33,142 nt of DNA from a virus, in the IMG/VR virus record IMGVR_UViG_3300013126_000126, positions 1 through 33,142 of that record; one strand, written 5' to 3'. A program made the position numbers and the translations under genes. The notes below the pieces were generated by a model that was not told the DNA's origin, searched no databases, and was given only the letters and a program-made list of their open reading frames with translations. The stretch's first letter is position 1. Each line of letters opens with the position of its first letter. Shown in pieces: positions 1-33,142 of this stretch.

Positions 1-3000
1 CAAAATATTAGAAAGACAGGCAGTTTGGTAACTCTTGATTATGTCGAGCGTCTTTATTTTAGACAACCATTTGCATCTAGAGTTGAAAATGTTACTCCAT
101 TCTTGGTTACATTTTATTCTGGAGAAATCAAACTCACTCCAAATTCGGACACTTGGATTGACACAAGAAGAGTTAATGCGAGCACCGTTAGACAAACTGC
201 TACATTTGATGCCGCTGTTTCAATTCTTGGTGTAAATGCACAAACTGGATTTAGTGAAGTTAATTGGGGCGCGTGGGAAACTAACTGGACATCAGAGAGA
301 GTTGTAAACACAAGAATTGAAAGTAGCACAACTCAAGGTGCTGCAAGAACTGCTATAACTGATGTAGATTTCAGTTCAGATAATTTCGCAGTTGGTGGTG
401 GTAATATTGGCGCACGATCTGCATCTGGTCGTAGTAATGTTAATATCACAACACAAACTAATCAAACCAACTTTACCACTAGAAACACCACCACAACCAC
501 TAGAGATACGTTTACGTTAGAGAGAACGATGCAAGACATCGAAACCTCAACTAGACAATCAAGAGATGGTATTCAGTTTCAAATTACTCCCAGTGAGACT
601 AGAGATAGCCTGGGCGATAGAATTGTAAGTAGAGATATTATTCCATTTATGAGATCTAGAAATATTGAATTTAATATTTCTAAATTGAAACCACTGACTC
701 GTTTTTATGGATTTTTCGACGCTATTGATGTAACTCAATATTTGACTCCAAAACTTCTAGAAATCACAATGACTTCTGGAACGTTTTCAATTGGTGAAAC
801 AGTATTTGGTTATACTGCGGAGGAATTGAGAAGAGGAGATTCTCCATCATTTGTGTTTAGATTATGCACTCCAAATCATAAGGAAGGGCCTTTTAATGCT
901 CCTACAAATAACTATGGAAATAATCCATATATTAATAATGCAATCATCCCATCTAACTATTCATCCTCATCAACTATCTTAAATGTAGACACCTTTAGTC
1001 TTTCATCAGAGGTTCAGGGGCAGTTTAGAGGTCAGGTCAGAAATGGAATGTTACTCAGGGGTCAAACAAGTGGAGCTCAAGCCACGGTTTCGAATCTTCG
1101 ATTAATTAGTGACTCTATTGGTAAGTTAAAAGGATGTTTTCTTATTCCTGATCCGAATCTTGTTGGTAACCCAAGATGGGAAACTGGAACTAAAACATTT
1201 AAATTTAGCACTAGCCCTGTGAACAGTTTAATCGCAGGAACTGTGACTAGTTCTGCTGAATCAAATTTCTACGCTCAAGGTGAACTACAAACGGTCCAAG
1301 AAACGGTTTTAAGCACCAGAGTTCCGCAGATTAGAAGGATCAATCATCAAGATACTAGAGTTCAATCATCTACAACATCTAGACAACTTGGGCCAGATCG
1401 ATTATCTATTAATACAGAAACTCTCGGTCAAATTACAGAGACACAAACTGCAGGAGTCCGCACTCAACAAATCACCGGTGTTGATTTAAATGTCGTTGAA
1501 CAGAATATCTTCAACATCACTAATGTCACTAATGTCACTAATAATAATTTCGGAGGGCGCCGCTTCGATCCCCTAGCACAAACATTTACGGTTGATCAAG
1601 CGACTGGTGTTTTCATTACTAGTGTGGAAGCATTTTTCCAATCTAAAGATGATACACTACCAGTTATTTGTGAGTTAAGAACTGTTGAAACAGGTCTTCC
1701 GACTTCTAAAGTATTACCATTCGCACAAATTACGTTAGATTCAAACCTAGTAAATATTTCTCAAGATGCTTCAATTTCAACTAAATTTACTTTTGAATCT
1801 CCAGTTTATTTGACTGGTGAAACTGAATACTGTGTTGTTCTTCTAAGCGACTCTACAAATTATAATGCCTGGATCGCTAGAATGGGTGAAGTTGATATTT
1901 CAACAAGAAATCTTCCAGACGCTCAACAGACAATTATTACACAGCAACCATATCTTGGATCTCTGTTTAAATCACAAAACGGTGGAACTTGGGATCCAAG
2001 TCAATATGAAGATCTCAAGATGACACTCAATAAGGCTGTGTTTAATACACAATCTGGTGTTGCTAGATTCTTTAATCCAGTTTTGAGTGAAGGTAATAGA
2101 CAAGTCATAACTCTGCCACCAAGCCCTATTCAAATTCTTTCAAGAAAAGCAATTGTTGGTCTTGGCACAACGTTCACAGCTCCAACTGGATTGATTCCCG
2201 GTGTTACAATCACTAAAAGTGGTAATTTGAGTGCATCTGCAAAACTCATCTCTACTGCTGGTATTGCAAGTGTTGGATCTCAAACTCTCTCAATCATTAA
2301 TGCTGGTGTAGGATATACGCCTTCAAGTGGAAGTTTAACATATAGTAGTATTCCTTTAGTGACTTTAACTGGATCTGGATCTGGAATGATCGGAAATGTT
2401 ACAGTTTCTAATGGTGAAATTTCTGCAGTGACAGTTACAAATGGTGGTAAGAATTTTGCAGTTGGAGACACAGTTGGAATTAGCACTCTTGGACTTGGAA
2501 ATGGTGCTGGAGATATTTTAACAGTTGGAATTATAACCTCCACAAATACTCTCATTCTAGATCAAATTCAAGGTTCATTTATAACTGGTGTGGGGACTAT
2601 TACATTTAATAATGGTTCTAACGTTGTTGTCATTGGAAATGGATGCACAATTAGCTCTTTTGATGTTAATACGACTAATGATGGTTTACATTTTAAGGTA
2701 AACCATCGTGCTCATGCAATGCACGCTTTTAATAATCTTGTAAAAATTTCCAATGTTGAATCTGATGTTCCTGTGACAACTTTGACTGCTGATTATGATA
2801 GAACTTCAACTGCAAATATATCAGTCGTATCTTCTTCCAATTTTAACACATTTGAATCTGTCGGTGTAGGAACAACGAATCATGGTTATTTAAAAATTGG
2901 TAATGAAATTATTTCATACACCGGAACAGCTACAGGTGCAATCACTGGCATTACAACCAGAGGCATTGATGAAACTGGAGTTTTCTCTTATCCTGCAGGC

Positions 3001-4023
3001 ACAGAAGTCAAGAAGTATGAACTTGGGGGTGTTTCACTAAGAAGAATTAACAGGACTCATGATATGAATAGTCCAGATGTTACGGTTCCAAATGAAAAGG
3101 ATTTGGATTTTTATCATATTAAAGTAAATATGGATAGCAATGGAACTGATAGAAGTGGAGGTTCTTTCCCTGATCTTTATTTTTCCTCCACTAAACAAAC
3201 AGGTGGTGATAGTGTCACTGCAACTCAAAATATTCAATTTGAGACTCTTACACCAAATATTCAAACAATGACTCCACCAGGAACTTCTGTTTCTGGAAGA
3301 GTAAGAACTATTTCTGCAACTAGTGTTGGCGGCAATGAGGAGTCTTTTATTGATCAAGGATTTGTGTCTATTGATCTTGCTGGTCAAAATACATTTAATA
3401 CTCCAAGACTAATCGCGTCTCAAATTAATGAGCAGAGTAAACTCTCTGATCTACCAGGAAATAAATCGTTCACTCTTGAAACTATTTTAATTAGTGGAGA
3501 TTCAGATGTTTCACCAGTCATAGATTTGGACCGTGTAAATGTTTGCACAACAACAAATAGAATCAATAACCCTGTCACAAATTTTGCAACAGATTCTAGA
3601 GTTAACATCACTGGTCTAGATCCTTGTGCTTCAACTTATGTTTCTCGTTTGGTGGTGCTTGAAAATCCTTCCACAGAACTTAGAGTTCAACTTGCCGCAT
3701 ATCGGAGATCTTCTGCAGACATCAGAGTTTTCTATAAAATTATTTCTGAGGGCTCTGTAGAAAACAGTATGAATCAAAACTTTGAGCCCTTCCCAGGCAC
3801 AAACAATTTTACACAATCCGGAACTGTTTTAAATCCATCTAATAGTAATGGTCTTCCAAATACTTTGGTAACTCCAAGTTCTGATATTTCTTTTAAAGAT
3901 TATCAGTTCTCTAGTGGCCCTCTCCCTAAATTTACTAAATTCCAAATCAAAATTGATATGGTTGGAACAAATCAGGCTGAACCACCTTACATTAAAGATC
4001 TCAGAGCGATTGCACTTGCATAA
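1..4023 (+). CDS. Large virion structural protein (tail/baseplate associated), 5' end outside window
   Basis: The frame is open from base 1 (it reads QNIRKTGS before the first possible TTG start at 25), so the gene begins upstream and at least 1340 residues are present. I recognise it as the very large structural protein that cyanomyoviruses carry just upstream of gp13. The protein is rich in Thr, Asn, Ser and Gly, has no membrane segment, and looks like a string of beta domains. Around residues 760-830 of the visible part (2280-2450) there is a Gly-rich segment with a GVGY...P pattern also found in gp14. Around 2881-3000 a motif LKIGNEIISY followed by a TRGI...PAGTEV stretch recurs in gp15. 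The stop overlaps the next ATG (TAATG). The tail/baseplate role is inferred from position and composition; the exact T4 counterpart is not clear. Confidence 0.75.
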   Translation, partial: QNIRKTGSLVTLDYVERLYFRQPFASRVENVTPFLVTFYSGEIKLTPNSDTWIDTRRVNASTVRQTATFDAAVSILGVNAQTGFSEVNWGAWETNWTSERVVNTRIESSTTQGAARTAITDVDFSSDNFAVGGGNIGARSASGRSNVNITTQTNQTNFTTRNTTTTTRDTFTLERTMQDIETSTRQSRDGIQFQITPSETRDSLGDRIVSRDIIPFMRSRNIEFNISKLKPLTRFYGFFDAIDVTQYLTPKLLEITMTSGTFSIGETVFGYTAEELRRGDSPSFVFRLCTPNHKEGPFNAPTNNYGNNPYINNAIIPSNYSSSSTILNVDTFSLSSEVQGQFRGQVRNGMLLRGQTSGAQATVSNLRLISDSIGKLKGCFLIPDPNLVGNPRWETGTKTFKFSTSPVNSLIAGTVTSSAESNFYAQGELQTVQETVLSTRVPQIRRINHQDTRVQSSTTSRQLGPDRLSINTETLGQITETQTAGVRTQQITGVDLNVVEQNIFNITNVTNVTNNNFGGRRFDPLAQTFTVDQATGVFITSVEAFFQSKDDTLPVICELRTVETGLPTSKVLPFAQITLDSNLVNISQDASISTKFTFESPVYLTGETEYCVVLLSDSTNYNAWIARMGEVDISTRNLPDAQQTIITQQPYLGSLFKSQNGGTWDPSQYEDLKMTLNKAVFNTQSGVARFFNPVLSEGNRQVITLPPSPIQILSRKAIVGLGTTFTAPTGLIPGVTITKSGNLSASAKLISTAGIASVGSQTLSIINAGVGYTPSSGSLTYSSIPLVTLTGSGSGMIGNVTVSNGEISAVTVTNGGKNFAVGDTVGISTLGLGNGAGDILTVGIITSTNTLILDQIQGSFITGVGTITFNNGSNVVVIGNGCTISSFDVNTTNDGLHFKVNHRAHAMHAFNNLVKISNVESDVPVTTLTADYDRTSTANISVVSSSNFNTFESVGVGTTNHGYLKIGNEIISYTGTATGAITGITTRGIDETGVFSYPAGTEVKKYELGGVSLRRINRTHDMNSPDVTVPNEKDLDFYHIKVNMDSNGTDRSGGSFPDLYFSSTKQTGGDSVTATQNIQFETLTPNIQTMTPPGTSVSGRVRTISATSVGGNEESFIDQGFVSIDLAGQNTFNTPRLIASQINEQSKLSDLPGNKSFTLETILISGDSDVSPVIDLDRVNVCTTTNRINNPVTNFATDSRVNITGLDPCASTYVSRLVVLENPSTELRVQLAAYRRSSADIRVFYKIISEGSVENSMNQNFEPFPGTNNFTQSGTVLNPSNSNGLPNTLVTPSSDISFKDYQFSSGPLPKFTKFQIKIDMVGTNQAEPPYIKDLRAIALA

Positions 4024-4256
4024 TGTCAAAATACATTCCTGTCGAGGGTTTTGCAGGTCTCTATCGAGACTCTAATTCTCAAGCTATTATTAACAGAGAC
4101 CGATCAGCTTATGAAACTTACATAGCTCAAAGAGACGCTATGCAATCAAAAGCTGAGCAGTTTGAACAGATGAAACAAGAACTTGATAATGTAAAAAATG
4201 ACATTGGTGACATCAAAGATATGTTATCCACCATAGTGCAGAAACTAAATACTTAA
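4023..4256 (+). CDS. Small conserved cyanophage protein with C-terminal coiled coil
   Basis: This 77-residue protein starts at an ATG overlapping the previous stop by one base, so it is translationally coupled to the large structural gene. Residues 1-25 (MSKYIPVEGFAGLYRDSNS...) look like a short ordered head. Residues 30-75 are charged and heptad-like (EQFEQMKQELDNVKNDIGDI), predicting a coiled coil. I recall similar small proteins at this place in other cyanomyoviruses, but no function is known to me. An oligomeric virion or assembly role is inferred only from its position between a tail protein and the neck genes. Its last codons contain the late-promoter-like element for gp13. Confidence 0.7.
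   Translation: MSKYIPVEGFAGLYRDSNSQAIINRDRSAYETYIAQRDAMQSKAEQFEQMKQELDNVKNDIGDIKDMLSTIVQKLNT
4244..4251 (+). promoter_or_regulatory. Late-promoter-like element ACTAAATA(CTT) before gp13
   Basis: ACTAAATA lies 27 bases before the gp13 ATG and continues as CTT. The ten-base string CTAAATACTT occurs at the same distance upstream of three other genes in the window. It resembles the T4 late consensus TATAAATA except for the first two bases. It sits inside the last codons of the preceding gene. Confidence 0.5.
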
Positions 4257-4270
4257 TAAAGGTTAGATGA

Positions 4271-5113
4271 ATGGCTCAACCAAGTTCCAGAAGCGGTTTA
4301 ATTGATTATGCCAAGAGACAACTTGGATATCCTGTTTTGGAAATCAACGTTGCGGATGAGCAATTTGAAGATCTATTGGATGACGCTGTTCAAGTCTTTC
4401 AAGAGAGACACTATGATGGTATCGCAAGATTATATTTAAAATATAAAATTACACAGGCTGATATTGATAGAGGCAGATCGAGAGGTGGTAATTCTGTTGC
4501 AGGTATTGGCACCACGACAGCAACGGCAACAATCGACGGATCTCCTGTAACATTTTCACTTGAAGAGAATAGTAACTACATTCAAATTCCACCATCTGTT
4601 ATTGGCATCAACAATATTTTTAAAATTAGATCAGATACTGTATATGATGGTTTGTTCAATATTCGTTATCAATTATTTTTAAATGACTTATATCAGTTCA
4701 GTTCTGTTGATCTTCTTCAATATTCAATGGTTCAAACCTATCTTGAAGATATTTCCTTTCTATTAAACCCAGAAGTTAGATATCGTTTTAACACTCGACA
4801 AGATAAGTTGTTTATTGATGTGGATTGGTCACAGATTACAGTAGATGATCACTTTGTTATTGATTGTTTTAGGATTTTAGATCCCAATGACTTCACCAGA
4901 GTTTATAATGATCCATTTTTAAAAAAATATTTCACCGCCCTTTGTAAAAAACAGTGGGGTATGAATTTGATTAAGTTTCAGGGTGTTCAACTTCCAGGTG
5001 GTGTTCAATTAAATGGAAGACAAATTTATGAAGACGGTATACGAGAATTGTTGGAAATAGAGGCTAAGATGGCATCCACCTATGAAATGCCTCCTCTTGA
5101 TATGATAGGATAA
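4271..5113 (+). CDS. 13: Neck protein gp13
   Basis: This 280-residue protein is close to T4 gp13 (309). Gp13 and gp14 form the neck that closes the filled head and receives the tail. The N-terminus (IDYAKRQLGYPVLEINVADEQFEDLLDDAVQVFQ, shown here as two pieces: IDYAKRQLGYPVLEIN and ADEQFEDLLDDAVQVFQ) is the recognisable family signature. The C-terminal part (KQWGMNLIKFQGVQLPGG, about residues 225-245) is also typical. The start is preceded by AAAGG about eight bases upstream. The gene ends in TAATG, overlapping gp14 by one base. Order 13-14-15-16 is that of other T4-like cyanophages. A short Thr/Ala/Gly-rich insert at residues 75-100 is an elaboration relative to T4. Confidence 0.9.
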   Translation: MAQPSSRSGLIDYAKRQLGYPVLEINVADEQFEDLLDDAVQVFQERHYDGIARLYLKYKITQADIDRGRSRGGNSVAGIGTTTATATIDGSPVTFSLEENSNYIQIPPSVIGINNIFKIRSDTVYDGLFNIRYQLFLNDLYQFSSVDLLQYSMVQTYLEDISFLLNPEVRYRFNTRQDKLFIDVDWSQITVDDHFVIDCFRILDPNDFTRVYNDPFLKKYFTALCKKQWGMNLIKFQGVQLPGGVQLNGRQIYEDGIRELLEIEAKMASTYEMPPLDMIG

Positions 5114-6516
5114 TGTTAAATCCATTTTTTCTACAAGGATCTCAAGGTGAACAAAACCTTGTCCAGGATTTAATCAATGAACAACTCCGCATGTATGGAG
5201 TAGAGTGTTATTATATTCCTAGAAAACTCCTAGCAACAAAAAGTGTTATTAAAGAGGTCATTCGTTCAGTTTATGATCAAACATTTCCGTTAGAAGTTTA
5301 TCTTTCAAACTTTGAAGGGCCAGCGGGTCAGAGAGAGGTTCTTACAAAGTTTGGTATTCGTGCGACAGAAGAATTTAATCTTGTTATTTCAAAGGAAAGA
5401 TTTGAAAGTTATATTACGCCGTTCTTAGAGTCTTCATCCACAGATTATGTTCTAACTGCAAGACCAAAAGAGGGAGATCTGATTTATTTTCCTTTGGGTG
5501 AAAAGCTGCTTGAAATTAAATTTGTAGAGCATGAAAAACCTTTTTATCAATTACAAAAACTTTATGTCTATGAATTAACTTGTGAACAATTTGAATATGA
5601 AGATGAAGTTATTGACACTGGTGTGGATGAAGTTGATTCAATCGTTCAGACCGATGGTTATATCACCAGAATTGTAATGTCTGGTATTGGAAGCACAGCT
5701 CTTGCAAACACTGGTGTTGTCAATAATGCCGTTCAGAGACTGTTCTTACAAAATGATGGTTATGGGTATCTGTCTGCACCAACGGTGTCTATCAGCACGT
5801 CTCCAGATATAAGTGCAACTGCAGTCGCCATTATGACATCCAGATCTGGAGTTGCGACTGGATTATCAATTAACCGTCTGTTGTTAATTAACCCTGGCAG
5901 AGGATACTTAGGAATTCCAACTGTTACAATGTCTGGAACTGGAATCGCAACCGCAGGTATCACAACACTAGGTTCAATCGGTATTGTGACAATTACCAGT
6001 GGTGGATCTGGATACACCACCACACCATCAGTTACCTTCTCTGCGCCACCCTCAGGAACCACTGCGACAGGTGAAGCCATTCTTGGTGCAGGCGGGACAA
6101 TTAGTGCGATTTATATCAGCAATGCGGGTAGTGGATACACAACAGCTCCAACAATTACAATCGGTGCTGCGACAACGATTGGGTTAGGAACTTACATATT
6201 TAATGAAAGATTACTCTTCCAATCTGGAACTGGTGCAGGATCCACTCAAAGTGCAAGAGTTAAAACTTGGGATGCGGGATCTAAAACTCTTGATGTTTCT
6301 AGTGTCACATCACTTAACTTTAAAGTTGGTGATAAAGTCACTGGTCAACAATCTGGTGCAGTTTATATAATTAAATCAATCGATACTGATACCCCCACTG
6401 GATTTGCAACAGACCTTAATCTCTCCGCAAAACAATATGCGGATAATAAAGATATTGAGACTGAATCTGATTCAATTATTGACTTTACAGAAAGAAACCC
6501 ATTTGGCACATTCTAA
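5113..6516 (+). CDS. 14: Neck protein gp14 with Gly-rich repeat insertion
   Basis: The first 170 residues match the gp14 neck family (MLNPFFLQG, MYGVECYYIPRK, FGIRATEEFNLVISKERFE). At 467 residues it is far longer than T4 gp14 (256). The extra length is a segment (about residues 190-430) holding at least four copies of a GxGY-x3-P-T/S-V-T/S-I/F repeat, starting near 5752, 5890, 5998 and 6121. The gp14 C-terminal tail (DSIIDFTERNPFGTF) returns at the end, so the repeats are an insertion rather than a fusion at the terminus. Such Gly-rich beta repeats are common in surface-exposed phage proteins, and I infer that they decorate the neck. The gene overlaps gp13 by one base. Confidence 0.88.
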   Translation: MLNPFFLQGSQGEQNLVQDLINEQLRMYGVECYYIPRKLLATKSVIKEVIRSVYDQTFPLEVYLSNFEGPAGQREVLTKFGIRATEEFNLVISKERFESYITPFLESSSTDYVLTARPKEGDLIYFPLGEKLLEIKFVEHEKPFYQLQKLYVYELTCEQFEYEDEVIDTGVDEVDSIVQTDGYITRIVMSGIGSTALANTGVVNNAVQRLFLQNDGYGYLSAPTVSISTSPDISATAVAIMTSRSGVATGLSINRLLLINPGRGYLGIPTVTMSGTGIATAGITTLGSIGIVTITSGGSGYTTTPSVTFSAPPSGTTATGEAILGAGGTISAIYISNAGSGYTTAPTITIGAATTIGLGTYIFNERLLFQSGTGAGSTQSARVKTWDAGSKTLDVSSVTSLNFKVGDKVTGQQSGAVYIIKSIDTDTPTGFATDLNLSAKQYADNKDIETESDSIIDFTERNPFGTF

Positions 6517-6519
6517 ATA
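6512..6519 (+). promoter_or_regulatory. Late-promoter-like element TCTAAATA(CTT) before gp15
   Basis: The string CTAAATACTTAGAAA begins at 6513, overlapping the gp14 stop, and lies 24 bases upstream of the gp15 ATG. It is identical over 15 bases to the element before the gene at 32361. Confidence 0.55.
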
Positions 6520-6536
6520 CTTAGAAAACTGTTGAT

Positions 6537-7583
6537 ATGTTAGGAACTTATTTTTACCACGAGATACTGAGAAAAACAGTTATCGCTTTTGGCACACTTT
6601 TCAATAACATTGAAATTCGACATAAAGATGCGAATGGAGTTGATTTTAGTGTCTTAAAAGTGCCTCTTGCGTATGGCCCTATTCAAAAGTTTCTTGCTAG
6701 AATTGAACAACAACCATCACTCAATCGAGAGATCGCTTTAACATTACCACGTCTCTCTTTTGAGATGACAGGTCTTCAATATGATCCATCAAGAAAAGCA
6801 TCGGTTGTGCAAACTTTTATAGCCGTGGATAATAATTCGAAGGCAAAAAAAGTTTATATGCCAGTTCCTTATAACGTTGGATTTGAACTTAATATTATGA
6901 CTAAATTAAATGATGATTCCTTACAAATTATAGAACAAATTCTTCCTTATTTTCAACCTGCATTTAATGTCACAATCAATCTAATTAGTTCCATTGGAGA
7001 GAAGAAAGATATTCCAGTCATTTTAGAAACCATCACACAAAATGATCAATATGAGGGTGGATTTGATAGTAGAAGAATTATGATTCATACTCTCAGATTC
7101 ACTGCAAAAACTCACTTATTTGGCCCTGTTGCGGATAACACAGAGGGTCTTATTAAAAGAGTTGATGTTGATCTCTATGGTAACACTAATATCACCACGG
7201 CAAAAAGAGTTCAGAGATACACTGCAACACCTAAGGCTTTACAAGATTATAACAATGATAATACTGCGGTTCTCAATGGTGCAATCAATAAAGATGTGAC
7301 TCAGATTACTCTTAATACAACGACGGGTCTTGCAAAAGATGGTAGAATTATTATCGACAATGAAATCATGTATATTAGATCTATTTCTGGTAACGTATTG
7401 ACTGTTTACAGAGCTTATGACGATACAGTTGCTGTAGAACATAATCATAATGCATCTGTTGATGCTCTGACTGATGCAGATGATGCACTTATTGATCCTG
7501 GTGATGATTTTGGTTTCAACGAGACATCATCATTCTTCACTGATAGTAAGAGATACAGTCAAGCACAAAATATAGACGTTTGA
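6537..7583 (+). CDS. 15: Tail sheath stabiliser and completion protein gp15
   Basis: The N-terminus (MLGTYFYHEILRKTVIAFGT, LFNNIEI) and the core (ALTLPRLSFEMTGLQYDP, KVYMPVPYNVGFELNI, about residues 62-125) are clear gp15 signatures. Gp15 caps the contractile tail and binds the neck. The protein has 348 residues against 272 in T4. The extra part is a C-terminal domain (about residues 240-320) containing GRIIIDNEIMYI and a HNHNASV turn. The same pattern occurs in the large structural protein at 2881-3000, which suggests a mobile beta domain. A late-promoter-like element lies 24 bases upstream. No strong Shine-Dalgarno is visible. Confidence 0.9.
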   Translation: MLGTYFYHEILRKTVIAFGTLFNNIEIRHKDANGVDFSVLKVPLAYGPIQKFLARIEQQPSLNREIALTLPRLSFEMTGLQYDPSRKASVVQTFIAVDNNSKAKKVYMPVPYNVGFELNIMTKLNDDSLQIIEQILPYFQPAFNVTINLISSIGEKKDIPVILETITQNDQYEGGFDSRRIMIHTLRFTAKTHLFGPVADNTEGLIKRVDVDLYGNTNITTAKRVQRYTATPKALQDYNNDNTAVLNGAINKDVTQITLNTTTGLAKDGRIIIDNEIMYIRSISGNVLTVYRAYDDTVAVEHNHNASVDALTDADDALIDPGDDFGFNETSSFFTDSKRYSQAQNIDV

Positions 7584-7590
7584 TAGATTT

Positions 7591-8007
7591 ATGAAAAACT
7601 TTGACTCTATAGAAGATGCTCTGGACATTGAAACATCAATTGTCCCGATGACAGAAACTGAAAAATCTATTATTGAAAAACCACAAGACAGTGATCAAAT
7701 TAAAAAAGACTATGAATATTCCAGAGGTAATTTATATTCTTTAATTGAAAAAGGTCAAGAGGCGGTGAATGGTATTCTTGAACTTGCACAAGAATCCGAT
7801 TCACCAAGAGCATATGAAGTTGCAGGTCAGTTAATTAAAAATGTAGCAGACACCACAGATAAATTGATTGATCTTCAAAAGAAAATGAAAGAACTTGATG
7901 AAGAACCAAATCGCGGGCCAACGAATGTGACTAACGCATTATTTGTAGGTTCGACCGCAGAGTTATCTAAACTGATCAAGGCAAGCAAGAAGGAAGAAAC
8001 TAAATAA
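7591..8007 (+). CDS. 16: Terminase small subunit gp16
   Basis: This 138-residue protein (T4 gp16: 164) follows gp15 as in T4. Small terminase binds the packaging initiation site and regulates the TerL motor at the portal. The central part is helical and typical of the family: KKDYEYSRGNLYSLIEKGQE, then AQESDSPRAYEVAGQL and VADTTDKLIDLQKKMKEL (about residues 50-110). These helices correspond to the oligomerisation coiled coil of T4 gp16. Unusually, the large subunit does not follow directly; almost 4 kb of other genes lie between. The gene's last codons include an ACTAAATA element that may serve the next gene. Confidence 0.9.
   Translation: MKNFDSIEDALDIETSIVPMTETEKSIIEKPQDSDQIKKDYEYSRGNLYSLIEKGQEAVNGILELAQESDSPRAYEVAGQLIKNVADTTDKLIDLQKKMKELDEEPNRGPTNVTNALFVGSTAELSKLIKASKKEETK
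7999..8006 (+). promoter_or_regulatory. Possible late promoter ACTAAATA
   Basis: ACTAAATA sits at the very end of gp16, 22 bases before the next ATG, a spacing like that of the better late elements. It lacks the following CTT, so support is weaker. Confidence 0.35.
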
Positions 8008-8020
8008 TTAGAAAAGAAAA

Positions 8021-8356
8021 ATGGCAGAAATTCCTTCCGCTAATATTACCATTAATCAAGGTTTTGACTTTTCTAAAACTTTTGTTTCTAGAGAGTCTGA
8101 CGGAAGTGCATCTAATTTAACTGGCTTTACAGGTAAGGCACAGATTAAGAAACACCCAGATACATCAACATCAAAATCATTTTCGATTACAATCACTGCG
8201 GCTACTGGTCAAGTTGCAATTGCAATGACATCTGGAGTTACCTCTGATATAACTCCAGGGAGATATTTGTATGATGTTAAATTAACCTCCTCTGCAGGTG
8301 CTGTCTCTAGATTAACGCGAGGAACGGCTCTTGTAGTAGCAGGAATTACGACTTAA
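8021..8356 (+). CDS. Small beta-sandwich virion protein (BppU/Ig-like)
   Basis: The protein has 111 residues with no membrane segment. The pattern INQGFDFSKTF, GFTGKAQIKK, then TPGRYLYDVKLTSSAG and RLTRGTALVV resembles the small Ig-like/BppU N-terminal fold that phages use in baseplate or fibre attachment proteins. Cyanomyoviruses often have such a gene beside a fibre gene, as here. It is followed 68 bases later by a fibre-like protein. Its role as a virion protein, perhaps an adaptor for the downstream fibre-like protein, is inferred from fold pattern and neighbourhood. The start is supported by an A-rich leader only. Confidence 0.65.
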   Translation: MAEIPSANITINQGFDFSKTFVSRESDGSASNLTGFTGKAQIKKHPDTSTSKSFSITITAATGQVAIAMTSGVTSDITPGRYLYDVKLTSSAGAVSRLTRGTALVVAGITT

Positions 8357-8396
8357 ACTAACTCGTTTGTTAAATCTATCTTAGAATTAACTAAAC

Positions 8397-8404
8397 TATA
8401 AAGA
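8397..8404 (+). promoter_or_regulatory. Weak late-promoter-like element TATAAAGA
   Basis: TATAAAGA differs from the T4 late consensus at one base and lies 28 bases upstream of the fibre-like gene's ATG. Position fits the other late elements, but the mismatch makes it uncertain. Confidence 0.25.
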
Positions 8405-8424
8405 AAAACGAAAATGATAAAAAA

Positions 8425-9705
8425 ATGAACTCGGAACTTACAGAATTTTTCTCACTCATAGGTAAAGCCAAAAAAGAAAAAGAAGACGAGTTCAAATTTC
8501 TTGTCGGAGAGATTAATATTGACCCCCTTTTTACTCAAGTTAAAGAATCGGTAAAGGAAGAAAAAAAAGAAAAAAAGAAAAAAGAAAAAGAAATTGAAAG
8601 ACAGGTTAAAGCTTTAGAGTCTTGGTTATATGCTGAACCTACAAAAATTAAAAAAGAAAAAATTATTGAGGAGATTGAACCACTATATGAAATTGTAGAA
8701 GAAGAACAAATAATTGAAACACCAGACACAGAATTAGAAGAAAAAAAAGATAGTGCTGTAGATAACGCTCTTAAAATTTTAGAACAGATAACATCAAAAG
8801 AAGAAATACAAGAAAATATAAAAGATCCAGAGATCGCAAAGATAAGAAGTGAACTTGAATATTTAAAAAACCTTCTAAACTCTCAAGGCGGTGGAGGAGA
8901 AGTTCGACTTGAGTTTCTAGATGATATTGATAGGAGCACAGCAAAAACAGATGACTTCTACTTAAGATATAATTCATCTTTAGATAAGTGGGTTGGAGCT
9001 GCTGTAACGAGTAATAGTGGAAATCAAACTCTTAATGAAACACTAGGATATGGTAATACATCCAATCTTGGAATGTCTGTTGGTGTGCTCACTGCAACAT
9101 CAGGTAATTTTAGTGGCATTATCACTTCATCTGGTGCTAATGTTTCTGGTGTTGTTACAGCAACATCATTCTCTGGTGCATTAACGGGGAATGTTACAGG
9201 TAATGCAACAGGTCTCTCTGGAACTCCAAATATAACGGTAGGGTCAATTATTGCTTCAGGTGCAACAATTAGTGGCAATGTTTCCATTGGTGGAACTCTC
9301 ACATATGAAGATGTAACAAATGTAGATTCTATTGGAATTGTTACGGCAAGATCTGGAATGGAAATTGGTTCTGGCACCAATATTTCAATAATTTCTTTAC
9401 AAGCAGCATCTTCAACAACAACTACATTATCCTCTACTAGTATAGATACTTTTGATATAAACATTTATCGTTCTGCACAATATCAAATTCAAATTACAAG
9501 AGGAACATTTTATCATCTTACTACTCTTAATGTTTTACATGATGGAACAGATGTCTATATCAGCGAATTTGGTACAATCAAAACTTCAGAACCTTTAGCA
9601 TCTTTTGATGCAGATATAAATTTAGGAGTTGTAAGAATTTTAGTTATTCCAACTTCAAATGATTCTACAGTTTTTAAAATATCAAAAGTTCTTACAAAAA
9701 TCTAA
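8425..9705 (+). CDS. Tail-fibre-like protein with charged coiled-coil N-terminus
   Basis: The protein has 426 residues. Residues 1-155 are extremely Lys/Glu-rich (runs such as KEEKKEKKKKEKEIE) and predict coiled coil. A linker with LEFLDDIDRSTAKTDDFYLR and KWVGAAV follows, a motif often seen in cyanophage fibre-type proteins. Residues 200-310 carry repeated short beta units of the type SGNFSGIITSSG, GALTGNVTGNATG and GIVTARSGMEIG. These collagen-free beta repeats are typical of phage fibre or structural proteins. The C-terminal 110 residues form a small non-repetitive domain, perhaps the trimerisation or binding head. Virion location is inferred. The coding N-terminal part is very A-rich compared with neighbours. 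Confidence 0.65.
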   Translation: MNSELTEFFSLIGKAKKEKEDEFKFLVGEINIDPLFTQVKESVKEEKKEKKKKEKEIERQVKALESWLYAEPTKIKKEKIIEEIEPLYEIVEEEQIIETPDTELEEKKDSAVDNALKILEQITSKEEIQENIKDPEIAKIRSELEYLKNLLNSQGGGGEVRLEFLDDIDRSTAKTDDFYLRYNSSLDKWVGAAVTSNSGNQTLNETLGYGNTSNLGMSVGVLTATSGNFSGIITSSGANVSGVVTATSFSGALTGNVTGNATGLSGTPNITVGSIIASGATISGNVSIGGTLTYEDVTNVDSIGIVTARSGMEIGSGTNISIISLQAASSTTTTLSSTSIDTFDINIYRSAQYQIQITRGTFYHLTTLNVLHDGTDVYISEFGTIKTSEPLASFDADINLGVVRILVIPTSNDSTVFKISKVLTKI

Positions 9706-9745
9706 TAAAAACATTCAAACAATTTCAAGAAGATTGGGATAAAAA

Positions 9746-9753
9746 TATAAATA
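9746..9753 (+). promoter_or_regulatory. Late promoter TATAAATA
   Basis: A perfect T4-type late promoter octamer in the 71-base gap before the gene at 9777, 31 bases from its ATG. This is the sequence recognised by the gp55-type late sigma factor, whose gene is present in the window. Confidence 0.7.
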
Positions 9754-9776
9754 GATAAAATACTGTCTTTGTATAG

Positions 9777-11513
9777 ATGAAGAACGGGAAGTGCCCTGCT
9801 GGCGAATACTATTGTTATACTAATAAGGAATGTAAACCCATTCCCGATGGTTTTATGGTTGATCCTGCAGGAATGCTTCGTAAAGAGAATGGTGCTTCAA
9901 TCGATGAAGAGGGTCTCCGCGACTGGTTTGGTAAATCCAAATCAAAGGATGGAAAAGGTGGTTGGGTAAACGTGGTAACTGGTGGCACTTGTGCGAGTGA
10001 TGAACCTGGCGAAGGAACTCCAAAGTGTGTTTCCTCTGCAAAAAGAGCAAGCATGACAAAAGCAGAAAGATTGTCTGCAGCGAGAAGAAAAAAAGCAGCA
10101 GATCCTGGGCAACAATCTAAGACTGGTGCTGCAAAACCTACTTATGTCTCTACAGATAAACCTAAAAAGAAAATGAACGAATCAAAACAAAGAGATCACG
10201 AGTATTCTATGGCTCGTTCAGAACTTTCTACTGTTATCAATGCTGCGAATAGATTGAAGAAAAAAATGGGTAAAGGGGAAGGAAATATTGAAGCCTGGGT
10301 TCAGTCAAAGATCACCAAGGCTGCAGATTACCTAGATAGTGCAGCAGACTACGTTGACAGCGGAGAAATGTCAGAACAAAACGAACCGATCGATATTAAT
10401 AAAGGAAAAAGACGTGAGGCAAGAGACCAAGCAATGAAGGATATGGGTAAAACTCCCTTTGAACCAGATCCAAATATCAGAAGAGTTAAAGGTCAAAAAA
10501 TCTTAGATAGACTTTTGGGTCAACCGGACATAAACGAAGAATCAGATAAAAAAGGTAAAGGTAGCGGCACAAAGGACGCTTGTTATCATAAAGTCAAGTC
10601 CAGATATAGCGTCTGGCCCTCTGCGTATGCATCAGGGGCACTGGTAAAGTGTCGTAAAGTTGGTGCCGATAACTGGGGTAATAAGTCAGAAAGTCTTTCA
10701 CCAATGTCTAAGAGAATTCTCAAAGAATTAAATCTGGATGAAAAATGTTGGCCTGGTTATGAGAAAAAAGGTATGAAGACAATGTTTGGAAAGAGATATC
10801 CAAACTGCGTCAAAAAGAAAACAACGAATGAGGATTATACACGTATTAATGAGAATGGTCAGACTTACTCTGTGATGTTAATGTGGAGAGGAAAAACTTA
10901 TACTTTCCAGATGTTTGTTGCATCAATGAAGAGACCCTCTAAACAAGAGATTGAAAAAGAGGTGCAAAAGGTTTACCCAGATGCAAAAGTGATGATGTTT
11001 ATGCCAAAAATGTATGATCCTGCAGCTCCAACAATTATGATTCCTGAAAACTATGAATCAGAAGGTGAAGTTATTGGTGAAATGGGCCCAATGTCAGGAC
11101 TCCTTATCAGAGGAGCTCTTGCTGCTGGAACTGCCCTTGCAGGTAAAGCAGTTTATGATAAAGCAAGAGGTGCTGCTGATAAGATCAAGCAAAGAAATCA
11201 GAAAATGCAACAACAGATTGATCAAATCAATCAGTCATATGAACCAGAAGGTGAAGTCCTTGATGAGGTCGCAGCGTGGCAACGCAGTGAAGGGAAAAAA
11301 AAATCTGGGGGTCTAAACGAAAAAGGACGTAAGTCTTATGAAAGAGAAAATCCTGGAAGCGACCTTAAGGCACCTTCAAAGAAGGTTGGAAATCCCCGCA
11401 GGGCGTCATTTTGTGCCAGAATGAAAGGGATGAAGAAAAAACTAACCTCCGCAAAAACCGCGAACGATCCTAATTCACGAATCAATAAATCACTCAGAGC
11501 CTGGAACTGTTAA
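9777..11513 (+). CDS. Modular basic Cys-containing phage protein (DUF5872-like start), possible virion protein
   Basis: The protein has 578 residues, is Lys/Arg-rich, and is built from short modules. The N-terminus (KCPAGEYYCYTNKECKPIP, WVNVVTGGTC...PKC, MTKAERLSAARRKKAADPG) resembles the DUF5872 phage domain. The middle holds a CYHKVKSRYSVWPSAYASGA module (about residues 270-290) and a CWPGYEKKG...GKRYPNC module (about 325-345). The end holds SFCARMKGMKKKLTSAKTA...LRAWNC (about 545-578). Each module carries a spaced Cys pair. All are familiar from environmental phage structural proteins but have no known activity. A hydrophobic Ala/Gly stretch (GLLIRGALAAGTALAG) lies near residue 450. A late promoter upstream supports a late, probably virion, protein. 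DNA binding is possible from charge but is inference. Confidence 0.6.
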   Translation: MKNGKCPAGEYYCYTNKECKPIPDGFMVDPAGMLRKENGASIDEEGLRDWFGKSKSKDGKGGWVNVVTGGTCASDEPGEGTPKCVSSAKRASMTKAERLSAARRKKAADPGQQSKTGAAKPTYVSTDKPKKKMNESKQRDHEYSMARSELSTVINAANRLKKKMGKGEGNIEAWVQSKITKAADYLDSAADYVDSGEMSEQNEPIDINKGKRREARDQAMKDMGKTPFEPDPNIRRVKGQKILDRLLGQPDINEESDKKGKGSGTKDACYHKVKSRYSVWPSAYASGALVKCRKVGADNWGNKSESLSPMSKRILKELNLDEKCWPGYEKKGMKTMFGKRYPNCVKKKTTNEDYTRINENGQTYSVMLMWRGKTYTFQMFVASMKRPSKQEIEKEVQKVYPDAKVMMFMPKMYDPAAPTIMIPENYESEGEVIGEMGPMSGLLIRGALAAGTALAGKAVYDKARGAADKIKQRNQKMQQQIDQINQSYEPEGEVLDEVAAWQRSEGKKKSGGLNEKGRKSYERENPGSDLKAPSKKVGNPRRASFCARMKGMKKKLTSAKTANDPNSRINKSLRAWNC

Positions 11514-11530
11514 TTAATCTATTAATCTAT

Positions 11531-11544
11531 TAGTATAGATACTA
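11531..11544. promoter_or_regulatory. Palindrome TAGTAT-AG-ATACTA upstream of the small gene
   Basis: A perfect 6-bp inverted repeat with a 2-base centre occupies the short gap before the gene at 11563. A direct repeat of the type ATTAATCTATTAATCTATTA immediately precedes it. It could be an operator, a weak hairpin or chance in AT-rich DNA. Confidence 0.3.
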
Positions 11545-11562
11545 TACCATTATTGAAATAAG

Positions 11563-11760
11563 ATGGACTACTCTGACATTAAACTAAATAATTTATCAAA
11601 AACATTTGAGTTTGAAAAGATTTGCAGAACTATTGATGAACTTAGTGAATATGATGCTAAGATGATGGCAAAGTGTTATTGCAAACTCTATTACAAACAA
11701 CAAGAGATGGTTGCATCTTTTGGTATGAAGAGTTTGTCTGAAGAGTTGGAGGAATTGTGA
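11563..11760 (+). CDS. Small two-helix protein, possible NblA-like
   Basis: This 65-residue protein has a start 50 bases after the previous gene. It predicts as two helices. The spacing of FEFEKICRTIDELSEYDAK followed by KCYCKLYYKQQEM parallels NblA, the cyanobacterial phycobilisome-degradation adaptor (F...QV..MS..QA...L..LY.QM...E). Matching positions include Phe, a hydrophobic pair, the helix-capping Ser, Ala-Lys and Lys-x-Tyr, but overall identity is low. Marine cyanophages are known to carry NblA genes. If real, it would dismantle host phycobilisomes during infection. It may instead be an unrelated helical hairpin. The stop overlaps the next ATG (TGATG). Confidence 0.65.
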   Translation: MDYSDIKLNNLSKTFEFEKICRTIDELSEYDAKMMAKCYCKLYYKQQEMVASFGMKSLSEELEEL

Positions 11761-11933
11761 TGTTCATTGCAAAAAGAAGAGGAAATTTTATGAACAATGT
11801 TCTTTACTTTCAAGAGGACACTCAATGGTCTGAAAGTAGAGAAACTGCCAAAAAATTTACCACTGAAAAAGAGGCAGTTCAAGAATCTGATTTCACTGGG
11901 TTATATGATATAGAAGCAGAATATGTTAATTAA
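11760..11933 (+). CDS. Small hypothetical protein (57 aa)
   Basis: The ATG at 11760 overlaps the preceding stop by one base, and the reading frame of 57 codons ends at TAA 11931-11933, overlapping the gp17 start at 11923 by eleven bases. The tiling on both sides supports a real coupled gene. The protein begins basic (MFIAKRRGNFMNNVLYF) and continues acidic, with a segment ETAKKFTTEKEAVQES that looks helical. I do not recognise a family. Its short mixed beta/alpha pattern resembles many small phage accessory proteins. Confidence 0.6.
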   Translation: MFIAKRRGNFMNNVLYFQEDTQWSESRETAKKFTTEKEAVQESDFTGLYDIEAEYVN

Positions 11934-12828
11934 TGATATACAATTAAAAGTTGGTGACGCTTACTTATCGAATCCAAACTTAAAAAAAGCAAACACCTCG
12001 ATCCAATTCACCCAAGAACAGATTAAAGAGTTCATTAAGTGTAAAGAGGATCCAGTATACTTTGCAAGAAACTATATCAAGATCGTTTCTCTGGATGAAG
12101 GTCTTGTCAAGTTTGACATGTATCCATTTCAGAAAAAATTAATTCAACGTTTTCATAAACATCGTTTTAATATTTGCAAGATGCCCCGTCAGACGGGTAA
12201 GTCAACAACTTGTATTTCATATCTATTACACTATGCGGTGTTCAATGATAATGTAAATATAGCCATTTTGGCCAACAAGGCATCCACGGCAAGAGATCTT
12301 CTTGGAAGATTACAACTTGCGTATGAAAATCTGCCAAAGTGGATGCAACAGGGTATTCTAGCGTGGAACAAAGGGAGTTTAGAATTAGAAAATGGCAGTA
12401 AGATATTGGCAGCTTCTACATCTGCAAGTGCTGTCCGAGGCGGTTCGTATAATGTTATCTTCCTCGACGAATTCGCTTTCATTCCAAACCATATTGCAGA
12501 CCAATTCTTTGCATCTGTTTATCCTACTATTTCTTCTGGTAAAAGCACAAAAGTAATCATGGTCTCAACCCCACATGGGATGAATCATTTTTACAGATAT
12601 TGGCATGATGCAGAAAGAGGAAAGAACGAATATATCGCAACTGACGTGCATTGGTCAGAAGTTCCAGGTAGAGACGACGCTTGGAAAAAACAGACCATCG
12701 CAAACACTTCTGAACAACAGTTCAAGGTTGAGTTTGAATGTTTAGGTGGAGATACTATAATTGAAATAAAAGATGATGATGGAATCACTCAAAAAATTTC
12801 TATGGAAGATTTGTATCAACGTTTGTGA
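11923..12828 (+). CDS. 17: Terminase large subunit gp17, N-terminal half (ATPase) fused to N-intein
   Basis: Residues 1-272 are the TerL ATPase domain: Walker A MPRQTGKST (87-95), Walker B VIFLDE (178-183), and the coupling motif STPHG (215-219). Residues 273-301 are the N-terminal fragment of a split intein, beginning at Cys273 directly after VEFE, then a stop. The nuclease domain is encoded separately at 13728-14582. In the mature motor, gp17 pumps DNA through the portal using ATP and cuts the concatemer. Here full-length TerL (272 + 284 = 556 residues; T4 has 610) would require protein trans-splicing. The ATG lies eleven bases inside the end of the preceding small gene. Confidence 0.9.
   Translation: MLINDIQLKVGDAYLSNPNLKKANTSIQFTQEQIKEFIKCKEDPVYFARNYIKIVSLDEGLVKFDMYPFQKKLIQRFHKHRFNICKMPRQTGKSTTCISYLLHYAVFNDNVNIAILANKASTARDLLGRLQLAYENLPKWMQQGILAWNKGSLELENGSKILAASTSASAVRGGSYNVIFLDEFAFIPNHIADQFFASVYPTISSGKSTKVIMVSTPHGMNHFYRYWHDAERGKNEYIATDVHWSEVPGRDDAWKKQTIANTSEQQFKVEFECLGGDTIIEIKDDDGITQKISMEDLYQRL
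12739..12825 (+). other. N-intein (29 residues) of split TerL intein
   Basis: The segment begins with the nucleophilic Cys and reads CLGGDTIIEIKD, then ISMEDLYQRL before a stop. C-x-x-GDT-(I/M)-(I/V)-E is intein block A. The short length and the EDLY(K/Q)RL ending resemble the N-fragment of AceL-TerL, as I recall it: an atypically split intein whose N-part is about 25 residues. Canonical split inteins such as Npu DnaE have N-parts near 100 residues, so this split position is unusual. Confidence 0.9.
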
Positions 12829-12839
12829 GTTCTTTGGAT

Positions 12840-12847
12840 TATAAATA
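12840..12847 (+). promoter_or_regulatory. Late promoter TATAAATA inside the fractured terminase locus
   Basis: A perfect late octamer lies in the 28-base gap between the N-intein stop and the endonuclease ATG. The ATG is only nine bases beyond the octamer, so a transcript starting the usual few bases downstream would be almost leaderless. Confidence 0.65.
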
Positions 12848-12856
12848 ATAATAAAA

Positions 12857-13426
12857 ATGTATTATATTTACTTTCTTAAAAATTTAAATGGAGAAGTCAA
12901 ATACGTTGGGCAAACTCAAAATTTAGATATCAGAAAAAGAGAACACAAAAGAAATAAACCACAACATACTTTTGAAATTTGTGAAGAAATTGATATTCCT
13001 GATATAGCCAAAGAAAAGGAGATTTTTTATATAGAAAAATTTGATACATTTAAAAATGGATGGAATAAATCTACAGGTGGAGAGGGTTTTGATACCTATG
13101 AAAGAAAAGGAATTGGAGGAGTGAAGAAAGGCAATATCCCTTGGAACAAAGGAATTAAGAATTGTTTTTCTAAGGAAACCGTGGAAAAAATGAGCAACTC
13201 TAGAAAAGGTAGAGTTTTTAACAGAAAAATTGATGATGATCAAATAAGATCAATAAGAAAACTATATAATGAAAAACCAAATTTACAGAATGTTGGAATG
13301 ACTATGAGAAATGGTAAAAAAATGTCATATGTTCAGGCATTTTGTAAAGAATACGCTGAACAATATAATTTAACCCCCCAGGGATTGAAAAGGATTGTTT
13401 TAAACGAGTGTTGGAAAAATGTTTAA
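12857..13426 (+). CDS. Free-standing GIY-YIG homing endonuclease with NUMOD3 motif
   Basis: The 189-residue protein carries a GIY-YIG nuclease domain at residues 1-80. It has YIY (3-5), YVG (16-18), Arg26 in IRKREHKR, and likely catalytic Glu55 before IFYIEKF. The typical NGWNKSTGGEGF follows. Residues 93-119 (GNIPWNKGI, FSKETVEKMSNSRKGR) are a NUMOD3 DNA-binding motif. The C-terminal part (SYVQAFCKEYAEQYNLTPQG) looks like a helical DNA-binding module. It would cleave an uninterrupted gp17 allele and spread the insertion. The gene is very AT-rich against its neighbours, which suggests acquisition. It overlaps the C-intein ATG by eight bases and has its own late promoter. All key residues appear intact. 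Confidence 0.88.
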   Translation: MYYIYFLKNLNGEVKYVGQTQNLDIRKREHKRNKPQHTFEICEEIDIPDIAKEKEIFYIEKFDTFKNGWNKSTGGEGFDTYERKGIGGVKKGNIPWNKGIKNCFSKETVEKMSNSRKGRVFNRKIDDDQIRSIRKLYNEKPNLQNVGMTMRNGKKMSYVQAFCKEYAEQYNLTPQGLKRIVLNECWKNV

Positions 13427-13727
13427 ACTTAATAAAAATATTGAAGTAAAAACTCCCGATGGGTTTAAATCTTTTTCTGGAATTCAAAAAGTTTATAAAC
13501 CTTTTTATCATTGGATAATATTTGATGATGGATCAGAAATAAAATGTTCTGATAATCATTCATTTGGAAAAGAAAAAATCAAGGCATCAACAATTAGAGT
13601 TGATGACTTTTTACAAGGAAAAAAGGTGGTATATAATGAAATAGTAGAAGAAGGAATATATCTTTATGATTTACTTGATGTTGGTGAAAATAATTTATAC
13701 TATTCAAATGATATAATATCACATAAT
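13419..13727 (+). other. C-intein (103 residues) of split TerL intein
   Basis: It starts MFKLNKNIEVKTPDGF and carries FDDGSEIKCSDNHSFG (residues 35-50; block B-like with Ser-Asp-Asn-His). It then has YLYDLLDV (81-88; block F) and DIISHN (98-103; block G with penultimate His and terminal Asn). Cys follows as the +1 residue at 13728-13730. Order and sequence resemble the long C-fragment of AceL-TerL as I recall it. No endonuclease domain is inside it; the nuclease is encoded by the separate upstream gene. Confidence 0.9.
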
Positions 13728-14582
13728 TGTGAATTTTTAGGATCTGTTGATACTTTGATCAATGCATCAAAACTCCGCACCATGGTTTATGATGACCCGA
13801 TCAAAAAGAATAAGGGTCTAGACATTTATCAAGAACCTCTCGATAAACACGACTATATCATCACAGTTGACGTGGCTCGTGGAGTTGGTATTGATTACTC
13901 TGCATTTGTTGTTGTTGACATCACGACATTTCCACACAGAGTGATTGCAAAATACAAGAATAATGAAATCAAACCAATGTTGTTCCCGAGTATTATTCAA
14001 GAGGTTGCAAAGGGATACAACAATGCATTTATTTTATGCGAGGTAAACGATATTGGTGATCAAGTTGCAAGTATTTTGCATTATGATTTGGAGTATAACA
14101 ACATCCTAATGTGTTCGATGCGAGGTCGAGCTGGTCAGATCGTGGGTCAAGGATTTTCTGGGCAGAAAACCCAAATGGGTGTGAAGATGTCGAAGGTGGT
14201 GAAGAAGATTGGATGTTCAAACTTAAAGACGTTAATCGAAGATGATAAACTTATTTTTACTGATTATGACATTATATCGGAACTGACAACGTTCATTCAG
14301 AAACACAATTCTTTTGAAGCAGAAGAGGGGTGCAACGATGACCTAGCCATGTGTCTCGTTATCTATGCGTGGCTGGTCGCCCAAGACTACTTTAAAGAAC
14401 TCACGGAACAAGATGTCAGAAAGCGTATTTACGAGGATCAGAAGGATCAAATAGAACAGGATATGGCTCCATTTGGTTTTATTCTAGACGGCACAGAAGA
14501 ATCATCATTCGTGGATGCTGACGGAGATCGATGGTATGCAGATGAGTATGGAGATCGCAGTTTTATGTGGGAGTATCGATGA
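13419..14582 (+). CDS. 17: Terminase large subunit gp17, C-intein fused to C-terminal half (nuclease)
   Basis: Residues 1-103 are the C-intein and residues 104-387 the gp17 nuclease domain, starting at Cys104 (CEFLGS). The nuclease has the RNase H-like acidic set: Asp151 in TVDVARG, Glu208 in LCEVNDIGD, and Asp307/308 in GCNDDLAM. These correspond to the T4 gp17 catalytic triad. The ORF has its own ATG, eight bases inside the endonuclease gene, so translation is probably coupled to the endonuclease. Trans-splicing with the product of 11923-12828 would give intact TerL. The ORF ends in ATGA, overlapping the next gene. Confidence 0.9.
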   Translation: MFKLNKNIEVKTPDGFKSFSGIQKVYKPFYHWIIFDDGSEIKCSDNHSFGKEKIKASTIRVDDFLQGKKVVYNEIVEEGIYLYDLLDVGENNLYYSNDIISHNCEFLGSVDTLINASKLRTMVYDDPIKKNKGLDIYQEPLDKHDYIITVDVARGVGIDYSAFVVVDITTFPHRVIAKYKNNEIKPMLFPSIIQEVAKGYNNAFILCEVNDIGDQVASILHYDLEYNNILMCSMRGRAGQIVGQGFSGQKTQMGVKMSKVVKKIGCSNLKTLIEDDKLIFTDYDIISELTTFIQKHNSFEAEEGCNDDLAMCLVIYAWLVAQDYFKELTEQDVRKRIYEDQKDQIEQDMAPFGFILDGTEESSFVDADGDRWYADEYGDRSFMWEYR

Positions 14583-14806
14583 TTGACATCGAAGAAGAAT
14601 TTGAATCAGAACATTTATTTTTTCATGAAAGAAAGTGTAGAGTCTGTGGAGAGACAAAAGATCTTCGTGAAGGATTTTATAAAACGAGAAAAGGTAGAGG
14701 TGATATTCCTTCCGCATATTCTTACGAGTGTAAGTTATGCACAATACAAAGAATTAAAGATAGTCGAAAAATAGACACTGTTGGGTGGTTATATCCTGAC
14801 TGGTAA
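14579..14806 (+). CDS. Small zinc-ribbon protein
   Basis: The best start is ATG 14579, which overlaps the gp17 stop as ATGA and gives 75 residues; a GTG at 14567 is also in frame. An acidic N-terminus (MIDIEEEFESEHLFF) precedes a two-knuckle ribbon, CRVCGETKDL...YECKLCTIQRIKD, with CxxC pairs about 30 residues apart. This ribbon resembles the N-terminal part of phage HNH and endonuclease VII type proteins, but no nuclease domain is present. It could be a DNA-binding accessory or a remnant of an endonuclease. Coupling to gp17 suggests late expression. Confidence 0.7.
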   Translation: MIDIEEEFESEHLFFHERKCRVCGETKDLREGFYKTRKGRGDIPSAYSYECKLCTIQRIKDSRKIDTVGWLYPDW

Positions 14807-14846
14807 CTGTTCACTAGCAATTTCCCCATTCAAAAGCGATCAAATT

Positions 14847-14854
14847 TATAAATA
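14847..14854 (+). promoter_or_regulatory. Late promoter TATAAATA before gp18
   Basis: A perfect late octamer 45 bases upstream of the gp18 ATG, in the 85-base gap after the zinc-ribbon gene. A strong ribosome binding site, AGGGAGA (14880-14886), follows at good spacing. Confidence 0.75.
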
Positions 14855-14891
14855 TTTCAAGAAAATATGAGACATCTTTAGGGAGAATTAA

Positions 14892-17099
14892 ATGGCTAAC
14901 ATCGGCTTAGTATCTCCAGGGGTAAAGGTTAGAGAGGTTGACCTTACTGTTGGTAGAATTGACGCTCTGAGCGATCAAACAGGTGCCATTTGCGGGCCTT
15001 TTTCACAAGGCCCAGTTTCTGAGCCCATTCTCATTGAGAATGAACAGGAATTACTCGATATTTTTGGTAAACCAATTTCTTCAGATAGACAATACGAATA
15101 CTGGTTTTCCGCCTCTAATTATCTTTCATATGGCGGCATATTGAGAGTTGCAAGAACTGATGGAGTTAACTTAAGAAACGCTAACGTTGGCGCTGTTGGT
15201 GTTGCTTCAACTTCGACTCTCAAAATCAAATCATACGAAGATTATAAAAACAATTACGAGTCAACTTCATCCTACAGACTCGCCGCTAGAAACCCAGGAA
15301 CCTGGGCTAACGATCTTAAGGTTGCCGTCATTGATGGTGCAGCTGATCAAAGACTGACAGTCGGGGCGGCCGCTACTGGAGCTCTGTCTGTGGGAATTGC
15401 CGTAACTCAAGCAACAACCTCCGTTGTCGCTGGTGTCGGAACAACTTCAGTCAATGATGGTTATCTGCAGGGTATCATTACTGGAATCGGAGTTAGCACG
15501 ATTGATGTTAAAGTGGTTAACAGAGTATCTGCTGCTGGGTCAGTGTTCCCTGTCTCTTATACTGAAGGTGGTGCATTTGCGTTTGTTGCTGGTACTTCAA
15601 CCAACGTTGGATTCGGAACCACATCAACACCTGGAACTGGTCTTGCTTTCTTAAGTTCTTCTTCAACGATTGACAGCCCTTCAGCTGGTCTGCAAACTTC
15701 CGCCACTCTTACTTCAGCCAACATCTCGGATTGGTATGGCAGTCAATTTATCCAATTGGATAATGGTCAAGTTCTTTGGAAATCGATTGCCGAAAAACCT
15801 GGAACAAGTGGTTACGCTGCTGCAAGAAACTCTAAGAACGATGAAATTCACGTCGTCGTTGTTGATGATAAAGGTTCAATCTCTGGTAATGCTGGAACCA
15901 TTCTTGAGAGACATGTTTTCCTCTCTAAGGCCACAGATAGTGTAAACTCTCTTGGTTCTAAAGTATACTATAAGGACTACATTGCGGATAATTCAAATTA
16001 TATCTTTGTTGGTGTTGCAACTGGAAACGGTTCGATTGCCTCTGGTATTCAAACCGCCTTTACAGCTACCTCAACCAATAGTGTTTGGGGAACGGCCACT
16101 CAAAATGTAACATTTAATGTTGCGAGCAATCAACTTTATACTCTTGTCGCTGGTAAAGATTACTCTGGAACAAATAACGAGGGTGGATATTCAACAAGTC
16201 TTGGCGATATTGTCGGGGCTTATGAACTGTTTGATAATGAAGCTGAATATGCAATCAACTTCTTGATTCATGGCCCTGGTGTTGCGTCTAACAAGGAGCA
16301 ATCACAAGCAAAAGCTAATAAGCTGATCGCACTCGCCGAACAGAGAAAGGATTGCATTGCTGTAATATCTCCACACAGAGAATCTGTGGTTGATGTAACC
16401 AGCTCCACAACACAAACCAATAACGTTGTTCAATTCTTTGATGCTCTAACTTCATCTTCGTATGCTGTGTTTGATAGTGGTTACAAGTATCAGTTTGATC
16501 GTTTTAATAACACCTTCCAGTACATTCCTCTGAATGCTGATATTGCTGGTCTGATGGCCAGAACTTCACAAGAACAGTTCCCTTGGTTCTCACCTGCAGG
16601 TACTCAAAGAGGTTCTATCCTCAATACGGTAAAACTTGCATACAACCCAAGCAAGGTTCAAAGAGACACCCTCTATACCAGAAGAGTTAACCCTGTTATC
16701 TTCTCACCTGGTGGTGGATTTGTTCTCTTTGGAGACAAAACTGGTCTGGGCGTTGCTTCAGCGTTCGACAGAATCAACGTTAGAAGATTGTTCCTTACTC
16801 TTGAAGCTACTGTTGAAATTGCCGCTAGATCACAACTGTTTGAATTTAACGACGATATCACAAGAGCTAACTTCCGTAACATTGTTGAGCCCTTCCTCCG
16901 CGATGTTCAAGCGAAGAGAGGTATCACCGACTTTGTTGTTATTTGTGATGAAACCAATAACACTCCTGACGTTATTGATGCTAATGAATTCAAAGCTGAC
17001 ATCTTCATCAAACCCGCCCGTTCTATTAACTTCATTGGTCTGACCTTTGTTGCTACCAGAACTGGTGTTTCGTTTGAAGAAGTCGTTGGTAGAGTTTGA
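14892..17099 (+). CDS. 18: Tail sheath protein gp18
   Basis: At 735 residues it is somewhat longer than T4 gp18 (659). The N-terminus GLVSPGVKVREVDLT and the C-terminal VEPFLRDVQAKRGITDF, then IKPARSINFIGLTFVATRTG, are hallmark sheath sequences. Gp18 polymerises around the gp19 tube and contracts to drive the tube through the cell envelope. Residues 150-420 form an elaborated, Gly/Ser/Thr-rich surface domain. The conserved core (LYTRRVNPVIFSPGGGFVLF and the C-terminus) lies in the last third. It has a late promoter and the strongest Shine-Dalgarno in the window, consistent with a high-copy virion protein. Confidence 0.95.
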   Translation: MANIGLVSPGVKVREVDLTVGRIDALSDQTGAICGPFSQGPVSEPILIENEQELLDIFGKPISSDRQYEYWFSASNYLSYGGILRVARTDGVNLRNANVGAVGVASTSTLKIKSYEDYKNNYESTSSYRLAARNPGTWANDLKVAVIDGAADQRLTVGAAATGALSVGIAVTQATTSVVAGVGTTSVNDGYLQGIITGIGVSTIDVKVVNRVSAAGSVFPVSYTEGGAFAFVAGTSTNVGFGTTSTPGTGLAFLSSSSTIDSPSAGLQTSATLTSANISDWYGSQFIQLDNGQVLWKSIAEKPGTSGYAAARNSKNDEIHVVVVDDKGSISGNAGTILERHVFLSKATDSVNSLGSKVYYKDYIADNSNYIFVGVATGNGSIASGIQTAFTATSTNSVWGTATQNVTFNVASNQLYTLVAGKDYSGTNNEGGYSTSLGDIVGAYELFDNEAEYAINFLIHGPGVASNKEQSQAKANKLIALAEQRKDCIAVISPHRESVVDVTSSTTQTNNVVQFFDALTSSSYAVFDSGYKYQFDRFNNTFQYIPLNADIAGLMARTSQEQFPWFSPAGTQRGSILNTVKLAYNPSKVQRDTLYTRRVNPVIFSPGGGFVLFGDKTGLGVASAFDRINVRRLFLTLEATVEIAARSQLFEFNDDITRANFRNIVEPFLRDVQAKRGITDFVVICDETNNTPDVIDANEFKADIFIKPARSINFIGLTFVATRTGVSFEEVVGRV

Positions 17100-17134
17100 T
17101 TATAAAAAGAACACACTAACGGAGTTTTTCAAAA

Positions 17135-17737
17135 ATGGCACAGTTTAGAGACAGAACAATTGATGATTTTAAAGGCAAGTTAGTTGGTGGTGGCGCCAGA
17201 CCTAATCTGTTTGAAGTTAACATTCAACTTCCAACAGGTCTTGGTGTAAGCAGCGATGGCAACATCCAGGAAAAAATGAGATTTATGGTCAAAGCTGCAC
17301 AACTTCCATCTTCCACTATTGGTGATATTCCGGTTCCTTTTAGAGGTCGTATTCTTCACGTTGCTGGAGATAGAACCTTCGAACCTTGGACTGTAACAGT
17401 CATGAATGACACCGACTTTTCTATTCGCTCTGCGATGGAGAAGTGGAGTAACGCTATCAATAAGCATGACGATGATTCGGGTGTTATTGATCCTAACGTT
17501 TATCAAACAGTCGCTGAGGTTGATCAACTTGGTAGAGCTAGAAACCCTGGTGTAAGTGGTGGTGCCTCGATTCCTATTCTGAGAAGATATGTATTCAAGG
17601 GCATCTTCCCAACTCAAGTGACTGCTATTGATCTAGATTACGGTTCAACTGATCAGATTGAGGAGTTCCAGGTACAGTTCCAAATCAACTGGTGGGAAGC
17701 CTACACAGGAAGTCTCACTCCTGATCTGACGAACTGA
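17135..17737 (+). CDS. 19: Tail tube protein gp19
   Basis: The 200-residue protein (T4 gp19: 163) follows gp18 as in T4. The pattern RPNLFEVNIQLP, KAAQLPSSTIGDIPVPFRGR and FEPWTVTVMNDTDF is the tube family signature. It ends in VQFQINWWEAYT, a typical last strand. Gp19 hexamers stack to form the rigid tube for DNA passage. GGAG (17121-17124) is the ribosome binding site. TATAAAAA just after gp18 is not a convincing late promoter, so gp19 is probably cotranscribed with gp18. Confidence 0.94.
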   Translation: MAQFRDRTIDDFKGKLVGGGARPNLFEVNIQLPTGLGVSSDGNIQEKMRFMVKAAQLPSSTIGDIPVPFRGRILHVAGDRTFEPWTVTVMNDTDFSIRSAMEKWSNAINKHDDDSGVIDPNVYQTVAEVDQLGRARNPGVSGGASIPILRRYVFKGIFPTQVTAIDLDYGSTDQIEEFQVQFQINWWEAYTGSLTPDLTN

Positions 17738-17743
17738 TAAATA
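17736..17743 (+). promoter_or_regulatory. Late promoter GATAAATA before portal gene
   Basis: One base from the TATAAATA consensus, 35 bases upstream of the portal ATG and overlapping the gp19 stop. A 7-bp hairpin (ATACCTT-TATC-AAGGTAT, 17741-17758) starts inside the element. Confidence 0.55.
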
Positions 17744-17770
17744 CCTTTATCAAGGTATAACTACTATAAA

Positions 17771-19453
17771 ATGGCTTCTCTGTTTGGTTTTTCTATTGAC
17801 GATTCATATAAGAAACCAGCCAAGACCGTAGTTTCGCCCGTCCCCGAAAATAACGAGGACGGGTCTGACTATTATCTCGCGTCTGGTTTTTATGGTCAAT
17901 ATTTGGATGTAGAAGGAGTATTCAAAACTGAATATGACCTCATTCGTAGATATCGTGAAATGGCCCTTCACCCAGAGGTTGACTCTGCTGTAGAGGATAT
18001 TATCTGTGAAGCCATTGTATCTGACCTGAAAGATTCCCCTGTAGAAATTGAACTTTCGAACTTACAAGTCAGTGATAAAGTAAAAGATATCATTCGTTCA
18101 GAGTTTCAATATATCAAAGAGATGTTGGACTTTGATAAGAAAGCTCATGAAATTTTTAGAAACTGGTACATAGACGGTCGTATCTATTATCATAAAGTTA
18201 TCGATCTTGCAAGACCAGAAGAAGGTATTAAAGAGTTAAGATATATCGATGCACTTAAGATTAAGTATGTAAGAGAACAAAAGAAAAAGAATGGTGAAAA
18301 TCTAAACGTCTCTTTGAATCGTTCTGCATTCGATAATAATCCAGAACAATATGATTTTCCTGGCATCAACGAGTATTTCATCTATACTCCAATGACCAAT
18401 CAGAACAATCAATATGGTTCTGTTGCAGTTACTTCACAACAAAGAGATTCTGTAAAGATTGCAAAAGATGCAATTGCATTTTGCACTTCAGGATTGGTAG
18501 ATCGTAACAAACATACAGTTCTTTCATATCTCCACAAAGCCATCAAAGCTTTGAATCAACTGAGAATGATCGAGGACTCTCTGGTTATTTACAGATTGTC
18601 ACGCGCTCCAGAACGTAGAATCTTCTATATCGACGTAGGTAATCTCCCTAAAGTTAAGGCGGAACAATATCTTAGAGAGGTAATGAGTCGTTATCGTAAT
18701 AAACTTACCTATGATGCTAGCACCGGTGAGATTCGTGACGATAAAAAGTATATGTCAATGATGGAAGATTTCTGGCTTCCAAGAAGAGAGGGTGGTCGGG
18801 GAACAGAGATCACCACACTTCCCGGTGGTCAGAATCTTGGAGAACTAACTGATGTCGAGTATTTCCAAAAGAAACTCTATCGTTCTCTTCAAGTGCCAGA
18901 GTCAAGAATGAATATTGATAATGGTTTTAGTCTTGGTCGTTCTTCAGAGATTCTTCGAGATGAATTGAAATTTACCAAGTTTGTCGGTCGAATGAGAAAG
19001 AGATTCAGTAATCTGTTTCATGATATTCTGAGAACTCAATTGATTCTGAAAAACGTCATCACTCCAGAAGACTGGGACAAAATGTCAGATCATATTCAAT
19101 ATGATTATCTCTATGATAATCACTTCTCCGAATTGAAAGATGCGGAGCTGATGCAAGAACGTCTTGGTCTTCTTGCAACTGCAGATCCATATATTGGTAA
19201 ATATTTTTCTGTTGATTACGTTCGTCGTAAGATTTTAAGACAAACGGATATGGAAATCTTAGAACAAGATGTTCAAATGTCTGCAGAAAAAGAGGCAGGT
19301 ATCATTCCTCCATCTCAGGAAGAGATGATGATGGCTAATCAAGCTGCACAAGCAACTGGTGGAATGGGCAATATTCCACAAGATATGGAGATTAATACTG
19401 ATTCATTCGAAGCTCCTGAGTCTCCTGGTTTACCCAAAGGTGGGGAAATATAA
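17771..19453 (+). CDS. 20: Portal vertex protein gp20
   Basis: The 560-residue protein (T4 gp20: 524) has the portal signatures LHPEVDSAVEDIICEAIV, RAPERRIFYIDVGNLPK and FSLGRSSEILRDELKFTKF. It is followed by MRKRFSNLFHDILRTQLILK, split here for reading. The dodecameric portal nucleates prohead assembly, is the channel for packaging by gp17, and joins the neck. The C-terminus is extended and acidic or Met/Gln-rich (QEEMMMANQAAQATGG), as in other cyanophage portals. Context 18-19-20-67-21 agrees with T4. The stop overlaps the next late promoter. Confidence 0.95.
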   Translation: MASLFGFSIDDSYKKPAKTVVSPVPENNEDGSDYYLASGFYGQYLDVEGVFKTEYDLIRRYREMALHPEVDSAVEDIICEAIVSDLKDSPVEIELSNLQVSDKVKDIIRSEFQYIKEMLDFDKKAHEIFRNWYIDGRIYYHKVIDLARPEEGIKELRYIDALKIKYVREQKKKNGENLNVSLNRSAFDNNPEQYDFPGINEYFIYTPMTNQNNQYGSVAVTSQQRDSVKIAKDAIAFCTSGLVDRNKHTVLSYLHKAIKALNQLRMIEDSLVIYRLSRAPERRIFYIDVGNLPKVKAEQYLREVMSRYRNKLTYDASTGEIRDDKKYMSMMEDFWLPRREGGRGTEITTLPGGQNLGELTDVEYFQKKLYRSLQVPESRMNIDNGFSLGRSSEILRDELKFTKFVGRMRKRFSNLFHDILRTQLILKNVITPEDWDKMSDHIQYDYLYDNHFSELKDAELMQERLGLLATADPYIGKYFSVDYVRRKILRQTDMEILEQDVQMSAEKEAGIIPPSQEEMMMANQAAQATGGMGNIPQDMEINTDSFEAPESPGLPKGGEI

Positions 19454-19456
19454 ATA
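19449..19456 (+). promoter_or_regulatory. Late promoter TATAAATA before 67-like gene
   Basis: Perfect late octamer overlapping the portal stop codon, 34 bases upstream of the ATG at 19483. It would drive the prohead core genes. Confidence 0.7.
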
Positions 19457-19482
19457 AAAGATAGGTATAACTTTTTTATCTT

Positions 19483-19671
19483 ATGGATGATTTAATGGAT
19501 TTGATTATCGCAGACGAATCTCCGTCTGAGATTAGTGATACAATTAAAAACGTTCTTTTTGCTAAAGCTGCAGAGAGAATTGAATATGCAAAACCTTTTG
19601 TAGCTGATTCTATGTTCGGTTTTGCCGATGAAGAAGATCTTGGTGAATACGACACAGAAGAGGACGAGTAA
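19483..19671 (+). CDS. 67: Prohead core protein, gp67-like
   Basis: This 62-residue very acidic protein sits between portal and protease, exactly where T4 has gene 67. The N-terminal helix MDDLMDLIIADESPSEISD and a second helix (NVLFAKAAERIEYAKPFV) resemble the 'LIEAI...A...IDLIKE.K' start of T4 gp67. It then ends in an acidic tail (DEEDLGEYDTEEDE). Gp67 is a scaffold core component that is chopped by gp21 during maturation. The stop/start TAATG couples it to the next gene. Confidence 0.75.
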   Translation: MDDLMDLIIADESPSEISDTIKNVLFAKAAERIEYAKPFVADSMFGFADEEDLGEYDTEEDE

Positions 19672-20228
19672 TGGCACATTTACCAGTTGGTAGTGGTATT
19701 AGTTTCAATACCAGCACCACATCGGCACAATCTGCACAATTTAGTGTTCAATCTGACACTTTGAGAGTTGTTGCATTGACAGCAAATGCTCACGTTGTTA
19801 TCGGTTCAAACCCAACTGCAACCAATGCAGATTATTTTGTCCCTGCTGGTAGTTCTGCAACTCTTTCATTAACTCCTGCATCGATTAATGTCGTTGGATT
19901 TGCAACTGGAACAACAACCACTATTGATTTACCAGAAGGAACAGGATCTCCATTTACTGTTGGTGATCTGATTACTATCACAGGTGTGACTGGTGTTGCT
20001 GGATTTAATACAACTGCAACCATTGCATCGATTGATAATAGTTCAAACACTTATGGATATTTTTCAGAAAGAATCACCACTAACCATGACAGTAGAGCTT
20101 TAATAGCCGCTAATATTACTGGTTTAGGAACTGCTATCGCAAGAAAAACTTTGGTAGTTGCAGCAATCACTGATTCTGGAACAGGTAAATTATACGCACA
20201 ACAAGTACAACTCTCAGGGCAAGCGTAA
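19671..20228 (+). CDS. Beta-rich virion/prohead protein of unknown function
   Basis: This 185-residue protein is Ser/Thr/Ala-rich, with no membrane segment. The start AHLPVGSGISFNTSTTSAQSA and the central TIDLPEGTGSPFTVGDLITI look beta-structured. It occupies the place of T4 gene 68 but does not resemble it. Cyanomyoviruses have a similar gene between 67 and 21. It is coupled at both ends (TAATG with 67 and with 21), so coexpression with prohead genes is strongly suggested. A capsid decoration role is possible; that is inference. Confidence 0.7.
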   Translation: MAHLPVGSGISFNTSTTSAQSAQFSVQSDTLRVVALTANAHVVIGSNPTATNADYFVPAGSSATLSLTPASINVVGFATGTTTTIDLPEGTGSPFTVGDLITITGVTGVAGFNTTATIASIDNSSNTYGYFSERITTNHDSRALIAANITGLGTAIARKTLVVAAITDSGTGKLYAQQVQLSGQA

Positions 20229-20878
20229 TGAAACTCATTACAGAGGAAATCGAAAAGGTTGAAGTTATCGTTGAACAACGCAACGGTAAGAGAAATTTAT
20301 TTATTGAGGGTATTTTTCTCCAAGGTGGAATCACTAATCGTAATGGAAGAATGTATCCTGTCCCAACACTTGGTCGTGAAGTGCAAAGATACAGTGAAAA
20401 TTTCATTCAAAAAGGTCGTGCTCTTGGAGAACTGGGTCATCCTGACGGACCTACTGTTAATCTTGACAGGGTTTCTCATAAGATCGTTTCTCTTCGTCAA
20501 GAAGGAAATAACTTTATTGGTAAAGCTCAAATCCTTTCAACTCCAATGGGTAAGATTGCTTCATCTCTTCTGGATGAAGGAGTTCAACTTGGTGTTTCTT
20601 CAAGAGGTGTTGGTTCATTAAAACCAACTAATGAAGGATACAGTGTAGTGGGTGAGGACTTTACTCTCGCTACCGCTGCTGATATTGTCGCAGATCCATC
20701 TGCTCCTGATGCCTTTGTAAATGGAATTATGGAGGGTAAAGATTGGGTTTGGGATGGTGGCATTCTTCGTGAGAGAATGGCAGCAAGAACTTATAAGAGA
20801 ATTAATACTCTTACAACTCAAAAAAGACTTGATGAACAGAAACTTAATCTGTTCCAGGATTTCTTAGTAAATCTCTAA
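20228..20878 (+). CDS. 21: Prohead core maturation protease gp21
   Basis: The protein has 216 residues (T4: 212). The serine-protease motifs of the herpesvirus-assemblin-like fold are visible: His71 in GELGHPDGP and Ser124/125 in LGVSSRGVGS. NRNGRMYP (37-44) is also diagnostic. Gp21 digests the scaffold and trims the capsid protein at LxE or IxE sites before packaging. Candidate target sites occur in gp22 and at residue 52 of gp23 in this window. One-base overlap with the preceding gene. Confidence 0.94.
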   Translation: MKLITEEIEKVEVIVEQRNGKRNLFIEGIFLQGGITNRNGRMYPVPTLGREVQRYSENFIQKGRALGELGHPDGPTVNLDRVSHKIVSLRQEGNNFIGKAQILSTPMGKIASSLLDEGVQLGVSSRGVGSLKPTNEGYSVVGEDFTLATAADIVADPSAPDAFVNGIMEGKDWVWDGGILRERMAARTYKRINTLTTQKRLDEQKLNLFQDFLVNL

Positions 20879-20880
20879 TT

Positions 20881-20888
20881 TATAAATA
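20881..20888 (+). promoter_or_regulatory. Late promoter TATAAATA before gp22
   Basis: Perfect late octamer in the 48-base gap between gp21 and gp22. The CGGAGAG ribosome binding site (20915-20921) lies six bases before the gp22 ATG. Confidence 0.72.
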
Positions 20889-20926
20889 AATATAGTTTAA
20901 TTACAAGGTTAAATCGGAGAGTTCAG

Positions 20927-21994
20927 ATGTCCCGTAAGAGGAATTTACAAGAAATGGAGAACGCCGTGACCAGAGGTGCCGCACCTGCTGAGCCAATGCA
21001 AACGATGGCGGGTGTAAGTTATGAAGATCTCGGCGGCCCCACTCCAGAAAATTATCGTCCAGACGATGATTCTGCTAAACTCAATGTCGCTAGTGCTGGC
21101 AATGGAGCTTATTCAAGAAATCTTGCTTCGGTAAAAGGCGTCATGGCTAAAACTAAGATGGAAGAAGTTGAAACCGAAGAGGAAGTTATCGCCGAATCGG
21201 AAGATGATGAAGAGGAGCTTATCGAAGCTGAGAATGAGGGTGAAGAGGAGTATGAAGAGCTTCCAGAATTGACCGATGAGGTAGATGTAGAAGAGGATGT
21301 AAATGCTCTTCTCGGTGGAGAAGAACTTTCCGAAGAATTTAGAGATAAAGCAAAAGTAATTTTCGAGGCTGCTCTGAAGTCAAAAGTAGTTGAAATCAGA
21401 GAAGCCCTGGAAGCCCGTTATGAGGCTCAACTTGTTGAAGAAGTTGAGGCCATGAAGGGTGAACTCATTGATCGCGTTGACTCCTATCTGGAGTATGTCG
21501 CTGATGAATGGGTGACTGAAAACGCCCTTCAAATCGAACAAGGTCTTAAGACCGAAATGACCGAATCATTCCTCAATGGAATGAGAGGGCTTTTTGAAGA
21601 ACATTATGTAACAATCCCTGAAGATAGATATGATGTTGTCGAGAGTATGGTAGAAAAACTTGACGAAATGGAGACAAAACTCAACGAGCAGATCGAAAAG
21701 AATATTCATCTCAACCAAAGACTCGCAGAGTCGGTTGCCGATGGTATCCTTGCTGATGTCGCTGAGGGTCTGACGACCACTCAGAAAGACAAGCTCGCTT
21801 CACTTGCCGAAGGTGTTGAGTTTGAGAGTGAAGAGTCTTATACGGAAAAGCTGATGACCCTGAAAGAGTCATATTTCAAGGCTGTTCCAAAGAGAAGTGA
21901 GTCGGAAGTCCTGAGCGAGTCTGTTGATACGCAATCCTATGGTGATGCAATGTCAGCATATATGCAGGTACTGTCCAAGTCAGTTCAGAAGTGA
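20927..21994 (+). CDS. 22: Prohead scaffold core protein gp22
   Basis: The 355-residue protein (T4: 269) is predicted mostly helical and strongly acidic. An acidic block at about residues 80-125 (EEVETEEEVIAESEDDEEEL) is followed by long helices (residues 135-300). Scaffold proteins fill the prohead and are degraded by gp21. LIEA and VIAES near residues 88-102 fit gp21 cleavage sites. The late C-terminal sequence SYGDAMSAYMQVLSKSVQ is a family-like end that probably contacts the shell. Position between gp21 and gp23 is diagnostic. Codon use begins to shift toward the GC-richer pattern seen in gp23. Confidence 0.92.
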   Translation: MSRKRNLQEMENAVTRGAAPAEPMQTMAGVSYEDLGGPTPENYRPDDDSAKLNVASAGNGAYSRNLASVKGVMAKTKMEEVETEEEVIAESEDDEEELIEAENEGEEEYEELPELTDEVDVEEDVNALLGGEELSEEFRDKAKVIFEAALKSKVVEIREALEARYEAQLVEEVEAMKGELIDRVDSYLEYVADEWVTENALQIEQGLKTEMTESFLNGMRGLFEEHYVTIPEDRYDVVESMVEKLDEMETKLNEQIEKNIHLNQRLAESVADGILADVAEGLTTTQKDKLASLAEGVEFESEESYTEKLMTLKESYFKAVPKRSESEVLSESVDTQSYGDAMSAYMQVLSKSVQK

Positions 21995-22040
21995 ACTTAA
22001 CATTATAAGCTAAAACACACACTTACAAAGGTAAACGCAA

Positions 22041-23438
22041 ATGTTCCAAGCCGAGCATCTGCAGGAGAAGTGGGCGCCCCTCCTTAATCACGAGGGTCTT
22101 GATCCTATTAAAGATCACCATCGTAAAGCGGTAACCGCTGTCCTGCTTGAGAACCAAGAAAGATTCCTGAGAGAAGAGAAGTCTTTTCTCTCTGAAGCCC
22201 CAACAATGTCAGTCGGTAACGGTGGTTACACCGGTGGTGCCACCGTGACTGGCCCTGTTGCTGGTTTCGACCCCGTTCTGATCTCCCTGATCAGACGTTC
22301 AATGCCTAACCTGGTCGCTTATGACCTGGCTGGCGTGCAACCAATGAATGCCCCTACTGGACTCATCTTTGCGATGCGTTCACGTTATGTTGATGGCACC
22401 AACGCCGACCGTAGATTGGGTTCTGAAGCTCTGTTCAACGAGCCAGATTCCGCCTTCTCTGGTCAGTCATCTGCCTTTAACAACACCAGCGGTTTCGTAG
22501 ATGGCGCCACTGGTCTGGGTACTACCGCTCAGAGCGGCACCAACCCAGGTGCTCTCAACCCTTCAACTAGTGCCACTCAAGTTGCCTATGATGTAGGTCA
22601 GGGTATGAGAACTGATGACGCTGAGAACCTCGGTTCGACTGCTGCTCAACAGTTCAACGAAATGGCTTTCTCGATCGAGAAGGTAACCGTAACTGCTAAG
22701 TCACGCGCACTGAAGGCTGAGTACTCACTGGAACTCGCCCAAGACCTTAAGGCTATCCACGGTCTGAACGCTGAAGCTGAACTGGCTAACATTCTCTCCA
22801 CTGAGATCCTCGCTGAGATCAACAGAGAAGTTATCCGTACCATCTACAAAGTTGCTGAGACTGGTGCTCAAGTTAACACCGCTCAAGCTGGTACTTTCAA
22901 CCTGGACGTTGACTCCAACGGTCGTTGGTCGGTTGAGAAGTTCAAGGGTCTGCTGTTCCAAATCGAGCGCGATGCTAACGCTATCGCCCAGAGAACTCGT
23001 AGAGGAAAGGGCAACATCATCCTGTGTTCTGCTGACGTTGCTTCAGCTCTGACCATGGCTGGTGTTCTGGATTACACCCCTGCCCTCAACGCTAACCTGA
23101 ACGTAGACGATACCGGCAACACCTTTGCTGGTGTTATTAACGGTAAGTATCGTGTCTACATCGATCCTTATGCCGCCAACAGTGCTGCCACCCAGTACTA
23201 CGTAATCGGTTATAAGGGCACCTCGCCTTATGACGCTGGTCTGTTCTATTGCCCATACGTTCCTCTCCAGATGGTTCGTGCCGTTGGCGAAGACACCTTC
23301 CAGCCCAAGATTGGCTTCAAGACCAGATATGGTATGGTCGAGAACCCATTCTCACAAGGCACCACTCAGGGCAACGGTACTCTGACCGTTAACTCCAACC
23401 GTTACTACAGAAGAGTTTCCGTAACCAACCTGATGTGA
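22041..23438 (+). CDS. 23: Major capsid protein gp23
   Basis: The 465-residue protein (T4: 521) matches the cyanophage gp23 family: PLLNHEGLDPIKD, the core VAYDLAGVQPMNAPTGLIFA, and the C-terminal NPFSQGTTQGNGTLTVNSNR region. A gp21 cleavage site is visible at FLSE|APTM after Glu52, which would leave a mature protein of 413 residues. Codon use is visibly GC-richer and more biased (CTG, AAC, ACC) than in the flanking genes, fitting the most abundant virion protein. An AAAGGT ribosome binding site lies at 22027-22032. A strong terminator follows. Confidence 0.97.
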   Translation: MFQAEHLQEKWAPLLNHEGLDPIKDHHRKAVTAVLLENQERFLREEKSFLSEAPTMSVGNGGYTGGATVTGPVAGFDPVLISLIRRSMPNLVAYDLAGVQPMNAPTGLIFAMRSRYVDGTNADRRLGSEALFNEPDSAFSGQSSAFNNTSGFVDGATGLGTTAQSGTNPGALNPSTSATQVAYDVGQGMRTDDAENLGSTAAQQFNEMAFSIEKVTVTAKSRALKAEYSLELAQDLKAIHGLNAEAELANILSTEILAEINREVIRTIYKVAETGAQVNTAQAGTFNLDVDSNGRWSVEKFKGLLFQIERDANAIAQRTRRGKGNIILCSADVASALTMAGVLDYTPALNANLNVDDTGNTFAGVINGKYRVYIDPYAANSAATQYYVIGYKGTSPYDAGLFYCPYVPLQMVRAVGEDTFQPKIGFKTRYGMVENPFSQGTTQGNGTLTVNSNRYYRRVSVTNLM

Positions 23439-23466
23439 TATAATGTTCCTTGTGTGAAGGAAGTGC

Positions 23467-23495
23467 AAGAGGGGTCTTTGACCCCTCTTTTTTTT
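23467..23495 (+). terminator. Rho-independent terminator after gp23
   Basis: A perfect 10-bp stem (AAGAGGGGTC / GACCCCTCTT) with a TTT loop is followed directly by a run of six T. It ends the capsid transcription unit and is the strongest terminator in the window. Confidence 0.92.
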
Positions 23496-23496
23496 A

Positions 23497-23504
23497 TCTA
23501 AATA
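23497..23504 (+). promoter_or_regulatory. Late-promoter-like element TCTAAATA(CTT) before gp3-like gene
   Basis: CTAAATACTT begins at 23498, right behind the terminator and 22 bases before the next ATG. The layout (terminator, then promoter) makes a functional promoter likely. Confidence 0.6.
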
Positions 23505-23519
23505 CTTCTAAAACATATA

Positions 23520-24122
23520 ATGTCTCAGACGCCATTTACAAAACAGATATCCAACAGGAACTACATGTCGCCAGTTGGATTCAAGTTTATTTTATCAAAA
23601 ACACCAAAGGTTGATTTTCTTTGTCAATCTGCAAATATCCCTGGAATCAACATGGGAACTGCAGTTCAACCCACATATCTAAAAGATATTGCTGTGCCTG
23701 GTGATAAAGTGCTTTATGATGATTTGACTCTTCGATTTTTAATTGATGAGAACATGATAAATTACTTAGCCATCTACAAATGGATCACTGGTCTTGGATA
23801 TCCAGAATCAGTCGAACAATACAGTAATTTGAAAGATGATGATCCATATTCAGTTGTTAAAAATATTGATCAAACTGATCCAAGATACTTTGAATTTTCT
23901 GATGCAACGTTACAGATTCTCAATAGTAACTATCAACCAAATGTTTTAGTTAAATTTAAAGATATCTTTCCAACCTCATTAACAACTCTTGAATTTGATG
24001 TCTCAGAGAGAGACTATGCATACTTCACGGCTCAAGTTTCGTTCAAGTATACAATTTTTGAAATCACTGATAAAAATGGTGTTAGACTAGACAATAAACC
24101 GACCATTGGCGATCCTAGATGA
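23520..24122 (+). CDS. 3: Tail completion / tube-terminator-like protein, probable gp3
   Basis: The 200-residue protein lies between gp23 and UvsY, where cyanomyoviruses carry gp3 (tail completion and sheath stabiliser). The pattern PVGFKFILSKTPKVDFLCQS, then NIPGINMG and DDLTLRFLIDENMINYLAIYKW, resembles the tube-fold family shared by gp19, gp54 and gp3. It ends VSFKYTIFEIT as a last beta strand. The family assignment to the tube fold is good; the specific gp3 name rests on gene order. It overlaps UvsY as ATGA. Confidence 0.65.
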   Translation: MSQTPFTKQISNRNYMSPVGFKFILSKTPKVDFLCQSANIPGINMGTAVQPTYLKDIAVPGDKVLYDDLTLRFLIDENMINYLAIYKWITGLGYPESVEQYSNLKDDDPYSVVKNIDQTDPRYFEFSDATLQILNSNYQPNVLVKFKDIFPTSLTTLEFDVSERDYAYFTAQVSFKYTIFEITDKNGVRLDNKPTIGDPR

Positions 24123-24556
24123 CTTTAACTCTTGAATTGATTCAGTCGATGTGGGAAGACGATTCCAAAATCGACATAGATAGTATGCATGAAGAGGCAA
24201 TCAAAGTTCCACAACTTCACGCAAAATATCACGATATGATGAACAACTTAATACTTTTGAAAGCGAAAGCAAAACAACTACAAAGAAACATTAGACACGA
24301 TAGATACGAATATTTTTCAGGAAAGTCCGATCCAGACGTTTATATCGAGAATCCATTTCCGAAAAAGATCCGTGACAAAGATACAATGCAAAAGTATCTT
24401 GATGCAGATGAAAAACTTTCAGAAGCATCAATGAAGATTGAGTATTACGATGTGATGATTAATTACCTCGATAGTATCTTGAGACAGATCTCCAATAGAA
24501 CGTATCAGATTAAAAATTCTATTGATTGGCATAAGTTTCAAGCAGGTTATTCATGA
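24119..24556 (+). CDS. uvsY: Recombination mediator UvsY
   Basis: The 145-residue protein (T4 UvsY: 137) has the family start LELIQSMWEDDSKID and the helical middle VPQLHAKYHDMMNNLI, then a basic NIRHDRYEYFSGKSDP. UvsY loads UvsX recombinase onto gp32-coated single-stranded DNA. Immediate coupling to UvsW (ATGA at 24553) is as expected for T4-like phages. The SSB-binding and DNA-binding basic patch is probably residues 48-70; that is inferred from charge. Confidence 0.93.
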   Translation: MTLTLELIQSMWEDDSKIDIDSMHEEAIKVPQLHAKYHDMMNNLILLKAKAKQLQRNIRHDRYEYFSGKSDPDVYIENPFPKKIRDKDTMQKYLDADEKLSEASMKIEYYDVMINYLDSILRQISNRTYQIKNSIDWHKFQAGYS

Positions 24557-26031
24557 CGCATCTGGTTATCAAAAAGAAAAACGAAGTTTATCTTACAATA
24601 CAATCCGAACCACACGTTTATCACGAACTTTCAGACTACTTTACATTTGATGTGCCTGGGGCAAAGTTCATGCCCCAGTATCGTAATAAATGGTGGGACG
24701 GAAAGATACGTCTTTTTGATTCCAAAAAAAATGAACTCTACGTAGGGCTTGTCGATAAGGTTTTATCTTTTTGTAATCGACAAGAGTATACCTATGAATT
24801 TGAAGGAAATAAGTTCTATGGTCTCCCCCTTGAAGAGAACGATATGGTGTCGCCAGAAGGGGTTGCAGACTACGTAAAACAGATCTCATCATATAAACCT
24901 CGCGGTTACCAAATAAAGGGTGTATATGACGCTTTAAAAAGTAATCGTAAGTTACTAATCTCACCAACAGCTTCTGGTAAATCTCTGATGATTTATTCAA
25001 TCGTGAGATACTTTATTGACAAACAAATGAATATTCTGTTGGTGGTGCCAACCACTTCTTTGGTGGAACAGATGTTCAAGGACTTTCAAGATTATGGTTG
25101 GGATGCAGAAAGTTATTGTCATAAGATTTATTCTGGTCGGGAGAAGATTACAGATCAACCAGTTGTGATCACAACTTGGCAGTCAATTTATAAATTAGAA
25201 AAGTCATTCTTTCAACGATTCAATGTCGTGATCGGTGACGAAGCCCATTTGTTTAAATCAAAGTCATTGGTCAGTATCATGACCAAACTTCTTGATTGTA
25301 AATACCGATTTGGGTTTACAGGAACACTGGATGGCACACAAACACATAAGTGGGTTTTAGAAGGTTTGTTTGGCCCATCATACAAGATTGTCAGCACTGA
25401 TGAATTGATGTCCAAAGGTTATTTGTCAATGTTGAACATCAAGATTCTAACACTCAAACACTCACCACGAAAGTTTGATAGTTATGAAGATGAGATTCAA
25501 TATTTGATTAATCATGAACAGAGAAACAACTTCATCAAGAATCTAGCACTGGATCAAAAGGGAAACACTCTGATTCTTTATAGTCGAGTTGAAACGCATG
25601 GGCAACCTTTGTATGAACTCATAAATAAATTCAAAGACGAAGATCGTAAATGTTTCTTCGTTCACGGTGGTGTTGATACAGAAGATCGAGAAGAAGTTCG
25701 AGCCATTACAGAAAAGGAAGACAATGCAATTATCATTGCTTCATATGGAACTTTTTCAACAGGCATCAACATTCGTAATCTTCATAATGTAATCTTTGCA
25801 TCTCCAAGTAAGTCAAGAATTAGAAACTTACAAAGTATTGGTCGTGTCCTCCGTAAAGGAGACAATAAAGTTAAGGCTACACTTTTTGATATTGCAGACG
25901 ACATCACCTATAACTCTTCAAAGAATTATACTCTCATACATTTAATGGAAAGAGTGAAAATTTACAACGAAGAAAACTTTAATTATGAAATACATACTAT
26001 TCCGTTAAAACAATGTCCGATGATTTCTTAG
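24553..26031 (+). CDS. uvsW: DNA/RNA helicase UvsW
   Basis: The 492-residue protein (T4 UvsW: 503) is a superfamily 2 helicase. It has Walker A SPTASGKS (137-144), DEAH (229-232), GFTGTL (motif III-like) and SIGRVLRKGD (motif VI). The N-terminal domain has PQYRNKWWDGKIRLFD (41-56), typical of UvsW. It unwinds branched DNA and R-loops and shifts replication from origins to recombination. In T4 it is expressed late. The ORF ends 19 bases inside the next gene. Confidence 0.95.
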   Translation: MTHLVIKKKNEVYLTIQSEPHVYHELSDYFTFDVPGAKFMPQYRNKWWDGKIRLFDSKKNELYVGLVDKVLSFCNRQEYTYEFEGNKFYGLPLEENDMVSPEGVADYVKQISSYKPRGYQIKGVYDALKSNRKLLISPTASGKSLMIYSIVRYFIDKQMNILLVVPTTSLVEQMFKDFQDYGWDAESYCHKIYSGREKITDQPVVITTWQSIYKLEKSFFQRFNVVIGDEAHLFKSKSLVSIMTKLLDCKYRFGFTGTLDGTQTHKWVLEGLFGPSYKIVSTDELMSKGYLSMLNIKILTLKHSPRKFDSYEDEIQYLINHEQRNNFIKNLALDQKGNTLILYSRVETHGQPLYELINKFKDEDRKCFFVHGGVDTEDREEVRAITEKEDNAIIIASYGTFSTGINIRNLHNVIFASPSKSRIRNLQSIGRVLRKGDNKVKATLFDIADDITYNSSKNYTLIHLMERVKIYNEENFNYEIHTIPLKQCPMIS

Positions 26032-26402
26032 CAGTTATCAAACTTATATCAGGAGAAGAGATTGTCTCTAAGGTTTCATATCTTGATGATGAAGATAAAC
26101 TTCTGATTGAATGTCCAGCAATGATGAATTCTTCAACTAAAGCTTTTGGTGTGAATGTTGTCAAAATAGAGCCTTGGGTTAAAAGTTGTAAAGAAACCAT
26201 ATATATACTGGACATGAATAAAGTGATCACTATCAGTGAGGTCCTTGACAAAGAAGTCACAAAGATATACAACAAGTTTGTGATGGCTTATTATTACGAT
26301 ACTGAACCATCTCGCACTAACAACATTACGAAAGAGATGGGGTATCTCTCCTCAGTCACTGAAGCTCGAGCTACTCTAGAGAAGATCTTTAAGAATAGCT
26401 AA
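26013..26402 (+). CDS. Conserved cyanophage protein, possible Sm-like fold
   Basis: The 129-residue protein starts at an ATG 19 bases inside uvsW, so it is coupled. The N-terminus LAVIKLISGEEIVSKVSY, followed by DDEDKLLIECPAMM (residues 6-36), has the short-strand pattern of a small Sm-like barrel (strand, GEEI, strand, hydrophobic strand). The C-terminal half (SEVLDKEVTKIYNKFVMAYY) is helical. I do not know a function. Its place between uvsW and the late sigma gene suggests it belongs to the replication/recombination group. The Sm-like suggestion is pattern-based and tentative. Confidence 0.65.
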   Translation: MSDDFLAVIKLISGEEIVSKVSYLDDEDKLLIECPAMMNSSTKAFGVNVVKIEPWVKSCKETIYILDMNKVITISEVLDKEVTKIYNKFVMAYYYDTEPSRTNNITKEMGYLSSVTEARATLEKIFKNS

Positions 26403-26452
26403 GTTTTATCTTTTCACCCTTAACAGAGTTATTTTAATCATATTCGAAGGTC

Positions 26453-26481
26453 TTGTCAAGCCCCGAACATTAGTGTATAAT
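26453..26481 (+). promoter_or_regulatory. Sigma-70 promoter before gene 55
   Basis: TTGTCA (26453-26458) and TATAAT (26476-26481) are separated by exactly 17 bases in the 105-base gap upstream of gp55. The transcript would start near 26488. This is the only intergenic gap of this length before a non-virion gene, and a host-type promoter fits early/middle synthesis of a sigma factor. Confidence 0.75.
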
Positions 26482-26507
26482 AATGTTATGAATGATAAAC
26501 AAACTAA

Positions 26508-27002
26508 ATGTCGATTTTGATGCCAAAGACGAGAAAAAGATCCGAACACTACGTCAATAATAAAGAGTTCCTTGCAGCAATTATTGAATACAAGGATAAG
26601 GTCGCTTTGGCAGAGATACGAGGAGAACCAAAGCCTCGTATCACAAATTATCTGGGTGAATGTTTTTTGAAGATTGCAACTCACTTATCATACAAACCTA
26701 ACTTCGTGAACTATATGTTCAAGGATGATATGATCTGTGATGGTATCGAAAACTGTGTGCAATACATCAATAACTTCAACCCAGAGAAATCATCAAATCC
26801 ATTTGCTTATTTTACTCAAATCATTCATTTCGCCTTTCTTCGTCGCATTCAAAAAGAAAAGAAACAACTGGAGATCAAAACTAAAATTCTTGAAAGATCT
26901 GGTTATGATGAAGTGTTCTCTGATGATGGCATGATGGGTGGGTCAAGTTCGGATTATAATAGTATCAAAGACGCTGTTCAGACGAGGATGTATTATCAGT
27001 GA
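26508..27002 (+). CDS. 55: Late-transcription sigma factor gp55
   Basis: The 164-residue protein (T4: 185) has the family features LGECFLKIATHLSYKPNF, then DMICDGIENCVQYINNFN and NPFAYFTQIIHFAFLRRIQ (about residues 74-128), corresponding to a minimal sigma region 2. Gp55 directs host RNA polymerase to TATAAATA late promoters, many of which are seen in this window. The ATG at 26508 is chosen; an internal ATG at 26520 is possible. It ends GTGA, coupling to gp47. Confidence 0.93.
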   Translation: MSILMPKTRKRSEHYVNNKEFLAAIIEYKDKVALAEIRGEPKPRITNYLGECFLKIATHLSYKPNFVNYMFKDDMICDGIENCVQYINNFNPEKSSNPFAYFTQIIHFAFLRRIQKEKKQLEIKTKILERSGYDEVFSDDGMMGGSSSDYNSIKDAVQTRMYYQ

Positions 27003-28039
27003 AGGTTGCCATTATTACAGACCAACATTTTGGCTGCCGTAAAAATTCTAAACTCTTTCACGATTATTTTCTAAAGTTCTACAACGAAGTCTTCTTTCCG
27101 ACGTTAGAGGAACAAGGTATTACCACTGTCGTAGACATGGGTGACACCTTTGATAGTCGTAAAGGCATTGACTTCTCTGCATTGTCTTGGGCAAAGAATC
27201 ATTACTATGATCGTCTACAAAATATGGGTGTGACTGTTCACACTATTGTAGGAAATCACACTGCGTATTACAAAAACACGAACGACATCAATGCTGTCGA
27301 TCTTTTGTTACGTGAATATTCGAATGTCAAAGTCTATTCTAAACCAGTAGAAGTAACTTTGGGTAAGACAAAAGTCGTGTTCGTCCCTTGGATTAATCAA
27401 GAGAACGAGAAACAAACACACAAACTAATTGAGAAAACAACAAGTAAGTGTGTGATGGGCCATTTAGAATTCAATGGTTTCCGTGCTCACCGTGGTCACA
27501 TCATGGAAGATGGTATGGGAATTGAACTGTTTTCTAAGTTTCAACGTGTGTATTCTGGACATTATCACACTCGTTCCAATGATGGAAAAATTTTCTATTT
27601 GGGAAATCCTTATGAGATGTATTGGAACGACGTGAACGACACTCGTGGTTTTCACATCTTTGATTCTGATACTTTAGAGGTCACACCATTCAATAATCCA
27701 CATCAGATGTTTTATAACATCTATTATGAGGACACTCCGTATCAGATGATTGATACCACAAAGTATGAACAGAAGATCGTCAAAGTTATCGTCCGTAAGA
27801 AAACGGACATCAAACAGTTTGAAAAATTTATTGACAAACTGTATTCCTCCAACGTTGCTGAACTTAAGGTTGTCGAAAACTTTGCTCTTGTAGAAAATGA
27901 AGAGTTCGAAGCTGAGGAGTCGGAAGATACAATATCGATCCTGAATAGATATATTCAGGAGGCTGAAGTTGAACTCGACAAATCAGTCATTACAAATATT
28001 CTCCAAGAGGTTTACAAGGAAGCGTGCGAGGTTGAGTAA
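26999..28039 (+). CDS. 47: Recombination nuclease subunit gp47 (Mre11-like)
   Basis: The 346-residue protein (T4: 339) starts at GTG, overlapping the gp55 stop as GTGA. Metallophosphoesterase motifs are complete: DQHFG (8-12), GDTFD (48-52), GNH (85-87) and GHYH (187-190). With gp46 it forms the Mre11/Rad50-like complex that resects DNA ends for recombination-dependent replication and degrades host DNA. The stop TAATG couples it to the DUF3110 gene. Confidence 0.95.
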   Translation: MKVAIITDQHFGCRKNSKLFHDYFLKFYNEVFFPTLEEQGITTVVDMGDTFDSRKGIDFSALSWAKNHYYDRLQNMGVTVHTIVGNHTAYYKNTNDINAVDLLLREYSNVKVYSKPVEVTLGKTKVVFVPWINQENEKQTHKLIEKTTSKCVMGHLEFNGFRAHRGHIMEDGMGIELFSKFQRVYSGHYHTRSNDGKIFYLGNPYEMYWNDVNDTRGFHIFDSDTLEVTPFNNPHQMFYNIYYEDTPYQMIDTTKYEQKIVKVIVRKKTDIKQFEKFIDKLYSSNVAELKVVENFALVENEEFEAEESEDTISILNRYIQEAEVELDKSVITNILQEVYKEACEVE

Positions 28040-28326
28040 TGTTCATTCTCACTGTTAAAGGTTTTGAAGATGACGGTGCATACGCATTGGAAAGCAGTGA
28101 GGGTGACAAGATTCTCCTTTTGTTTGAAGAGGAGGATGATGCAGTTAGATATGCTCTTCAATTAGAAGATCAAGACTATCCAGAGATGCATGTGATTGAG
28201 GTTGATGACGATAGTGCCATCAACGCTTGCGAAATGTTTGATTATGAGTATAATGTTATTACCACTGACGATATCGTAGTCCCTCCCAAAGATAATGATT
28301 TGCTTCAAAAAAATAAAATGGCGTAA
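28039..28326 (+). CDS. DUF3110-like protein, cyanobacterial type
   Basis: This 95-residue acidic protein overlaps gp47 by one base and runs 32 bases into gp46. The pattern FEDDGAYALESSEGDKILL, then FEEEDDAVRYALQLEDQDYP (residues 9-53), matches DUF3110, a small family typical of cyanobacteria and their phages. Its function is unknown. The conserved position between gp47 and gp46 suggests a role with, or transcription alongside, the recombination nuclease. This is among the best indications here that the host is a cyanobacterium. Confidence 0.8.
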   Translation: MFILTVKGFEDDGAYALESSEGDKILLLFEEEDDAVRYALQLEDQDYPEMHVIEVDDDSAINACEMFDYEYNVITTDDIVVPPKDNDLLQKNKMA

Positions 28327-30007
28327 CTTTCTCTCTACTGGGAATCAATGGACTGAAGTTAAACTGAACGAGACATCCACCACGTTGATCATCGGAACAA
28401 ACGGTGCAGGCAAGTCAACAATTTTGGATGCACTGACGTTTGTTCTGTTCAACAAACCGTTTCGTAAAATTAACAAACCACAACTTCTAAACTCCACCAA
28501 CGAAAAGGATTGTCTGGTGGAGATTGAGTTTTCGATTGACTCTACAGAGTGGATGATTCGTCGTGGAATGAAACCAAATATCTTTGAAATTCACCGCAAT
28601 GGTCAAACTTTAGATCAAGCTGCAGATGCAGGGACTCAACAGAAGTGGTTAGAACAAACTGTTCTGAAGATGAACTACAAGTCATTCACACAGATTGTGA
28701 TACTTGGATCATCAACATTTGTGCCGTTCATGCAGTTACCAGCTGCAAGTCGAAGAGAGGTGATTGAAGATCTCTTGGATATCAAGATCTTCTCTGCAAT
28801 GAATAACATCATCAAAGATAAGATTCGTATGATTCGTGATGATGTCAGAACCCTAGAACTGAAGAAGACTTCTCTAAGAGAAAAAGTTCAGATGCAAGAG
28901 AACTTTATTGAAGAACTAGAGAAGAGAGGAAAAGACAGTATCAAAGAGAAAGAGAATAAGATTGATCAACTGATTGAATTCCAAGATAGCTGTTCGACTG
29001 ATAATCAGGCAATCAACTCCAACATTGAACGTCTGGGTCAGACGATGGAGGGATTTGCTGGCGCATCTGATAAACTTAAAAAACTCGGAACCATTCGTGG
29101 TAAGATTTCGAGTAAAGTCTCGATGATTACCAAAGAGTATAAGTTCTTTACCGAAAATACGGTGTGCCCTACCTGCACTCAGACGATAGAAGAAGAATTT
29201 CGCTTAAATAGAATTACAGACGCTCAAAATAAGACAAGGGAGTTACAATCAGGGTTCATAGAACTCGAAGATGCAATTCAAAAAGAAGAGGAAAGAGAGC
29301 GTCAATTCCTTTCACTCTCCAAAGAGGTAACTAAACTAACGAATGAAATTTCTCAAAACAATATTAAGGTCTCTGGATATCAGCGACAGATCAGAGATCT
29401 TGAATCAGAAATTCAAACTGTTGCCGCCCAACTTGAAAATAGAAATACTGAACATGAGAAACTAACTCAGTTCAATGAAAACTTAAGAGACACCTATGAA
29501 ACATTAGGAGAGAAAAAACAAAGCATCCAGTATCACGACTTCGCTTACTCCCTTCTCAAAGATGGTGGTGTAAAAACCAAGATCATCAAAAAGTATCTTC
29601 CACTTATTAACCAACAGGTCAATAAGTATCTACAGATGATGGATTTTTATATCAACTTCAAACTTGACGAGGAATTCAACGAAACGGTTCAGTCACCCAT
29701 TCACGAGGATTTTTCATATGCATCCTTTAGTGAAGGTGAAAAAATGAGAATCGACCTGGCTCTTCTCTTCACTTGGAGAGAAGTTGCCAGGTTTAAAAAT
29801 TCAGTTAACACTAATCTATTAATTATGGATGAAGTGTTTGATAGTTCACTTGATGGTTTTGGAACGGAGGAGTTTCTGAAGATTATTCGATATGTCATCA
29901 AAGGTGCAAACATCTTTGTCATCTCTCATAAGGATGGGCTTCAGGACAAATTTGAAACTGTCCTCCGATTTGAGAAAGTCAAAGGTTTTTCGCGTATGAT
30001 GCCCTAA
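28295..30007 (+). CDS. 46: Recombination endonuclease ATPase subunit gp46 (Rad50-like)
   Basis: The 570-residue protein (T4: 560) has Walker A GTNGAGKST (34-42), long coiled-coil arms (about 180-270 and 300-420) flanking a zinc hook CPTC (291-294), the ABC signature FSEGEKMRIDLALLF, and Walker B LLIMDEVFDSSLD near the C-terminus. The start MICFKKIKWRNFLSTGNQ matches the T4 beginning, so the 32-base overlap with the upstream gene is real. There is no clear Shine-Dalgarno; translation is probably coupled. Confidence 0.95.
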   Translation: MICFKKIKWRNFLSTGNQWTEVKLNETSTTLIIGTNGAGKSTILDALTFVLFNKPFRKINKPQLLNSTNEKDCLVEIEFSIDSTEWMIRRGMKPNIFEIHRNGQTLDQAADAGTQQKWLEQTVLKMNYKSFTQIVILGSSTFVPFMQLPAASRREVIEDLLDIKIFSAMNNIIKDKIRMIRDDVRTLELKKTSLREKVQMQENFIEELEKRGKDSIKEKENKIDQLIEFQDSCSTDNQAINSNIERLGQTMEGFAGASDKLKKLGTIRGKISSKVSMITKEYKFFTENTVCPTCTQTIEEEFRLNRITDAQNKTRELQSGFIELEDAIQKEEERERQFLSLSKEVTKLTNEISQNNIKVSGYQRQIRDLESEIQTVAAQLENRNTEHEKLTQFNENLRDTYETLGEKKQSIQYHDFAYSLLKDGGVKTKIIKKYLPLINQQVNKYLQMMDFYINFKLDEEFNETVQSPIHEDFSYASFSEGEKMRIDLALLFTWREVARFKNSVNTNLLIMDEVFDSSLDGFGTEEFLKIIRYVIKGANIFVISHKDGLQDKFETVLRFEKVKGFSRMMP

Positions 30008-30021
30008 GAACCATCAGAACA

Positions 30022-30195
30022 ATGACCACTCCAAACTGGCAACACCATAGTAAGAAAGATCAAAAACGTCGTTTGAAACCACAGGCCCTGCGACAGGCCA
30101 AAGCCAGACTGGCACACTTCAAGAAGTGTCACAAGACCTCCCCTAACAAGGGAGGTTCTTCTGTATTGTATGTCCATACGATTCAAGTTAAATGA
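30022..30195 (+). CDS. Tiny basic protein (57 aa)
   Basis: A 57-codon frame runs from ATG 30022 to TGA 30195, overlapping the next gene as ATGA. It is highly basic (NWQHHSKKDQKRRLKPQA, LRQAKARLAHFKKCHK), with a predicted central helix. It fills the gap between gp46 and the metalloprotease-like gene, and the four-base overlap argues for a real coupled gene. Nucleic-acid binding is plausible from charge only. A 7-bp hairpin (30136-30156) lies within its coding sequence. Confidence 0.6.
   Translation: MTTPNWQHHSKKDQKRRLKPQALRQAKARLAHFKKCHKTSPNKGGSSVLYVHTIQVK
30136..30156 (+). other. Internal hairpin ACCTCCC-loop-GGGAGGT
   Basis: A GC-rich 7-bp stem with a 7-base loop lies inside the tiny basic gene, about 36 bases before the next ATG. 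The following T-rich stretch is interrupted (TCTTCTGTATT), so it is at best a leaky terminator or an RNA-processing hairpin. Confidence 0.4.
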
Positions 30196-32333
30196 CAGTC
30201 CGCCACGAAATCAAGTCTCAACTTGCCAAACTGCTTGCTACCGAAGACCTTGTGGTTGAACACAAGAAGGTGCAGACTGCTTGTTTTAATGTTCATACTC
30301 GTGTTCTGACTCTGCCAATGTGGGAAAAGGCTAGTGGCACGGTATATGATCTTCTGGTGGGCCACGAGGTCGGCCACGCCCTTTATACGCCTGATGAGGA
30401 CTGGTTGAAGGAACACAAGATTCCTCCTCAGTTTGTGAATGTGGTGGAAGATGCACGTATTGAGAAACTGATGAAACGTCGGTATCCTGGTCTTGCCAAG
30501 ACCTTCTACGGTGGTTATAAGGAACTGTCTGATGATGACTTCTTCCAACTGAATGATGATGATCTGAATACTTACAATCTGGCTGATCGTGCGAACCTGT
30601 GGTTCAAGATTGGTAACTTCATCGATGTACCGATTGAACGTGGTGAAGAAACAGAAATCATCAATCTGATTGCTGATACAGAAACATTTGCTGATGTATT
30701 GATTGCTGCAGAGACACTCTACAAATATTGCAAACAAAAACAAGAAGAGCAAGTTAAGATCAATCTGGATTCTCTTGAGGGTCAACAAGGTTCTTCTCAA
30801 TCTCCTGCGTCTGATTTTTCTGGGCAAGAGGAAGGTGAGAATGATCAATCCGAATCCTCTGATGATAATGACTCTGATGAAAGTCAGGATTATCAGGGTG
30901 AAACCACTAACTCCGATTTAGGTGGTGAAAAAAATCAAGAGCTCGAAGTTAAAACAGCTGACTCTCTTGAGGAAGCTATCAAAGAACTTGCGAGTGATCA
31001 ATATCATGAGAATGTTTATCTTGAACTTCCTAAATTAAATCTCAGTAAAGTGATCGTTTCTAATGATGAGATTCACTCTCGTTGCAGAGATCATTGGGAT
31101 AGTTATATTGAGAAGATTGATTCTACCTCTGAGTTTATCTTCGCTGACATTGACGCTCAATTTAATGAGTTCAAACGATCCGCACAGAGAGAGGTTAACT
31201 ATCTGGTGAAAGAGTTTGAATGTAAGAAAGCTGCAGACTCTTACTCTCGTGCAACCACAGCTCGCACTGGCGTTCTTGACTGTTCCAAACTTCACACCTA
31301 CAAATATAACGAAGATCTATTCAAGAAAGTTACCACTCTTTCTGATGGTAAGAATCATGGTCTCGTGTTTGTTCTGGACTGGTCAGGTTCAATGGGTGAC
31401 GTGATGATGGATACCGTCAAACAACTGTTTAATCTGATCTGGTTCTGTAAGAAAGTCGCAATCCCATTCGAAGTTTATGCATTCACCTTCGATTATCCTC
31501 TGATCTCTTATGATGAACAGGGTCGAGCTAACATGCGTGAACACTCCTATCAGAAACGTGATGGTTTGATTCAGGTTGGTGAATGGTTCTCGATGATGAA
31601 TCTGTTGACCAGTAAAGTTAATGGTAAAACTCTGGATGATCAGATGAAGAATATCTTTCGTCTCTCCAATTGTTTTCGTTTTGGTTCTAATAGTCGTTAT
31701 GCTCCACCTGTCGGCATGAATCTGTCTGGAACTCCTCTGAATGAGGCACTGATCTCTCTTCACCAGATTCTGCCTAAGTTTCAAAAAGAGAACAAGGTGC
31801 AGAAAGTTCAGTGTGTGGTTCTGACTGACGGAGAGGCTTGCATGACTAAGTATCATCGTGAAGTTCAACGTCACTGGGAACAAGAACCCTTTATGGGTGT
31901 CGCACATATTGGAATCAATGCTTTTCTGCGTGATCGTAAGACGGGAAACACCTATAATTGCGGCCCTGAATGGCACAGTCTCACTCGTGTTTTGCTTCGC
32001 AATCTTCGGGATGTGTTCACCAATATTAACTTCATTGGTATTCGTGTCTTACAGAATCGTGATGCAAATCACTTCATTCGCACTCACTGCGGTATGGGTG
32101 AAGAGTGTGTCAAGACCATTGCTGCTTGGAGGAAGGACAAATCCTTTTCTCTAAAAAATTCTGGGTATCATACTTATTTTGGTGTCTCTTCGTCCACATT
32201 GTCGAATGACACTGAGTTTGATGTCGCAGAAGATGCTACGAAATCTCAAATCAAATCTGCTTTTGTCAAGAGTCTTCGTGGTAAGAAAATGAACAAGAAA
32301 GTTCTCAGTCAGTTTATCGAAATGGTTGTCTGA
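30192..32333 (+). CDS. Zinc-protease-like and VWA domain protein (CobT-like)
   Basis: The 713-residue protein has two recognisable parts. Residues 50-95 hold a zinc metalloprotease-like signature, LLVGHEVGHALYTP (HExxH at 58-62), with VVEDARIEKLM about 25 residues later supplying a possible third ligand. Residues 200-240 are an acidic Ser/Asp/Glu linker. Residues 390-600 form a von Willebrand A domain with MIDAS DWSGS (396-400) and VVLTDGEA. This resembles CobT/VWA partners of MoxR-type AAA+ ATPases. Cyanophages widely carry a cobS gene, also a MoxR relative, so the pair may remodel a virion or host complex rather than make cobalamin; that is inference. ATGA coupling with the tiny gene. Confidence 0.75.
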   Translation: MTVRHEIKSQLAKLLATEDLVVEHKKVQTACFNVHTRVLTLPMWEKASGTVYDLLVGHEVGHALYTPDEDWLKEHKIPPQFVNVVEDARIEKLMKRRYPGLAKTFYGGYKELSDDDFFQLNDDDLNTYNLADRANLWFKIGNFIDVPIERGEETEIINLIADTETFADVLIAAETLYKYCKQKQEEQVKINLDSLEGQQGSSQSPASDFSGQEEGENDQSESSDDNDSDESQDYQGETTNSDLGGEKNQELEVKTADSLEEAIKELASDQYHENVYLELPKLNLSKVIVSNDEIHSRCRDHWDSYIEKIDSTSEFIFADIDAQFNEFKRSAQREVNYLVKEFECKKAADSYSRATTARTGVLDCSKLHTYKYNEDLFKKVTTLSDGKNHGLVFVLDWSGSMGDVMMDTVKQLFNLIWFCKKVAIPFEVYAFTFDYPLISYDEQGRANMREHSYQKRDGLIQVGEWFSMMNLLTSKVNGKTLDDQMKNIFRLSNCFRFGSNSRYAPPVGMNLSGTPLNEALISLHQILPKFQKENKVQKVQCVVLTDGEACMTKYHREVQRHWEQEPFMGVAHIGINAFLRDRKTGNTYNCGPEWHSLTRVLLRNLRDVFTNINFIGIRVLQNRDANHFIRTHCGMGEECVKTIAAWRKDKSFSLKNSGYHTYFGVSSSTLSNDTEFDVAEDATKSQIKSAFVKSLRGKKMNKKVLSQFIEMVV

Positions 32334-32340
32334 CTAAATA
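32333..32340 (+). promoter_or_regulatory. Late-promoter-like element ACTAAATA(CTT) before the last gene
   Basis: CTAAATACTTAGAAA begins at 32334, at the stop of the previous gene and 27 bases before the next ATG. It forms the left arm of a perfect 7-bp hairpin, AATACTT-AGA-AAGTATT (32337-32353). Confidence 0.55.
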
Positions 32341-32360
32341 CTTAGAAAGTATTGTTAAAA

Positions 32361-33142
32361 ATGGATCATAGAGTTTCTAAAGATATGATTTCCAGTGGAA
32401 TGTCGTATTCGGGTAATCAGTCAAAAGAAGATCTTGGTAGAACCCAGTATGGTTCTGTTGCAAGACCTGATGTTTTGATGAACGCTTATCAATCCATGTA
32501 TTCTCAAGACACTGATCAACTTAATGAGGGTGTGCGTGATCTTGATCCTGAGAAGGGAACTCAGGAAAGAAAGGCGCGTCTTGAAAAGAAACGTGGAATG
32601 AATCTTGATGATCATCCTCAATATAAAAAAGAAGAAGTCAAGGAAGCCAAAGTAGACAAGAAGCTTCCAGACTATAAAAGATCTGCTGCTAGAACAGAGA
32701 GGTATGGTAATCCATACGGTTCCGTGGGCAGCGGCCCTCAGAGAGATCGTAGAGCTGACCACGAAGCTAGAAGAGGAATTAAGAAAGAAGAGTTTGATCG
32801 ACTTGATGAAATTAAAAACGCAACCACCGTTGCAAATGATAGAATTCCTAATTTTGAAACTAAAAAAGTAAAACAAGTTCCTGGTCTGAAAGTTAATAAA
32901 CCTCCAATGGAAGAAGGGATTGATCTCTTTGATTATCTGCTAGAATACCTAGTTGCCGAAGGTTATGCTGATACCAACAAAGCAGCTCTTGCTATTATGG
33001 CAAATATGAGTGAAGAGTGGAAGCAGAGTATTGTTGAAGCATACGGAGATGCAAACCCATCAATTGGTGGTAATCCTGTTATGACTGGTGGTAAACCGAT
33101 GAGTATGAATCAAGCAGAAATCAAAGGACTTGAACGTTTAAA
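32361..33142 (+). CDS. Conserved cyanophage protein, probable virion protein, 3' end outside window
   Basis: The frame is open from ATG 32361 to the right edge (260 codons visible). It starts MDHRVSKDMISSGMSYSGNQ. A Tyr/Arg/Gly-rich basic region follows, with LPDYKRSAARTERYGNPYGS and GPQRDRRADHEARRG (about residues 108-145). A helical segment comes next, with EGIDLFDYLLEYLVAEGYAD and AALAIMANMSEEWKQSI (about 184-225). Both motifs are familiar from cyanophage proteins often listed as structural, but I know no function. The late-promoter-like element upstream supports late expression. The ATG has no strong ribosome binding site. Confidence 0.7.
   Translation, partial: MDHRVSKDMISSGMSYSGNQSKEDLGRTQYGSVARPDVLMNAYQSMYSQDTDQLNEGVRDLDPEKGTQERKARLEKKRGMNLDDHPQYKKEEVKEAKVDKKLPDYKRSAARTERYGNPYGSVGSGPQRDRRADHEARRGIKKEEFDRLDEIKNATTVANDRIPNFETKKVKQVPGLKVNKPPMEEGIDLFDYLLEYLVAEGYADTNKAALAIMANMSEEWKQSIVEAYGDANPSIGGNPVMTGGKPMSMNQAEIKGLERL

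What the first reader, a model, noticed from the sequence alone, without database searches (positions are those of the whole stretch)
11923..14582. Fractured terminase: split intein in TerL with a free-standing GIY-YIG homing endonuclease between the halves
Seen: gp17 is encoded by two ORFs. The first ends in a 29-residue N-intein (Cys273 to stop at 12828). The second begins with a 103-residue C-intein ending SHN, then Cys. A complete GIY-YIG/NUMOD3 gene lies between. Known: 'fractured genes' with split inteins and intervening endonucleases were described from phage metagenomes, and AceL-TerL is an atypically split TerL intein. Inference: this is a GIY-YIG member of that class in a cyanophage and could be an evolutionary step from homing intein to split intein.
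Basis: partly seen in the sequence, partly recalled or inferred. Interest (0 to 1): 0.92.

Follow-up and report, generated by a model that had tools for sequence, protein, structure and literature searches.

The report
Mobile split-intein cassette fracturing phage terminase
In this T4-like cyanophage-type virus the gene for the DNA-packaging motor is broken in two by a selfish three-part element (two halves of a self-splicing protein and a DNA-cutting enzyme gene between them) that jumps between viruses as one unit and seems to carry a copy of its own target site as an off-switch.

Summary
TerL (gp17) is encoded as TerL-N+IntN (11923-12828), a 189-aa GIY-YIG endonuclease (12857-13426), and IntC+TerL-C (13419-14582). 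The intein belongs to the known atypically split TerL family: its halves match the solved 'Cat' consensus intein (6dsl; E 4e-55 and 3e-12). The fractured-gene class is also known. New here, from about 85 related IMG/VR contigs: (1) IntN+HEN+IntC is a 989-nt mobile unit. Two copies are 97-100% identical while their flanking terL is about 75% identical, with edges exactly at the intein ends; cassette and extein trees reject each other; the 80 nearest terL genes are empty. (2) In all 54 complete cassettes a 16-nt copy of the start of the C-extein follows IntN, supplies IntN's stop codon in nearly all of them, and abuts a TATAAATA late-promoter box before the HEN. This is the I-TevI autorepressor arrangement, now in a split intein. 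(3) Vibrio phages carry a homologous HEN fused in frame to IntN at the same site; three cassettes lost the HEN independently but stayed split. (4) Four contigs have terL fractured twice, into three genes. Splicing, cleavage and repression are inferred, not shown.

The parts
11923..12738 (+). N-extein of TerL/gp17 (residues 1-272, ATPase part)
   Evidence: Pfam Terminase_6N 1.3e-19; PHROG terminase large subunit 1e-69
12739..12825 (+). N-intein, 29 aa, starts with catalytic Cys1; stop codon TGA 12826-12828
   Evidence: 6dsl_A CatN E 2.8e-12; C1, G4, T6, L25, Y26 invariant in 8 diverse loci
12824..12839 (+). 16-nt copy of the C-extein start (TGTGAGTTCTTTGGAT versus TGTGAATTTTTAGGAT at 13728); it contains the IntN stop codon; putative operator
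   Evidence: second-best match in the window, both strands, to a weight matrix from 80 empty sites (18.3 bits; true site 28.0; next 7.9); same place in 54 of 54 cassettes, 0 of 1000 column-shuffled matrices reach it; conserved, p-distance 0.069 versus HEN synonymous 0.49
12840..12847 (+). TATAAATA, T4-type late-promoter box, directly after the half-site copy and 9 nt before the HEN start codon
   Evidence: present in nearly all of 41 distinct junctions; the other four TATAAATA of the window also lie on the + strand, 23-38 nt upstream of ORF starts
12857..13426 (+). GIY-YIG homing endonuclease, 189 aa
   Evidence: Pfam GIY-YIG 7.6e-7; PHROG homing endonuclease 2e-17; model's best PDB matches are the I-TevI catalytic domain, prob 1.00; Y5, Y16, R26, H30, E55, N70 invariant; dN/dS 0.18
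13419..13426 (+). 8-nt overlap ATGTTTAA: start of IntC-TerL and stop of HEN (probable translational coupling)
   Evidence: kept in nearly all of 54 cassettes
13419..13727 (+). C-intein, 103 aa, block B-like CSDNH, ends SHN
   Evidence: 6dsl_B CatC E 3.7e-55; invariant C43, S44, H47, H102, N103 also in Vibrio relatives; dN/dS 0.09
13728..14582 (+). C-extein of TerL (nuclease part), Cys+1, with stop codon
   Evidence: Pfam Terminase_6C 1.3e-13; 80.6% to Synechococcus phage S-BM3 gp17

Best explanation
A mobile 'fractured' split intein. TerL is made as two polypeptides; IntN (29 aa) and IntC (103 aa) join and trans-splice to give a 556-aa terminase. The GIY-YIG enzyme encoded between them cuts terL genes that lack the element at VEFE/CEFLGS, and repair copies the whole 989-nt unit (IntN, HEN, IntC) into them. 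A 16-nt copy of the C-extein half of that target lies just upstream of the HEN, abutting a late promoter. There the enzyme can bind but probably not cut, because the N-extein half is absent, and so represses its own late transcription, as I-TevI does. In nearly all cassettes the same 16 nt carry IntN's stop codon, so gaining this control element probably fixed the break in the intein. Shown by sequence: the anatomy, family membership, horizontal movement as a unit, purifying selection, and the half-site copy. Inferred: splicing in this phage, cleavage site, and autorepression (about 0.6 for that last step).
For: Intein halves match the solved Cat pair (Cat described as a fast-splicing consensus intein in PMC11766414). 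Splice-site residues intact in 54 of 54. dN/dS: HEN 0.18, IntC 0.09, IntN 0.37. Cassette parts correlate with each other (r 0.74-0.89) but weakly with exteins (0.09-0.45). Cassette synonymous divergence is below that of exteins in 548 of 561 pairs. L015/L006: 97-100% identity inside the 989 nt, about 75% outside, edges at the intein ends; tree tests reject exchange of trees both ways. 80 of 80 nearest terL genes empty. Half-site copy in 54 of 54, 0 of 1000 shuffled matrices reach it. It persists in the deep relative L295 with a different stop codon and is lost or decayed in all three HEN-less cassettes. I-TevI operator precedent: 15/20 nt match to the homing site overlapping a late promoter (PMC2988022).
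Against: No experiment. The half-site copy could be a relic of how the HEN entered, although its conservation argues for function. A transcript from the late box would start about 4 nt before the HEN start codon (T4 spacing, from general knowledge), an unusually short leader. The copy does not co-vary with each phage's own C-extein codons. The deepest cassette, L296, lacks the copy, so the operator is not essential to the arrangement. The cleavage position is unknown.
Confidence: 0.82

Rival explanations
1. The 16-nt half-site copy is only a fossil: a free-standing HEN that already targeted terL (as in collaborative homing) entered a mini-intein by short-homology recombination and brought along part of its flank, without any regulatory role.
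For: Recombination of an endonuclease-less element with a free-standing endonuclease pre-adapted to its insertion site is a proposed route to composite mobile elements (PMC2988022). The copy starts exactly at codon +1.
Against: The non-coding copy changes about seven times less than HEN synonymous sites, is kept in L295 although not needed there as stop codon, and decays or goes once the HEN is lost. It abuts a late-promoter box in nearly all cassettes.
Confidence: 0.3
2. The two terL ORFs work as separate subunits, or the break is repaired at RNA level (intron) or by ribosome hopping, not by protein splicing.
For: Three reading frames, compact junctions.
Against: No Rfam intron match; no conserved RNA fold at the junction; intein halves and Cys1, SHN, Cys+1 conserved under purifying selection, which separate subunits would not need.
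Confidence: 0.03
3. The HEN is inactive cargo and the cassette is inherited vertically with terL, the patchy pattern being due to loss.
For: One natural HEN is broken (78 codons, L036) and three cassettes lack it.
Against: Near-identical cassettes in divergent terL with edges at the intein ends, and mutually rejecting trees; HEN dN/dS 0.18.
Confidence: 0.05
4. The late box mainly serves TerL-C: it gives the C-half its own late transcript, and HEN control is secondary.
For: The TerL-C start overlaps the HEN stop, so its expression depends on what lies upstream.
Against: HEN-less L071 and L292 lost the box and copy yet keep the split terL.
Confidence: 0.15

Closest known systems
Cat / AceL-TerL / GOS-TerL atypically split inteins (PDB 6dsl)
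   Same: Same intein family, short IntN (25-37 aa) and about 104-aa IntC, same TerL protein; E 4e-55 and 3e-12 to the Cat halves
   Different: Known as protein tools; here the natural locus with its endonuclease, promoter and half-site copy is described. Whether the authors reported the HEN could not be read.
Fractured genes with split inteins and free-standing endonucleases (Dassa et al. 2009)
   Same: Essential phage gene broken by a split intein, endonuclease gene between the halves
   Different: GIY-YIG with a copy of the target half-site at a late promoter. The paper is not held; my memory of its abstract is Vsr-like enzymes in half of the loci and unspecified control elements in some.
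I-TevI / td intron of phage T4
   Same: GIY-YIG enzyme, operator resembling its homing site at its own late promoter (PMC2988022); I-TevI catalytic domain is the best PDB match
   Different: Intein instead of group I intron; only the C-extein half of the target is copied; the copy usually provides the stop codon that splits the intein; no RNA hairpin
Vibrio phages VP-1, K469 and 1.244.A terL
   Same: Intein at the same TerL site with GIY-YIG after IntN; VP-1 enzyme homologous (E 2e-10)
   Different: Endonuclease fused in frame to IntN, no stop, no half-site copy; IntC in an overlapping frame
Coliphage PD112-type terL
   Same: Fractured terL with split intein and endonuclease
   Different: Walker-B site, TnsA-like endonuclease fold rather than GIY-YIG

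Membership tests
Fractured gene (split intein plus free-standing endonuclease) | Conserved gene in two ORFs, each with an intein fragment at the break | tested here: met
Fractured gene (split intein plus free-standing endonuclease) | Separate endonuclease ORF between the halves | tested here: met
   189-aa GIY-YIG
Fractured gene (split intein plus free-standing endonuclease) | Protein trans-splicing | not testable with these tools
   splice-site residues intact; the Cat consensus is reported to splice (PMC11766414)
Atypically split TerL intein (Cat/AceL/GOS) | Short IntN of about 25-37 aa and IntC of about 100 aa, homologous to Cat | tested here: met
   29 and 103 aa
GIY-YIG homing endonuclease | GIY-YIG domain with catalytic Tyr, Arg, Glu, Asn | tested here: met
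GIY-YIG homing endonuclease | Cuts the element-less allele and drives copying | tested here: inconclusive
   strong footprint of transfer as a unit; cleavage itself not testable here
I-TevI-type autorepressor | Operator resembling the homing site at the enzyme's own late promoter | tested here: met
   16-nt half-site next to TATAAATA; in I-TevI the operator overlaps the promoter, here it abuts it
I-TevI-type autorepressor | Binding and repression without cleavage | not testable with these tools
   needs DNA-binding and reporter assays
Group I intron with GIY-YIG | Intron RNA fold around the ORF | tested here: not met
   no Rfam match, no conserved fold at the junction

The most novel reading that the evidence does not exclude
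The endonuclease carries a copy of half of its own homing site as an operator on its late promoter, and gaining that element is what broke the intein, since the copied target supplies the stop codon. Selfish gene regulation would thus have created a naturally split intein; loss of the endonuclease then leaves a permanently two-piece essential gene.
Probability: 0.5. Interest if true: 0.75.

Novelty: new variant of a known kind. Interest (0 to 1): 0.62.

Why it matters
How split inteins arise has been argued from isolated cases. Here one TerL site shows enzyme fused to IntN (Vibrio phages), enzyme free with its own promoter and target copy (this window and dozens of contigs), enzyme decaying (L036, L026), and enzyme gone but gene still split (L071, L292). 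The direction from fused to split is not rooted; the loss of the enzyme is. It also gives a second, independent setting (intein, not intron) for the I-TevI idea that a homing enzyme regulates itself through a copy of its target, and it makes 16 nt directly testable.

Tried and rejected
Group I intron or other RNA element: no Rfam match. RNA hairpin hiding the HEN start as in T4: folds no better than shuffles, no consensus structure. Co-variation of the half-site copy with each phage's own C-extein: none seen. Enzyme family in cultured phages: no tblastn match in 50,697 records at 1e-5; only diverged fused forms found through VP-1. PDB sequence search with the HEN profile: nothing significant. 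Search for further HEN-less cassettes by DNA pattern found only the L071 contig again; a third, L292, came from a protein search. Dassa 2009 and the Cat paper are not held. PMC3443213 turned out to be about Ssp DnaX, not TerL. The insert-shuffle test on the window alone gave only p = 0.03 for a 13/16 match, so a weight-matrix test that also uses the empty sites was run.

Full report
What is there. The window holds a T4-like structural gene block. gp17 is split into TerL-N with a 29-aa N-intein (11923-12828), a 189-aa GIY-YIG gene (12857-13426) and a 103-aa C-intein with TerL-C (13419-14582), in three different frames. Domain searches confirm each piece.

The intein. Both halves match the solved consensus intein Cat, 6dsl (E 3.7e-55 for IntC, 2.8e-12 for IntN). 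A review describes Cat as designed from GOS-TerL and Ace-TerL, with IntN of about 30 and IntC of 104 residues, and AceL-TerL with an IntN of 25 (PMC11766414). So the intein belongs to a known, structurally solved family. Among 54 distinct complete cassettes from IMG/VR, Cys1, SHN and CEFLGS are kept in all, 53 HENs have exactly 189 codons, and the HEN/IntC overlap ATGTTTAA is nearly constant. dN/dS is 0.09 for IntC, 0.37 for IntN, 0.18 for the HEN and 0.05-0.06 for the exteins, over pairs with dS 0.1-1 among 34 complete loci.

It moves as one unit. Distances of IntN, HEN and IntC correlate with each other (0.74-0.89) but weakly with the exteins (0.09-0.45). Synonymous divergence is lower in the cassette than in the exteins in 548 of 561 pairs. 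L015 and L006 are 97-100% identical over nearly all of the 989 nt and about 75% identical on either side, with the change exactly at the intein ends; L050/L056 are similar. The cassette tree and the extein tree reject each other's data (AU 3e-6 and 5e-34, few replicates). The 80 nearest TerL-C relatives in IMG/VR carry no intein here (two were not caught by the automatic rule but read as empty). This is what homing leaves behind; cleavage itself is not shown.

The half-site copy. Directly after IntN all complete HEN-bearing cassettes of this set read like TGTGAGTTTTTTGGATTATAAATA. The first 16 nt copy the start of the C-extein (TGT GAA TTT TTA GGA T; C E F L G). They lie one base out of IntN's frame, so that TGA or TAA inside them ends TerL-N. 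Against a weight matrix from 80 empty sites, the copy is second only to the true site in the whole window on both strands (18.3 versus 28.0 bits, next 7.9). In 54 of 54 cassettes the best internal match is here, in 52 at exactly the same offset, and 0 of 1000 column-shuffled matrices reach it. In L059 and L079 the copy sits 6 nt further on, after a small duplication, so there it is not itself the stop codon. The 11 positions after the stop codon differ by 0.069 on average, against 0.49 for HEN synonymous sites. The deep relative L295 (HEN 52% identical) keeps copy and box although its stop codon lies elsewhere; the still deeper L296 has no copy. HEN-less L071 and L292 lost it, and L026 shows a decayed remnant.

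Mechanism. In T4, I-TevI binds an operator that shares 15 of 20 nt with its homing site and overlaps its late promoter; it binds but cuts about 100-fold less there, since a suitable cleavage sequence is absent (PMC2988022). The present layout is the same in outline: a GIY-YIG enzyme whose best structural match is the I-TevI catalytic domain (AlphaFold mean pLDDT 73, linker region disordered), a partial target copy and a late box. I therefore take autorepression as the most likely role (about 0.6). Relic without function is the main rival. No RNA structure explains the conservation.

Evolution. Vibrio phages VP-1, K469 and 1.244.A have an intein at the same TerL site with a GIY-YIG enzyme in frame with IntN and IntC in an overlapping frame; the VP-1 enzyme is homologous to the window's (E 2e-10). 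Three HEN-less cassettes sit in three separate HEN-bearing clades; L071's IntC DNA is 99.7% identical to that of HEN-bearing L066, and L026's sister L036 has a HEN cut short by a stop codon. So HEN loss leaves the gene split. Whether fused preceded fractured is not rooted.

Placement. It meets the defining features of fractured genes and of the atypically split TerL inteins as far as sequence can test them. The paper that defined fractured genes is not held, so I cannot say whether GIY-YIG enzymes or target copies were already noted there; the text searches run here found no paper on autorepression by an intein endonuclease. I file it as a new variant of a known kind because of the half-site operator, with that caveat.

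Noticed in passing
L042 3761-7212 (also L089, L034, L035): terL fractured twice: a second split intein at the Walker A site (RQTGK/S; IntN 39 aa, 90-aa Vsr/DUF559-like endonuclease, IntC 115 aa) in addition to the GIY-YIG cassette, so TerL is encoded in three ORFs and would need two trans-splicing reactions that do not cross-react. Four contigs.
   Followed up: partly
L019, L027, L118, L296 (33 loci counting duplicates): contiguous LAGLIDADG intein at the Walker A site of terL in the same genes that carry the split cassette
   Followed up: partly
L134 115-2706 (Escherichia phage vB_vPM_PD112): cultured T4-like coliphage with terL fractured at Walker B by another atypically split intein with a TnsA-like endonuclease between the halves; annotated only as two terminase genes and a hypothetical protein
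   Followed up: partly
L133, L135: contiguous endonuclease-free mini-inteins at the Walker B site of terL in Vibrio phage vB_VmeM-32 and phage SRB7757
   Followed up: no
window 9746, 14847, 19449, 20881: the other four TATAAATA boxes are all on the + strand, 23-38 nt upstream of ORF starts, which suggests the late-promoter motif of this phage
   Followed up: partly
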